Positions 1 to 64,000 of a stretch of 64,000 nucleotides of DNA are shown in pieces (position 1 is the first letter of the stretch; the number at the start of each line of letters is the position of its first letter). Location: positions 37,360,194 to 37,424,193 of the forward strand of contig CP136069.1 in the NCBI GenBank assembly GCA_032622095.1, written 5' to 3'. This stretch comes from Siphonodentalium dalli. Its lineage: Eukaryota; Mollusca; Scaphopoda; Gadilida; Siphonodentaliidae. The translations under genes were made by a program, and so were the position numbers. The notes beneath the pieces were generated by a model that was not told the origin of the DNA, made no database searches, and was given only the letters and a program-made list of their open reading frames with translations.

Positions 1-320
1 ACTTACTGATGATCCTTCATCGACGATCGTCTGCGTCAGAATGATATTAAATACTGCGTATGATCGACTGCTCTCGCTATACTTACTGATGATGCTTCAT
101 CGACGATCGTCTGCGTCAGAATGATATTAAATACTGCGTGTGATCGACTGCTCTCGCTATATTTACTGATGATCCTTCATCGACGATCGTCTGAGTCAGA
201 ATGATATTAAATACTGCGTGTGATCGACTGCTCTCGCTATACTTACTGATGATCCTTCATCGACGATCGTCTGCGTGAGAATGATATTAAATACTGCGTG
301 TGATCGACTGCTTTCGCTGT
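1..320 (-). repeat. 80-bp tandem repeat copying the 3' end of a kinesin exon and its splice donor
   Basis: Four head-to-tail 80-bp units start at 1, 81, 161 and 241, and the array runs off the left edge. On the minus strand each unit holds the last 75 or so bases of the kinesin exon, the donor GTAAGT and a few intron bases. The unit at 241-320 is continuous with the full exon; the other three are downstream copies. Units differ at a handful of positions. In the exon-linked unit the differences are synonymous, the unit at 161 has a weakened donor (GTAAAT), and the units at 1 and 81 each carry one amino-acid change. Because 80 is not a multiple of three, reading past the first donor reaches a stop within the next copy. 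Confidence 0.92.
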
Positions 321-381
321 TCATGTTGGTCGCCGCAACTGTTCGAGATTTGTTGCCTTCATTCATGAGATTGTTGATGTC
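247..381 (-). CDS. kinesin-3 motor domain exon with switch I (partial gene)
   Basis: The 135-bp phase 0/0 exon encodes 45 residues from [18 protein letters not shown] through switch I (NSESSRSH) to [15 protein letters not shown]. Switch I contacts the nucleotide gamma-phosphate and magnesium in kinesin ATPases. The acceptor is TTTCACAG before GAC ATC, and the donor is GTAAGT directly after TCA. It follows in phase from the exon at 3457-3544, whose last residues are SSFE. In kinesin-3 proteins the helix before switch I reads much like this ([16 protein letters not shown]), which points to the KIF1/KIF13 group. The following exon, with switch II (DLAGSE), is expected left of position 1. The donor end is tandemly duplicated downstream. 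The exon identity is firm; the exact paralogue is not. Confidence 0.93.
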
Positions 382-439
382 CTGTGAAATGGTGAAAGAC
401 AAATATTATCATATCAAGAATGCGAGAGTATTTTTAACC

Positions 440-685
440 TTAACCCTTTGAGTGCCAGGGGCCGATATTATCGGCCCTAAACCTACACAATAAGTCTGTT
501 AAAGAATATAATAAAATATATTAAAATTGTAAAAAATTGTAAAAATAAAAAAATAAAATTGTTAAGCCAATGCATTCTCTTATATATGCGAGGCGACCTA
601 TGGTCGACTCGCATATATAAGAGAATGCATTGGCACAGGGTATACGGGTTGATAAAAAAATCGGACCTGGCACTCAAAGGGTTAA
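440..685. mobile_element. TTAA-flanked MITE, type P (CCCTTTGAGTGCCAGG ends)
   Basis: TTAA at 440-443 and 682-685 bounds inverted ends TTAACCCTTTGAGTGCCAGG. The CCC start and TTAA target duplication are the signature of piggyBac-type transposons. Inside are an AT-rich stretch and one 69-bp hairpin (566-634) with arms GCCAATGCATTCTCTTATAT. There is no coding capacity. Confidence 0.85.
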
Positions 686-997
686 AGGGGTACTGTACAC
701 TAAATCCGTCCATTTATGGGACCATCTCCTTTTATACTCAACAGAATATATGCAACAAATGAATGAATTTGATCCATGGATTAGTACAAAATACACACAT
801 GTGCTCTATGAACTATACAAACACGGTAATTTTAATGAAAATGAACTTATGACTCGAGCCAATTATTCATTTTCATTATAATTACCATGTTGTTTGTATC
901 GTTCATAGTACACACAAGTATATTTTGCAATATATTCTGTTGAGTATAAAAGGAGTTGGTCCCATAAATTGCCAGATTTAGTGTACAGTCCCTTTAA
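682..997. mobile_element. TTAA-flanked foldback element
   Basis: The inverted ends, TTAAAGGG(G)(T)ACTGTACAC and its complement, are bounded by TTAA at 682-685 and 994-997. The arms are long and pair over most of the element: the segment with ATGGGACCA and ACTCAACAGAATATAT recurs inverted near 905-970. It shares its left TTAA with the preceding element. Confidence 0.75.
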
Positions 998-1041
998 AGT
1001 TGACAGACTATTGTCATATATTTAAAACCCAGTCGCTATAA

Positions 1042-1500
1042 GTGACCCGCCATATCAAATCCAGTCGTAAGTTGGGAATTTGTTTTACCCTGTGCCAATG
1101 CATTCTCTTATATATGCGAGTCGACCATAGGTCGCCTCGCATATATAAGAGAAAGCATTGGCCTAACAATTTTTTACAATTTTAATAATTTTTTCTTGTA
1201 TTCTTTAACAATTTTATAATTTCAGCCATACAGAGCCCCAGACAAACATGAGCAGACAACAGTCTTCTATATGCTTCTATATATGTGTGGGGCTCCCTGC
1301 AGGGTAATGGATGTTTTTTATTTTATGTCCTAAAAATTGTAAGAAACATTTATTTTAAAAAAATGATAAAAAATTGTTAGGCCAATGCATTCTCTTATAT
1401 ATGCGAGGCAACCTATGGTCGACTCGTATATATAAGAGAATGCATTGGCAGAGGGTAAAAAAAATCCCGACTTACGACTGGATTTGATATGGCGTGTCAC
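1042..1500. mobile_element. foldback element with two hairpin modules
   Basis: The outer arms GTGACCCGCCATATCAAATC (1042 on) and their near-complement ending at 1500 bracket a core at 1088-1455. The core begins CCCTGTGCCAATGC and ends GCATTGGCAGAGGG. It contains two 69-bp hairpins (1094-1162, 1381-1449) separated by an AT-rich spacer with a short GGGGCTCCCTGCAGG stretch. The same core recurs at 2370-2736 in different flanks. Confidence 0.75.
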
Positions 1501-1661
1501 ATATTGTCCCTCTAACATTGTAATTCAAGTTGATTATCTGTCAGTAATATGCGCCTTCATTTTTCAGTTTTTATTTCAACTGCATCGGCAGCTGCCGAGT
1601 AAATAAAATTAAATGGAGCAAGTTTCGATTGACACAAATACGTCATGCTGAGAGGAGTCGC

Positions 1662-1850
1662 TTAACCCTTCCACGACTGAAGCTCGCTGAAATTTTGGGA
1701 AAAACCCTGTGCCAACGCATTCTCTTATAAATGCGAGCTCCCTATATAAGAGAATGCATTGGTCTAACAATATGTATCTTGACCATGCACGAATTCTCTT
1801 ATATATACGAGGCTCCCTATGGGAGAATTGCGTGTAGTTCAGACGTTCGA
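1662..1850. mobile_element. degraded TTAA type-B element
   Basis: It starts TTAACCCTTCCACGACTG, then AGCTCGCTGAAATTTTGGG, as in the right end of type-B elements elsewhere. Two shortened hairpins follow (about 1708-1762 and 1790-1832). The other terminus is not recognisable. Confidence 0.55.
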
Positions 1851-2100
1851 TTTTCTTGAGATTTTCGGCGATGTTAGTAGAATGCTTCTAAATATTTACT
1901 TCTCGATTTGGGACGCATCTATCGGCGATAAACAAACACATATGATTTCGCCATTGAGAGTCACTGCATTTAATTAATATTTAAGAATGACGGTGTGTGT
2001 TGTCAACTTGGATAAAATATTTGTAAAAAATAACAAATTTGAACAAGATTATTTATTCTCCATTTCTGTCTGACCAACCTACCGGAGTGTTTCACTTCAC
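1837..2100 (-). repeat. dispersed repeat D, inverted copy
   Basis: The segment is, in reverse complement, a diverged copy of sequence seen at 39702-39930, 42002-42390 and 63565-63935. Shared stretches include ATGACTCT(C)GATGGCGAAA and AAATCGAGATGTAAAT. No ORF or terminal structure is visible, so the class is unknown. Confidence 0.6.
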
Positions 2101-2369
2101 TTTAAATAGTGCGTGTGTGCATTGTTTAAAAATATTTTGTCCTGAGAAATTGGAAATTGACCTTGCGTGGCTATAGGGCCCTTTGGGAGGTTCTACACGC
2201 TGCCCACAAACAAACATGTGTATACATTCAATCTGGTTAACCTTCTCATCATCCACAGTATAGTTATCATAAGTGTGATCCAAAGGAACCTTTTCTGCGA
2301 TGGAAGAATTATAACACTCTCTTTACAAGAAATGTTCAACCTCATGGCCTTTGTTAGCTTTTTATTATG

Positions 2370-2736
2370 CCCTGTGCCAATGCATTCTCTTATATATGCG
2401 AGTCGACCATAGGTCGCCTCGCATATATAAGAGAATGCATTGGCCTAACAATTTTTGACAATTTTAAGAATTTTTTCTTGTATTCTTTAACAATTTTATA
2501 ATTTCACCCATACAGAGCCCCAGACAAACATGAGCAGACGACACTCTTCTATATGCTTCTATATATGTGTCGGGCTCCCTGCAGGGTAATGGATGTTTTT
2601 TATTTTATGTCCTAAATATTGTAAGAAACATTTATTTAAAAAAAATGATAAAAAATTGTTAGGCCAATGCATTCTCTTATATATGCGAGGCAACCTATGG
2701 TCGACTCGCATATATAAGAGAATGCATTGGCACAGG
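2370..2736. mobile_element. two-hairpin core element (second copy)
   Basis: It runs from CCCTGTGCCAATGC to GCATTGGCACAGG with hairpins at 2376-2444 and 2663-2731, and the same spacer as the copy at 1088-1455. The flanks differ (TTATTATG on the left, TTACATTT on the right), so the core behaves as a separable unit. Confidence 0.75.
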
Positions 2737-2825
2737 TTACATTTTAGGCAATCATAACAAGCATACCTGTAAATTTAAAAAACAATTCTCCAATATTTAC
2801 AATGTTGTGTCCTCCTAAAATGTAA

Positions 2826-3297
2826 CCAACTGATATACATAAAGCTGACGAAGGCCATGAGACTGATATACATAAAGCTGACGAAGGCCATGAGGCTGAT
2901 ATACATAAAGCTGACGAAGGCCATGAGACTGATATACATAAAGCTGACGAAGGCCATGAGGCTGATATACATAAAGCTGACGAAGGCCATGAGGCTGATA
3001 TACATAAAGCTGACGAAGGCCATGAGACTGATATACATAAAGCTGACGAAGGCCATGAGACTGATATACATAAAGCTGACGAAGGCCATGAGACTGATAT
3101 ACATAAAGCTGACGAAGGCCATGAGGCTGATATACATAAAGCTGACGAAGGCCATGAGACTGATATACATAAAGCTGACGAAGGCCATGAGACTGATATA
3201 CATAAAGCCTACGAAGGCCATGAGACTGATATACATAAAGCTGACGAAGGCCATGAGACTGATATACATAAAGCCTACGAAGGCCATGAGGCCGAAA
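2826..3297. repeat. 33-bp minisatellite, about 14 copies
   Basis: The unit contains GATATACATAAAGCTGACG followed by AAGGCCATGAG. Copies are nearly identical, varying mainly GACT/GGCT and GCTGACG/GCCTACG. Since 33 is divisible by three and the unit lacks stops in several frames, three long ORFs of an 11-residue repeat appear on both strands. I regard these as by-products of the array. Confidence 0.93.
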
Positions 3298-3456
3298 CTT
3301 TCTTGCAAAGAGTGTTATAATTCTTTCATGAATACAAATATGACAGTCATCATGACACAGAAATACCTCATAGGCAGACATTTAGAGTTCCTTATATTTC
3401 TGTTGTCCTTACCTCATGCTGAAATTTAATCAGATCTGCAAAATATATGTTATTAC

Positions 3457-3544
3457 CTCAAACGATGATACGACCAGCAGTGACAGACCATCAACGTACG
3501 GCCCCAAAATATTGTGTTCTCTAACTTTCAAATTATTTTTCACT
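3457..3544 (-). CDS. kinesin-3 motor domain exon (KVREHNILGPYVDGL)
   Basis: The 88-bp exon has acceptor ATTTTTCAG and donor GTAATA. Its first base completes the glycine split from the exon at 12608-12791 (GG|A). It then encodes VKNNLKVREHNILGPYVDGL and SLLVVSSFE, ending in phase 0. This is the loop and strand between the DLLDP region and switch I; KVREH.xLGPYVxGL is strongly conserved in kinesin-3 motors. It is too short and intron-bound to appear as an ORF and was found by searching the reverse strand for the expected motif. Introns are 3.1 kb downstream and 9.1 kb upstream, both filled with repeats. Confidence 0.93.
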
Positions 3545-3619
3545 CTGAAAAATGGACAGAAAATTTGTCAAAATATTGAAATAATGGAGCCAAAAAATGC
3601 TATTGCTTTCTATCACATT

Positions 3620-4080
3620 CAAGTCTGAGTTTAGTGTGCCTGTCATTTGCATAATGAGGTCCCCAAAGGGTGAATTTAGTGATGCTATCCCGCATAATGG
3701 GCTAGCATCACTAAATTCACCATATGGGAACCTCATTCTGCATGGCCTCATCTGCTATGGGAGACATAGACTCAGATTTGAAATTCCCTAAATGGTGAAT
3801 AATGTGATGTACACCCATTAGGAACCTCGATTATGTAATATGTTGTCTGCCAATTTGGGGATATAGAGAAACTAAACTAAAAAAGAAATAGAATCTATGT
3901 GAAGAAATTTCTATAGAAATTTGATAATAAAGAAACTTTCCCGAAAAGATGAGGCCTAAGCAGAATGAGGTCCCCAGAGGGTGAATTTAGTAATGCTAGC
4001 ACGGTATATGGGATAGCGTCACTAAATTTACTTCTGGGGACCTCATTATGCAAATGACAGGCACACTAAACTCAGGTTTG
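3620..4080. mobile_element. hAT-like MITE (CAAGCCTG family), full copy with diverged ends
   Basis: It runs CAAGTCTGAGTTTAGTGTGC to its near-complement ending CTCAGGTTTG. Flanks ATCACATT and ATCACAAT suggest an 8-bp target duplication with one mismatch. Two internal palindromes have arms TGAGGTCCCCAAAGGGTGAA or similar. The middle holds a weaker pair of conserved blocks (GGGAGACATAGACTCAGATT; GGGAACCTCGATTATG). This layout is typical of the family: end, palindrome, middle, palindrome, end. No ORF. Confidence 0.8.
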
Positions 4081-4088
4081 ATCACAAT

Positions 4089-4643
4089 CAATTTTGGAAT
4101 CGGCATATCACACATTTTTTTGGATATCCAATGTCAATTGAAAATGTGTTCATGTCATCGATTGATCATAGGTGAAATATCTTGTATTAGTCCTTGAGCC
4201 TTTGATTCATTGATTGCACTCCTTAATGGCCCAATTAATTTTCAAGTCACTGATTATTTTTTATAGTGACTTGATATATGGTTTCAATAACAATCTACGA
4301 CATAAAATATGATTAAAATACTATAATTCATCACTATTTGAAACATCTGTGTCTCAGAAGATTCCCACAGAGAAATAGAAAAAAGCTGAAATCATATGGA
4401 AAGATTACCCCTGTTTAGCTCCCAGAGTGCAACAGAATTCAAACTAAAGATGTATTTTCAATGGAAGGGGAATAACTATATCTTTAAGATAAAGAGTTAT
4501 TCCCCCCTCCATTGAAAATAATACAATTTTTACTGCAATATTGATGACAAAAACACTTTGTTTTGGAGCTTCCTCTATCAAATGGTATATAATATGACAT
4601 ATATTGAAAATTGAGTGGGCCTTTTATATCATAACAACTTGAA
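4089..4643. other. intron sequence without recognised genes
   Basis: AT-rich intron DNA. The only structure seen is a short palindrome at about 4450-4527 with arms TTTTCAATGG(A)AGGGG and complement around ATAACTATATCTTTAAGATA. Nothing else was identified. Confidence 0.5.
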
Positions 4644-4802
4644 CCGTAATGCCCTGAACAATCTACTCCTTAACCAAAGCAAAATTATGGGTAATTTTTC
4701 AGGATTTAGTCGGAAATATGGCTTGTTGCCATTCATTTGAGAGCTCTCAATGAGAGCTTTCCGATGAATGGCAACAAGCAATATTTCCGAATAAATCCTG
4801 AA
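4644..4802. mobile_element. mariner-like MITE, left part of a split copy
   Basis: It carries the family's left end (here CCGTAATGCCCTGAACAATC), the ACTCCTTAACC and GCAAAATTATGGGTAA blocks, and the central hairpin. It breaks off after AAATCCTGAA. The missing right part is at 11494-11549. Confidence 0.8.
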
Positions 4803-5520
4803 CAAGAGCTACGCTGGGCGTGCAAAATACGCCCTCTCTGGGGAAAATTGGCGGACAGAACTCAAATTTGAACTTGACCTGTGTTTTGGTGGGAGAAATT
4901 AATATACAAAATTATCATTGAATCCGATAAGCTCTAGTAAAGTTATCATCCGGACAACAAATTTCAGGGATTTTCTAAGTCAAATTACGTCAAATAAGGG
5001 GCATAACTCCGGTAAAAATTGGCGGACGGAACCCAAATTCGAACTTGAGCTGTCTTTTCTCCTAATAAACCCACATTTGATTGAAATCGGTTCACTCTAA
5101 CTAAAGTTATCATCCGGAAAACAAATTTCAGGGATTTTCTAAGTTAAATTACGTAAAAAAAAGGGGCCATAACTCTCGCAAAAATTATCGAATTAAAACG
5201 AAATGCGGACTTGAGCTGTATTTCGATATATATGTAATCCACAAAAAAACGGGTTTTACATATAAACATTCCAAAATCGAGTTATCATCCGGAAACCAAA
5301 AAAACATAAGAAAAACTGAATTTTCTGAGTCGAAAAAGGGGCATAACTCTGCCAAACATGGTCGGACAGAACCCAAGTTTGAACTTGACCTGTGTTTTGG
5401 TGGGAGAAAGTAATATACCAAATTTGGATTCATTCCGATAAACTATACTAAAGTTATCATCCGGACAACAAATTTCAAGGATTTTCTAAGTCAAACGAGA
5501 GGCCGATCACGATCGGCAGA
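4803..5520 (+). repeat. GGGCATAACTC repeats, three units
   Basis: Diverged tandem units each contain GGGGCATAACTC, AATTGGCGGACRGAACCCAA, CGAACTTGA.CTGT.TTT and AAAGTTATCATCCGGA. I know this kind of dispersed repeat from mollusc genomes. Another block of the same type closes the segment at 11240-11490. Confidence 0.7.
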
Positions 5521-6189
5521 TGTTTAACCCATACCTTGGCGCTAGCGATTAGCTATAACTCATAATTGGTCAAAGATATGATCACAGTAAAAAAATACAT
5601 ATATGAGTACCTAACTTAAAATCAAAAGCTAAAATAATTTGTCTTAAGAAGGGGTTAAAGTAATTGGGGTGGGGGAGAAGTCGTTTTAAATCTCATAACT
5701 CCATCCCTATTCACACAAGGACCTCTCACTGTGAGATCCAATTGTTTAGCCATTAATCAATTTGACAGATAGGATAAACAATTATCCAGCCAGCAGGTTG
5801 TTCATCTTTACCTTCATACAACCACCCCCTAGAGCTCTGTAACATATGTCATCACTCAATTAATAACAGATTTCGCTTGGAATGACATCTATTAAAGGTA
5901 TTCTCATATACTATGGATATTGGATGTTCACATGACAATTTATTGATATCATTATATTACATGCAACTATTGCAATAAAATCTTCACATTTTCAATACAG
6001 GACTTCACATCTAATTAATGAAATACAACTAAAACAAATTACATTTAGTGTCAATGACAAATTTTGTATTTAATTAAAAAAAAAAATTATTATTATAAAA
6101 GTTTTTAAATATTTGTTTATGTTAAATTAAGCGAGGAAATTCAATCTAAAAAAATATGAAAAATCAAAATTTCAAATTTAAAAAAAAAG
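5521..6189. other. AT-rich intron sequence, nothing recognised
   Basis: No ORF, terminal repeat or tandem array is visible here beyond an A/T-rich stretch near 6060-6190. Confidence 0.5.
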
Positions 6190-6440
6190 AAGGGTCATAC
6201 CTCCTTTAAAATAAATTGGATCGAACCCATATTCAAACTCGAACTGTATTTTGGGATGAGAAACCTATATACAATATTTGGTTCTGATCAAATAGAAATT
6301 GTTAGAGTTATCGCATTATGCCTAAAGTGTCTACAAACTGACAGACAGACGGATGGACAGACGAGTGGTCAATCCGGACATTGACACTATGTGTAACATA
6401 CCATACTATGGTATAGGTACACATAAAAAGTTTTATCTCC
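6190..6440 (+). repeat. GGTCATAACTC repeat with GACA tail
   Basis: A unit of the mollusc-type repeat ends in CAGACAGACGGATGGACAGA and a short palindrome CCATACTATGGTA. Confidence 0.65.
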
Positions 6441-6974
6441 TGCAGAGTACAGAAAAAATACATCAAACCTGGTGTGCCCCTTTAATATTTCAATTCACAT
6501 TTGTAACCAATTGAAATCAATGTCGAAAAAGCTTTCCATTAATATATAGATAAAACAAACTAGACCTACATTTCTAAGTGTTATGAACAATTATTTTTTT
6601 CCCATAGACTGATACAGAGCTCTCAAGTTTTTAAAAGTTTGAAAACCAAAGTTGTCTTCCCATGCAACCAACAAAATTCCAATGGTAATGCTATCAAACA
6701 ATGAAACCAGATTATGCCTTTAAGATGAAATTTAAATAACCATCCATATATTCCACCTATGATATGACCAGAGGAACTTAGCTCTATAAAGTATATGTGA
6801 TAAAGCCAACACATCACCTAGCAGTTAATTAACTCAATACAAGAGAGAGAAACTTAATGGCATTGTAACTCGATACTATATCTGTGTCTTCACAGCATTG
6901 CGAAGGTGATTTATTAGATACTATCTAGACAGTGCCACCTGTGTATCTTTAATATATATCAGTGATGAATAAAA
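6441..6974. other. intron sequence without recognised features
   Basis: No gene, inverted repeat or array was identified. Confidence 0.45.
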
Positions 6975-8275
6975 TAATCAAAGGGCCATAACTCCATTGA
7001 AAAGTACAGGATCAAACCCAAAATTGAACTTGATCTGTATTTTGAGTTGAGAAACTCACATACAAAATTTAGTTCCTATCAGTTGAAAAATTATTGATTT
7101 ATCGAAGTGTTCATGAATTCTATATCAATTGGGCCATAACTCCTTTAACAAGACAGTCAATGACTGTGGGGTCGCTCACCAGACTGCAAAGACTGATAAG
7201 ACTGGGACTCTGGAGACCACAACAGTCAGAACTTTTCATAATCACTTTAAAAGAAGTAGATATCTAAAGAGTTAAATCTAAAACAACAAATTTGGAGTTA
7301 TGTCCCTAGCCCCGCCCACATTTGACCCAGTGACCTGATTTGAACAAATCTGAACCCCAGTCACCCAAGGATCCTTCATACCAAATATGAACCCATATAG
7401 CCTGATGGTATTTGAGAAGAAGTCACTTTAAGAATACTATGGAGGGAAAGAGTTATGGCCCTGGCTTCGCAACTATTTAAAGTAAACTCATTTGAACAAA
7501 TCTGAATGTGAGTCACCTAGGGAACATTCACACCAAATATGAAACCATTCGGTCTTATTGTTCTGAAGATGTTTAAAAGAATTACTATGGTGGGAAAGAG
7601 TTATGGCCCTGGCTTCGCAACTATTTGACCCAGTGACCGCATTTGAACAAATCTGAATGAGAATCACCTAGGGAACATCCACACCAAATATGAACCCATT
7701 TGGTATTATGGTTCCAGAGGAGAAGATGTTCAAATAATTGTTGTCGGACGGATGGACGGACAGACGATAGACGGTCGAGGAGTGATGACTATAGCTCCGC
7801 CGGAGCACAGGTAGGGTGGCTGTTTGATAATTAAATCTCTTATCTCCGCCCCTATTTGAACAAACGTGAATCCCCATCTATGAGATCCATTCATTTGGTA
7901 ATTTCAGACATTAGATTTTAAGAGTTGAACTGAACTGATTTTCCTAAAATGACCCCAAATCTGAAAAAATCTAAACCCAGTCACCGAAGGACCATCCATA
8001 CCAAACATAATCTAAATAGTCCAGATGGTTCTTGAGAAGAAATTGTTTTAAGAATTACTATGGAAGGAAAGAGTTATGGCCCTGACTTCTCACATATTTG
8101 ACCTGATGAACTCATTTGAACAAATCTGAATGTGAGTCACCTGGGGAACATCCACACCTAAATATATAAACCCATTTGGTCTTTAATATGTATCTGGAGA
8201 AGAAAACAATTGATGGACGGATAGAGACATAATGACAGATGGATGGATGGGAGAACAGTCTGACATAGAGACTGA
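6975..8275 (+). repeat. cluster of GGCCATAACTC / GGCCCTGGCTTC repeats
   Basis: At least four diverged units carry ATTTGACCCAGTGACC, GAACAAATCTGAA, AGTCACCTAGGGAACAT and GGACGGACAGACGATAGACG, and one ends AGCTCCGCCGGAGCACAGG. The GGAC/GACA tails and the closing palindrome resemble the 3' ends of a retroposon-like repeat. Confidence 0.65.
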
Positions 8276-8387
8276 CAAATTCAATCCAATATACCCCCCA
8301 AGTTTTCTTTGCAAAATCAGGGTATAATGAGTTCAACTGGATACTGGTGGTTAAGAACATAATATTCGAACAGACAAGCGTGAACAT

Positions 8388-8796
8388 AGTGTCTGACATT
8401 TGCAGAATGAGGTCCCCAAAGGGTGAATTTAATGACACAATCCTGCAATGCGGGCTAGCATCACCAAATTCACCCTCTGGGGACCTCATTCTGTGTATGC
8501 CTCAACTGCTATGGGAGACATAGCATTAGATTGAAGTTCTCCAGTTAAAGTTGGTGATGTGCACCCATTGGGCACCTCAATTATGCATTTTATATTCACA
8601 AATTAGGGGATATAGAAACTAAACAGAAGGGCTAAAGTAAGTAAAAATGTCAATTTAAGTGCCTATATACTTCCCAGAAGATGAGGCCTAAGCAGAATGA
8701 GGACCCTGGCTAGTGTATTTGGTGATGCTAGACTGCTGTGCAGGGTAGCATAACTAAATTCACCCTCTGGGGACCTCATTCTGCAAATGCCAGATA
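8388..8796. mobile_element. hAT-like MITE copy
   Basis: Ends are diverged (GTGTCTGACATTTGCAGAAT and CTGCAAATGCCAGA). The left palindrome is intact; in the right one the left arm is degraded. Confidence 0.7.
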
Positions 8797-8927
8797 GAAG
8801 ACAAATTTAATCCAATATATACCCCCCCCCCCCCCCCCCCCCCATTTTTCTTTGAATATTAGTCGTATGATTTCATCTGGATAAGTGGTGATTAAAACAA
8901 TAATATGAAATGGCCAAACCTGAATTT

Positions 8928-9340
8928 AGTATGTCTGACATTTGCAGAATTAGGTCCCAAAAATGTGGATTTAATGACAATATTCTGTAAGGCAGGCTAG
9001 CATCACCAAATTCATCCTCAATCTGATTAGGCCTCAATGGCCAATAAAACCAAGGAACAGATTGAAGTCCTACAGTTGAAGTTGGTGATACACACCCATT
9101 GAGCACCTCAATTATGCATTTTATCTTCTGCAAATTAGGGGGACATTGAAACTGAACAGGTGGAAAAATTGACTAAATCAAACTGTCAATTTGATACTTA
9201 GGATACTTCCAAGAAGATGAGGACTAAGCAGAATTAGGTCCCTGGCGGGTGTATTTGGTGATGCTAGCATGCTGTATGGAATAGCAACACTAAATTCACC
9301 ATCTGGGGACCTCACTATGTAAATGTCAGACACACTATTT
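8928..9340. mobile_element. hAT-like MITE copy, diverged
   Basis: GTATGTCTGACATTTGCAGA at left and AAATGTCAGACACACTATTT at right. Both internal palindromes are eroded. Confidence 0.65.
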
Positions 9341-9345
9341 CCAGA

Positions 9346-9679
9346 CTTGAAGAAATCAAAGCCATTCACAGTATCATTGAATGTCAGTCATTAAATTGCT
9401 ACAGATATGTTTAGATTAGAATAATACATGTCATCTGGCCAGTTTATATAATTAACATATATGGCAAATTTTGTATTAAATTGAGAGGTGATATGGCTTG
9501 GAAGGGATGTTGGTTGATGGCAGGGTTGGCCCTGGGCCATATGGGAGGGGGTGGGTGGGGGAGGGTGGAATGTTTCCATAATTTCATTAAAGAGTAAAGT
9601 TTCATAACTCTGCAGATGTTATATATAATGGTGTCACTTTTTTTCAAATTTTAAAAAAAGTTTTAAAAAACATTGTCCC
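9346..9679. other. intron sequence without recognised features
   Basis: Contains a G-rich stretch (GGGAGGGGGTGGGTGGGGG near 9541-9560) but no gene or repeat structure that I recognise. Confidence 0.45.
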
Positions 9680-9816
9680 AGAAGATGAGGCCTAAGCAGA
9701 ATAAGGTAATTGAGGTGTATTTGGTGATGCTAGCCTGTTGTATGGGGTAGCAACACTAAATTCACCATCTGGGGACTTCATTCTGCAAATGTCAGACACA
9801 CTATGTCCAGGCTTGG
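9680..9816. mobile_element. hAT-like MITE, right half only
   Basis: It starts at the second palindrome (AGGCCTAAGCAGAATAAGG) and ends AAATGTCAGACACACTATGT plus CCAGGCTTGG. The left half is missing. Confidence 0.6.
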
Positions 9817-10017
9817 AGAAATGAACAATGGACTATTCCTTGTAGACTCTGGTAGTTGTTTAGCTAATGTCATGTCTTGTAATGACAGATGATAAACTGG
9901 TCTGAAGCAAGCAGTATTCAGCAAGAGGATCGGGTGACCACACTATGATAAATTGGCTTTTTCAATAATACAGGCTAGAGTGTCCTCTTAAAAATTAATA
10001 GTGCATAGCAAAGGGGT

Positions 10018-11493
10018 GTGAATTATAAAGGGCCATAACTCTGTTAAAATATATCGGATCAAACCCATATTTTAACTTGATCTGTATATAAGTGTCAAAA
10101 ATTCATATACCAAATTTGGTGTTGATCAGATGAAAAATGTTTGAGTAATCCTGTCTTGGATGAATTCTATATCAAAACAAGAGTGGAAGGGGTTAAATAA
10201 ACAATACCAAAATCCATACAGATGAAGAACATGCTAAGAAAAATCTAGGTAAGAAATATGAGGCTGTGATGTGTCCTAAACAAAAATTAAAGGTCAAAAT
10301 GCAAAAATTAAATTTTTTGTTTTTAAAGTTATGTCCCTGGCTCTGCCCCTATTTGACCCAGTAACCCCATTTGAACAAATCTGAACCCCAGTCACCCAAG
10401 GTATCTCTGTACCAAATATAAGCTAAATCGGCCAAATATTTTTTTAGAAGAAGTCATTGTAAGAATCACTATGAGTTATGGCCCTGGTTTCTCAACTAAT
10501 TGACCGGGTGACCTCATTTGAACAAATCTGAACACCAGTCACCCAAGGACTCTCCATACCAAATATTAGCTAAATTGGCCCAATGGTTATGGACAAGAAG
10601 TTGTTGTAAGAATTACTATGGAGGAATAGAGTTATGGCCCTTGTTTCGCAACTATTTGACCCAGTGACCTCATTTGAACAAATCTGAATGAGAGTCACCT
10701 AGGGAACATACACACCAAATATGAACCAATTCGGTATGATGGTTTAAGAGGAGAAGATGTTTTTAAAAAAGTTGACGGACGGACAGACAGACGAACGGCT
10801 CGACAGACGGACGGACGGACGACGGACGAGGAGTGATGACTATAGCTCCACCGGAGACTTTGTCTCAGGTGAGCTAAAAACAATCGGATCAAACCCATAT
10901 TCGAACTCGATCTGTATTTTGGTCCGAGAAACTCGCATACCAAATTTGATTCTGATCAGATAAAAAAATTTTGAGTTGTGGTAGCATGCATGAATTATAA
11001 GTCGAAAAAGGGCCATAACTCCGTAAAAAAAACTCGGATTGAAACCATATTCGAACTCGATCTGTATTTGGTGCTGACAAATTCATATACAAAATTTGGT
11101 TCCGATCAGATAGAAAATATTTCAGTTATCGCACCATGCGTAAAGTGTCTACAGACAGACAGACAGACAGACAGACGGACTAACGACGAGTGGTCAATCC
11201 GGACAACGACACTATGTTTACCATACTATGGTATGGGTAAACATAAAAATGTCAAATAAGGGGCATAACTCCGGTGAAAATTGGCGTGCGGAACCCAAAT
11301 TCGAACTTGAACTTACTTTTCGGCTAATAAACCCACATACCAAATTTTATTAAATTTGGTTCACTCTAACTAAAGTTATCATCCGGAAACCAGGTTAACG
11401 GACGGACGCCCGGCTAGACGGACGCCCGGACGGACGGAACGACCAATACTATAATACGGACGTTTTTTCAAACGGGCTTTCAAACGGGCGTAT
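10018..11493 (+). repeat. cluster of GGCCATAACTC repeats with GGAC/GACA microsatellites
   Basis: Several units carry the blocks described at 4803-8275. Tails are GACGGACGGACAGACAGACG (10775-10840) and a pure GACA run (11150-11175). One unit ends in a palindrome and GAGCTAAAAA at 10870-10880. Confidence 0.65.
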
Positions 11494-11549
11494 AAAAATT
11501 ACCCATAATTCTGCTGTGGTTAAGGAGTCAATTATTTAGGGCATCACTG
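11494..11549. mobile_element. mariner-like MITE, right part of a split copy
   Basis: AAAAATTACCCATAATTCTG through GGGCATCACTG matches the right arm of the family and begins where the copy at 4644-4802 stops. Confidence 0.75.
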
Positions 11550-11810
11550 TGATTATATTGGTACATGAGTACTGTTAATCCACAACTGACAATCAGACAC
11601 ATATTGATAAAATGTCATAAATATTTAAATGAAGGGGAAATTATCTCTTCAGCAGTCTGCTCTTTACTACACTTTTCTCTGCTGCTATCTAAATCGTTGT
11701 GATATGGCCAAGAGAGAAAAAAACGATGTTAACATTAACTAAATAAAAGGTCGCTGACCACGTGTTTCCCCGATAAGGTGGCTTTTTAGTAAGAATAGCT
11801 TTTTTTGTCT

Positions 11811-12440
11811 CTGTCAAAATTCATTTGAACGTGCCCAAAATTCATTGGAACGTGCCCAAAATTCATTGGAACGTGCCCAATTTGAAACTTGAGCTTTGTC
11901 TTCTGAAATTTGAACTAAAAGTAAAGTTATCATCCAGAAAGCAAAATACTCTGAAGATTTTAAGTCGACACGGAACATAATTCTGGGAAAAATGTGCAGA
12001 ATCTTCAGATGGTTTATCCATACCAAATTTAAAAACAAACAGATTACAAAAACTCAAGTTATCATCCGGAAACAAAAATAATCGGCAAATTCTAAGTCGA
12101 CAAGGACCATAACTCTGGCAAAAATTGCAGATAAAACCCATATTAGAAAATGATATACCAAATTGGATTCAGATCTGAACACACAAACTAAAGTTAACAT
12201 CTGGAAACCTCAAAACGACAAAATTTGGTTGAAAAGGGGCCATAAAAATGATGGTTCCCATCTGGAGGTCACCCCGTAGATCCATATGAAGTTTGGTGAT
12301 GATCGGATCACAAATATGGCCTGTAGGGTGTACTGAAGGAAATTCTTAATGGATGCAAGCACGCAGATATAATGGGCGCCAACCCATGGGAATATCTCAA
12401 ACTTGACTTCGTCAAGTTGAGCTAAAGCAAAAAGATATTG
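11811..12440 (+). repeat. mollusc-type repeats, GAGCTAAA-ending
   Basis: A short 22-bp triplet (CGTGCCCAAAATTCATTGGA) at 11820-11880 is followed by GGACCATAACTCTGGCAAAAA blocks. The last unit ends ACTTGACTTCGTCAAGTTGA with GAGCTAAA, a small terminal palindrome like that at 10870. Confidence 0.6.
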
Positions 12441-12549
12441 GTACACCATGTTTTATGTCAAGTAAATAACCTGTCAATAAATAAGAAGTTTATGAACTCA
12501 GTTGTCAGTGTTGAGAAAATTGATGCACTCTTTGCATGAGAACCGTGAA

Positions 12550-12611
12550 AACGTTGACATTAGTTGATGATATTACCCTTAACGTTGACATTAGTTGATG
12601 ATATTACCCTT
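12550..12611 (-). repeat. 31-bp direct duplication over a kinesin splice donor
   Basis: The two copies (12550-12580 and 12581-12611) contain AACGTTGACATTAGTTGATG plus ATATTACCCTT. The right copy includes the last four exon bases and the donor, so AAGG|GTAATATC occurs twice, 31 bp apart. Use of the outer donor would read AAA GGG TAA and stop at once. Confidence 0.9.
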
Positions 12612-12791
12612 TGGGATCCAGGAGATCATGTACTTTCTCATTGTAAATCTCCATATAGGACACCTCAACCTTACAGCTGTTTTGGCTCGGATCGTTGCTG
12701 TTAGCGATTTGTTCAAACATTTCATCGCAGAGTCGTGGAATGATTCCTTTCTGCTCGAGCGTCCCCATCATCGTGTATGACTTGCCAGATC
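12608..12791 (-). CDS. kinesin-3 motor domain exon with P-loop and [19 protein letters not shown]
   Basis: The 184-bp exon has acceptor TTCTTACAG and donor GTAATATC. Its first two bases complete the glycine of GQTG|GSGKS begun in the exon at 14623-14715. It encodes [20 protein letters not shown], a [12 protein letters not shown] helix, then [20 protein letters not shown] and KG, ending two bases into a glycine codon. SGKS is the catalytic half of the Walker A loop. SYTMMG, GIIPRLC and [20 protein letters not shown] are hallmark kinesin-3 sequence; DPKG favours KIF13-like over KIF1, which usually has NPK. The donor is duplicated 31 bp downstream. Confidence 0.96.
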
Positions 12792-12817
12792 CTGTAAGAA
12801 GACACACAAGGTTTTAA

Positions 12818-13226
12818 TCGGTCTGCAAATAGTGTGTCTGTCATTTGCAGAATAAGGTCCCCACAGGGTGAATTTAGTGACGCTATCCAGCATAGTGGGC
12901 TAGCATCACTAAACTCACCCTCTGGAGATATCATTCTGCTTAGGCCTCAAATGCCTTGGGGAAACCTAGGATCAGATTGAAGTTCCGCAGTTGAAGTTGT
13001 TGATGTTTACCCATAAGTCACCTCGATTATTCATTTTATTTTCTGCAAATTAGGGGATCTAGAAACTTCCCAAAAGAAATTAAAAACAATGTTAATTTAA
13101 GACTGTAGATACTAAGCAGAATGAGGTTCCCAGAGGGTGAATTTGGTGATGTTAGCCCACTGTGTGGGATACCATCATTAAGTTCACCCTCTATGGACCT
13201 CATTCTGCTAATGACAGACACATCCT
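12818..13226. mobile_element. hAT-like MITE, full copy
   Basis: CTGCAAATAGTGTGTCTGTC at left and TAATGACAGACACATCC at right, with two palindromes around GGTGAATTTAGTGACGCTA and GGTGAATTTGGTGATGTTA. It lies 26 bp upstream (in gene direction) of the P-loop exon's acceptor. Confidence 0.75.
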
Positions 13227-13249
13227 TTACCTTTTAAACTGGGCTAGCA

Positions 13250-13690
13250 ATACACCAAAGCACAACCGAATTCAATGATCCATGCACATGTTACAAGCTG
13301 AAATGTTCATATGGATACAAAATTCAATGATCCATGCCCATGTTACGAGCTGAAATGTTCATATGGATACAAAATTCAATGATCCATGCCCATGTTACGA
13401 GCTGAAATGTTCATATGGATACAAAATTCAATGATCCATGCCCATGTTACGAGCTGAAATGTTCATATGGATACAAAATTCAATGATCCATGCCCATGTT
13501 ACGAGCTGAAATGTTCATATGGATACAAAATTCAATGATCCATGCCCATGTTACGAGCTGAAATGTTCATATGGATACAAAATTCAATGATCCATGCACA
13601 TGTTACAAGCTGAAATGTTCATATGGATACAAAATTCAATGATCCATGCCCATGTTACGAGCTGAAATGTTCATATGGATACAAAATTCA
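13250..13690. repeat. 52-bp satellite, about eight copies
   Basis: The unit contains TTCAATGATCCATGCCCATG, TTACGAGCTGAAATGTTCAT and ATGGATACAAAA. Copies are nearly identical, with CCCATG/GCACATG and ACGAG/ACAAG variants. Confidence 0.93.
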
Positions 13691-14548
13691 GAAATTCCTA
13701 AGTCAAACAAGGGCCGTAAATTTGGTAAAAATTAATAGATGAAATCTTTAGTAAGTCGGTATCCTTTCCCAGAGCTATGCTATCACGATGCCAAAGGACA
13801 ATTAAATCCAATAATTAACACATGAGTTACAAGGTGATAACCTGCTGGACAAAACAAGTGTCCACTTAACCGCGGCATGGTTAGCGTTGCCACTGCGGCC
13901 GAAATGCAACTACACCGCAGCTCCACCGCCTGACTACAGTTGGGCCGCGGTGTACTTGCCATTCATCCATAGTGTAGTTGCCGCAGTGTACGTTCGGCCG
14001 CGTTGTAGTTGCCTTTCGGCCAAGGTGTACTTGCCATTTGGCCGCAGTATACATGCCGTTCGGCCGCGGTGCTCAACTGCAGTTACAAACTCTGACACCG
14101 CGGCTGAACGGCAAATACACCGCAGTGCCAATGGACACTTGTTGTGTCCAGCAGGGTATGTTCAGATGGACAAAAATTCACAAATTTCCATGTAAAACAA
14201 AGGCCGTAATTCTGGTAAAAATTAATGGACGAAACCCGTAGTATATGGGTATCCTTTCCCCGGCCTGTGCTATCACCATGCCAAAGAACAACAAAATCCA
14301 ATAATTAACACCCAAGTCAAAAGGTGATATGTTCGGACGGACAGATAGACAGACGGAAATTTCTAAGTCAAACAAGGGCCATAACTCTGTAAAAATGAAT
14401 GGACGAAAACATAGTAAATGGATATTCTTTCCCACAACCTGTGATATCACCTGTGATAACAACAACAAAATACTATAACTAGCACCCAAGTTACAAGGTG
14501 ATATGTTCGGACGGCAGATAGATGGACAACTCGACAGACAGAGCCCTC
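13683..14548 (+). repeat. three tandem units of an AAGGGCC(A/G)TAA repeat
   Basis: Units of about 165-180 bp start at about 13683, 14177 and 14354 with TCTAAGTCAAACAAGGGCC-like sequence. They carry TAAAAATTAATGGACGAAA, TATCCTTTCCC and GTTACAAGGTGATATGTTCGG, with GGAC/GACA tails. The first is interrupted by the foldback at 13840-14156. Confidence 0.75.
13840..14156. mobile_element. GC-rich foldback element with TA target duplication
   Basis: Ends are ACCTGCTGGACAAAACAAGT and its complement (CACTTGTTGTGTCCAGCAGGG), flanked by TA on both sides. The inside is a GC-rich set of short degenerate repeats (GCCGCGGTGTAGTTGCC-like, partly inverted), unlike anything else in the window. Sister repeat units keep the empty site GGTGATATGTTCGG. 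Confidence 0.75.
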
Positions 14549-14622
14549 GGCTATATGCCCGAACCTCCGATGGGGGTCGGGGGCATAATTAACAGGCTAC
14601 GGCATCTATAAAATATAAATAC

Positions 14623-14715
14623 CTGTTTGACCATATGCGAATATACAACCATTGTAACCTTCAAACGCCCTTTCAAGTGTGTCCCGTCCCAGGCATTTGT
14701 AAACCTCTGCTTGAT
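14623..14715 (-). CDS. kinesin-3 motor domain exon ending in the P-loop
   Basis: The 93-bp exon has acceptor TATTTTCAG and donor GTATTTAT. Two first bases finish an aspartate codon (G|AT) begun at 23733. It encodes [20 protein letters not shown], then [10 protein letters not shown] and the first base of the P-loop glycine. [12 protein letters not shown] is the nearly invariant kinesin strand leading into Walker A, and VYKCLG with AFEGYN is typical of kinesin-3. The intron falls inside the P-loop (GQTG|GSGKS). Confidence 0.95.
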
Positions 14716-15038
14716 CTGAAAATAAAAATATCAACTTCGTAGAAACAAAATAAAATTCTAAAAGAATAAAAGGTCGGCGATCAACGTCCCCCGAAAAATT
14801 CTGGTTTTCTCAGGAGGCTGACTTTTTCGCAACCAAAAATAATTGATCTTGAACATTAGAATGGTAAAAAGATTTTTCTGTCATCCATATACATGTTGCA
14901 CCTTAGCAATGTATGGGTAGCAATATCCTAAAGTTTCAATTCTCTACATTACACAATAAAGGTACACAAAATCAAAACAGTCAAACATTGTTTATGTAAA
15001 TCATTTTTTTTTAGTTACATTTTATTTACCAACAATTC
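14716..15038. other. intron, nothing recognised
   Basis: Plain AT-rich intron upstream of the acceptor; no repeat or gene seen. Confidence 0.45.
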
Positions 15039-15844
15039 CAGTTCTGATTAAAACCATACTCAGACTCTAAAAGTACTGAGTCTGATGACAATGGGTAGAG
15101 ATTCCATTACTCCCAGCAGGAATTACATATTTGCCAGCCAATCACAATATCCTCATGAACGCGATGTGACCAATCAGGCGACAGTCGCATGGAATTCCCA
15201 AGACAAGGGGAATTCATTCAGCCGGTGCCGATTCCAGTAAATCCCGCCCAATAGTTATAAATAGCACAATAATTTTTCCTCTGCATGGCTAATGTTTACA
15301 AATTCAGTTTTACGACAGCAAATTTAACACTGAAAAGCAGCGTATTTAAAGAGTGCAGAATTGACCAATATTACTTAATATGTCAAATATAATTGAATCT
15401 TTTAAAGAAATTCAACATTTAGTACCGAATAATGTAGAAGTCGCGATGTCGTAAATTTATTTAATTTCGAAATTAACTTCGAAATTAAACACAGAAAATA
15501 TATCTCGATATATGTCGATTCATAAATGCAATTAAAGTTTGTTAAACGTGATTTAATCTCAGTTAAAATAATGTCACAAGGCGCAGAAGATATTCTGAGA
15601 GAATGCGTATTATCAATTTTCCCAGGAAACGAAAGGCTTTCGCGGAAAGTAAACTCTTGCGCGGAAACGAAACCGAAACTATATTATGTCAATCAAAGTT
15701 ATTTTTAAAGACAAATGTGGGCGGTGACGTCATATTGCAGGGGGTTCTCTGTGGAAGTTATTTATAGCGACAGTAATGAGACAAATAGCGGGTTTCATCA
15801 GACTCCGTACTTTTAGAGTCTGAGTATGGTTTTAATCAGAACTG
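15039..15844. mobile_element. non-autonomous DNA transposon with 8-9 bp target duplication
   Basis: Inverted ends CAGTTCTGATTAAAACCATA and complement continue through CTCAGACTCTAAAAGTAC (about 40 bp). Direct flanks CAACAATTC and CAACAATTA match at eight of nine bases. The 0.8 kb interior has one 60-codon ORF with no recognisable transposase signature. Target length and CAG ends fit hAT or Mutator-like elements. A 73-bp relative is at 26294-26366. Confidence 0.75.
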
Positions 15845-16229
15845 CAACAATAATTAATGTCAGACATTTTGTTTGAACTTACTTTTTACTGATGCGCAAT
15901 TATACAAATTACAAACTAAACAAATTTGATATATTAAACTTTTAATATCATGTGAATGGGAGTAATCACAAAAATTTTGAGTGATTGCATCTCATGCGTT
16001 GTCTCCTGTGAGTTTTTTTCCGAACATTACAACAAACAACAAAATTACTAGCGTTATACCGACAATTTTCTAATTTATCTCCCAGCAAATAATGAGAGAA
16101 TCATTGTACTGAAAGTCTGGTTGAAATAGAGTTATTCCTCTTTGCTTATACCAGTATGCGGAGTACAGAATTGAACGGAATTGAATGCATTTGACCCTTC
16201 ATTCCACATGATACCATGTTATTGATTAA
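15845..16229. other. intron sequence with a short dispersed repeat
   Basis: A block at about 16089-16162 (AATGAGAGAATCATTGTACT, GTCTGGTTGAAATAGA, TGCTTATACCAG) recurs at 18461-18537. Otherwise nothing is recognised. Confidence 0.5.
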
Positions 16230-16671
16230 TTAACCCTTTCAGTGCCAGGTCCGATTTTTGTATCAACCCATATACCCTGTGCCAATGCATTCTTTTATAT
16301 ATGCGAGTCGACCATAGGTCGCCTCGCATATATAAGATAATGCATTGGCCTAACAATTTTTCATCATTTGTTATTATTTTTTACAATTTTAATAATTTTT
16401 TCTTCTATTCTTTAACAGACTTATTTTGTAGGTTTAGTGCCAGGGAATCTTACGTTTTTCATGGGCATCAAAATTTTTACTATGAATACTTGGTGATAGT
16501 TTTGAGTTATAACATGCCCCTAAGGTTTTATCCAGTTTGTTTTTCAATTCGCTATAGCATGCTTTAGCATACCCAAAAAAAATTCAACCTAAAAATAAAA
16601 AAAAACAAAAAACATTTTAGACCGAAAATTAGGGCCGATGAGATCGGCAGGGCTGGCACTGAAAGGGTTAA
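16230..16671. mobile_element. TTAA-flanked MITE, type P (CCCTTTCAGTGCCAGG ends)
   Basis: TTAA at 16230-16233 and 16668-16671; ends TTAACCCTTTCAGTGCCAG(G/C). One hairpin lies at 16281-16349 with CCCTGTGCCAATGC to its left. The right part contains GGGCCGATGAGATCGGCAGG, as in the copy at 440-685. Confidence 0.85.
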
Positions 16672-16935
16672 CACTTTCATGATGGAATCTGCGCTTGTGC
16701 AGCATTAATGATCATGTGCCAGTGCTTCCTCTTATATATGCGAGTCTCCCATAGGGAGCCTCACATATAAAAGAGAATGCACTGGCTTACAATGTCAAGG
16801 TAAATATTGTTAGGCCAATGTATTCTCTTATATATGTGAGGCTCCCTAAGGGGGACTCGCATATATAAGAGAATATAATGCACTGACACAGGGTTTTCGC
16901 AAAATTTCTGAAAGATCCAGTCATAAAAGGGGTCA
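16668..16935. mobile_element. TTAA type-B element
   Basis: It begins in the TTAA shared with the previous element: TTAACACTTTCATGATGG, then GCGCTTGTGCAGCATTAA. Two hairpins follow (16718-16786 with GCCAGTGC/GCACTGGC arms; 16814-16886 with GCCAATG arms), then CACAGGGTTTTCGCAAAATT. The right end is decayed (AAAAGGGGTCAATAAT). Type B is about 270 bp. Confidence 0.7.
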
Positions 16936-17106
16936 ATAATATTTTTGTCATCTACAGACTATTAGCTACATGTATGTAAATTATACCATGTGCCTCTTTG
17001 AAAAACCAGGGTGACCTCAGGTGATCTGTTAGAAATTTCTCACAAATGTTGGAACTAGTGTATATATTCACTGAGATTACCATTTACAATCCAAGTCTGG
17101 GTTTAG

Positions 17107-17616
17107 TTAGATCATGCCATGAATCTCTACTATGGCTACCGCCCGTAGAGATCATATTCCACCAGTACAAAACCTGGGAAGTTTTGACAGGGAACCTTAT
17201 AAAGTCAAAACAATAACACGGGGAATATATTTCTTAGTGATTATCTGTTCCTTAATAGTGTACTTCACTGTATGTGAAGGTCCCAACTCGAAATTACATG
17301 TTTTTCTGTGACTTTTGAGAGCCGATATCGCAATAAACATTGAATTAATTACCCAGGAAAAGTTCCATAATTGTAAGAAACGCAAAGCAAAATCGCTCAC
17401 AAAGTCACTTAAATTGTGAAATTTCGAGTTGGGACCTTCACCTACAGTGAAGTACATTATTAAGAAAGAGATAATAACAAGAAATGTATTCCCTTTGTTA
17501 TTTATTCGATTATATAAGGTTCCCTGTCAAAACTTCAAAAAGTTCCCAGGTTTTGTACTGGTGGAATATGATCTCTATGGGCGTTAGCCAGAATAGAGAT
17601 TCATGGCATGATCTAG
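17107..17616. mobile_element. nested foldback element, about 510 bp
   Basis: Outer arms of about 100 bp run from AGATCATGCCATGAATCTCT and CCACCAGTACAAAACCTGGG to their complements at 17515-17616. A second inverted pair sits inside (TGAAGGTCCCAACTCGAAAT near 17275 and complement near 17420, plus GTACTTCACTGTA and complement). The whole element can fold as one long hairpin. Confidence 0.75.
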
Positions 17617-17981
17617 GGTTTAGTATGCCTGTCATTTGTAGAATGAGGTCCCCAGAGGGTGAATTTAGTGAAATTCCACACTCTGGGGACCTCATTCTGC
17701 ATGTCCTCATCTGTTATTGGAGACATAGACTCAGATCGAAGTTCCCAAATGGTGAATATTGTGATGCACACACATTGGGAACCTCGATTATGCAATGTGT
17801 CATCTGCCAATTTAGATATATAGAGAAACTAAACAAAGAAGATGAGAAGATGAGGCCTAAGCAGAATGATGTCCCCAGAGGGTGAATCTTAAGTGATTGT
17901 TACTGGCTATGCAGGATACGTCATTAAATTCACCCTCCGGGGACCTCATTCTGCAAATGACAGGCACATTAAACCCAGGCT
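17616..17981. mobile_element. hAT-like MITE copy
   Basis: GTTTAGTATGCCTGTCATTT to TGACAGGCACATTAAACCCA plus GGCTT. The left palindrome is shortened. It touches the right end of the foldback at 17107-17616. Confidence 0.75.
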
Positions 17982-18022
17982 TGTTACAACCATGGAAGTG
18001 TGTAAAATATAGAAATACATAG

Positions 18023-18186
18023 ATAGAACCGCATGAGTGTCTGGATTTTGACGTAATTATCGCACGAGATTTGTTGGCGGAGCGATACCTCGAGTGCGGG
18101 ACGCAGTCCCGCACGAGAGGTATCGCGTTCCGCCAACAAATCGAGTGCGATAATTCGTCAAAATCCAGACACTCATGCGGTTCTAT
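18023..18186. mobile_element. near-perfect palindromic MITE, 164 bp
   Basis: Arms of about 78 bp start ATAGAACCGCATGAGTGTCT and end in the complement, around the GC-rich centre GTGCGGGACGCAGTCCCGCA. TA borders both ends. Arm mismatches are few. Confidence 0.8.
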
Positions 18187-18537
18187 TTTTATTACATATC
18201 TCCGTATCATAGTAAATTGACTCACAATCGTACATCTCCAGTACAGAAAATGTTAATTTAATTGAGTTTTAACACTGAATGAAATAGTTCCGTCGACAGA
18301 TTGCACTAGTGCGATTCTGAGAATTATCACACGCCTGGAAACTCGTGCAATTATGAGAATTACGTTGATAGATATGTAATAAATATTTAGACTACATACA
18401 ATGGAAATTTAAATATAACGCCTAATGTCAGTGAGTTAAATTGGAGTTTTGCATCGCTTTCATAATGAGAGAATCAATGAACTAGAAGTCTGGTTGAAAT
18501 AGATTGAGTTATTGCTCTTGGCTTATACCAGAATGCA
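18187..18537. other. intron sequence; tail shares a dispersed block
   Basis: Nothing is recognised until 18461-18537, a copy of the block at 16089-16162, directly ahead of the LINE fragment. Confidence 0.45.
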
Positions 18538-19195
18538 ATGAATATACATCTGCGCTTCATCACTAAATATGATCATATAACCCAATTTCTAATTCAAAAG
18601 CACATCATGACATTCAGATTTAGGATTCAGTTTAAATGTGCTGTAATTGTGTTCAAATCTCTCCACATGGAAACACCTGGTTATATCACGGACATGTTTC
18701 ATGTGAGTTCGGGAGGTATAATTCGGTCCAACACCACCGGATTCCACCTGAATACCATCGGCAGCAAACTGAACAATAAGCATGGAAAGTTATGCTTCCA
18801 GGAAGTGTCCATCGCGATATGGAACAAACTGCCAATGAACATCAGGCGCTGTCACTCTGTTGAAAGTTTTAAAACGTTGCTGAAAACATATCTGTTTCGT
18901 CAATGTTTTCAGTTGCCCAATTGACATTATTCGCACTTATTTTCGATTCACTAATTTTTCATATATTCTAGATTCGTGATTTGTTACTGTTTAGTTATGT
19001 ACGTAGCTGTTTTTATGTAGTATTTTAATTCTCCTAGGCCTCTTTTAAACTCGCATATCTTTTAGTATCATATTGTGTTATCTCTTTGTTTTAAACTGTA
19101 TTTCTATTGTAAAGCCGCGCATTGAAACTAATTTACTGTCCAATGCGTTTTTAAATGTAAATATAATAACAATAATAATAATAATAATCTGCTTG
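18538..19195 (+). mobile_element. CR1/L2-like LINE, 3' end with RT C-terminus
   Basis: An open frame from 18538 to 18924 encodes the C-terminal tail of a LINE reverse transcriptase. It has a stretch like RIQFKCAVIVFKSLHMETPGY followed by ITDMF, then GKLCFQEVSIAIWNKLPMNI and SFKTLLKTYLF. The pattern (FK.LH..AP.Y...., F...A...WN.LP..IR...S...FK..LK..LF) is the usual end of CR1/L2/Rex-type ORF2. It is followed by about 230 bp of 3' UTR and an (AAT)n tail ending near 19190. It is truncated at the 5' side, so it is not an active element. Confidence 0.8.
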
Positions 19196-19378
19196 TTTGT
19201 CTGTCTGTTGTCTGCTTATATTCTCAGACGAATAATAGACAATTAATGTATACTTCTATAACTGACAGTAGAAGCCATTTAGTAAGCAAAGGATTAAATA
19301 CACTTGGAAATCATATTCAATGCTTCTGGTGAGCTTTCACATATCTAAACCTTCAAGTTACAGAGCAAAGTCTATTAA

Positions 19379-19602
19379 TTAACACTTCCATGACTGGAGC
19401 TTCCTGATATTTTGCGAAACCATATGTCGATACATTCTCTTATATATGCGAAGCCTCGCATATATAAGAGAATGCATTGGCCTAACAATATTTACCCTGA
19501 CAGCCAATACATTCTCTTGAAAATGGGAGACAAGCATATATAAGAAAATGCACTGGCACATGATCTTCAAGTGCATCAGCACAGTTCCCAGTGCAAGGTT
19601 AA
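19379..19602. mobile_element. TTAA type-B element, inverted orientation
   Basis: TTAACACTTCCATGACTGG at left and CAAGGTTAA at right, with two shortened hairpins at about 19424-19481 and 19503-19560. Terminal TTAA is present on both sides. Confidence 0.65.
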
Positions 19603-19853
19603 CTTACAAGAGAACCCAGTTAGTAAAGACAGAGTAAACTACACTTTCAAATATGTAAATCTTCAGGTTATAGAGCAAAGTCTATTAACGACAGAAAAGC
19701 AATAAGAGTTGGCACATATATAATCGCATTCCAATTTTAATGTTATGCCAAGTACTTTTTCGTTGAATAATTAATTATAAACAACAAATGAATGACCCAT
19801 TAAAGATGCAAGACATCAATATCTTTGCCTTCTTCAATGTAATAGTCAATCTA

Positions 19854-20196
19854 CAGTAATGCCCTAAATAATCGAATCCTTAACCACAGCAGAATTATGG
19901 GTAAATTTTCAGCATTTAGTCGGAAATATGGCTTGTTGCCATTCATCGGAAAGCTCTCAGTGAGAGCTTTCCGATGAATGACAAACGTCATGTTAAAAGA
20001 TGAGGCTAGCATCACTAAATTCACCCTCTGGGGACCTCATTCTGCTTAGTCGGAAATATGGCTTGCTGCCATTCATCGGAAAGCTCTCAGTGAGAGCTTT
20101 CCGATGAATGGCAACAAGCCATATTTCCGACTAAATCCTGAAAAATTACCCATAATTCTGCTGTGGTTAAGGAGTTGATTATTTAGGGCATTACTG
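19854..20196. mobile_element. mariner-like MITE containing a piece of hAT-like MITE
   Basis: TA-flanked, CAGTAATGCCCTAAATAATC to its complement. After the first hairpin a fragment at about 19985-20047 (GCTAGCATCACTAAATTCAC to CCTCATTCTGC) from the hAT-like family is inserted, followed by a second central hairpin. The family structure is a 70-80 bp arm (CAGTAATGCCC, CCACAGCAGAATTATGGGTA, TTTTCAGGATTTAGTCGGAA), a central hairpin (TTGCCATTCATCGGAAAGCT), and the complementary arm. Confidence 0.85.
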
Positions 20197-20473
20197 TAGT
20201 ACCATGTAACATTCTCTATCATTGCTATGCACTGAAGATGACTTACATGTGAAAGCAATGAAACAGCGAGCATTCTTTTCATTATTTGTTTTATTTGACT
20301 AATAAAGTGTATAAGGTTCAAAACCAATTAGATTATCAAGTACCTCATGGTTGATGCCAATATGCAAACTCTATGTATTAAGATTGACAAATTTGTCCAA
20401 GTGGTGGAACCACATAAGACACAGCATGATATAAGAGGTCTGGTGCACTAAGATAAGATAAATTTAATTTAAT

Positions 20474-22751
20474 TTAACCCTTTCAGTGCCAAGTCCGATT
20501 TTTGTATCAACCCATATTTCCATTTTTCAAATTTATTGATTATAATAATGTGATACATTGATGGAAAGAGCTCTTAGAGCTGTGAAGTTTCCTAGAGTCT
20601 TTGTTTGTCCTAATGCATTGTTTGTTTAACATATTTACGAGGTGCGGTGGTCAATTTCCACCGTGTGAGGATTAGTAGTGTTGACAAACAAAATGAAAAA
20701 TCATATTCAAACTGTTTGATACAGAGAATAATTTCATTCAGTCATGTCTTCCCAAAACGAAAATGATGTTCCAAATTAATTCGACTAGTTGGTATTCGGG
20801 GTCACTAAATGGTCGAAATGGTTAAGTCGAACACATGGATAACTCGAAGTAATCCAACAGTCCCTTGCGAAGTTTAACTGTATTATAATTCAGTGCACAT
20901 ATTGTTTGATGTCATGTTGCAGACTCTATGTTAATTTAACCGATTTCTCCTATGATAGAACCATGTAAAGTCACAGCATGAAATAAGAGCTCTCCCCTAC
21001 TTGACCAGTACACATTTCCTCTTATCTGAGAGAGACCCCTATCAGCCAGACTCGTTATTTGTTAATTACTCCTGCTAACCAATCATCAAAGCAACTTATC
21101 CCTACTCAATAAGTACAGAATCATGGGATATCCAGGAAACGCTGCCAGACAAATTATAGGGACCTGAAGCTTGGACTTTGGATCACAGCTGCGACTAGTA
21201 ATTAAGCCCGCAATAGCTTGTCTGTCATTTGCAGAATGAGGTCCCCAGAGGGTTAATTTAGTGACGCTATCCCGCATAGCGAGCTAGCATCACTAAATTC
21301 ACCCTCTGGGGACCTCATTCTGCTTAGGCCCTCAACTGTTATTGTAGACCTAGGATAAAATTGAAGTTCCCCAGTTGAAGTTGGTGATGTTCACCCATTG
21401 GGCACCTCGATTATGGATTTTATCTTCTGAAAATTAGGGGAAATAGAAACTTCCCAGAAGGGAAAACGTAACTAAAAACAATGTTAATTTGATACTATAG
21501 ATACTTCCCAGAAGATGAGGCCTAAGCAGAATGAGGTCTCCAGAGGGTGAATTTGGTGATACTAGCCCGCTGTGCAGGATAGCATCACTAAATTCACCCT
21601 CTGGGGACCTCATTCTGCAAATGACAGACACGCTATTTGCAGGCTTGAGTAATTACACACTGGACATCTCTCTCCAACAGATATAATGTCTGTCATTCGA
21701 GTCGGATGTATGGATCACAGAGGGCAGCAATTATCCTGTGTAGCTCCCGTATCCAGCGAGCGAGTGGGAGCTTTCTTTCCAAGACCCCATGTGAGAAAAT
21801 ACCAACATTTCATTATTATGGATGCCTGATATTGCCTCAATTTCAGTCCTTCCTACGAGGAAAACACAGCGAGAGAATTTATTTACTCCCGCAATTCAGA
21901 AAATAATTGTAATTGCACCTGTAACATTATCGTAAGTTGGGTTTTTCTCAAACAAAATGTCATTGTGCGATAGACCTATGTCCAGTTACACTTTCATATT
22001 CTCATAATTGAACTGATGAAATGGGAAAGGGTTGGCATACACCTTAAAATAGAATATTAAAGTTTAGCAAGGGAAGCCTAACTGTCTTAGTATTGTGTTT
22101 GTCGAGTTGAGTTCACGTAAGTTGCTTGTTAAGTATGATAACTTAGGTAATAAGTATTTGTTATACTAGTACTATGTTTATAGTTTAGTGGGTTTACTGA
22201 TTTCGCTTGGGTTAAGCTCTTCAGGTGTTTGTCATGATCAGCAATCGGATATTTTTTCTGATTAAGTGGGACGAGGTCTTGTACTGTTTCGTTTATAATA
22301 GAGAAATTCCAGGTGTCGGGTGGTGACCTTTGATTTGACCTTGGGTTGACCTTGACCTTAACCTAAGTTTGTTTGGTAAAGGTTACATGTACTTCTATTT
22401 TTTGGCAAAGGTTACATGTACTTTTAGGTAAGTGCATGAGTTCACAACAATTAAATTTTGTGGAGAATTCACATTTATATGTTTGTTTTTGACAACAGAG
22501 ATAAATGCGAATTTTAGCACCCATGAATTGAATATTATGAGTGCGTAGGGGTGCATTCGCTCCCGTCTCCTGAGAAGGATTGCAATTTGTACCGAATGAT
22601 GCTTGCTTTTCTCAAATTCCGGGGACACAGATATTAATCTGATAAGAGCTCTTTCCATCAATGTATCACATTATTATAATCAATAAATTTGAAAAATGAT
22701 CAAGGAAATATGGGTTGATATAAAAATCGGACTTGGCACTGAAAGGGTTAA
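20474..22751. mobile_element. 2.3-kb TTAA element with inverted ends of about 100 bp
   Basis: Both ends begin TTAACCCTTTCAGTGCCAAG and stay complementary through TCAACCCATATTTCC and TGATACATTGATGGAAAGAG, about 100 bp. TTAA flanks both sides. The ends are close to the 440-685 and 16230-16671 copies, so this may be a longer member of that family. Inside I see no transposase; an hAT-like MITE is nested at 21204-21646. Confidence 0.65.
21204..21646. mobile_element. hAT-like MITE, well preserved
   Basis: AAGCCCGCAATAGCTTGTCT to its complement ending TATTTGCAGGCTT. Both palindromes are intact, and flanks share AGTAATT. It is nested in the 2.3-kb TTAA element. Confidence 0.8.
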
Positions 22752-22814
22752 TGAAGATACTATATATGCCTTTAAAAATAACCTATGTGAGTCATAGAAA
22801 CAGCAACATTATGT

Positions 22815-23202
22815 TCAATCCTTTCATGATGGGAGATGCGCTGCTGCAGCATTAAAAATCCTGTGACACAGCATTCTCTTATATATGCGAGTCTCCCATA
22901 GGGTGCCTCACATGTATAAGAGAATGCACTGGCTTTCAAGGTCAAGGCAAATATTGTTCGGCCAATGAATTCTCTTATATGTGCGAGGCTCCCTTTGGGA
23001 AGACTCACATATATAAGAGAATGCATTGGCACAAGGTTTTCACAAAATTTCAGGAAGCTCCAGTCATGGAAGAATTAACCATTTAATGATAGGAGACGCA
23101 CTGGTGCAGCATTAAAGATCCTGTGCCAGTACATTCTGTTATATGTGAGAGTCTCCCATAGGATATACATGTATAGCGCCGCTCCCGTCATGGAATGGTT
23201 AA
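22815..23202. mobile_element. two abutting TTAA type-B elements
   Basis: The first (about 22815-23078) starts with CCTTTCATGATGGGAGATGC, has two hairpins and ends ATGGAAGAATTAA. The second (23075-23202) starts in the same TTAA, has GCACTGGTGCAGCATTAAAG, half a hairpin and ends ATGGAATGGTTAA. The second lacks the middle of the element. Confidence 0.7.
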
Positions 23203-23247
23203 AGACCTGGATGAATCACGGAGGGCAGTAATTACCTCATGAGCATG

Positions 23248-23486
23248 CCTGAGTTTAGTGTGCCTGTCATTTGCAGAATGAGGTCTCCAGAGGGTGAATT
23301 TATGGATGCTATCAAGCATAGTGATCTAGCAGCACTAAATTCACCCTTTTGGGATAAAGAAACTTGCCAGACAAGATGAGGCCACAGGGTGAATTTAGTG
23401 ATGCTAGCCCACTATGCGGGATAGTACTAAATTCACCCTTTGGGGACCTCATTCTGCAAATGAAAGGTACATTAAACTCTCAGGCT
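23248..23486. mobile_element. hAT-like MITE, internally deleted
   Basis: CCTGAGTTTAGTGTGCCTGT to ATTAAACTCTCAGG. The two palindromes are separated by only about 25 bp. Confidence 0.75.
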
Positions 23487-23732
23487 GCTCATGTTTATCC
23501 CGGGGCTCACCATAAACAGTATGACACATGAGTGAGTGGGAGCTTTCCTCTGAGATATAGCCAATCTGGAAATGGTGACTGGTGAGCAACTATTAATCTG
23601 TGACTTGAAGTGGGGTGGGGAAATCACAACATTTTTATCTGAATCTACACAAATTTGGCTTGGAAATGGCTTGGAAAGATGGAAAAACATGGTGCTGACC
23701 TCCCCCCCACCCTAAAGTATCTGACCCCTTAC

Positions 23733-23790
23733 CTGCGAACTTGGGATTTCTATCATCAATTGACCAGAAACTCTTGTCATAGGCAAACGT
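23733..23790 (-). CDS. kinesin-3 motor domain exon (TFAYDKSFWS)
   Basis: The 58-bp exon has acceptor TCCTTTCAG and donor GTAAGG. It encodes TFAYDKSFWSIDDRNPKFA and the first base of an aspartate completed at 14715. (F)x(F/Y)D..(F/Y)WS is the kinesin-3 strand that precedes the AFEGYN..FAYGQTG segment. Phase matches both neighbours (0 upstream, 1 downstream). It was found only from motif and splice-site logic. Confidence 0.92.
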
Positions 23791-23838
23791 CTGAAAGGAA
23801 GAAATATGAAATCAATCTAAATAAGTACATGAAATCAA

Positions 23839-24036
23839 GCCTGCAAATAGTGGGTCTGTCATTTGAAGAATGAGGTCCTCAGAGGGTGAATTTATCGACG
23901 CTATCCCGCACAGCTCTGGGGACCTGCTTAGGCCTTATCATCAGCCTCAGGGAAGTATCTATGGTCTCAAATTAACATTGTTTTTAGTTACTTTTTACCT
24001 TCTGGGAAGTTTCTATATCCCCTAGTTTGCAGAAGA
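23839..24036. mobile_element. hAT-like MITE, truncated
   Basis: CAAGCCTGCAAATAGTGGGT, then a decayed palindrome and part of the middle (CTGGGAAGTTTCTATATCCC). The far end is missing. Confidence 0.65.
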
Positions 24037-24504
24037 TAAACTGAGAGCAACCATCGATCTATATTGTTGTCAAGTTTTTACACTTGTTATGTAAACAAAG
24101 GCCAAAAACGTTACAGAACCTGGCATTAATTGTTTACATAAAAAGCGAATGGACTTGATGATAACATACTATTTATGCGATATCTATGATTGCTAGAACA
24201 AAATATGTCTATATTTTAATATTCTTTCTGTTTATGGCAGTTTTAACAGGTGTGACTATTTTAACAGCATACCCACGGCGAAGGCCATCCCTGCCATTAC
24301 TATATCCCAATGGAATAACTACGGATTTTGGTTGAATACCTGGATCATCTCGTGAGTGGCTACAAGATAATACAGAATTTCCACAAGCGACTTTACAAAC
24401 AGCGAAAGACAGCGAGCAGTAATTATGTACTTCCTTGTAACCAGAAACGAGATAATCCTGGTATATTAAACAAAACCAATAGGTGTTCTTTTTATTATAT
24501 GAGC
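24037..24504. other. intron, nothing recognised
   Basis: No repeat structure or gene was identified. Confidence 0.45.
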
Positions 24505-24506
24505 TA

Positions 24507-24719
24507 CAGTAATGGCCTAAATAATCAACTCCTTAACCACAGCAGAATTATGGGTAACTTTTCAGGATTTAGTCAGAAATATGGCTTGTTGCCCTTCATC
24601 GGAAAGCTCTCAGTGAGAGCTTTCTGATGAATGGCAACAAGCCATATTTCCGACTAAATCCTGAAAAATTACTCATAATTCTGCTGTGGTTAAGGAGCCG
24701 ATTATCTTGGGCATTACTG
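24507..24719. mobile_element. mariner-like MITE, full copy
   Basis: TA on both sides. 213 bp, the common size of intact copies, with both arms and one central hairpin. Confidence 0.88.
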
Positions 24720-24799
24720 TAGTAATAGGCTTGCAGTTGATTGTGAAGAGAATGATAAAATCAATGCATTTCAGACTTAAACCACAATCACAATCAAGG

Positions 24800-25062
24800 T
24801 AACTATATCAAGCCGGCATTTAGTGGGTCTATCATTTGCAGAATGAGGTCCCCAGAGGGTGAATTTAGTTACGCTATCCAGCAAAAATGAAATAGAATCT
24901 GTGAAGAAGTTTTTTATAGAAATTTGACAAATGAAGAAACTTTCCAGAGAAGATAAGGCCTAATCAGAACGAGGTCCCCAGAGGGTGATTGTGGTGATGC
25001 TAGCCCACTCTGCGGAATAGCGTCACAAAATTCAGCCTCTGGGCACCTCATTCTGCAAATTT
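24800..25062. mobile_element. hAT-like MITE, partly deleted
   Basis: CAAGCCGGCATTTAGTGGGT to CCTCATTCTGCAAAT. The first palindrome is cut after its first arm. Confidence 0.65.
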
Positions 25063-25680
25063 GCCAAATTTTTACCATAATTGTTTATTCTATTGTGTGT
25101 ATAACACCTATCTTGTAAATTTCAATTTACACCCTACTGTGGGTATACAGCTTCCTATTGTGGGTGTAAATGTTCAAATGTAATTTCATGTTTTAACGTT
25201 TATACCCATATTAGAACTACATCATAGTTAGCAAAATTATTCTTATGTCACATTCATTTAAAATTGTAAGTTGTCATGATATAAATCAGATATGAGAAAA
25301 AATTCCTGCATTTCAATCAAACGCAGCTTGCTAGTGTTTATGAACAAAGAAACATATGAATGGTAATTCCAAGTGACTTGATCGCTCAGAAACAGGCAGA
25401 CATCATGACATAAATGTATGCATCACAATGCGTGACCACATTCCTTATAACTTTATGTTTGTGCCTTTCGGGTGGATACAAATTCAAAGTAAACAGCGAA
25501 GTAGTTGAATTCGCAGAACAAACAAAAAATAATAATTATGGCATAAATAAAATACACGCATAGTAGCCGATAGTACAAAATGTCCACCACTCGTGATATT
25601 GCCAAAAGGCTCCTGGTTAAAATCACAATTCCACTTGTGGTGAAATTTTGATATTCTCAGCTATGGGTGTATTCTATATA
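25063..25680. other. intron, nothing recognised
   Basis: Contains GGGTATACAGC/GGGTGTAAATG short similarities only; no feature supported. Confidence 0.45.
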
Positions 25681-25840
25681 CAGTAATGCTCTAATTAATC
25701 GACCTCTTAACCACAGCAGAATTATGGGTAACTTTTCAGGATTTAGTTGGAAATATGGCTTGCCTTGTTTCCGACTAAATCCTGAAAAGTTACCCATTAT
25801 TCTGCTGTGGTTAAGAGGTCGATTAATTAGAGCATTACTG
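25681..25840. mobile_element. mariner-like MITE without central hairpin
   Basis: TA-flanked, 160 bp, an almost perfect palindrome centred on GGCTTGCCTTGTTTCC. The TTGCCATTCATCGG hairpin is absent, so this is a deletion derivative. Confidence 0.88.
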
Positions 25841-26056
25841 TATATCCAATGATTTTGTCTTGAGTAGTCAACATCATTAGGCCATGATAAGAGAAACCAA
25901 GACAACGGTTTCAACGCCTCTCTCTGGGCTGATTTTTTCATGATGTCATGAACAGCAGTATGGAAAACCGAAAGCCTTTTCTGACATTTTGTATTGCTCA
26001 CTACACAAGCATCTGGAATAAATGTCAAATTACTAAGAATGACCAGGCCGAACATA

Positions 26057-26269
26057 CAGTAATGCCCAAAGTAATGGACTCCTTAACCACAGCAGAATTA
26101 TGAGTAACTATTCAGGATTTAGTCGGAAATATGGCTTGTTGCCCTTCATCGGAAAGCTCTCAGTGAGAGCTTTCCGATGAATGGCAACAAGCCATATTTC
26201 CGACTAAATCCTGAAAAGTTACCCATAATTCTTCTGTGGTTAACAAGTCGATTACTTACGGCATTACTG
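26057..26269. mobile_element. mariner-like MITE, full copy
   Basis: TA-flanked, 213 bp, with small changes in the arms (TAATGGACTCC, CGGCATTACTG). Confidence 0.88.
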
Positions 26270-26293
26270 TATGTTATTGTGATGGATTGATGG

Positions 26294-26366
26294 CAGTTCT
26301 GATTAAATTCATACTCAGACTCTTGTCAGTACTTTTAGAGTCTGAGAATGGTTTTAATCAGAATTG
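26294..26366. mobile_element. 73-bp miniature of the CAGTTCTGATT element
   Basis: CAGTTCTGATTAAATTCATA to ATCAGAATTG, essentially the two ends of the 15039-15844 element joined. Flanks GATTGATGG and GATTGACGG give a second 9-bp (8/9) target duplication for this family. Confidence 0.75.
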
Positions 26367-26375
26367 GATTGACGG

Positions 26376-26958
26376 TAACACTGTGTGACATTGATGGCTT
26401 GGAGCATATATTCAACCTCGTCGCAGATCATTTCTGTATCCACCACAGAAAGTGTGATATTTAACAGTCAACTGACAACACGCTATCGTGTTGATTATAT
26501 AATATTCTAATGACAAACCAATAATATATATATTCAGGGTTGCCACTGGTCTATTGACTACACTAAAATTCCTCTGGTCGATCATAATGGAGGATTTCAA
26601 GTCCTATCCAAACACAATTAACATTCATTATTAAATAAATGTATTTAACCATGCAGTCTTGATCGACTTAACACATAACCTTCAAAATAAATGCAAAGTC
26701 CACCGCACAGCATAAAAACTGTTTTAGGGGTTTCATAGCCAACCTCAAATAGTGGCGCAGTGGTTAGGGTGTTCGACTCATAATATCATGGTGTGAAAAA
26801 CTTCATCCATTTGAATCCCATGCATTGCTCACCCATTAATAGTGTACCCGGTTGGGAGTCGATGGATATTGTCAGTATGCTAATCCTGATACGCTCATTA
26901 GCAGATTGTAAGAATCATGTAAAGCCCGTTGAAACTAATTTACTGTGGAATACACTAT
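26376..26958. other. intron, nothing recognised
   Basis: No gene or repeat is supported. Near 26920 a short stretch (TTGAAACTAATTTACTGT) matches the LINE 3' UTR at 19122-19140. Confidence 0.45.
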
Positions 26959-27219
26959 ATAACCTTTCCATGACTGGAGCTTCCTGAAATTTAGCTAAAA
27001 CCCTGTGCCAATGCATTCTCTTATATGCGGGTCTCCCATAGGAAGCCTCGCATATATAAGAGAATGCATTGGCCTAACAATACCTTGACTTAACTTGAGG
27101 CCAGTACAAATCGCTTATATGCAAGAGGCTCCCTATGGGAGACTCGCATATATATGAAAATGCACTGGCACAGGATCTTTAATGCTACACCAGCGCAGCT
27201 TCCATCATGAAAGGGTTAA
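26959..27219. mobile_element. TTAA type-B element, inverted, with two hairpins
   Basis: AACCTTTCCATGACTGGAGC at left and ATCATGAAAGGGTTAA at right, with hairpins at about 27007-27073 and 27101-27170. The left TTAA has decayed to TATA. It ends 79 bp from the kinesin exon. Confidence 0.75.
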
Positions 27220-27297
27220 ATCCCAGTTATTGTTTCTTAATAGAGGTGGAATATAATTAATATCAGTTTACTCATTCCTTAAATGACTTTGCTGTAC

Positions 27298-27331
27298 CTT
27301 TGGCTGTTTTCTTGTCTTTCCTTCTACCATT
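27298..27331 (-). CDS. kinesin-3 motor domain microexon (MVEGKTRKQPK)
   Basis: The 34-bp exon has acceptor TATTTTCAG and donor GTACAG. It starts with the third base of a codon and encodes MVEGKTRKQPK, ending in phase 0 to join TFAYDKSFWS. The basic KxRKQPKxF stretch sits where kinesin-3 motors have the variable loop before the FAYD strand. Support is the correct phase on its downstream side, good splice sites and position; it is too short for certainty. Upstream exons with RVRPF were not found. Confidence 0.75.
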
Positions 27332-28204
27332 CTGAAAATACAGGAAAAGATGGGAATAAGTTAACCTGCATAAAATTTGTGTTTTTCTAAAAATTATATT
27401 CATTATCTTAAGGAAAAAACATAAATAGACACATCGCAACATACAACATAATCGAGAATCTTTTATCAAATGAGTTGCCGACGCCACCATGCAAAGAGTT
27501 TGATAAATTGAGATTATTACACAAGTTATGTTCTGTATTTTTTCCACACCCTTGTTTGAGATAAGTTAAATCCTTGACACTGTGACCCTCATTGATACTA
27601 TAACTACCATAGTTGTGATTAAAGTTTGATGAAAAACAAGTAAATATCGGGCCAATAGCAGAAGTGAATCGTTGAAATAATGTATGTCACTACTATTTCC
27701 GACAATACGAATGTTCCGCTTGGTTAGAAGGAACCAAATGTTTTCCATAGGCCTCAGTGTTAATGTTTGGCCCCGCCCACTAAATTTGCTACATACGAAT
27801 TGCACGAAATCGTAAATTTCGTGAAGCCCAACCTTCGCACATCTTTTGCCATGTATGACTACTATCCTGACCAAGCCTTTTTCAATTTTACAACACGCGT
27901 TTTCCACACTACCCCACTTTTTGCAAAAAAATTGAACTGCTGATGAAAACAAATACCCTGCCTTATTATCCCGTCAATGTTTGGACACGAACGCATTTCA
28001 GACTAGGGAAAACCACATTAATACATGCCATATGTATTATATTTTTTAAATTTGTAAATATTATTGAAATATTATATGCCAATCGCGTGCCAGAATTTTT
28101 TTGACTCGTATTCGAGATACCATGTAAAAACGAAAGGGACGTAATTCTACTTATTTGGTTCCTTCTATAACCACTTGGTATTCAATGTATGGCACAACAA
28201 TATC
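27332..28204. other. no gene supported; unexplained 128-codon minus ORF
   Basis: A minus-strand ORF at 27566-27952 has no motif that I recognise and no repeat relation in the window. The rest is AT-rich with nothing seen. It lies in the presumed intron or 5' flank of the kinesin gene. Confidence 0.3.
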
Positions 28205-28516
28205 TATTCAATGACTACATGTGATCCCATTGAATACATTAGCCTCATGCCATGGTATGATATATACCGCTTCAATGGCTGTGATCCCATTGAATACATT
28301 ATTAGCCTCATGCCATGGTATGATATATACCACTTCAATGACTACATGTGATCCCATTGAATACATTAGCCTCATGCCATGGTATGATATATACCGCTTC
28401 AATGGCTAAGATCCCATTGAATGCATTAGCCTCATGCCATGGTATGATATATACCGCTTCAATGGCTGTGATCCTATTGAATACATTAGCCTCATGCCAT
28501 GGTATGATATATACCA
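28205..28516. repeat. 60-bp tandem repeat, five copies
   Basis: Units begin near 28221, 28281, 28348, 28408 and 28468 with GTGATCCCATTGAATACATT, then AGCCTCATGCCATGGTATGA and TATATACCGCTTCAATGG. CCATTGAA and TTCAATGG make each unit partly palindromic. ORFs on both strands are array artefacts. Confidence 0.9.
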
Positions 28517-28529
28517 CCAGCAAAATCTC

Positions 28530-29484
28530 CTTCAATGGGAATGATGACAAGCATAGGTTTTTTGGTCAACTTTTTATATATTCAGAATCATGTTATCTAT
28601 ATGTAAATTGAGGATATGTAGAAAAGTAAGCTCTTCCATTGTGACTAAGTCTAATGGCTGAAATTATTCATTTGTACAAATGTCATGATCTACATTGTAA
28701 TTACTGATGTCTTCATAGTGCATGCAAGGCCAATTTCAATAAAGCCTGTTTTTCTATTTATTTAGATTCCAACTGATTCCAAAGAGTAAAATAACTCTGA
28801 AAGACATGATCTTGTTTTAAATAGAAAGTTCTATATACAATTTATTATTCATGTAATACGATTTGTGAATTCTGCTGTGAATTTTCTTTCTACAAAATTA
28901 GAACATTTGAGAGCTCGGCAATAATTGTAAATGTAAATCGTATAGTGCCAGCAAAATATCTATATGAATGTAAACTCTCTATATATTCCACGGATCAGTC
29001 ATTTTTATATTTTTCCTTTCACGAGAGACAAGCTTTCATTGCACAGACCTTGATTATTCTGAACAGAAATTGATGAAATACGGTCCGAGACTATTGTTTT
29101 TGTTTTATTGCTATTGTTTTATTTACATGTATTTGAGTAATCGGTATTTACAGGGACAGAAATGGTTATTGCAATAATTTTTTCAACACCAACTTTATAT
29201 TGATTAGTCAAAGCCATCAAAGTTAAATTTGATTGTGCAAGTTGTTGTTGGAACCCTGAATACATCTAACTCTTTTTATACTGAATGTATTCTCGCATTC
29301 AGTTATAAAAGTATTCTTTGGAACGGTATATTATTCATTTAGAGGGGTGTTCATTTAATAAACTGGTGGAAAATGTTCAGATAATACAAAGGTGAGTTCA
29401 ACAAATGGCCAATGTTTAACTTATCATCTAAACATTTCCTCAGGGAAATACTCGCCAATTGATGAGCATTTAGAATAGAAAGGG
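28530..29484. other. no gene recognised
   Basis: AT-rich. 29395-29484 contains one copy of dispersed repeat C (ATCTAAACATTTCCTCAGGG, GAGCATTTAGAATAGAAAGG). Confidence 0.45.
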
Positions 29485-29750
29485 TTAACCCTTTCATAAC
29501 AGGTGCTGCGCTGGTGCTGCATTGAAGATCCTGTTCCAGTGCTTTCTCTTATATATGCGAGTCTCCCATAGGGAGCCTCACATATATAATAGAATGCACT
29601 GGCTTACAAGAGAAAGTAAATATTGTTAGGCCAATGTATTCTCTTATATTTGCAAGGCTCCCTATGCGAGACTCACATATATAAAAGAATGCATTAATTG
29701 GCACAGGGTTTTCGCAAAATTTCATGAAGTTCTGGTCATGAAATGGTTAA
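29485..29750. mobile_element. TTAA type-B element, good copy
   Basis: TTAACCCTTTCATAACAGGT to CATGAAATGGTTAA, with hairpins at about 29535-29602 (GTGC arms) and 29629-29703. Its right TTAA is shared with the next element. Confidence 0.8.
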
Positions 29751-30178
29751 CCCTTTACCCAACAAAACAGCCAAAAACGCCCAAATAAAGCTTCAACCGC
29801 CTAAAATATCTTCGGTCTGTCTCAATAACACCATACAAATATGGATATCATTGGAACCGGTTCATTGACCACATTGTGATGGTTACAGTTATGCCCTGTG
29901 CCAATGCATTCTCTTATATATGCGAGTCGACCATAGGTCGCCTCGCATATATAAGAGAATGCATTGGCCTAAAAAAAATCTTTTTTTAACACCTTTTACC
30001 ATTTTTTCTTACATTCTTAACAATTTTATAATTTTTTTCTACATTCTTTGACAATTTTATCATTTTTAATATGTGTTAAGCCAATGCATTCTCTTATATA
30101 TGAGAGGCGACCTATGGTCGACTCGCATATATAAGATAATGCATTGGCACAGGGCCGTTCTGTTGGGTAAAGGGTTAA
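29747..30178. mobile_element. TTAA type-A element
   Basis: TTAACCCTTTACCCAACA to TGTTGGGTAAAGGGTTAA. The left part has GGTCTGTCTCAATAACACCA and a conserved unique stretch, then CCCTGTGCC, two hairpins (about 29898-29968 and 30072-30155) with an AT-rich spacer, and GGCACAGGG. Type A is about 390-430 bp; four copies were seen. Confidence 0.85.
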
Positions 30179-30487
30179 CTATGTATGAGCCAAGGTTTAT
30201 TTTATAAGCTTAATGTTAATGCTGCAATCAGAAGCTAAAATCCTGAAAATGTCAGCAGGGTCTTCGATAACTAGTTTAAGTCGACAGTTATGTCTGTCTG
30301 CCCACTTTAAATGTAGGGGTGAATTCCCCATAGTACGATAACTCACTTTACGATTGACCTAAAGCCCAAGGCATGGATTTCTGGCCAGAGGTTAGGGATT
30401 CACTTGTGTCAAAAATAGACAATTATGATCAATCAAGCTTTTTCAGGTCCCAATATATAAGGTTTTGATGAGTCCCTGCAGCACTGT
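30179..30487. other. nothing recognised
   Basis: Short unique stretch between two type-A elements. Confidence 0.45.
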
Positions 30488-30876
30488 TTAACCCTTTACC
30501 CAACAGAAGGGCCCTGTGCCAATGCATTCTCTTATATATGCGAGTCGACCATAGGTCACCTCGCATATATAAGAGAATGCATTGGCTTAACACATTAAAA
30601 ATTATAAAATTGTTAAAGAATGTAAGAAAAAATGGTAAAAAAAGATTTTTTTAGGCCAATGCATTCTCTTATATATGCGAGGCGACCTATGGTCGACTCG
30701 CATATATAAGAGAATGCATTGGCAGAGGGCAAAACTGTAACTATCACAATGTGGTCAAGGAGCCGGTTCCAATGATATCCATATGTGTATGGTTCTATTG
30801 AGACAGACCAAAGATATTTTAGGCTGTTGAAGCTTTATTTGGCCGGTTTTGGCCGGTTTGTTGGGTAAAGGGTTAA
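30488..30876. mobile_element. TTAA type-A element, inverted relative to 29747-30178
   Basis: TTAA on both sides. Hairpins at about 30517-30586 and 30654-30723, and the unique GTTCTATTGAGACAGACC side is now on the right. Confidence 0.85.
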
Positions 30877-31455
30877 TGTTAATTATAACGACATATGTCG
30901 GGTCCGACTTTATCGATATACCAAAGGGAACAAAATCAACGAGAGGTGGGCTGTCCCAACGGTAAACGTACATTTATATTGGAAGTTAAAAATCAAATTT
31001 AAGTGCTAATTAAGATTACTTAAATTTTAGAATATCAAAATCAAATACAAGATACTTATAATAAACAGCGCTTCGGATAAGCGTTCATTCTCTCGCAATT
31101 GAGAAGGATAGACAAAAAATGGCCCAAACCAGATATTGAAGATCGTATTTGTAAAGAATGTATGACAGTAGAAAATGAAGAACATTTTTATTTTGTAAGA
31201 AAAATGCTAAACACAGGACAAATCTGATATAGTCCCAAATACAGATACATCATCGCAACTCTTGCAAGGATTCTTTGTCCAGAAACATCTAGTGATACAA
31301 GACATACATGTATCGAACATGTATCGAACAATCAGTGAATATCAGGTCATCTGATAATTCCTAAATTCAAATAATAATATTAGGTATTTAAACCTGTTTG
31401 TTATTGTCAGTATTTATACCACATTTGTTACTGTCAGTACATTTTTATTTTGTTA
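30877..31455 (+). mobile_element. decayed LINE fragment within otherwise unrecognised sequence
   Basis: At 31084-31200 one frame reads about FILSQLRRIDKKWPKPDIED then RICKECMTVENEEHFYF. The ICxxCxxxExEEHFxF pattern is the cysteine-histidine tail of many non-LTR (LINE) ORFs. There is a stop upstream at 31078-31080 and the expected cysteine near 31196 is missing. The flanks hold nothing that I recognise. Confidence 0.5.
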
Positions 31456-31633
31456 CATGTAATGCCCATAATAAAACGACTCCTTAACCACAGCAGAATT
31501 ATGGGTAACTTTTCAGGATTTAGTCTCACTGAGAGCTTTCCGATGAATGGCAACAAGCCATATTTCCGACTAAATCCTGAAAATTACCCTAATTCTGTTG
31601 TGGTTAAGGAGTCGATTATTTAGGGCATTACTG
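31456..31633. mobile_element. mariner-like MITE, internal deletion
   Basis: TA-flanked, CATGTAATGCCC to GGGCATTACTG. The left half of the central hairpin is deleted. Confidence 0.85.
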
Positions 31634-31795
31634 TACATGTACATATCATGACAAACATCACTGGATAGTGGTCAGTCATAAAGTATTCATCCGCTTGACT
31701 ACCAGGATATGACACGTAATCAGTCTAGGCCAGAGGTCCATTATTCCATGTTGGACAATCATGAGAAATCTATGGCACTAAATTTGATGAATCCC

Positions 31796-32268
31796 AGCAC
31801 GCCTGAGTTTAGTGTGCCTGTCATTTGCAGAATGAGGTCCCCAGAGGGTGAATTTAGTGACGCTAGCCCGCTTTGCGTGATACCATCACTAAATTCACCA
31901 AATTCACCCTCTGGGGACCTCATTCTGTATGGCCTCATATGCTATGGGAGACATAGACTCAAATTGAAGTTCCGAAATGGTGAACATTGTGATGTACACC
32001 CATTGGGAACCTCGATTATGCAATGTGTCGTCTGCCAATTTGGGGATATAGAGAAACTAAACTAAAAAAAAAAAAATGGAATCTATGTGAGGAAGTTTCT
32101 ATAGAAATTTTTTAATGAAGAAAATTTCCAGGGAAGATGAGGCCTAAGCAGAATGAGGTCCCCAGAGAGTGAATTTAGTGATGCTAGCCCGCTATGTGGG
32201 GTAGCGTTACTAAATTCACCCTCTGGGGACCTCATTCTGCAAATGACAGGCACAATAAACTCAGGCTC
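31796..32268. mobile_element. hAT-like MITE, long copy
   Basis: GCCTGAGTTTAGTGTGCCTG to its complement ending ACTCAGGC. Both palindromes and the full middle are present; one arm carries a small duplication (ATTCACCAAATTCACC). Confidence 0.8.
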
Positions 32269-32387
32269 AGTGAGTCCCAGTATCTATTGCACTTTGATGA
32301 ATCCCAGCATGATCGACAGTATAATAGCACTACTGTGTTATACCTGTGACTGTCTGGTTTATGTGGATATATCCGGAGTAAGTATGG

Positions 32388-32822
32388 ATTCAGTGTGTCT
32401 GACATTTACACAATGAGGTACTCAGAGGGTGAATTTAGTGACGCTATCCCACACGGCAGGCTATCATCGCCAAATACACCCTCTGGGAACCTCATTCAGC
32501 TGAGGCCTCAACTGCTATGGGAGACCTAGGATCAGATTGAAGTTCCCCAGTTGAAGTTGGTGATGTTCACCCATTAGTCACCTCGATTATGCATTTTATC
32601 TTCTGCAAATAAGGGATTACATAAACTGAACAGAAGTAAAAAAACTGAAAACAATGTTAATTTCAGTCTATAGATACTTCCCAGAAGATGAGGCCTAAGC
32701 AGAAGAAGGTCCACAGAGGGCCAATTTAGTGATGCTAGACCGCTGTGCAGGGTATTGTCACTAAATTCACCCTCTGGGGACCTCATTCTACAAATGACAG
32801 ATGCATTATTTCAAGCCTTGGA
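32388..32822. mobile_element. hAT-like MITE copy
   Basis: TCAGTGTGTCTGACATTTAC to ACAGATGCATTATTTCAAGC plus CTT. Both palindromes are present but diverged. Confidence 0.75.
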
Positions 32823-32949
32823 GGTCCATTAGTCCATGTTGGACAATGATGAGAAATATATGGTAGTGTGATGAGTCCCAGCATGAAATATAGCACTTGG
32901 TGTCTGTCTGGATTATTATGTGGGTGCATCCCAAGTCTACCAGCACTAT

Positions 32950-33054
32950 ACAATAATGGCCTAAATAATCGACTCCTTAACCACAGCAGAATTATGAGTA
33001 ATTTTTCAGGTTTTAGTTGGAAATATGGCTTGTTGCCATTCATCGGAAAGCCCT
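32950..33054. mobile_element. mariner-like MITE, left half only
   Basis: CAATAATGGCCTAAATAATC through GCCATTCATCGGAAAGCCC, then unrelated sequence. Confidence 0.75.
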
Positions 33055-33175
33055 GACATCATTATTCTATGATCCAATAAGTATTATGCAATTCAATGAC
33101 CCATTCATAAAAAAAGATTATAATGAGTAAGGACACCATTATAATTAGAAAATACATGATGTAGGGATACGTATA

Positions 33176-33389
33176 CTGGTAATGCTCTAAATAATCGACT
33201 CCTTAACCACAGCAGAATTATGGGTAATTTTTCAGGATTTAGTCGGAAATATGGCTTGTTGCCATTCATCGGAAAGCTCTCACTGAGAGCTTTCCGATGA
33301 ATGGCAACAAGCCATATTGCTGACTAAATCCTGAAAAATTACCCATAATTCTTCTGTGGTTAAGGAGTTGATTATTTAGGGCATTACTA
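33176..33389. mobile_element. mariner-like MITE, full copy
   Basis: Both arms and central hairpin; end bases drifted (CTGGTAATGC, GCATTACTA). Confidence 0.85.
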
Positions 33390-34663
33390 TACTTTACTCT
33401 ATGTTGAATATTATCCCTTCCTATACTGAATGGATTCTCCCTGCAAGTTAAAAAGTGTACATCGGAATGGTCTATTATTCACTTGGAGGGATGTTTAATA
33501 ATGTGATACAAGCACTGAAACAAGTGGAAGACAGAAAAATAAAAGTGCAGAAGGAGCCCTATTTATTGAGGGAAATATTTAGTCAACAAACAACATTATT
33601 ATAATTAATTATCTGAACATTTCCTAAGGGAACTACTCGTTAATGGTTCTTTCATATAGAAAGTGTTAAATCTAGTGTTCACAGTTTCAAAATTTTGAAG
33701 ATAGAGGTATAAGTATTTATTAGTGAAAACAGAATTGAAAATTAAAGTCAATAATTAATTATCAAAATAAAATAAAAATAAACTCATGAAATAACCTCTC
33801 AGAATTTGTTATGATATCAATGATTGCTTTGGGCTTAATTCATTGCCCTCTGCATATTGAGCCTGTTTATATGAATCAAAATACACACCTAATTAGCTTA
33901 CAAGAGTATAAACAGGACCTTCTTTTTCTAGTTAAAGCAAGAAATTTCTATTCTTTGGTTGACATATTTACACCATATGAGTATCAAATCTTGGAAGCTA
34001 ATGTATTTTTGGACATATTAATGTTTGACAAATTAATTATTTGAATATTTCTCTGTGTGCCATCTGTTATAAGATCAGATCACACCTAAATATGAAGAAT
34101 GGAGAATACTGTCAAAGGGTTAAAATTAACACATATGACAACAAAATAATAGATGTGTTGGTTATAAATTGCTCTGTTTGTTGAACACTTCAATATCTAC
34201 GGCAAAGGATGTCATTGTGATTTTGTGAGCGCTTTATCCACACAGGTCAAAGTTTAGCATGGCCATTAAGTCCGTCCCATCATAAGATATCATATCATCA
34301 ATGGCGGTGACCTCTGAATTAGGTTTGATCCAAATAAGGAAAATAGGCAAACCAATCAGGCGTATAAGACAGATGAAATTTTCATTGCACGATTCATCAG
34401 CAGGACAATTTATTGTGATTTCGGCCGCGTGTTAATCAATGTATATGCCGCCACTGATGTTATTAACAGTTTGACGAATATTTCTCGTAGCCGATGGCCG
34501 ATCAATCAGTTTCGACAATCGACAATATCAATCAGTTTCGACAATTCATGATTGGGTAGCTCTATTGAGAGTGAGATTATTTTGTCAGAATTAACAAACA
34601 AAAGAACAGGGGGCGTTCTTTTGCCAATGCTGTAGACAATTAAGATCATGCTGGGTAGCTATA
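33390..34663. other. no gene supported
   Basis: AT-rich. One copy of dispersed repeat C lies at about 33600-33670 (ATTATCTGAACATTTCCTAA). A 77-codon plus ORF at 33811 has no recognisable motif. Nothing else was identified. Confidence 0.45.
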
Positions 34664-34772
34664 GTAATGTCCTAAATAATCGACCTCTAAACCACAGCAG
34701 AATTATGGGAAATTTTTCAGGATTTGGTTGGAAATATGGCAAGGTTGCCATTCATCGGAAAGCTCTAACATT
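34664..34772. mobile_element. mariner-like MITE, left half only
   Basis: AGTAATGTCCTAAATAATCG through CATTCATCGGAAAGCTCT, with small changes; the right arm is absent. Confidence 0.7.
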
Positions 34773-34898
34773 AAGCATCAACACAGCGAGTCCCCCTTGG
34801 TGGACGGTGGGGGATGTTCACCTGGCAGGCTGGCCACTCTGTCCCCCCTTTTTAGTTCTGCCAACCCAGATTTGAACTCATATACCACATGTAGCTAC

Positions 34899-35117
34899 CC
34901 TCTGGGGAACTCATTCTGCTCAGGCCTCGACTGCTATGGGAGACCTAGGATCAGATTGAATTTCCCCAGTTGAAGTTTGTGATGTTCACTCATTAGTCAC
35001 CCCGATTATGAATTTCATCTTCTGCAAATTAGGGGATGTATCCCTTTGGGATAGCATCACTAAATTCCACCTCTGGGGACCTCATTCTACAAATGTCAGA
35101 CACACTATATCAGGCTT
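34899..35117. mobile_element. hAT-like MITE fragment
   Basis: Starts inside the first palindrome (CCCTCTGGGGAACTCATTCT), keeps the middle and ends AAATGTCAGACACACTATAT plus CAGGCTTGG. Confidence 0.65.
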
Positions 35118-35144
35118 GGTGTCAGTTTAAGATCACAAACATTT

Positions 35145-35379
35145 CGCCTTCTCACTGTGTATACACCAGGGTGTGATAACTTATGTTCCAAGGAAAAACG
35201 GCTTATAGCTGTCCCCACGGGTAACTATAAGAAAATTGAACGTCCTATGTTCCCTCATGCCGAGCCAAATGTTTGGAATTCCATGTCCTCTTGACAGACA
35301 TCGTTCGCTTTCACTTGACATTTTCAAACAATGACTGAAAACGCACCTCTTCAAGATTTACCTGTACACACAGCTAGCC
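35145..35379 (+). mobile_element. CR1/L2-like LINE fragment, frameshifted
   Basis: One frame reads RLLTVYTPGC, then GNYKKIERPMFPHAEPNVWN and SM before a stop. A +1 shift continues RSLSLDIFKQ, a stop, LKTHLFKIYLYTQLA. WNSM...SLDIFK..LKTHLF matches the same C-terminal pattern as the fragment at 18538. Two stops and a shift mark it as dead. Confidence 0.7.
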
Positions 35380-35552
35380 GTACATGTACATAATGACATT
35401 GCATCAGTCTCTGTACTCATATATTTACTTGTCGTGTGGAATTGCTATAATATTCTAATGTTTGAATATAACCTGCATTAATAGAGTCCCATGCAAGCAC
35501 AAGGGATGAAGCTATATAAGGATCTACAATGAGTCCTCAGCAACTAATTTTA

Positions 35553-35767
35553 CAGTAATGCCCTAAGTAATCGACTCCATTACCACAGCAGAATTATGGG
35601 TAACTTTTCAGGATTTAGTCGGAAATATGACTTGTTGCCATTCATCGGAAAGCTCTCCCCGAGAGCTTTCCGATGAATGGCAACAAGTCATATTTCCGAC
35701 TAAATCCTGAAAAGTTACCCATAATTCTGCTGTGGTTATGGAGTCGATTACTTATAGGGCATTACTG
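35553..35767. mobile_element. mariner-like MITE, full copy
   Basis: TA-flanked; hairpin loop CTCCCCGAGAG and symmetric GCCATTCATCGG arms. Confidence 0.88.
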
Positions 35768-35770
35768 TAG

Positions 35771-35890
35771 TCCTCAGTTTATAGCGGAATTTACAAAATG
35801 AGTCAGTAAATTAGGTCTGGACCGAGCATTTGGCAAGGTCCAGACCTAATATATTTGACAAGTTTTGTAAATCCCGCTATAAACTGGGGA
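35771..35890. mobile_element. 120-bp palindromic MITE
   Basis: TCCTCAGTTTATAGCGGAAT with complement at right (ends 35890), inner arms TTAGGTCTGGACC and complement. It lies directly beside the previous MITE. Confidence 0.75.
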
Positions 35891-36328
35891 CGAGTTGTAG
35901 ATTCTATTTATTACATGATCCAAAACATCGACAAAACATACTTAAATCAACAAATGGGACATGAAACTAACATGAGCCTCTATAAGGCATTTACATTTCA
36001 TGTAACATTAATGTGATGTTTGCCCAAGTAAAGAAATAGTCCCAGATGAATAAAGACTCTTTGGCGTATTTAATGGCGTATATTTCATGACATAACTTTT
36101 CAAGCTCTTCATTCATTATAGTTTGTTTAAAAAATATTGGAAGCAATAGTAGTTTGAGACGTAGCATATGGAATGTAAACAGATGACAAACTGGAAGTCA
36201 AAGGTCACATGGGACTATTTTCTGTTATTAAACGAACCTTTAATATCACAATTTATAGATTGGGTTTATTGAATGGAATAAGGGTAGGATCGTGTAATAA
36301 ATTATTATATTATTATATTATTATATTA
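35891..36328. other. nothing recognised
   Basis: AT-rich with a short TTATA run before the next element. Confidence 0.45.
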
Positions 36329-36904
36329 CAGTAATGCCCTAAATAATCGATTCCTTAACCCTTTACCCAACAAACCGGCCAAAACCGGCCAAATCAAGCT
36401 TCCACAGCCTAAAATATCTTCGGTCTGTCTCAATAGAACCATACAAATATGGATATCATTGCAACCGGCTCCTTGACCACATTGTGATAGTTACAGTTAT
36501 GCCCTGTGCCAATGCATTCTCTTATATATGCGAGTCGACCATAGGTCGCCTCGCATATATAAGAGAATGCATTGGCCTAAAAAAAATCTTTTTTTAACAC
36601 TTTTTACCATTTTTTCTTACATTCTTTAACAATTTTATAATTTTTAATGTGTTAAGCCAATGCATTCTCTTATATATGCGAGGCGACCTATGGTCGACTC
36701 GCATATATAAGAGAATGCATTGGCACAGGGCCCTTCTGTTGGGTAAAGGGTTAACAACAGCAGAATTATGGGTAACTTATCAGGATTTAGATGGAAATAT
36801 GGTTAGTTGCCATGTGAGTGAGTGAGCCATATTTCTGACTAAATCCTGAAACGTTACCCATAATTCTGCTGTGGTTAAGGAGTCGATTATTTAGGGCATT
36901 ACTG
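36329..36904. mobile_element. mariner-like MITE interrupted by a TTAA element
   Basis: CAGTAATGCCCTAAATAATC and TTCC are followed by the inserted element at 36355-36754, then CAACAGCAGAATTATGGG and the rest of the MITE to GGGCATTACTG. The left flank is TA, the right TT. Confidence 0.9.
36355..36754. mobile_element. TTAA type-A element inserted in a MITE
   Basis: TTAACCCTTTACCCAACA to TGTTGGGTAAAGGGTTAA. Hairpins are at about 36508-36577 and 36655-36724. The insertion point is the TTAA within the MITE's own CTCCTTAACCACAGC. Confidence 0.93.
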
Positions 36905-37447
36905 TTCTTTAGCTCTGACTGAAGAAGTGGCCTTTTATGAAATGGTAGGTTACCTTTGTGCATTAAATTTGCACATTATTTCAACATAAAATTACTGTTA
37001 TATTTATGATGGCAGCATTCAAGCTGTTCCGAGTTTATACTACTTCTAAAATGCTACATCACACTGGATGAAACCAGGAAATATGTAACATGCCAGATCA
37101 AAGAGAAATCGCGATATGTCCCATGGAGCCTCTGCACAATGCGGAACCGACCTTTGTATCCCTTGAGGGAGTATACACTTCTGATCAAAGAGAGGGCCCA
37201 GCTAGAGATATTCAGAAAACAGACAGAATCATAAACAAATGGATGCAAAGACTGGCCATCTAAGCAGATCTAACAGACTAATGGTATTATATAGGCTTGT
37301 GCTGCCATTATATGATGGTCATATTATGCATGAAATACATGTAAGAATAAAACATAGGGGATATTATCACCCATAGAAATAATGACATTAACAACTAAGT
37401 AAATATTATTAAATTCCCAGTCAAGGCTAGTAGTATTAACAATATTA
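36905..37447. other. no gene supported; 57-codon plus ORF
   Basis: A plus ORF at 37090-37263 starts MPDQREIAICPMEPLHN; I do not recognise it. It lacks repeat neighbours, so it could be an exon of an unknown gene or chance. Confidence 0.25.
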
Positions 37448-37577
37448 TAATAATGTGATACATGTACATTAGAGCTCTTTCCATCAATGTATCACATTAT
37501 TATATTCAATAAATTTGAAAAATGATCAAGGAAATATGGGTTGATACAAAAATCGGACTTGGCACTGAAACAGTTAA
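37448..37577. mobile_element. isolated right end of the 2.3-kb TTAA family
   Basis: AGAGCTCTTTCCATCAATGT through TTGGCACTGAAACAGTTAA matches the right end at 22643-22751. No left partner is nearby. Confidence 0.7.
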
Positions 37578-37973
37578 AGGTACTCAATCTCATTCGATGG
37601 TCCCCATATAATCAGATTCCAACAGCAACATTTTTAGAAATGCTGCTTCAGTTATCAGAATTGATTAATTCCCCAAAAATAATGCTAACACTGTCAACAA
37701 TAGTATGAAATTGCCCAAAATGTTTCATTTATCAACATGTTGTTCAATGAAATTTGGCCTTATTATCAACACAAAGCCTCTATATTTTAGAATTATCCAT
37801 TCATTTCATTCGCAATTTGGTCCGAGACAGTCATCTCGTCAACTTTTTAGTGGGTCTTGATGGTGAAAAATAATAGATTTAAAAAATTGATTTCTAATAA
37901 CTCTGATCTCTGATAGGTGGGTTCCATGATTCGATTCAAATATTTTTTACCCCCGAATCCAAATAAATAGTAA
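37578..37973. other. nothing recognised
   Basis: Unique AT-rich sequence up to the start of the tandem duplication. Confidence 0.4.
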
Positions 37974-38951
37974 TTGAGGAGAGTTTAATAAGATTATGTA
38001 TCTTTAAATCTTATCTCTACATCATTCTGCAAGGCCAATAACAGTTTTTCTTGTATAATTTTCTTGGGTACAACTGACAATTAAAGTGAAGTGAAAAACA
38101 AACATGAGCTTTGTTGAGGCCTAAATACCTTCATAAAATTGTACACAAGGAAACAAGTCCTAAATAGTGGGTAATCAAGGAGAACTAATGGCAGTTCATG
38201 CATTAGACACTGACAATCTCATATCATTAAAGAAGACATTTTATGCACTGCACTGACTTGACATGGGGAGTCTGCCAGAAATGAGGCTTCTGTATCCTTT
38301 GTGTGATTTGACTAACACACAGACTTATAGGCCTTTCATGGTCACACTCTGTTGGCATATAATGTCATTGCATGGTTTACAGTAATGCCCTAATTAATCG
38401 ACTGCTTAACCACAGCAGAATTATGGGTAACTTTACAGGATTTAGTCGGAAATATGGCTTGTTGCCATTCATCGGAAAGCTCTCCCCGAGAGACTGGTTC
38501 TGATTTATGATTATGTAGACAAGGTCAGGATATTAGCCACTGAATGATCGATGATCATGAATATTTCATGAAATTGGCAATGTTATAACATATTGTCATG
38601 AATGTACAGTAATGCCCTAAATAATCGACTCCTTTAGCCACAGCAGAATTATGAGAGCTTTGCGATGAATGGCAACAAGCCATATTTCAGACTAAATCCT
38701 GAAAATTTACCCATAATTCTGCTTTTTGTGGTTAAGCAGTGGATTAATTAGGGCATTACTGTAGCTGCCTGTATATCCATTTAGCGTTATCTGGATTAAG
38801 TTTGTATTGAGACCTCACACAGGGAGACTATATGATATACGTCAATGCTTTGTCATAATCCTATTGTTTTTATGCACTTTCTCACTCGTTTCCACCTGAG
38901 TAGGCATTTACTTGATTATATACAACCTGTTGTCATATCAGGGACTTACAT

Positions 38952-39280
38952 TACATTCTGCAGGTCACCATACATTATGCATTCTGCAGGTCACCACCGT
39001 ACATTCTGCAGGTCACCACCGTACATTCTGCAGGTCACCATACATTCTGCAGGTCACCATACATTATGCATTCTGCAGGTCACCACCGTACATTCTGCAG
39101 GTCACCACCATACATTCTGCAGGTCACCATACATTCTGCAGGTCACCATACATTCTGCAGGTCACCATACATTCTGCAGGTCACCATACATTATGCATTC
39201 TGCAGGTCACCACCGTACATTCTGCAGGTCACCACCGTACATTCTGCATTCTGCAGGTCACCACCGTACATTCTGCAGGT
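38952..39280 (+). repeat. 19/22-bp minisatellite, unit 1
   Basis: Basic unit ACATTCTGCAGGTCACCAT (19 bp), with variants ending CACCACCGT (22 bp) and an inserted ACATTATGC. Open in three frames, giving HSAGHH / FCRSPY / ILQVTI peptides that are artefacts. Confidence 0.92.
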
Positions 39281-39374
39281 CAGTAACTGGCAAGGCCAAT
39301 CATCATGTCATTAGCTCTGCCCCCTATTCACACTGACAACTGATTTGCAGCCTCTCAGTGCAAACAGAGGCCAA

Positions 39375-39698
39375 TTAACCCTTTGACGGGTGATATCCAT
39401 GGGTGAATATATATATTTTGCAATTAAACTGAGTAATATTGTAAGAAATAAATCATACAAACAACATTATTAAAAGCCCGATTCAATGTTTAATAATTAA
39501 AATAATATCCATCCATATTATATCCGTGAAAAGTTTCCCTTAATGTTAAAGTTATGTACAGATGTAGTGACATAATATTATTATACCCTAAAATGACATG
39601 AATGTCATTCTACCAACCAACCGTACGGCGACATAAATGATGCTCTACCCACCAACCATACGGCTACATATATGTCGTTCTACCCACCAACGGGTTAA
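39375..39698. mobile_element. TTAA element with CCCTTTGACGGG ends
   Basis: TTAACCCTTTGACGGGT at left and ACCCACCAACGGGTTAA at right. The ends pair imperfectly (TTTGACGGGT against GTTGGTGGGT). No hairpin module. The copy in unit 2 is at 41678-42001. Confidence 0.6.
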
Positions 39699-39701
39699 AG
39701 T

Positions 39702-39930
39702 GATGTGAAACACTCTAGTAGGATGATCGAATAGAATTTGAGAAAACTCTTGCTCAAAGTTATTTTTACGAATATTAATTCAAATTGACAACACACACCA
39801 CCATTCGTACATATTAACTCAATGCAATGACTCTCGATGGCGAAACCATTTGTGTTAGTTTATCGTTGAAAGTTTCATCCCAAATCGAGATGTAAATATT
39901 TACATTTGAGCATACATGTAGTTCAGAGAG
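39702..39930 (+). repeat. dispersed repeat D in unit 1
   Basis: AAGTGATGTGAAACACTCTA, TCTTGCTCAAAGTTAT, AACACACACCACCATTCGTA and ATGACTCTCGATGGCGAAAC. It is cut at the duplication junction. Confidence 0.65.
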
Positions 39931-40908
39931 TTGAGGAGAGTTTAATAAGATTATGTATCTTTAAATCTTATCTCTACATCATTCTGCAAGGCCAATAACA
40001 GTTTTTCTTGTATAATTTTCTTGGGTACAACTGACAATTAAAGTGAAGTGAAAAACAAACATGAGCTTTGTTGAGGCCTAAATACCTTCATAAAATTGTA
40101 CACAAGGAAACAAGTCCTAAATAGTGGGTAATCAAGGAGAACTAATGGCAGTTCATGCATTAGACACTGACAATCTCATATCATTAAAGAAGACATTTTA
40201 TGCACTGCACTGACTTGACATGGGGAGTCTGCCAGAAATGAGGCTTCTGTATCCTTTGTGTGATTTGACTAACACACAGACTTATAGGCCTTTCATGGTC
40301 ACACTCTGTTGGCATATAATGTCATTGCATGGTTTACAGTAATGCCCTAATTAATCGACTGCTTAACCACAGCAGAATTATGGGTAACTTTACAGGATTT
40401 AGTCGGAAATATGGCTTGTTGCCATTCATCGGAAAGCTCTCCCCGAGAGACTGGTTCTGATTTATGATTATGTAGACAAGGTCAGGATATTAGCCACTGA
40501 ATGATCGATGATCATGAATATTTCATGAAATTGGCAATGTTATAACATATTGTCATGAATGTACAGTAATGCCCTAAATAATCGACTCCTTTAGCCACAG
40601 CAGAATTATGAGAGCTTTGCGATGAATGGCAACAAGCCATATTTCAGACTAAATCCTGAAAATTTACCCATAATTCTGCTTTTTGTGGTTAAGCAGTGGA
40701 TTAATTAGGGCATTACTGTAGCTGCCTGTATATCCATTTAGCGTTATCTGGATTAAGTTTGTATTGAGACCTCACACAGGGAGACTATATGATATACGTC
40801 AATGCTTTGTCATAATCCTATTGTTTTTATGCACTTTCTCACTCGTTTCCACCTGAGTAGGCATTTACTTGATTATATACAACCTGTTGTCATATCAGGG
40901 ACTTACAT

Positions 40909-41584
40909 TACATTCTGCAGGTCACCATACATTATGCATTCTGCAGGTCACCACCGTACATTCTGCAGGTCACCACCGTACATTCTGCAGGTCACCATAC
41001 ATTCTGCAGGTCACCATACATTATGCATTCTGCAGGTCACCACCGTACATTCTGCAGGTCACCACCATACATTCTGCAGGTCACCATACATTCTGCAGGT
41101 CACCATACATTCTGCAGGTCACCATACATTCTGCAGGTCACCATACATTATGCATTCTGCAGGTCACCACCGTACATTCTGCAGGTCACCACCGTACATT
41201 CTGCAGGTCACCATACATTCTGCAGGTCACCATACATTCTGCAGGTCACCATACATTATGCATTCTGCAGGTCACCACCGTACATTCTGCAGGTCACCAT
41301 ACATTCTGCAGGTCACCATACATTCTGCAGGTCACCATACATTCTGCAGGTCACCATACATTCTGCAGGTCACCATACATTATGCATTCTGCAGGTCACC
41401 ACCGTACATTCTGCAGGTCACCACCGTACATTCTGCAGGTCACCATACATTCTGCAGGTCACCATACATTCTGCAGGTCACCATACATTCTGCAGGTCAC
41501 CATACATTCTGCAGGTCACCATACATTCTGCAGGTCACCATACATTATGCATTCTGCAGGTCACCACCGTACATTCTGCAGGTC
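40909..41584 (+). repeat. 19/22-bp minisatellite, unit 2, expanded
   Basis: Same units as at 38952, about twice as long; extra blocks repeat the order of 19- and 22-bp variants already present in unit 1. Gives a 271-codon ORF by chance. Confidence 0.92.
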
Positions 41585-41677
41585 AGTAACTGGCAAGGCC
41601 AATCATCATGTCATTAGCTCTGCCCCCTATTCACACTGACAACTGATTTGCAGCCTCTCAGTGCAAACAGAGGCCAA

Positions 41678-42001
41678 TTAACCCTTTGACGGGTGATATC
41701 CATGGGTGAATATATATATTTTGCAATTAAACTGAGTAATATTGTAAGAAATAAATCATACAAACAACATTATTAAAAGCCCGATTCAATGTTTAATAAT
41801 TAAAATAATATCCATCCATATTATATCCGTGAAAAGTTTCCCTTAATGTTAAAGTTATGTACAGATGTAGTGACATAATATTATTATACCCTAAAATGAC
41901 ATGAATGTCATTCTACCAACCAACCGTACGGCGACATAAATGATGCTCTACCCACCAACCATACGGCTACATATATGTCGTTCTACCCACCAACGGGTTA
42001 A
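41678..42001. mobile_element. TTAA element, second copy by duplication
   Basis: Identical by eye to 39375-39698; it was copied with the segment, not inserted again. Confidence 0.6.
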
Positions 42002-42390
42002 AGTGATGTGAAACACTCTAGTAGGATGATCGAATAGAATTTGAGAAAACTCTTGCTCAAAGTTATTTTTACGAATATTAATTCAAATTGACAACACACA
42101 CCACCATTCGTACATATTAACTCAATGCAATGACTCTCGATGGCGAAACCATTTGTGTTAGTTTATCGTTGAAAGTTTCATCCCAAATCGAGATGTAAAT
42201 ATTTACATTTGAGCATACATGTAGTTCAGACGATGTTTTCTATGGAGTGCATGGTATGGTCGATTCTTTTCAATTCTTGGCGATGTTAGTGGAATGCTAC
42301 ATTCCCCAGGATGGCATAACGCCTGAATACTAACTTATCAGTTTCACACACTCAAACAAGTCCATATTATGTCTTTAAATTACTTCGTTC
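42002..42390 (+). repeat. dispersed repeat D, longer copy
   Basis: Continues past the duplication junction with TTCAGACGATG, TTGGCGATGTTAGTGGAATG and CTGAATACTAACTTATCAGT, which is also at 63795-63905. Confidence 0.65.
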
Positions 42391-42706
42391 AAGCATGAAA
42401 AGAGTGTGGCAAGCTCACTTGTTCAAATGTTTTTTTTACTGGAATCTGGAATGTATGACTCAACAGGGCGCTCTTATCTCCTAAATGAAGGTCTGGATCA
42501 CATGAGAGTAAAACACCCTGAGATGGGGTACAATTAAATCAGGTAGAATAAATATTATTATATCAGGTGGAACTATATATATTCTCTAACAGATGTTATT
42601 GTTTATTGATCAGCTGTTATGAGCTGAGTGCAGAAGCAAGAAGATAAGAAGAAACACCATGATTCACATTCAAGAGCAGATCCACCCCACTAATCAATGC
42701 ATTGTA
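42391..42706. other. nothing recognised
   Basis: No repeat or gene seen. Confidence 0.4.
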
Positions 42707-42866
42707 CAGTAATGCCCTAAATAATCGACTCCTTAACCACAGCAGAATTATGGCTCTCAGTCAGAGCTTTCCAATGAGTGGCAACAAGCCATATTTCCGA
42801 CTAAATCCTGAAAAATTACCCATAATTCTGCTGTGGTTAAGGAGTCGATTATTTTGGGCATTACTG
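42707..42866. mobile_element. mariner-like MITE, internal deletion
   Basis: TA-flanked; the left arm is joined early to the hairpin (ATTATGGCTCTCAGTC). Confidence 0.85.
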
Positions 42867-43146
42867 TAGTTTTGCAAGTTACTATATCCAGACTTGCACA
42901 TTTACTGGAGGGGGGAATGGTGCAGTCGTTAAACTGGTCATACATGGCAGCAGCACATCTGGTAATTAATAGACACCTGCAGCAAATTCAAATGATAATA
43001 CTGCCCAAGGTAAAATGGGAACGTAACTTCAAATTTCAAATTAAATATCAATAGTTTTTGATGAAGTTCCTAAAAATATATGTTATTTGGCAACTTCACC
43101 AACAGTAAGTAAAATTTCATAAAAAATGTTGTTCTTGACATTTGGG

Positions 43147-43318
43147 TGACTATAATGGGTGATAATCGCCAACTTCATTCTGGGGAACTTCAATCTGATC
43201 CTTGGTCTCCCATAAAAGCAGAATGAGGTTCCCAGAGAGTGAATTTGGTGATGCTAGCCCGCTGTGTGGGATAGCATCACTAAATTCACCCTGAAAATGT
43301 CAGGCACACTATATCGAG
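43147..43318. mobile_element. hAT-like MITE fragment
   Basis: Part of the middle in inverted sense, the second palindrome (GAGAGTGAATTTGGTGATGC) and GTCAGGCACACTATATC. Confidence 0.6.
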
Positions 43319-43456
43319 GGATGGCACCATGCAATCCCACCTTCCAATTAGCTGCTTGACTCTTCTCTTGTAGCTTTTCCATTATATAGATGAATAAAAC
43401 TACTTATTTCATACTAAAAGTAAGTCCATTACACTATTAGAAGCATTATATATAGA

Positions 43457-43609
43457 ATATGTAGCTATATAGTGTCGTCGCTTAAACTGTTTATGTCCAT
43501 GAGGGGGATTTGAGCATCTATTGGGCGAGGCTCTGCCGAGTCCAATAGATGCCAACTCCCCCGACCGAGCTGACATAAACAGTTTTAGCGACAACATTAG
43601 CTACATATG
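43457..43609. mobile_element. palindromic element, about 150 bp
   Basis: Arms CTTAAACTGTTTATGTC and its complement, then GGGGGA and GCATCTATTGG with complement TCCAATAGATGC, around GCGAGGCTCTGCCGAG. Flanks carry ATGTAGCTA and TAGCTACAT. Confidence 0.7.
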
Positions 43610-44229
43610 TTATTTATCCATCGCACAAAACATGCATTTTGTGTGGTAAATCTGTCATTTTCCTCAGTTTTACATTCGTTACTTCGATGACGCCCTTACA
43701 TTTATTAGGTCAAGCAAACTAATTATTAGTATTCATGACGTGGCAAAACCGGAGTGCAGCTTAGAGCGAAATAGTTCATTGGGTTTTTTAATAGTTATTC
43801 TAAGCTGACCTTCAGTTAACGGTTTATAGATGTTTTAGAGCGAAAACACATATCCGATTATGAATTTTGTATCATTTGCGGTGAATTATGGACGATAAAA
43901 AGGTCCCAAAATCACAATGACGTCAATCAGGTCTGTTGACGTCCCTAGTTATACCTGCGCAATTTGCATATGCAATTACATCATGAAAGTAGTACTAACC
44001 TAATAAAGATACGTTGACCTAATAAAGCTACTTTGACGTAGTAAACGTTTATTAGGCAGGCTTTATGTAGGCAATAGAGGTATACAAGTGGTGGATAAAT
44101 ATTTATATAGATACAGAAGACAACCATCTTGTCAAGATTACAGAGAACAATAAAGGCACACAAAAAGAGAGAGTAAGAACAGGCTGGAGTTATTCTCTCT
44201 CCACCAAATAACAATTCACTCAATAGATA
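43610..44229. other. no gene supported
   Basis: Holds ACGTTGACCTAATAAAG / CTACTTTGACGTAGTAAACG short similarities and, at about 44110-44220, a block (GGAGTTATTCTCTCTCCACC) that returns at 44618-44715. Confidence 0.4.
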
Positions 44230-44584
44230 CAGTAATGCCCTAAATAATCAACTCCTTAACCACAGCAGAATTATTGGTAATTTTTCAAGATTGAAGTCAT
44301 AAAAAATAAAATCTCGAACACAATGATCTGGTCCTGATCAAATATTGAGACATTTGTATTCATTGCAATTCTGGAATCGGAAATGGACTTCCGGAAAAGG
44401 TATATTGATTTAGTCGGAAATATGGCTTGTTGCCATTCATTGGAAAGCTCTCGGGGAGAGCTTTCCGATGCTTTCCGGGGAGAGCTTTCCGATGAATGGC
44501 AACACGCCATATTTCCGACTAAATCCTGAAAAGTTACCCATAATTGTGCTGTGGTTAAGGAGTCAATTACTTAGGGCATTCCTG
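44230..44584. mobile_element. mariner-like MITE with insertion and duplicated hairpin
   Basis: Left end at 44230. About 110 bp of foreign sequence lies at 44292-44407, and the hairpin arm (GAGAGCTTTCCGATG) is doubled. It ends GGGCATTCCTG with TA. The copies of the flanking block on both sides suggest that a local duplication surrounds it. Confidence 0.75.
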
Positions 44585-44719
44585 TAGCTGCATGACCACA
44601 ATCTTGCCATCTTGTCAAGATTCCAGAGAATAAAGGCATACAAAAAATAGTGAGTAAGAACAGGCTGTAGTTATTCTCTCTCCACCAAAGGACCTTGCAA
44701 TTCACTCAATAGCTACATA

Positions 44720-45127
44720 GCCTACATTGGATAAGATAAGAGAAACATTAGGTACTGTGTGGCACTGAAGATATGCAGGTCACACAGTTAATCTTTAGGT
44801 CCCACAAGAGCTGATCAAATGGACAGGCAGAGTATGGAACAAACAGGCTAACAATGAAGATAGGTTATCAGATGCATCTATTCTCATACTAATTAAGTTA
44901 TGGTACACCATGGTACACAGTTATATAGACACCCCTATTGAGATCTGATACCCCATGGGGATCGCACATTGCTACATTTGTGCCCAGCACATACCACTGC
45001 ATACACAATAATTGATCATGTGTCACGTGTGAAACTGGTCAATCGAGTACAATTTCAGTGGAGTACAATTCCAGTGGATGGAAAACACCAATATCAAAAC
45101 CCCATTGATAAACAAGTCTGGAAAGAG
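44720..45127. other. nothing recognised
   Basis: No gene or repeat identified. Confidence 0.4.
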
Positions 45128-45285
45128 TTTGTCTGAATGAGGTCCCCAGAGGGTGAATTTAGTGATGCTATCCTGCATGGCGCGCTAGCGTTACCAAATT
45201 CAACTTCTGGATGCTAATTTTGCTTAGGACTCAACTGATTGAGAAGTCTAGGATCAGATTGAAGTTCCCAAGTTGAAGGCAAATG
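45128..45285. mobile_element. hAT-like MITE fragment
   Basis: First palindrome (GAATGAGGTCCCCAGAGGGT) and part of the middle (GGATCAGATTGAAGTTCC). Confidence 0.6.
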
Positions 45286-45520
45286 GTAAAATATGCCCAT
45301 GGTAATTCCAATGAAGGGACATAACTCTGATGAAAATTGGCGGGCAGAACCCAAATTTGAACTTGACCTGTATTTGGCCTTATAAACTCACACACCAAAT
45401 TTCATTAGAATCAGTTCAGAATATCTAAAGTTATCAGCTAGTAACCAAAAGTAAATGGATAGACCAACAGGTGGATGGACAGATGGACAAACAATAATAT
45501 AAAACGTCCTGTTTTTTTTA
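45286..45520 (+). repeat. GGACATAACTC repeat, single unit
   Basis: AAAATTGGCGGGCAGAACCC, GAACTTGACCTGTATTTGG, AAGTTATCAGC and a GGATGGACAGATGGAC tail; same type as at 4803-5520. Confidence 0.65.
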
Positions 45521-45539
45521 AATGGTTCTTGCTAGAGGA

Positions 45540-46078
45540 TCTGTGCCCCATCTCCCCACTAGACTGGTCCCAGCTGACAGATGACCTGCCTCACTACTAG
45601 ACAGGGTTCTAATCTCTTAGTTTTTGTCCTTGTCTGACTTTTTGCATCCTGTCTCACCATTAGACTGGCTCCTGTCTGAGTTTATGTGCCCCTGTCTTCC
45701 TATTAGCCTGGGTTCTTCCCAGAGATGTTATCCATTCCTGAGTACCCTGTCTATCTACACATGTAGTTTCTATGTCATCCTTCTAGACTGGGTCCTTGTC
45801 TGAGTTAATATACCTAGCTGTCACCCCTCTAAACTGGGGCCTTAATTGTCTGAGTTTCTCTGCCCTGTCATTCTTTTAGACTGGGTCATTGCCTGAGCTT
45901 CTCTGCCCTGTCATCCTTCTAGACTGGGTCCTTCCCTGAGTTTCTACACCCTAGTTGTCACCTCTCTAGACTGGGTCCTTCCCTGAGTATCTATACCCTA
46001 GTTGTCATCTCTCTAGACTGGGTCCTTCTCAGAGTTTCTATACCCCATCATCCCTCTAGACTAGGTCCTTGCCTGATA
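45540..46078 (+). repeat. degenerate 40-55 bp tandem repeat
   Basis: About eleven units with TCTAGACTGGGTCCTTGCCT, GAGTTTCT and CCCTGTCATCC. Divergence is highest at the left, so the right side is younger. Confidence 0.8.
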
Positions 46079-46220
46079 TTACGCCATTAAGATGGATGAA
46101 ATGAGTCTGAGATAACAGATCGCGGGTGATAATCTTATGATGAGTATAGGACTTCTGATGCTGTGCTGTTAATGTGATCGTGTAACCAAACGTGATCAAT
46201 CAATCCGATGATTACACAAC

Positions 46221-46667
46221 CAACCCTGCAAATAGTGTGTCTGTCATTTGCAGAATGATGTCCCCAGAGGGTGAATTTAGCGATACTATCCCGCACAGTG
46301 GGCTAGCATCACCAAATTCACTCTCTGGGGACCTCATTCTGCTTAGGCTTCATCTTCTGGGAAGTATCTATAGTATCAAATTAAGATTGTTTTAAGTTTC
46401 ATTTCCCTTCTAGGAAGTTTCTATATCCCCTAATTTGAAGAAGATAAAATTCATAATTGAGGTGCCCAATGGGTGAACATGACCAACTTCAACTGGGGAA
46501 CTTCAATCTGATCCTAGGTCTGCCATATCAGTTGAGGGCCTAAGCAGAATGATGTCCCCAGAGGGTGAATTTAGTGATGCAAGCCCTCTATGCAGGATAG
46601 CATCACTTTAAATTCTCCCTCTGGGGACCTCATTCTGTAAATGACAGACACGCTATTTGCAGGCTTG
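46221..46667. mobile_element. hAT-like MITE with perfect 8-bp target duplication
   Basis: CAACCCTGCAAATAGTGTGT to its complement ending TTTGCAGGCTTG. The flanks are TACACAAC at 46213-46220 and 46668-46675, identical. Both palindromes and the full middle are present; this is the best copy for defining the family. Confidence 0.93.
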
Positions 46668-46675
46668 TACACAAC

Positions 46676-47077
46676 AGACTGCACCGAAGAGCTGCTAAAA
46701 AAATCAATCACTGCAACATAATATACATAGACTCATCATCGCCAATACACTGTGACATTTCCGCCTTTAATTTGTTTTAATTTATCTTTTTCAAAAATCA
46801 ATAGTTTCACATATATTGAAACGCGACTGGATCGGATGTATCCCGCTGGAAGAGCAATCACAAACCATCGTGCATATACTAAGCAGCGAATAATGAAATT
46901 TCCCACGGGGCATTTGCACAGTGGGCGTAATAACAGTAGTAAGATGGGAAATGATGCAGAAACGCATCGTTGTTCTATTGGTCCGTTGATTCTGCTCCAG
47001 GCAAGTCAATCGCGGTCGACAAATCTGTGATCGAAGCAGTCATCAGCTACCAGTAAGAATGGGATAATGGAGAGTGG
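46676..47077. repeat. unclassified repeat, first copy
   Basis: The stretch GACTGGATCGGATGTATCCC, ACAAACCATCGTGCATATAC and CGAATAATGAAATTTC recurs diverged at 47528-47605. A 92-codon plus ORF here has no motif and does not persist in the second copy. Confidence 0.5.
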
Positions 47078-47335
47078 CTAACCCATCATGACGGGAGCTG
47101 CGCTGGTGCAGCATTAAAGGTTATGTGCCAGTGCAATCTCTTATATATTTTATATATATCCCATAGACTGGAGCCTCGCATATACATGTATAAGGGAATG
47201 CACTGACTTACAATGTAGGGGGCCTCGCATAAACATGTATAAGAGAATGCACTGGCTTACAAGGTCAATATAAATATTGTAAGGCCAATATATTCTCTCA
47301 TATACTTGTATGTGAGGCTCCAGCCATGTAAGGGT
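47078..47335. mobile_element. TTAA type-B element, rearranged
   Basis: CATGACGGGAGCTGCGCTGG, GCAGCATTAAAGG, several broken hairpin arms including a partial duplication (GCCTCGCATA...AGAGAATGCACTGG twice), and CCAGCCATGTAAGGGTTC. Confidence 0.6.
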
Positions 47336-47649
47336 TCAGAAAACTATTTCGCTTTTTATTTAGGAATTGGATTTGGATGTTATATAATGACATGTTTGAG
47401 GTGAGAGCTGCCACATAGAAAACAATATTTTGTTGAATATATAAATTTCTGTTGAAATGGTCACGAATACTTCACACTGAACCAATGCCTCCACCCATTC
47501 TCATATATATTTTATCAAATATTAAAATGCATCTGGATCGGTGTATCCTGCTTGAAGACAAACCATCGTGCATATACTGCATGAGCACCGAATAATGAAA
47601 TTTCACACATTTTTAGAATCTCTGTATGGAGTACAGATATGGTTTCAAA
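47336..47649. repeat. unclassified repeat, second copy, in otherwise plain sequence
   Basis: See 46676-47077; matching part about 47528-47605. Confidence 0.45.
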
Positions 47650-47864
47650 CAGTAATGCCCTAAATAATCGACTTCTTAACCACAGTAGAATTATGGGTAA
47701 CTTTTCAAGATTTAGTCGGAAATATGGCTTGCTGCCATTCATTGGAAAGCTCTCAGTGAGAGCTTTCTGATGAATGGCAACAAGCCATATTTCCGACTAA
47801 ATACTGAAAAATTACCCATAATTCTGCTGTGGTTAAGGAGTCGATTATTTAGGGCATTATACTG
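47650..47864. mobile_element. mariner-like MITE, full copy
   Basis: CAGTAATGCCC to GGGCATTATACTG (two extra bases at right) with TA on the right side; the left flank is AA. Confidence 0.83.
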
Positions 47865-48267
47865 TACCATTACCAATGTTCTAGAATAATTCTACATTAA
47901 TAAAGCAGGGCTACCATAACCGTTATTTTGGGCAGTGTTACCATAACTGTTAGACTTAAAAATAAAGACACAAGTTTGTGGTGTCCCTACTTACCCTACA
48001 AATAAAGTACATTCCGACCTGTTCTTACGCTATTTTTTAAAACCATTTTCATGTTTCTTTATACATGGATGTTTCTAAACAAATCTAAGGCATCATGCGG
48101 CGCTGCCCATACGAATGAGATACATATAATGACTGATGTGATTTCCCTTTTCACGACATAAAGCAATATAAGCAACATACATTTTTTTACCCTTTATATG
48201 TTACATTGTTATGCCTTAGATATATGTTGACCTGAGATTCCCCATGAATTTTATTAATATATGTCAT
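47865..48267. other. nothing recognised
   Basis: AT-rich, no structure seen. Confidence 0.4.
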
Positions 48268-48632
48268 CAAGTCTGCAAATAGTATCTGTCATTTGCAGAA
48301 TATACCCTCTGGTGACCTCATTCTGCTTAGGTCTCATCCTATGGAAATTATCTATAGTCTCAAATTAACATTGTTTCTAGTTACTTGTTCCCTTCTGGGA
48401 AGTTTCTATATCTCATGATTTGTGGAAGATAAAATGCATATTCGAGGTGCCCAATGGGTGAATATCACCAACTTCAACTGAGGAAATTCAATCTGATCCT
48501 AGGTCTCCCATAGCAGTTAAGGCCATGCAGAATGAGGTTCCCAGAGGGTGAATATGGTGATGCTAGCCCTACCGTGTGGGATAGCGTCACTAAATTCACC
48601 ATCTGGAGATCTCATTCTGTAAATGACAGATA
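48268..48632. mobile_element. hAT-like MITE, first palindrome deleted
   Basis: CAAGTCTGCAAATAGTATCT, then only one arm (ACCCTCTGGTGACCTCATTC), the middle in inverted sense and an intact second palindrome. Confidence 0.7.
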
Positions 48633-48919
48633 CTGCTCACCAATTTTCCAGAATTGTGGCCCAACTTGGAATGGCACTATTTACGGAGCGAAAGCGGAGA
48701 TACATATAAATAAATAGCAAATAAATAGCAAAAACTACCAATTCATACTAATATCATCTTGTGTGTTCCACTCATATCTTACCGGACTCCTCATTATGGG
48801 ATATTTACATAGATTAGCTGGAATAACAATGCTCAGGTATAGTGTAATGCTAGCAGGATTCCTGCAGGGTTCCGCCATTAGGAGAGATATGCCGAGATTG
48901 CAGATCCCGGTGAGAATCC

Positions 48920-49345
48920 TGGGTATTAAAGTTATCTGCCAGGTGCGCTCTTATATACAAGCAGAAGATATGTACAGTAATGCTCTAAATAATCGACTCC
49001 TTAACCACAGCAGAATTATGGGTAACTTTTCAGGAAATATGGCTTGTTGCCATTCATTGGAAAGTTCTCGGCGAGAGCTTTCCGATGAATGGCAACAAGC
49101 CATATTTCTGACTAAATCCTGAAAAGTTACCTATAATTCTGCTGTGTTTAAGCAGTCGATTATTTAGAGCATTACTGTAGGTCTGAGATGCAGAAGAGCT
49201 AGAGGCTGGGAACTGGGCTTTCGTGTCTCAGCCAGGTGCGCTGTTTTACAAGCAGAAGATATGTCGGTCTGAAATGCAGAAGAGAGGCTGGGGCACTGGG
49301 CTTTCCTGTTCTCAGCTAGGTGCGCCACTATAGTATATGCAGAGC
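48920..49345 (+). repeat. short tandem repeat interrupted by a MITE
   Basis: Units with CAGGTGCGCTCTTATATACA, AGCAGAAGATATG and GTCTGARATGCAGAAGAG. The first is split by the element at 48975-49177; a later unit (about 49251-49281) retains the uninterrupted form. Confidence 0.75.
48975..49177. mobile_element. mariner-like MITE, full copy in a tandem repeat
   Basis: TA-flanked, CAGTAATGCTCTAAATAATC to its complement. The left arm lacks a short block before the hairpin. Confidence 0.88.
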
Positions 49346-49766
49346 AGAGTAACAAGATGGCTGCCGGTGGCCATGTTTTTCATCGAAAATCATTCAAATT
49401 TGATAGCTACCATCTACATGTAGAGGAGATGTTAAACATGTCGGTAAATTTTCATAACAATTCTCCAATAAATGCGAAAACAGCTCTTCGGTAGGTTTCT
49501 TATATGATGCCCCTAATATTATACGGTATATATTTCCCATACATTCAGTATATTCAGTTATTTCAGTATTAAGTATATTACTTCTTTTTCGACCTATTGT
49601 GGTCTTCATAAATCACCAAAATACTCAGTTCCATTTACAGAGGGTTGAAGATTATATGCCACTTGAGTTTGAAGTTTATCCGGACTGATATCAGTGCTCA
49701 TATATTGACTAGCTTCCGCAGATTGGCTAAATTTAAGCCTTTCATTAGTCACTATTATTCTAAGTA

Positions 49767-50104
49767 CAGTAATGCCCTAAATAATCGACTCCTTAACCAC
49801 AGCAGAATTATGGGTAACTTTCCAGGAATTAGTCGGAAATATGGCTTGTTGCCATTCATCGGAAAGCTCACTGAGAGCTTTCCGATGAATGGCAACAAGC
49901 CATATTTCTGCACAATCCTAAACCACAGCAGAATTAATTACACATGTATGGGTAATTTTTCAGGATTTAGTCGGACATATGGCTTGTAAGAGCTCTGTGA
50001 GAGCTTTCCGATGAATGGCAACAAGCCATATTTCTGACTAAATCCTGAAAAGTTACCCATATAAATTCTACTTTGGTTAAAAAGTCGATTAGGGCATTTA
50101 ACTG
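49767..50104. mobile_element. mariner-like MITE, partly duplicated
   Basis: TA at left and TT at right. The left arm and hairpin are present twice (second start ACCACAGCAGAATTAATTAC at 49921), so the copy is 338 bp. It interrupts the unit above. Confidence 0.85.
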
Positions 50105-50590
50105 TTCACAGAGCACTAAATAACCAGCCAGGTACATGTATAAGTCGCAGGCAAGTAGAATCCCTCAGCAGATTTTGAAAGAAATCAGTGCATAACAAGA
50201 GTATTCCTTAATTATGAACTTTTGTTTCAGATCTGGTAAAAATAAAGAAAAGTTGAAAACAGTAAACTTCGGTAAAATTTCTCAGAGAATATGATACTGA
50301 AATTACACAGTATAAAATAATGCGCCATAAGACATGTTAAGTATATTATCTAACCTATTCTTCAACATATTTGATCTTCAAAAATTGCCAAAAGTAAGTA
50401 AATACGAAGTTTGAAGATTATGTGCAGCTTGAGTTTGGAGTGCATCATGCAGTGCTGATATCGACTAGCTTCAACAGATTGGCTAAAGCCACTCATTAGT
50501 CGCTATTATTCTAAGTATACTGAGCACTAAATAACCAACCAGGAATAAATCTCAGGCGAGTAGAACCCTTCAGCAGATCTAACATGCACT

Positions 50591-51172
50591 CAAATATTTA
50601 CTTCAAAAGAATTTATTAAAGTCATAGAAATGATCAGATGAACAAGATAAAAAAAGAGTAAATTTTTGACAGTATAACAAGAGCATTCTTAAAACAGGTA
50701 AGTGGTTGTCTGAGATGGTGACATATCTGTTGGATCAACGAAAATTACACCTAGCCCTCCGGAAAACAACAACAAGTCAGAACGGAGCACTGGTTAATGG
50801 ACCCTAAGGCCTTTCCATTTTTCAACATAATTATAGTGAAAGAAATAATGGCTTACAACCTATCCGTCATAATTTCCCCACATAATGAAGGTGGAACATA
50901 AATGTATGGATGTCATAAGAAAGGGGATGATGTCTGCTAGGCATATTAAAAAAAAATTTAAGCTAAATATAATGATGACAGAGGTCCCAATTTCTCGCAG
51001 ACAAATTGCTCCTCGTTCTAATGACATGAATTTTGAGGTGGAAACTGGATCCCGGAGAGAAAATATTTTAGAACGTACCCCAAAAAAAAAAAAAATAGAT
51101 TTTATGGTGAAATAAAAAGAGTTTACCATCAGCTTTATGCTTCATTAGTTTTTTCAGAGATTACGGTGCCCT
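50591..51172. other. no gene supported
   Basis: Spacer between repeat copies. Contains the unrecognised plus ORF 50885-51115 (start MKVEHKCMDVIRKGMMSARH), lysine-rich and ending after a KKKK stretch from a poly-A run. Probably chance. Confidence 0.25.
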
Positions 51173-51348
51173 AAGATTATATGCAGCTTGCATGAGCTCG
51201 GAGTATATCAGGACCATCAGAGGTGATATCGACTAGCTTCAACAGATCAGCTAAAGCCTTTCATTAGTCGCCATTATTCTAAGTACACAGAGCACTAAAT
51301 AACGAACCAGGAATAAATCACAGGCGAATAGAACCCTTCAGCAGATTT

Positions 51349-51633
51349 ACGAGTGTCCAGATGGGACTGAAGAGTCTCCGATGGAAAATCCGGGTCTGAT
51401 ATACCTAATACCTAATTATCCTCATGCTACTCTCAGTAGTGGGGGAGTATTTAGCAATGGATCAATGGTCTTTGGGCATGCTTATACAGCCATGGTGGAC
51501 TGCAAGAACCTCTTATCTCAAGACTAATTAAACCATTGATTATTGCTATCTAACCCTTCAACTGCCAAGTGTGTTTCTTTTCAATTCATTCCAAAGATAT
51601 TAGAGGATATTACTTGGTTGGTTTGATATTATA
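51349..51633. other. nothing recognised
   Basis: No repeat or gene seen. Confidence 0.4.
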
Positions 51634-51778
51634 CAGTAATGCCCTAAATAATCGACTCCTTAACCACAGCAGAATTATGGGTAGCTTTCCTATGAATGGC
51701 AACAAGCCATATTTCCAACTAAATCCTGAAAAGTTACCCATAATTCTGCCGTGGTTAAGGAGTCGATTATTTAGGGTA
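51634..51778. mobile_element. mariner-like MITE, truncated at right
   Basis: CAGTAATGCCCTAAATAATC; central deletion; ends GATTATTTAGGGTATAAA, where the array begins. Confidence 0.8.
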
Positions 51779-52395
51779 TAAATACTCATCAATGAGTATT
51801 TAGTATAGAAAGGGTTGAACTTATTATCTGAACATTTGCTATTAAAGTGAGAACTACTCATCAATGAGTATTTATTATAAAAGGGTTAAACTTATTATCT
51901 GAACATTTCCTAAGGCTAATAACTAATCATCAATGAGTATTTAGTATATAAAAGGTTAAACTTATTATCTGAACAATTCCTAAGGGATAACTACTCATCA
52001 TGAGTATTTAGTACAGAAAGGGTTAAACTTACTAAATGAACATTTCCTAAAGCCGATAATTACTTATCAATGATGCTTTAGTATAGATGTTAGAAAGGGT
52101 TAAACTTATTATTTGAACATTTCCTTAGGTTAATAACTACTCATCAATGATGCTTTAGTATAGATGTTAGAAAGGGTTAAACTTATTAACTGAACATTTC
52201 CTTAGGTTAATAACTACTCATCAATGATGCTTTAGTATAGATGTTAGAAAGGGTTAAACTTATTAACTGAACATTTCCTTAGGTTAATAACTACTCATCA
52301 ATGAGTATTTAGTATAGAAAGGCCAGGTTAAACTTATTAACTGAACATTTCCTTAGGTTAATAACTACTCATCAATGATGCTGGATGAATGGAAT
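51779..52395 (+). repeat. tandem array of repeat C, eight to nine units
   Basis: Units of about 68-78 bp: GGTTAAACTTATTATCTGAA, CATTTCCTAAGG, TAATAACTACTCATCAATGA, GTATTTAGTATAGAAAG. Each unit starts at TTAA. Later units share a TGATGCTTTAGTATAGATGT variant, showing local spread. Single copies of the same sequence are at about 29395, 33600 and 62465/62897. Confidence 0.88.
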
Positions 52396-52793
52396 GGGTT
52401 AACATACTGTAACCAGCCAGCGCTTTTAACTATAATAATCGTTTGTGAAACTTGATTATACTGCGACTATGTGCACCTAATTCAATCAGTTTATCTTCTA
52501 GATCTGTTTACCGAAATTTTGGAAAATATTTTTTCACATTTGAAGTCCTGATTACCAGTTTCTTCTGAACGCGTTAAACAAATCGTCTCAATCAATCACT
52601 CGAGGATATCTCGAGGATTTGTTTGTTTTTGCTGAATAGCGGCTACTCGTCTATAATGAGAAACGGCTTCAACACAGTATAGCCAAGAGTACTCAACATC
52701 AAATGATGGCCGATTCCAATAATTCTTATTTGGTAACATCAGAAGACACTCTCAGGGCATGCCAATGGAAATATGAGTGAGTGTATGAACATA
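52396..52793. other. nothing recognised
   Basis: No repeat or gene seen. Confidence 0.4.
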
Positions 52794-53007
52794 CAGTAAT
52801 GCCCTAAATAATCGACTCCTTAACCACAGCAGAATTATGGGTATTTTTCAGGATTTAGTCGGAAATATGGCATGTTGGCATTCATCGAAAAGCTCTCGGT
52901 GAGAGCTTTTCAATGAATGCCAACAAGCCAAATTTCCGACTAAATCCTGAAAAATATTATCCATAATTCTGCTGTGGTTAAGGAGTCGATTATTTAGGGC
53001 ATTACTG
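52794..53007. mobile_element. mariner-like MITE, full copy
   Basis: TA-flanked, 214 bp; hairpin arms ATGCCAACA changed together on both sides (GTTGGCATTCAT and ATGAATGCCAAC). Confidence 0.9.
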
Positions 53008-53191
53008 TATACATGTTTCGAGTCCCTTCAGTTAGGCTACTATAGTGTCATAATATACATGTAGCTACCATATGAGTTTATTCTTTATTATAACTTTGTT
53101 TTGAAAGCCATGTTAAAAACTTAGGGTGGGGGTGAGGTTGCACAATGTGACTTTTCTCTTTTCATTTTTCATTCTTGGATGGCAAGAAATA

Positions 53192-53451
53192 CCTCATACA
53201 TGTATATCAGTGCTTATGCTGGTGCAACATTAAAGATCCAGTATTCTCTTATATATGCGATTCACCAATAGGGAGCCTCGCATCTATAAGAGAATGCACT
53301 GGCTTACAAGGTCAAGGTGAATATTGTTTAATAAGACTGTTTATTCTCTTATATATGCGAGGCTCCCTATGGAAGACTCACATATATATGAGAATGCATT
53401 GGCACAGGGTTTTCATAAAATTTCAGGAAGCTCCAGTCATGGAAGAGTTAA
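53192..53451. mobile_element. TTAA type-B element, left end decayed
   Basis: GCTGGTGCAACATTAAAGATCC, two hairpins at about 53240-53305 and 53340-53405, CACAGGGTTTTCATAAAATT and ATGGAAGAGTTAA. Confidence 0.65.
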
Positions 53452-53631
53452 TACAATTTCACTCCTGGAAGGTTAATTAAAATGCTGCAGTGATGCAAAA
53501 ATTGTATTTTCGACATTTACATGTACCTGACTGAAAATTTATATTTTCTAAAGGTTAATTGTACCCCTTTGCCCTTGGTTACTTATGGCATCCCTGCTAC
53601 ATGTAAAGTACTGTCTTTTGAAGTGGCATAT

Positions 53632-53871
53632 ATACTATGCCCTAAGTAATCGACTCCTTAACCACAGCAGAATTATGGGTAACTTTTCAGGATTTAGTCG
53701 GAAATATGGCTTGTTGCCATTCATCGAAAAGCTCTCGCCGTTGCCATTCATCGGAAAGCTCTCGGCGCGAGCTTTTCGATGAATGGCAACAAGCCATATT
53801 TCCGACTAAATCCTGAAAAGTTACCTATAATTCTGCTGTGATTAAGGGGTTGATTATTTAGAGCATTACTG
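53632..53871. mobile_element. mariner-like MITE with doubled hairpin arm
   Basis: ATGCCCTAAGTAATCGACTC to GAGCATTACTG; GTTGCCATTCATCG(A/G)AAAGCTC is repeated in the centre. Confidence 0.85.
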
Positions 53872-54485
53872 TACATGTACATGTACATATAAACATATGT
53901 TTTCAATTTTGCAGTCAAAGCACAAACCACTGGAGGTTACTAGAAATGGCTGGTCTTTATATCATTGAATTAAACCTGTCATTGTGTATTGACACTGCGC
54001 CACCATTCTAGTGATAAAATTAGCTCGATCCATAATTTAATATCCTTGCTCATACCAAGGAAGCCTAATTTTGGCATCAGAGCCGCACGGTCCTTTGGGG
54101 AGCTTTTGTATTGGAAGCGGCTTCAGTCCAGCAATGCACTCCAGCCTCGCCTCTTAAGTGCGGAGACAATTTCACCATCAATAATAGATGTAATGTTCTG
54201 CGAAAAATTCCCGTTCCGTGTAATATAAGTTCTATTGATTCGTTGAGAAATTCCACAGTTCTCAGGTATGATTGGGCGGCATTTTAAGACATATTTTGCG
54301 GCAGATACATGACTAGGCAATCAGCAGCCGGAAATGCTGGAGTGCAGTGATAAAACTATAATCGTCATCACATTTGTTCCCAGTACGAATAGTACACAGG
54401 AATTCAATTGGGGTTTTGTAATATTTCGCAGTACCTCACGAACACTTCACATGATAGAGTGGTTTGGTGAAACTCCAGTTTGTAT
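53872..54485. other. no gene supported
   Basis: Overlapping ORFs on both strands (plus 53989-54228, minus 54123-54320) are of comparable length and show no known motif. No other copy occurs in this window. Confidence 0.3.
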
Positions 54486-55290
54486 ATATATGATTGATTA
54501 ATTGATTGGGGTTTAATGTCGCTTTCAGCAACTAAGGCCATATCACGAAATTGCCAGTTTTAGTGGTGGAGGAAATCTGCACACGTAAGGTATGGGTTAC
54601 TATACACCAAATGATTTGCATATATAGGCCTCAGGCCTGTATTCGCAGGAAAGATTTGACCCTGCACGAGTATAACAAATTGAAGAACGTCCTTTTAGAC
54701 ACACGAAAAAATGTGCCCAAAAGTACTTGTCAATGTACTGCATCACACTGCAGTTTTGACAAACGTCACACTATACCCTTAAAATGGAGAAAAAATGACA
54801 TAAAAAAAACACCAACCCCTCCCATAAATTATTCGCCAATTTGACAGCCGTAACCATTCACCATGTGGCTATATTTGATGTTTCTTGTCGGGAAACACAT
54901 TTGTGCATTTTTTCATCCATGTGTCATTGACCATTCAGCTGCCAGGATTTTTTTTATGCTGATCCTAGCTTGGGGGTCCCAGGGAAATCACTCTACTAAT
55001 TTGTATTTGGTGTATTATAACCTATGGATAATCTAACAGTGATTTCAATGGCTGATAAACTCGTTGACCATGTGTGGCATACCACCCGCCATCGGGGAGT
55101 AACTGGCAACTCCACAAGATAACAATTTTGAGTTACAATTAAAGTCCACAATGAAAACATATGGATTTGAACCCTCATAATAATTAAGTGCCAGCGCTGG
55201 AGGGCGAAACGCTTGGAGTTGAACCCTGATTGAGCCACCGAGGCCCCTGTCCCTCATTCGAAACCTGAAAGTGGCAATGGAATGCACGAA
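54486..55290 (+). repeat. mollusc-type dispersed repeat, both ends
   Basis: TTGATTGGGGTTTAATGTCG, CTTTCAGCAACTAAGGCCAT and ATCACGAA at left; at the far end GAACCCTGATTGAGCCACCG and AGGCCCCTG. This GGGGTTTAA(C/T)GTCG...CATATCACG block is one I associate with mollusc genomes; its class is uncertain. Confidence 0.55.
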
Positions 55291-55357
55291 AGATTTTACA
55301 TATATATGTATTCCATGTATATATACATGTATATGCCACTTACGATTATGGTAAATA

Positions 55358-55570
55358 CAGTAATGTCCTAAATAATCGACTCCTTAACCACAGCATAATT
55401 ATGGAAATATTTTTCAGGATTTAGCCGGAATATGGCTTGTTGCCATTCATTGGAAAGCTCTCACTGAGAGCTTTCCGGTGAATGGCAACAAGCCATATTT
55501 CCGACTAAATCCAGAAAAATTACCTATAATTCTGCTGTGGTTAAGGAGTCAATTATCTAGGGCATTATTG
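55358..55570. mobile_element. mariner-like MITE, full copy
   Basis: TA-flanked, CAGTAATGTCCTAAATAATC to GGGCATTATTG; one base missing in the left arm. Confidence 0.88.
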
Positions 55571-55845
55571 TATATTAAAAGGTCAGGCAGACCATGTTTG
55601 CAAGTCTGAATTGGATAATTGTTAGCAATATGCACCACTGGAATCTTAATTATACAAAGCTGATTGATCGAATGCATGACGAAAACATAACTCTGTTAAC
55701 AATAATTGATACAGTAATAGAAGTCTGAAGTGCAAAGTTGTGTAATCTAAACCTAACTACTAAATCAATGATGCACTAGTTCAGCAATTCAGCAATTTTC
55801 AGTCATTTTGTTTACGGAGTAAGAAATTTCCTATCATACGGGAGC
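55571..55845. other. nothing recognised
   Basis: Unique AT-rich stretch. Confidence 0.4.
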
Positions 55846-56288
55846 AAGTCTGAGTTTAGTGAGCCTGTCATTTTCAGAATGAGGTCCCCAGAAGGTGAAT
55901 TTAGTGATGCTATCCCGCATATGTGGGCTAGCATACCAAATTCACCCTCTGGGGACCTCAGTCTGCATGGCCTCATCTGCTTTAGGAGACATAGACTCAG
56001 ATTAAAGTTCCCGAACAGTGAATATTGTGATGAATACCCATTGGGAACCTCGATTATGCAATGTGTCATCTGCCAATTTGGGGATATAGAGAAACCAAAC
56101 TAAAAAAGAAATAGAATCTATGTGAAGTAGTTTCTATAGAAATTTGATATTAAAGAAACTTTTCAGATAAGATTAGGCCTAAGCACAATGAGGTCCCCAG
56201 AGGGTGAATATGGTAATGCTAGCCGCCTACTAAATTCACCCTCTGGGCACCTCATTCTGTAAATGACAGGCTCACTAAACTCAGGCTT
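55846..56288. mobile_element. hAT-like MITE, full copy
   Basis: CAAGTCTGAGTTTAGTGAGC to its complement ending ACTCAGGCTTG; both palindromes are present, the second shortened. Flanks show no clear duplication. Confidence 0.75.
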
Positions 56289-56334
56289 GTTAATGGCAGG
56301 ACAAAAACAATTCACAGATGAGGGAATTCCTGAT

Positions 56335-56545
56335 ACACACACACACAGGTCCCCAGAACAAAAATTGACCCCACAAAAAAATAATACTTAATCCTAGTAT
56401 TATTGGGGTGGGGTCAATTAATTCCTGATACACACACACACACACAGGTCCCCAGAACAAAAATTGACCCCACAAAAAAATAATACTTAATCCTAGTATT
56501 ATTGGGGTGGGGTCAATTTTTGTTCTGGGGACCTGTGCACACACA
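56335..56545 (+). repeat. duplicated palindrome with CA repeats
   Basis: CACACACACAGGTCCCCAGA, ACAAAAATTGACCCCAC and TGGGGTGGGGTCAATT occur twice in tandem (about 105 bp). AGGTCCCCAGAACAAAAATT has its complement at 56510-56534. Confidence 0.8.
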
Positions 56546-57329
56546 TGCACAATGAACCAAGTCCTTGAGAATCAATATGGGAAATAACAGTTATTCTTTA
56601 ACCTTACTCATTTGGGCATAGCAATAATCAAATCAAGGAAACTATGCCCGGCTAATGTTGAGTGTTCTGACGTGAATTGCCAGTGACGCGACCTACAATA
56701 AAGTGTAGGGTTCCCCCAACTTGAATTGGCTGCAATGCGACCTTCAATTCAATCAACAGACGGCCCCCGATATTGACATTTTGTGATGATCAGCCGTCAA
56801 TATGAGTGGTATTTATCCCATAGTATGAAGAGAAGTCACTACTCGGAACAATTTAATGCGATGCCTTCTTATAGTCGGCGCTGAATCAGGCATTCACATG
56901 TCAGAGTCAGAAGAATTCTAAAGAAATTTGTCATGTAGTATTCTGGTGAAAACACTGAGTAGACAATTATTCTAGAGACTTCCTGTGTCGACATCTCAAC
57001 AGTATAGTAACAGGGCTCCCACTCATTTCTCATATCCAAATTTAAGCACTATTCAAGCTCTTTTCATGGACCGCAGTGATAAATTTCAAGGAACTATAGT
57101 TGACCATTCTATTTTGGCGCCATCCTAAAATTGCATGCAGACATTCTTCCCATATGAATTTTTTTTGTTTTCTTATAACATTGAAAGAATCAGTGCAAGG
57201 GTATGCTCTATGAAAATACAGCTCAAGGAAAATTATAAGATAAAATTTTTATAAGGATTTGAGAGAATGCTTGAACAAAAATATTCAATCTGACTAAATT
57301 CAAGCACTTTTCAACTCCATAACCATGTG
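56546..57329. other. nothing recognised
   Basis: No gene, array or inverted repeat identified by eye. Confidence 0.4.
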
Positions 57330-57412
57330 CACAGCAGAATTATGGGTAATTTTTCAGGGTTTAGTCGGAAATATGACTTGTTGCCATTCATCGAAAAGCT
57401 CTCACTGAGAAT
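57330..57412. mobile_element. mariner-like MITE fragment
   Basis: CACAGCAGAATTATGGGTAA to AAAGCTCTCACTGAGA; both outer ends are missing. Confidence 0.7.
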
Positions 57413-57990
57413 TCTAATAAATTTCCAGTGAAATCATTACATGTATATACAGGATTCATAAAATCCCATTAACTTTCCAGTGAAACCATTATATACAGGA
57501 TTCATAAAATTCCATTGACTTTCCAGTGAACCATTATATACAGGATTCATAGAATTCTATTAAATTTCCAGTGAACCATTATATACAGGATTCATAGAAT
57601 TCTATTAAATTTCCAGTGAAATCATTACATGCATATACAGGATTCATAAAATCCCATTAACTTTCCAGTAAAACCATTATATACAGGATTCATAAAATCC
57701 CATTAACTTTCCAGTGAAACCATTGAATACAGGATTCATAAAATTCCATTAACTTTCCAGTGAAACCATTATATACAGGATTCATAGAATTCTATTAAAT
57801 TTCCAGTGAAACCATTATATACAGGATTCATAGAATTCTATTAACTTTCCAGTGAAACCATTATATACAGGATTCATAGAATTCTATTAAATTTCCAGTG
57901 AAACCATTATATACAGGATTCATAGAATTCTATTAAATTTCCAGTGAAACCATTATATACAGGATTCATAAAATTCCATTAATTTTCCAT
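57413..57990 (+). repeat. 46-bp minisatellite, about twelve copies
   Basis: TTTCCAGTGAAACCATTATA and TACAGGATTCATARAATTCY with ATTAA. Variants ATTACATG(T/C)ATATACAGG occur in two units spaced far apart. Confidence 0.92.
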
Positions 57991-58188
57991 AACTTCAACA
58001 TGATGAAATGAGTAGTTGGGCGTGAAACATTTGCACCCGGGATGGTCGAAAAGATGGACTGATCCAGCTTCTTCTTCACCCCCAAATGATGAAATTTTAT
58101 ACTTTGTCCAAACTTATAGCTACATTGTAGCCTGGTCTACAATGTAAGACAGAATTAAACAATTAGTATCTCTTCAAAACAGCAAGCC

Positions 58189-58436
58189 TTGAAATAGGAT
58201 GTCTGTCATTTGCAGAATGAGGTCCCCAGAGGGTGGATTTAGTGATGCTATCCCGCATAGCGGGCTAGCATCACCAAATTCACCCTCTGGGGACCTCATT
58301 CTGCTTACACCTCAGCAGAATGAGGTTCCCAGAGAGTGAATTTGGTGATGCTAGCCCGCTATACGGGGTAGCATCACTAAATTCACCCTCTGGGAACCTC
58401 ATTCTGCAAATGACAGACACCCTATTTCAAGGCTTG
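58189..58436. mobile_element. hAT-like MITE with perfect 8-bp target duplication, short form
   Basis: CAAGCCTTGAAATAGGATGT to its complement ending TTTCAAGGCTTG. The flanks CAAAACAG are identical. The two palindromes are separated by only about 10 bp, so the middle is lost. Confidence 0.92.
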
Positions 58437-58579
58437 CAAAACAGGTTTTAGTTTTAGCTAAGTTATCTTCTAAAATAATGCTGTACATGATATCATCAAA
58501 TTTCAAGTCGGAGTGTGAGCCCCCCTCCCCCCCCCCCCCCCCATCCTCAAAATAGAAGCAATATATGCAACACAATTCC

Positions 58580-58735
58580 ACAGCGACCTAGGATCAGATT
58601 AAAGTTCCCCCGTTGAAGTAGGTGATGTTCACCCATTATAGTCACCTCGATTATGCATTTTATCTTCTGCAAATTAGAGGATAATTGGGGAAATCATTCT
58701 GCAAATGACAGACACAATATTTGCAGGCTTGTATG
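58580..58735. mobile_element. hAT-like MITE, right part
   Basis: GCGACCTAGGATCAGATTAA (middle) to GACAATATTTGCAGGCTTG; the second palindrome is missing. Confidence 0.65.
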
Positions 58736-58737
58736 TA

Positions 58738-58854
58738 CAGTAATGCCCTGAGAGCTTTCCGATGAATGGCAACAAGCCATATTTCCGACTAAATCCTAAA
58801 AAATTACCCATAATTCTGCTGTGGTTAAGGAGTCCATTATTTAGGGCATTACTG
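58738..58854. mobile_element. mariner-like MITE, 117-bp deletion form
   Basis: TA-flanked; CAGTAATGCCC is joined directly to GAGAGCTTTCCGATG, leaving a full right arm. Confidence 0.85.
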
Positions 58855-59285
58855 TAACATGTGTATATTATCCACCAAAAATAATGCTGTGATATCTTCA
58901 AAGTTGGAAATTTCATGTCGGAGTGCAACCCCCCCCCCCCCCCCCATCCCCACAATGGAGACCTCCTAGCCACGTCTCTGACTATCTATACCTGGACCAC
59001 GTTATTTGAAATAGAAGCAATATGCAACACAATTCCACAGCGACAAATGAAATCCAATAATATAATGTTACCAGGAATCCTTTGATGTCGGATGTGCTCG
59101 GACTGGACTGATCTAGCTGTCACAGAGAAATGGAGTTACGGCCCCTTGAAATGGAAGTTATCACCCCTAGGGATGCTTTTAGTCGCATATAAAGACTCCT
59201 TCGATGCAGATTACAATCTCATTTTCCAAGGTTTCAGCAGCAGTTTTTGATAACAGAATTTGAAAGTATGGAGCCGTACAGGGGG
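58745..59285 (+). repeat. direct duplication, first copy (~540 bp)
   Basis: Includes the MITE right arm, CATGTGTATATTATCCACCA, a C-run (about 58930-58945), GGACCACGTTATTTGAAATA and GTATGGAGCCGTACAG. The second copy is at 60128-60670. Confidence 0.85.
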
Positions 59286-59929
59286 GGGGTGGAAAAAAGT
59301 TCTTTCCGGGCATGTATGCCGGGGTGGGTGGGTGGTCGATAGGACCAACAAACAATTTTTTCCGCAACTCAAAAATATTTTTCCTGCAAGTCTTTTAGAC
59401 TGTTTTTGCAATGAGTTTGGCTTAAAACACATCTATATGTCAATATTAATTAACATAAATGACAAATTTCATGATGATCAGACAAACAGTATATATAGCC
59501 TGTAGCCCATGCTGATGGATTGAATTTTGAAATCCAAGATGGCTGCTGGCAGCCATGTTTTTTTTGACCGAATGACCCCAAAATGACTTGTTCCTATTTA
59601 CATGTCAATTTTAACATTCATGACTAATAGTATGCATAGAAATTCATATACAGCTGTTTACAGTGAATTTCCCCCCCCCCCCCCCCCCCCCGCAAATCTC
59701 TGTTTTAGTGTTAAAAGGGGGGTGGGTGTCCAAAAATGGTCGAAAAAAACTGCCGAAAACGGAAAAAAAATTGGACTCAGGGGTGGGTCCCACCCAACAA
59801 GGGTCGAAAGTCAAAAATCAGCATATGTGCCTGCAAATTTTTTTCGACTCCCCCCTGAGCCGTATTGAAAGAAAATTCAATCTCAGACAAGCAGACATAA
59901 CGGATCTGGAGCATCGATTTCAAATTCAA
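59286..59929. other. low-complexity and unrecognised sequence
   Basis: G- and C-runs (GGGGGGGGGTGG at 59281; 22 C near 59669-59690) and a CCAAGATGGCTGCTGGCAGC stretch that is also, diverged, near 49352. No gene supported. Confidence 0.45.
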
Positions 59930-60134
59930 CAAGTCTGCAATAGTGTGTCTGTCCTTTACAGATTGACGTCCCCAGAGGGTGAGTTTAGTGATGCTATCCA
60001 GCACGGCGGGCTGAGTATTGCTAAATTCACCCTCAATGAACTTCATGCTGTTAAGAACTCAACTACTATGGGAGACCTAGGATCAGATTGAAGTTCCCCG
60101 GTTGAAGTAGGTGATGTTCACCCATTAGTCACCT
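59930..60134. mobile_element. hAT-like MITE, left part
   Basis: CAAGTCTGCAATAGTGTGTC, first palindrome (diverged), middle to TTAGTCACCTC, where it is joined to a MITE right arm. Confidence 0.65.
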
Positions 60135-60670
60135 CCGATGAATGGCAACAAGCCATATTTCCGACTAAATCCTAAAAAATTACCCATAATTCTGCTGTGG
60201 TTAAGGAGTCCATTATTTAGGGCATTACTGTAACATGTGTATATTATCCACCAAAAATAATGCTGTGATATCTTCAAAGTTGGAAATTTCATGTCGGAGA
60301 GCGACCCCCCCCCCCCCCCCCCCACCTATCCCCACAATGGAGACCTCCTAGCCACGTCTCTGACTATCCATACCTGGACCACGTTATTTGAAATAGAAGC
60401 AATATGCAACACAATTCCACAGCGACAAATGAAATCCAATAATATAATGTTACCAGGAATCCTTTGATGTCGGATGTGCACGGACTGGACTGATCTAGCT
60501 GTCACATAGAAATGGAGTTACGGCCCCTTGAAATGGAAGTTATCACCCCTAGGGATGCTTTTAGTCGCATATAAAGACTCCTTCGATGCAGATTACAATC
60601 TCATTTTCCAAGGTTTCAGCAGCAGTTTTTGATAACAGAATTTGAAAGTATGGAGCCGTACAGAGGGGGT
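60128..60670 (+). repeat. direct duplication, second copy (~540 bp)
   Basis: Offset about 1378 bp from the first copy. Differences seen: C-run length, GAGTGCAAC/GAGAGCGAC, CTCGG/CACGG, and a shorter G-run at the end. Confidence 0.85.
60134..60232. mobile_element. mariner-like MITE, right arm only
   Basis: CGATGAATGGCAACAAGCCA to GGGCATTACTG, then the duplicated block. Confidence 0.75.
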
Positions 60671-60713
60671 GCAAAAAAGGACCAAAATTCAATCTCAGAC
60701 CAGCAGACATAAC

Positions 60714-60969
60714 CAAGCCTTGAAATAGTGTGTCTGTCATTTGCAGAATGAGGTCCCCAGAAGGTGAATTTAGTGATGCTACCCCGCATAGCGGGCTAGC
60801 ATCACCAAATTCACCCTCTGGGGACCTCAATGTTCTGCTTACACCTCAGCAGAATGAGGTTCCCAGAGGGTGAATTTGGTGATGCTAGCCCACTATGCGG
60901 GATAGCATCACCAAATTCACCCTCTGGGGACCTCATTCTGCAAATGACAGACACACTATTTCAAGGCTT
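60714..60969. mobile_element. hAT-like MITE with perfect 8-bp target duplication, short form
   Basis: CAAGCCTTGAAATAGTGTGT to TTTCAAGGCTTG; flanks GACATAAC on both sides. Same short structure as 58189-58436, but at a different target, so both were mobile in this form. Confidence 0.92.
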
Positions 60970-61024
60970 GGACATAACTGATAAAAAACAAACATGAACT
61001 GGTGCATCGGAGTTCAAATTTAAC

Positions 61025-61856
61025 AACAAGGCGGCAAATAATGTGTCTGACATTTGCGAATGACATCCTCAGAGGTTAGTGATGCTAGAATGACCAAACT
61101 CACCCTCAATGAACTGCATGGTGTTGAGGCCTCAACTGCTATGGGAGACATACAGTAATGTCCTAAATAATCGACTCCTTAACCACACCAGAATTATGGG
61201 TAACTTTTTAGGATTTAGTAGGAAATATGGCTTGTTGCCATTCATCAGAAAGCTCTCACTTTTCAGGATTTAGTTGGAAATATGGCTTGTTGCCATTCAT
61301 CAGAAAGCTCTCACTTTTCAGGATTTAGTTGGAAATATGGCTTGTTGCCATTCATTAGAAAGCTCTCACTTTTCAGGATTTAGTTGGAAATATGGCTTGT
61401 TGCCATTCATCAGAAAGCTCTCACTTTTCAGGATTTAGTTGGAAATATGGCTTGTTGCCACTGAGAGCTTCCTGATGAGCTTCCCGATGAATGACAACAA
61501 GCCATATTTCCGACTAAATCCTGAAAAGTTACCCATAATTCTGCTGTGATTACGGAGTCGATTATTAGGGCATTACTGTAGGATCAGAATGAATTTCCCC
61601 AGTTGAAGTTGGTGATGTTCACCCATTAGTCACCTTGATTATGCAATTTATCTTCTGAAAATTAGGGGATATAGAAACTTCCCAGAAGGGAAAAAGTAAC
61701 TAAAAACAATGTTAATTTGAGACTATAGATAATTCCCTGAAGATGAGGCCTAAGAAGAATGAGGTCCCCAGAGGATGAATATTGTGATGCTAGCCCACTG
61801 TGCAGGATAGCTTCACTAAATTCAACCTCTGGGGGACCTCTTTCTGCAAAGAGTTA
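61025..61856. mobile_element. hAT-like MITE split by a mariner-like MITE
   Basis: Left part (61025-61152) has GCGGCAAATAATGTGTCTGA and ends CTATGGGAGACA. Right part (61579-61856) resumes GGATCAGAATGAATTTCCCC and ends CTTTCTGCAAA. The break is at the TA of the family's GGGAGACCTAGGATCAG. Confidence 0.85.
61153..61578. mobile_element. mariner-like MITE with five tandem copies of an internal 55-bp block
   Basis: TA-flanked. TTTTCAGGATTTAGTTGGAA to CATTCATCAGAAAGCTCTCA is repeated five times (61206-61460), then a right arm ending GGGCATTACTG. Confidence 0.9.
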
Positions 61857-62461
61857 TATAAGTATTCAATGGAATGGTCTATTATTCATCTGGAGGGATG
61901 TTTAGGAAATATAAACAGATGGACAAATAGATATATCAATTAATGCAGAAGGATGCGCGCATATAGAAGAGAATGCATTGGCCGAACAATTATTTATCAT
62001 TTTTTATCAATTTTTCATACATTCATTAATAATTTTTATCTTTTTTTTATCATTTTATCTTACATTCTTTAACAATTTTTATCATTTTTTATAATTGAAT
62101 TTTACATTCTAGAACAATTTTTAATCATTTTGTCTTATATTCTTTAACATATAATTTTATCATTTTTTCTTACAGTCTTTATAAAATTAATTAATTTTTC
62201 TTACATTCTTTATTATTTTTTCTTACATTCTTTAACAATTTTTTAACTTTTTATCATTATTTCTTACATTATTTAACAATTTTGTATCATTTATTATATA
62301 TTTTCTTACATTTTTTAACAATTATAAAAACATAATATAAAATTTGTAACGCCAATGCATTCTCTTATATATGCGAGGCGACCTATGGTCGACTCGCACA
62401 AGTAAGAGAATGCATTGGGCACAGGGTTTTCACAAAAAAGATCCCAACATGAAAGGGTTAG
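61857..62461. mobile_element. hairpin element with long AT-rich spacer
   Basis: Half a hairpin (GAGAATGCATTGGCCGAACA at 61970), 350 bp of TTTATCATTTTTTCTTACAT-like low-complexity repeats, then a hairpin at 62351-62419, CACAGGGTTTTCAC and ACATGAAAGGGTTA. The type-B right end indicates an expanded B element. Confidence 0.6.
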
Positions 62462-62498
62462 ATGAATTTAGTATCTGAACATTTCCTAAAGTAACTAC

Positions 62499-62899
62499 TT
62501 AACCCTTTACCCAACAGAAGGGCCCTGTGCCAATGCATTCTCTTATATATGCGAGTCGACCATAGGTCGCCTCGCATATATAAGAGAATGCATTGGCTTA
62601 ACACATTAAAAATTATAAAATTGTTAAAGAATGTAAGAAAAAATGGTAAAAAGTGTTAAAAAAAAGATTTTTTTTAGGCCAATGCATTCTCTTATATATG
62701 CGAGGCGACCTATGGTCGACTCGCATATATAAGAGAATGCATTGGCACAGGGCATAACTGTAACCATCACAATGTGGTCAATGAGCCGGTTCCAATGATA
62801 TCCATATTTGTATGGTTTTATTGAGACAGACCGAAGATATTTTAGGCTGTTGAAGCTTTATTTGGCCGGTTTTGGCCGGTTTGTTGGGTAAAGGGTTAA
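62499..62899. mobile_element. TTAA type-A element inserted in repeat C
   Basis: TTAA on both sides; hairpins at about 62530-62597 and 62677-62746. The left flank has GTATCTGAACATTTCCTAAA and the right TGACAATGAGTATTTAGTAA, the two halves of a repeat C unit. Confidence 0.88.
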
Positions 62900-63564
62900 T
62901 TGACAATGAGTATTTAGTAAAGATAGGGTTAGTGTACAATAGCCCATATCTAACAAGCTATGCACCTAGCAGACTGGGCCAGCGGGGGCCCAAGGCAATA
63001 CAGACCATATGATGCAGATTTCCTCACCATCATGCATCAACAATTCAGTAACTTGTTGGGCTGTAAATCGGATTGTCAGAATTGAATGGCCCGCTAATGA
63101 GGTGCAAAAGCCTCCATAAACTAATTTCTTGAAACAAATTTAAATTTTATGGTTCATTTCCTCATTTCCGTTGGACCCAGCTCAAGACTGAATAATCAAA
63201 ATCCATTTGAACATGCACAATGGATTCAGACAAATGGTCTGTCAAACATGTTATTGTTGAATAGAATTGATTAGTCATCCGTTTAACAAGCAGAGAATCT
63301 TTTAATGAATTATTTTAGTTCTAATTGGTCAAATTCACAATCTCATGAAAGAAAATATGACAGAAAAATGTTCTGAAAGTTGATAATGTGTTAATTAATC
63401 AATTGTCACCTGATTGATACAATGCTACAGTCAATTTCGACACGAAAATAAGATAACTATCATTTGATGAATGATTCAGTAATATAATTCAGTGAACATC
63501 ACGATTCTTGTGTTGGATGACGCCAACACATCAAAGCATAACATGTTCGTGCAATTAAAACTCT
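62900..63564. other. nothing recognised after the repeat C remnant
   Basis: To 62935 the right half of repeat C; beyond it no gene or repeat seen. Confidence 0.4.
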
Positions 63565-64000
63565 TTAAAGTGATGCGAAATGCTCTGGTTGGTTGTTCAA
63601 ATAGAAATGGAGAATAATCTTGCTCAAAGTAGAAATTATTAAGAATATTAATCAAAATTTCCAGCACACACACCATCATTCTTATATATTAATTAAATGC
63701 AATGACTCTCGATGGCGAAATCATTTGTGTTAGATTATCGCCGATTGTTGCATCCCGAATCGAGATGTAAATGCGTAGTTCAAATGATGATATCTATATA
63801 TGGAATGGTATAATCAATTTCTTTGAGATTTTTGACGATGTAAGTACATGTAGATTGCTACATTCCCACCGTTAGCATAGCGCCTGAGTACTAACTTATC
63901 AGTTTCATGCACCCGAATAAGTTTGTAATATACCTTTAACACCTGGTGACTCGATTAGACATACATGTATCTCTGTGGAATACCTGTGACGTAGCAGTAA
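63565..64000 (+). repeat. dispersed repeat D, diverged copy
   Basis: AAAGTGATGCGAAATGCTCT, TCTTGCTCAAAG, ATGACTCTCGATGGCGAAAT, GAGTACTAACTTATCAGTTT. The match to 42002-42390 fades near 63935; the last 65 bp are unrecognised. Confidence 0.6.

Follow-up and report, generated by a model that had tools for sequence, protein, structure and literature searches.

A tandem array straddling an exon-intron border in a putative KIF13-like kinesin gene of Siphonodentalium dalli

When the 5' splice site of an exon is followed by several near-identical copies of itself, which of them ends the exon, and what becomes of the message if a later one is taken? The question arises at the edge of a 64,000-nt stretch of Siphonodentalium dalli DNA (hereafter the window, to which all coordinates refer), where the minus strand from 318 to 1 consists of four 80-nt units, each made up of 72 coding nt (24 codons) followed by GTAAGTAT. 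The array is reported by TRF at 1..318 (period 80, 4.0 copies, 96% matches, 0 indels, score 594), its units are 95.0-97.4% identical over the six possible pairs, and a 25-nt probe derived from the unit finds exactly these four places in the window at up to three mismatches, against a mean of 0 in 100 shuffles. TRF run on five dinucleotide-shuffled windows, with periods of at least 10 considered, yielded a single array between them (48 bp, score 61), and the 80-nt array is therefore not a product of chance. The units stand head to tail, and each comprises the last 72 nt of a host exon, E5, together with the first 8 nt of its intron, the exon-intron border having been set by homology and splice signals. 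An initial annotation of this DNA had described four 80-bp units carrying the end of a switch I exon and a GTAAGT-type donor, a description borne out by TRF, the probe and the alignment of the units; the donor motifs of units 1-4 are GTAAGT, GTAAAT, GTAAGT and GTAAGT, that of unit 2 having a G>A change at +5. The same annotation had given the range as 1-381 and had the array continuing past the window edge. The array does lie inside that range, which covers exon plus array (the exon running from 381 to 247, with its acceptor just above 381), and unit 4 is indeed cut at the edge, two bases short, from which a continuation would follow by extrapolation.

Table 1. Coordinates of the kinesin exons, the repeat units and the duplicated P-loop donor in the window.
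Feature	Position	Strand	Basis or remark
3' splice site of E5, TTTCACCATTTCACAG	382..397	minus	sequence; rough acceptor score 7.24 (the gene's five acceptors, 4.86-8.21)
Host exon E5, 135 nt, phase 0, 45 residues, kinesin switch I	247..381	minus	homology and splice signals
Repeat unit 1, joined to E5, 72 coding nt + GTAAGTAT, GTAAGT, donor GT at 246-245	239..318	minus	
Repeat unit 2, donor GTAAAT (weakened), synonymous ACG>ACT	159..238	minus	
Repeat unit 3, Gly>Ala, donor GTAAGT	79..158	minus	
Repeat unit 4, His>Tyr in SSRSH, GTAAGT	1..78	minus	last 2 nt missing at window edge
Exon E4, VKNNLKVREHNILGPYVDGLSLLVVSSFE	3457..3544	minus	homology, splice borders
Exon E3, P-loop, ... VHDLLDPKG	12608..12791	minus	homology, splice borders
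Duplicated donor of the P-loop exon, 31 bp x 2, identical, each unit AAGG (exon, 4 nt) + 27 nt of intron	12550..12611	minus	TRF, 100% match
Exon E2, 31 residues	14623..14715	minus	homology, splice borders
Exon E1, TFAYDKSFWSIDDRNPKFA	23733..23790	minus	tblastn E = 0.071, weak alone; in order, in frame, splice borders

To which gene does E5 belong? Taken alone, the exon has KIF13B as its best PDB match (phmmer, 1.4e-14) and is recognized by Pfam as PF00225 (1.1e-11). Four further exons lie upstream of it on the minus strand in the correct order (Table 1), separated by introns of 9017, 1831, 9063 and 3075 nt, and all five have AG/GT borders, which were placed by visual inspection of homology and splice signals; the gene is rich in introns and animal-like in character. 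Joined together, E1-E5 encode a stop-free stretch of 186 motor-domain residues that matches PF00225 at 3.5e-59 and, among PDB chains, KIF13B (1.4e-78) better than KIF1A (2.3e-63). By these protein matches the host of the array is a kinesin-3 motor gene of the KIF13-like type; the KIF13 subfamily is characterized by an FHA domain and a KIF13-type tail. The host gene looks intact as far as the window shows, given its five ordered exons, the open joined frame and the motor match, and the array thus appears to sit, within the window, in an undamaged gene. The Pfam and phmmer matches and the splice borders agree with the earlier assignment of the locus to a kinesin motor gene, with the exon end and its donor as the repeated element. 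The sequence 3' of switch I, including the next exon, falls outside the window. Neither tblastn with known or made-up query sequences nor a search of the minus strand for motifs revealed more N-terminal kinesin exons in it, and with them the start of the motor domain was not found.

The reading frame gives a clear answer as to which donor is productive. Past donor 1 the frame meets a TGA starting 183 nt into the exon, and donor 2 follows only at 215. Use of donors 2-4 would lengthen the exon by 80, 160 or 240 nt, with the TGA taken in each time, and since this codon precedes donor 2 and so enters every later-donor product, only donor 1 can yield a productive mRNA. The proposal that later donors add sequence in 80-nt steps and bring a stop is thereby confirmed. 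The further statement that the spliceosome must use the first donor is correct for productive mRNA, by reason of frame; as an account of spliceosome behavior it is a proposal, and the choice between competing donors can go either way. Where 5' splice sites compete, SRSF1 shifts the choice to the intron-proximal donor and hnRNP A1 shifts it to the distal donor (PMC5585400), and the SRSF1 preference counts against use of the first donor, as the intron-proximal donor is here a later copy. Nor is the first donor favored by strength. On a rough matrix, which underlies all donor and acceptor scores given here, donors 1, 3 and 4 score equally (5.88) and donor 2 lower (2.35), so that only position and reading frame speak for donor 1. 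The idea that a common fold conceals the outer donors was tried and rejected: the 381-nt strand is no more stably folded than its shuffles (z = -0.48, with 33 of 100 shuffles equally stable or more so), and the mean unpaired values of 0.41, 0.40, 0.28 and 0.69 for donors 1-4 do not clearly mark donor 1 as the more open.

If some transcripts took the later donors and were lost to decay, the array could act as a copy-number switch that reduces kinesin output to a degree set by the allele. Such a switch is consistent with the stop brought by every later donor seen and with the scores of donors 3 and 4, which equal that of donor 1. Lancelet genes, however, contain comparable arrays known as mirages, in which an exon-intron border is tandemly duplicated in the manner of a minisatellite and the units measure 10-160 bp (PMC3087553), and these are reported not to give aberrant mRNAs (PMC3087553, PMC3902484). 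We consider a switch of this kind improbable.

The array is not the only duplicated donor of the kinesin gene, a second being found two exons upstream at the P-loop exon (Table 1). The end of this exon reads CCCAAAGG followed by GTAATATCATCAACTAATGTCAACGTTAAGG and then GTAATATC, and use of its second donor would read GGG TAA, which is a stop at once. This duplication, absent from the initial annotation, is new here. It is separate from the array, has two copies and is also stop-bringing, so donor duplication appears to have been tolerated twice in the same gene. Are donors then hot spots of duplication? The window as a whole is rich in tandem arrays: 39 merged arrays with periods of at least 10 cover 7263 of its 64000 bp (11.3%), after overlapping rows among 54 TRF rows had been merged and two arrays of shorter period (4 and 8) excluded, and the single array obtained in five shuffle trials indicates that this richness is real. 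Arrays lie at two of the five donors of the kinesin gene and at none of its five acceptors. At a density of 11.3% the chance of such overlap is P = 0.10 for at least two of five donors and 0.32 for all 10 sites, and the probability that at least one of the nine sites other than the E5 donor would fall in an array is 0.66. Because arrays are dense in the window, two donors of five is not beyond chance, and the hot-spot idea was rejected.

Repeats of other kinds are also present. A tandem segmental duplication of about 2 kb occupies 37974-42230, where 39931-41248 is 98.9% identical to 37974-39282 and 41281-42230 is 97.1% identical to 38952-39927; it contains TACATTCTGCAGGTCACCA minisatellites that are not of the same length in the two halves (38952-39282 and 40909-41585). 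A direct duplication of about 545 bp (58758-59299 and 60134-60679) is 96.9% alike, and at 56335-56518 a 99-bp unit with an ACACAC run at its start is repeated 1.9 times at 100% identity. A MITE-like palindromic element with the arm CCAATGCATTCTCTTATATATGCGAG is scattered from 567 to 62745 (23 plus-strand and 28 minus-strand arms at up to four mismatches), and a dispersed repeat of about 450 bp occurs at 3625-4080, 31803-32267, 55843-56289 and other places, with 68-87% likeness among the pairs listed, which are the top 25 among 459 self-matches at least 150 bp long. The open reading frame at 18508..18924 on the plus strand, tried as a mobile-element protein, gave a Pfam match below the cut-off only. 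A search for relatives in viral_contigs gave four pattern matches, none of them confirmed, and Rfam at gathering thresholds gave no matches.

The pairing of donors with U1 bears on a different role for the outer copies, namely that they help. Downstream U1-binding copies would raise recognition of the exon, and copy number would tune output. All intronic positions of donor 1 from +1 to +8 match the U1 complement, and none of its three exonic positions does (TCA before GT), so that the E5 donor pairs poorly with U1 on the exonic side. Moreover, the two duplicated donors (5.04 and 5.88) are the weakest of the five seen in the gene, the others scoring 6.09, 6.59 and 11.59; this has a chance of 1 in 10 and leans slightly towards a helping role, although the ranking involves five donors scored on a rough matrix, and one of the outer donors is itself already weakened. 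A precedent comes from human F7, in which 37-nt repeats straddle the donor of exon 7. According to a review, the number of these repeats in intron 7 (four to seven) correlates with the relative mRNA level (PMC3492156). On balance we judge it unlikely that the extra donors of the kinesin gene serve in this manner.

Do the differences between the units reveal which of them is under coding selection? Two positions, both synonymous (GAG/GAA at 313 and CTG/CTC at 277), set unit 1 apart from the outer-unit consensus. Of the changes in the outer units, one is synonymous, two alter a residue and one affects a donor. The initial annotation had seen this correctly, noting synonymous differences only in the copy joined to the exon, residue changes in two outer copies and a weakened donor in one. 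It had gone on to propose, as suggestive only, that the first copy alone is under coding selection, which the pattern of changes fits, but weakly: the chance that a random pair of changes is synonymous throughout is P = 0.054-0.080, and the comparison of 2/2 synonymous changes in unit 1 with 1/3 in the outer units gives a Fisher P of 0.30. In the lancelet globin mirage of BflGb6, moreover, the unit at the edge of the cluster is left out of homogenisation (PMC3087553). Exclusion of an edge unit would by itself give the same distinctness of unit 1. The selection reading is reasonable, but coding evolution of the edge unit alongside drift in the outer ones is a suggestion only.

The private changes of the outer units bear also on the reality of the array. 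An assembly artefact, in which the copy number reflects haplotype copies or a misjoined repeat, would suit an array that touches the window edge, arrays being hard to assemble. Against it stand the private changes in each outer unit, the lack of indels and the exact 80-nt period; the variants particular to each outer unit make a one-unit assembly stutter unlikely, and several distinct units are probably present in the reads. An artefact therefore seems very improbable to us.

A ladder of in-frame microexons is conceivable as well, in which the number of units would determine how long a surface loop following switch I becomes. Splicing from an upstream donor to the junction between GAC(G/T)CAG and ACG of an outer unit would leave just 24 nt before the unit's donor, encoding TIVDEGSS, or TIVDEASS in unit 3. 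The strongest AG within the units reaches 1.69, compared with 4.86-8.21 for the five acceptors of the gene on the same rough matrix, and for this poor acceptor the microexon reading is rated as highly doubtful. The matrix scan of the units for a new intron inside the array similarly found weak acceptors only and none that was good.

The explanation that we regard as probable, with some confidence, is that the array is a mirage, that is, a minisatellite straddling the exon-intron border, which is spliced past by means of the first donor and is tolerated. A segment made up of the final 72 nt of the switch I exon and the initial 8 nt of its intron was duplicated in tandem to at least four units, the fourth cut at the window edge. 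U1 could then bind several donors in the transcripts; exon definition would most likely pair the acceptor of the 135-nt exon with the first donor, leaving units 2-4 to be removed with the intron. Transcripts spliced at a later donor would gain the stop codon that the frame dictates and would presumably be subject to nonsense-mediated decay. The array would be tolerated because units 2-4 leave with the intron and stop-bearing forms decay. Its copy number may be expected to vary between alleles, to judge from the literature.

An array of this kind amounts to a natural version of a classic splicing test, with near-identical donors in series in a conserved motor gene, and the same gene has a further duplicated donor. 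Exclusive use of the first donor would favor definition of the exon from its acceptor rather than competition between donors. Should individuals differ in unit number, splicing could be related to how many donors each allele carries.

How does the kinesin array compare with systems already described? Its closest counterparts are the lancelet mirages, found in genes including Adh, troponin C and PGBD5 (PMC3902484). Like those of Adh3, the globins BflGb6 and BflGb9, troponin C and PGBD5, the kinesin array has tandem units that span an exon-intron border, and by its structural features it is a new example of a mirage. Many, but not all, of the lancelet units keep their splice signals, and in the kinesin array GTAAGT is kept in three of four units, with GTAAAT in one. 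One lancelet globin gene has six mirage units on one haplotype and three on the other, and regular splicing is apparently undisturbed, as judged from Adh3 data and globin RT-PCR (PMC3087553). Unlike the lancelet examples, the kinesin array is found in a KIF13-like gene with introns of 1.8-9 kb and two duplicated donors in the one gene. A mollusc exon-border repeat was not noticed among the literature matches listed.

Related arrangements are known from other organisms. Intron 7 of human F7 carries a short tandem repeat (4-7 units) after the exon that is linked to mRNA level (PMC3492156), its unit length differing from that of the kinesin array, and weakening of the intron 7 donor at +5 is described as leading to skipping of exon 7 (PMC10572768). 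Genes in human segmental duplications have border minisatellites with a mean unit of 30 bp and four copies, and 27 intron modifications were retained there after manual inspection; these repeats can create introns, often as alternative forms (PMC2812944), whereas no good acceptor was found in the kinesin array on the rough matrix. In an earthworm, intron repeats and exon copies that are absent from the final transcript are reported, in passages that mention no repeated donors (PMC12783039). The Rogers model, exemplified by potato RdRp, resembles the kinesin case in that tandem duplication across a splice border provides raw material for change (PMC4974935). In potato the intron-exon (acceptor) border was duplicated and a new intron arose (PMC4974935), whereas in the kinesin gene the duplication is on the donor side and no new intron is evident. 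The kinesin array thus adds an example of the raw material for intron change rather than a new kind of system.
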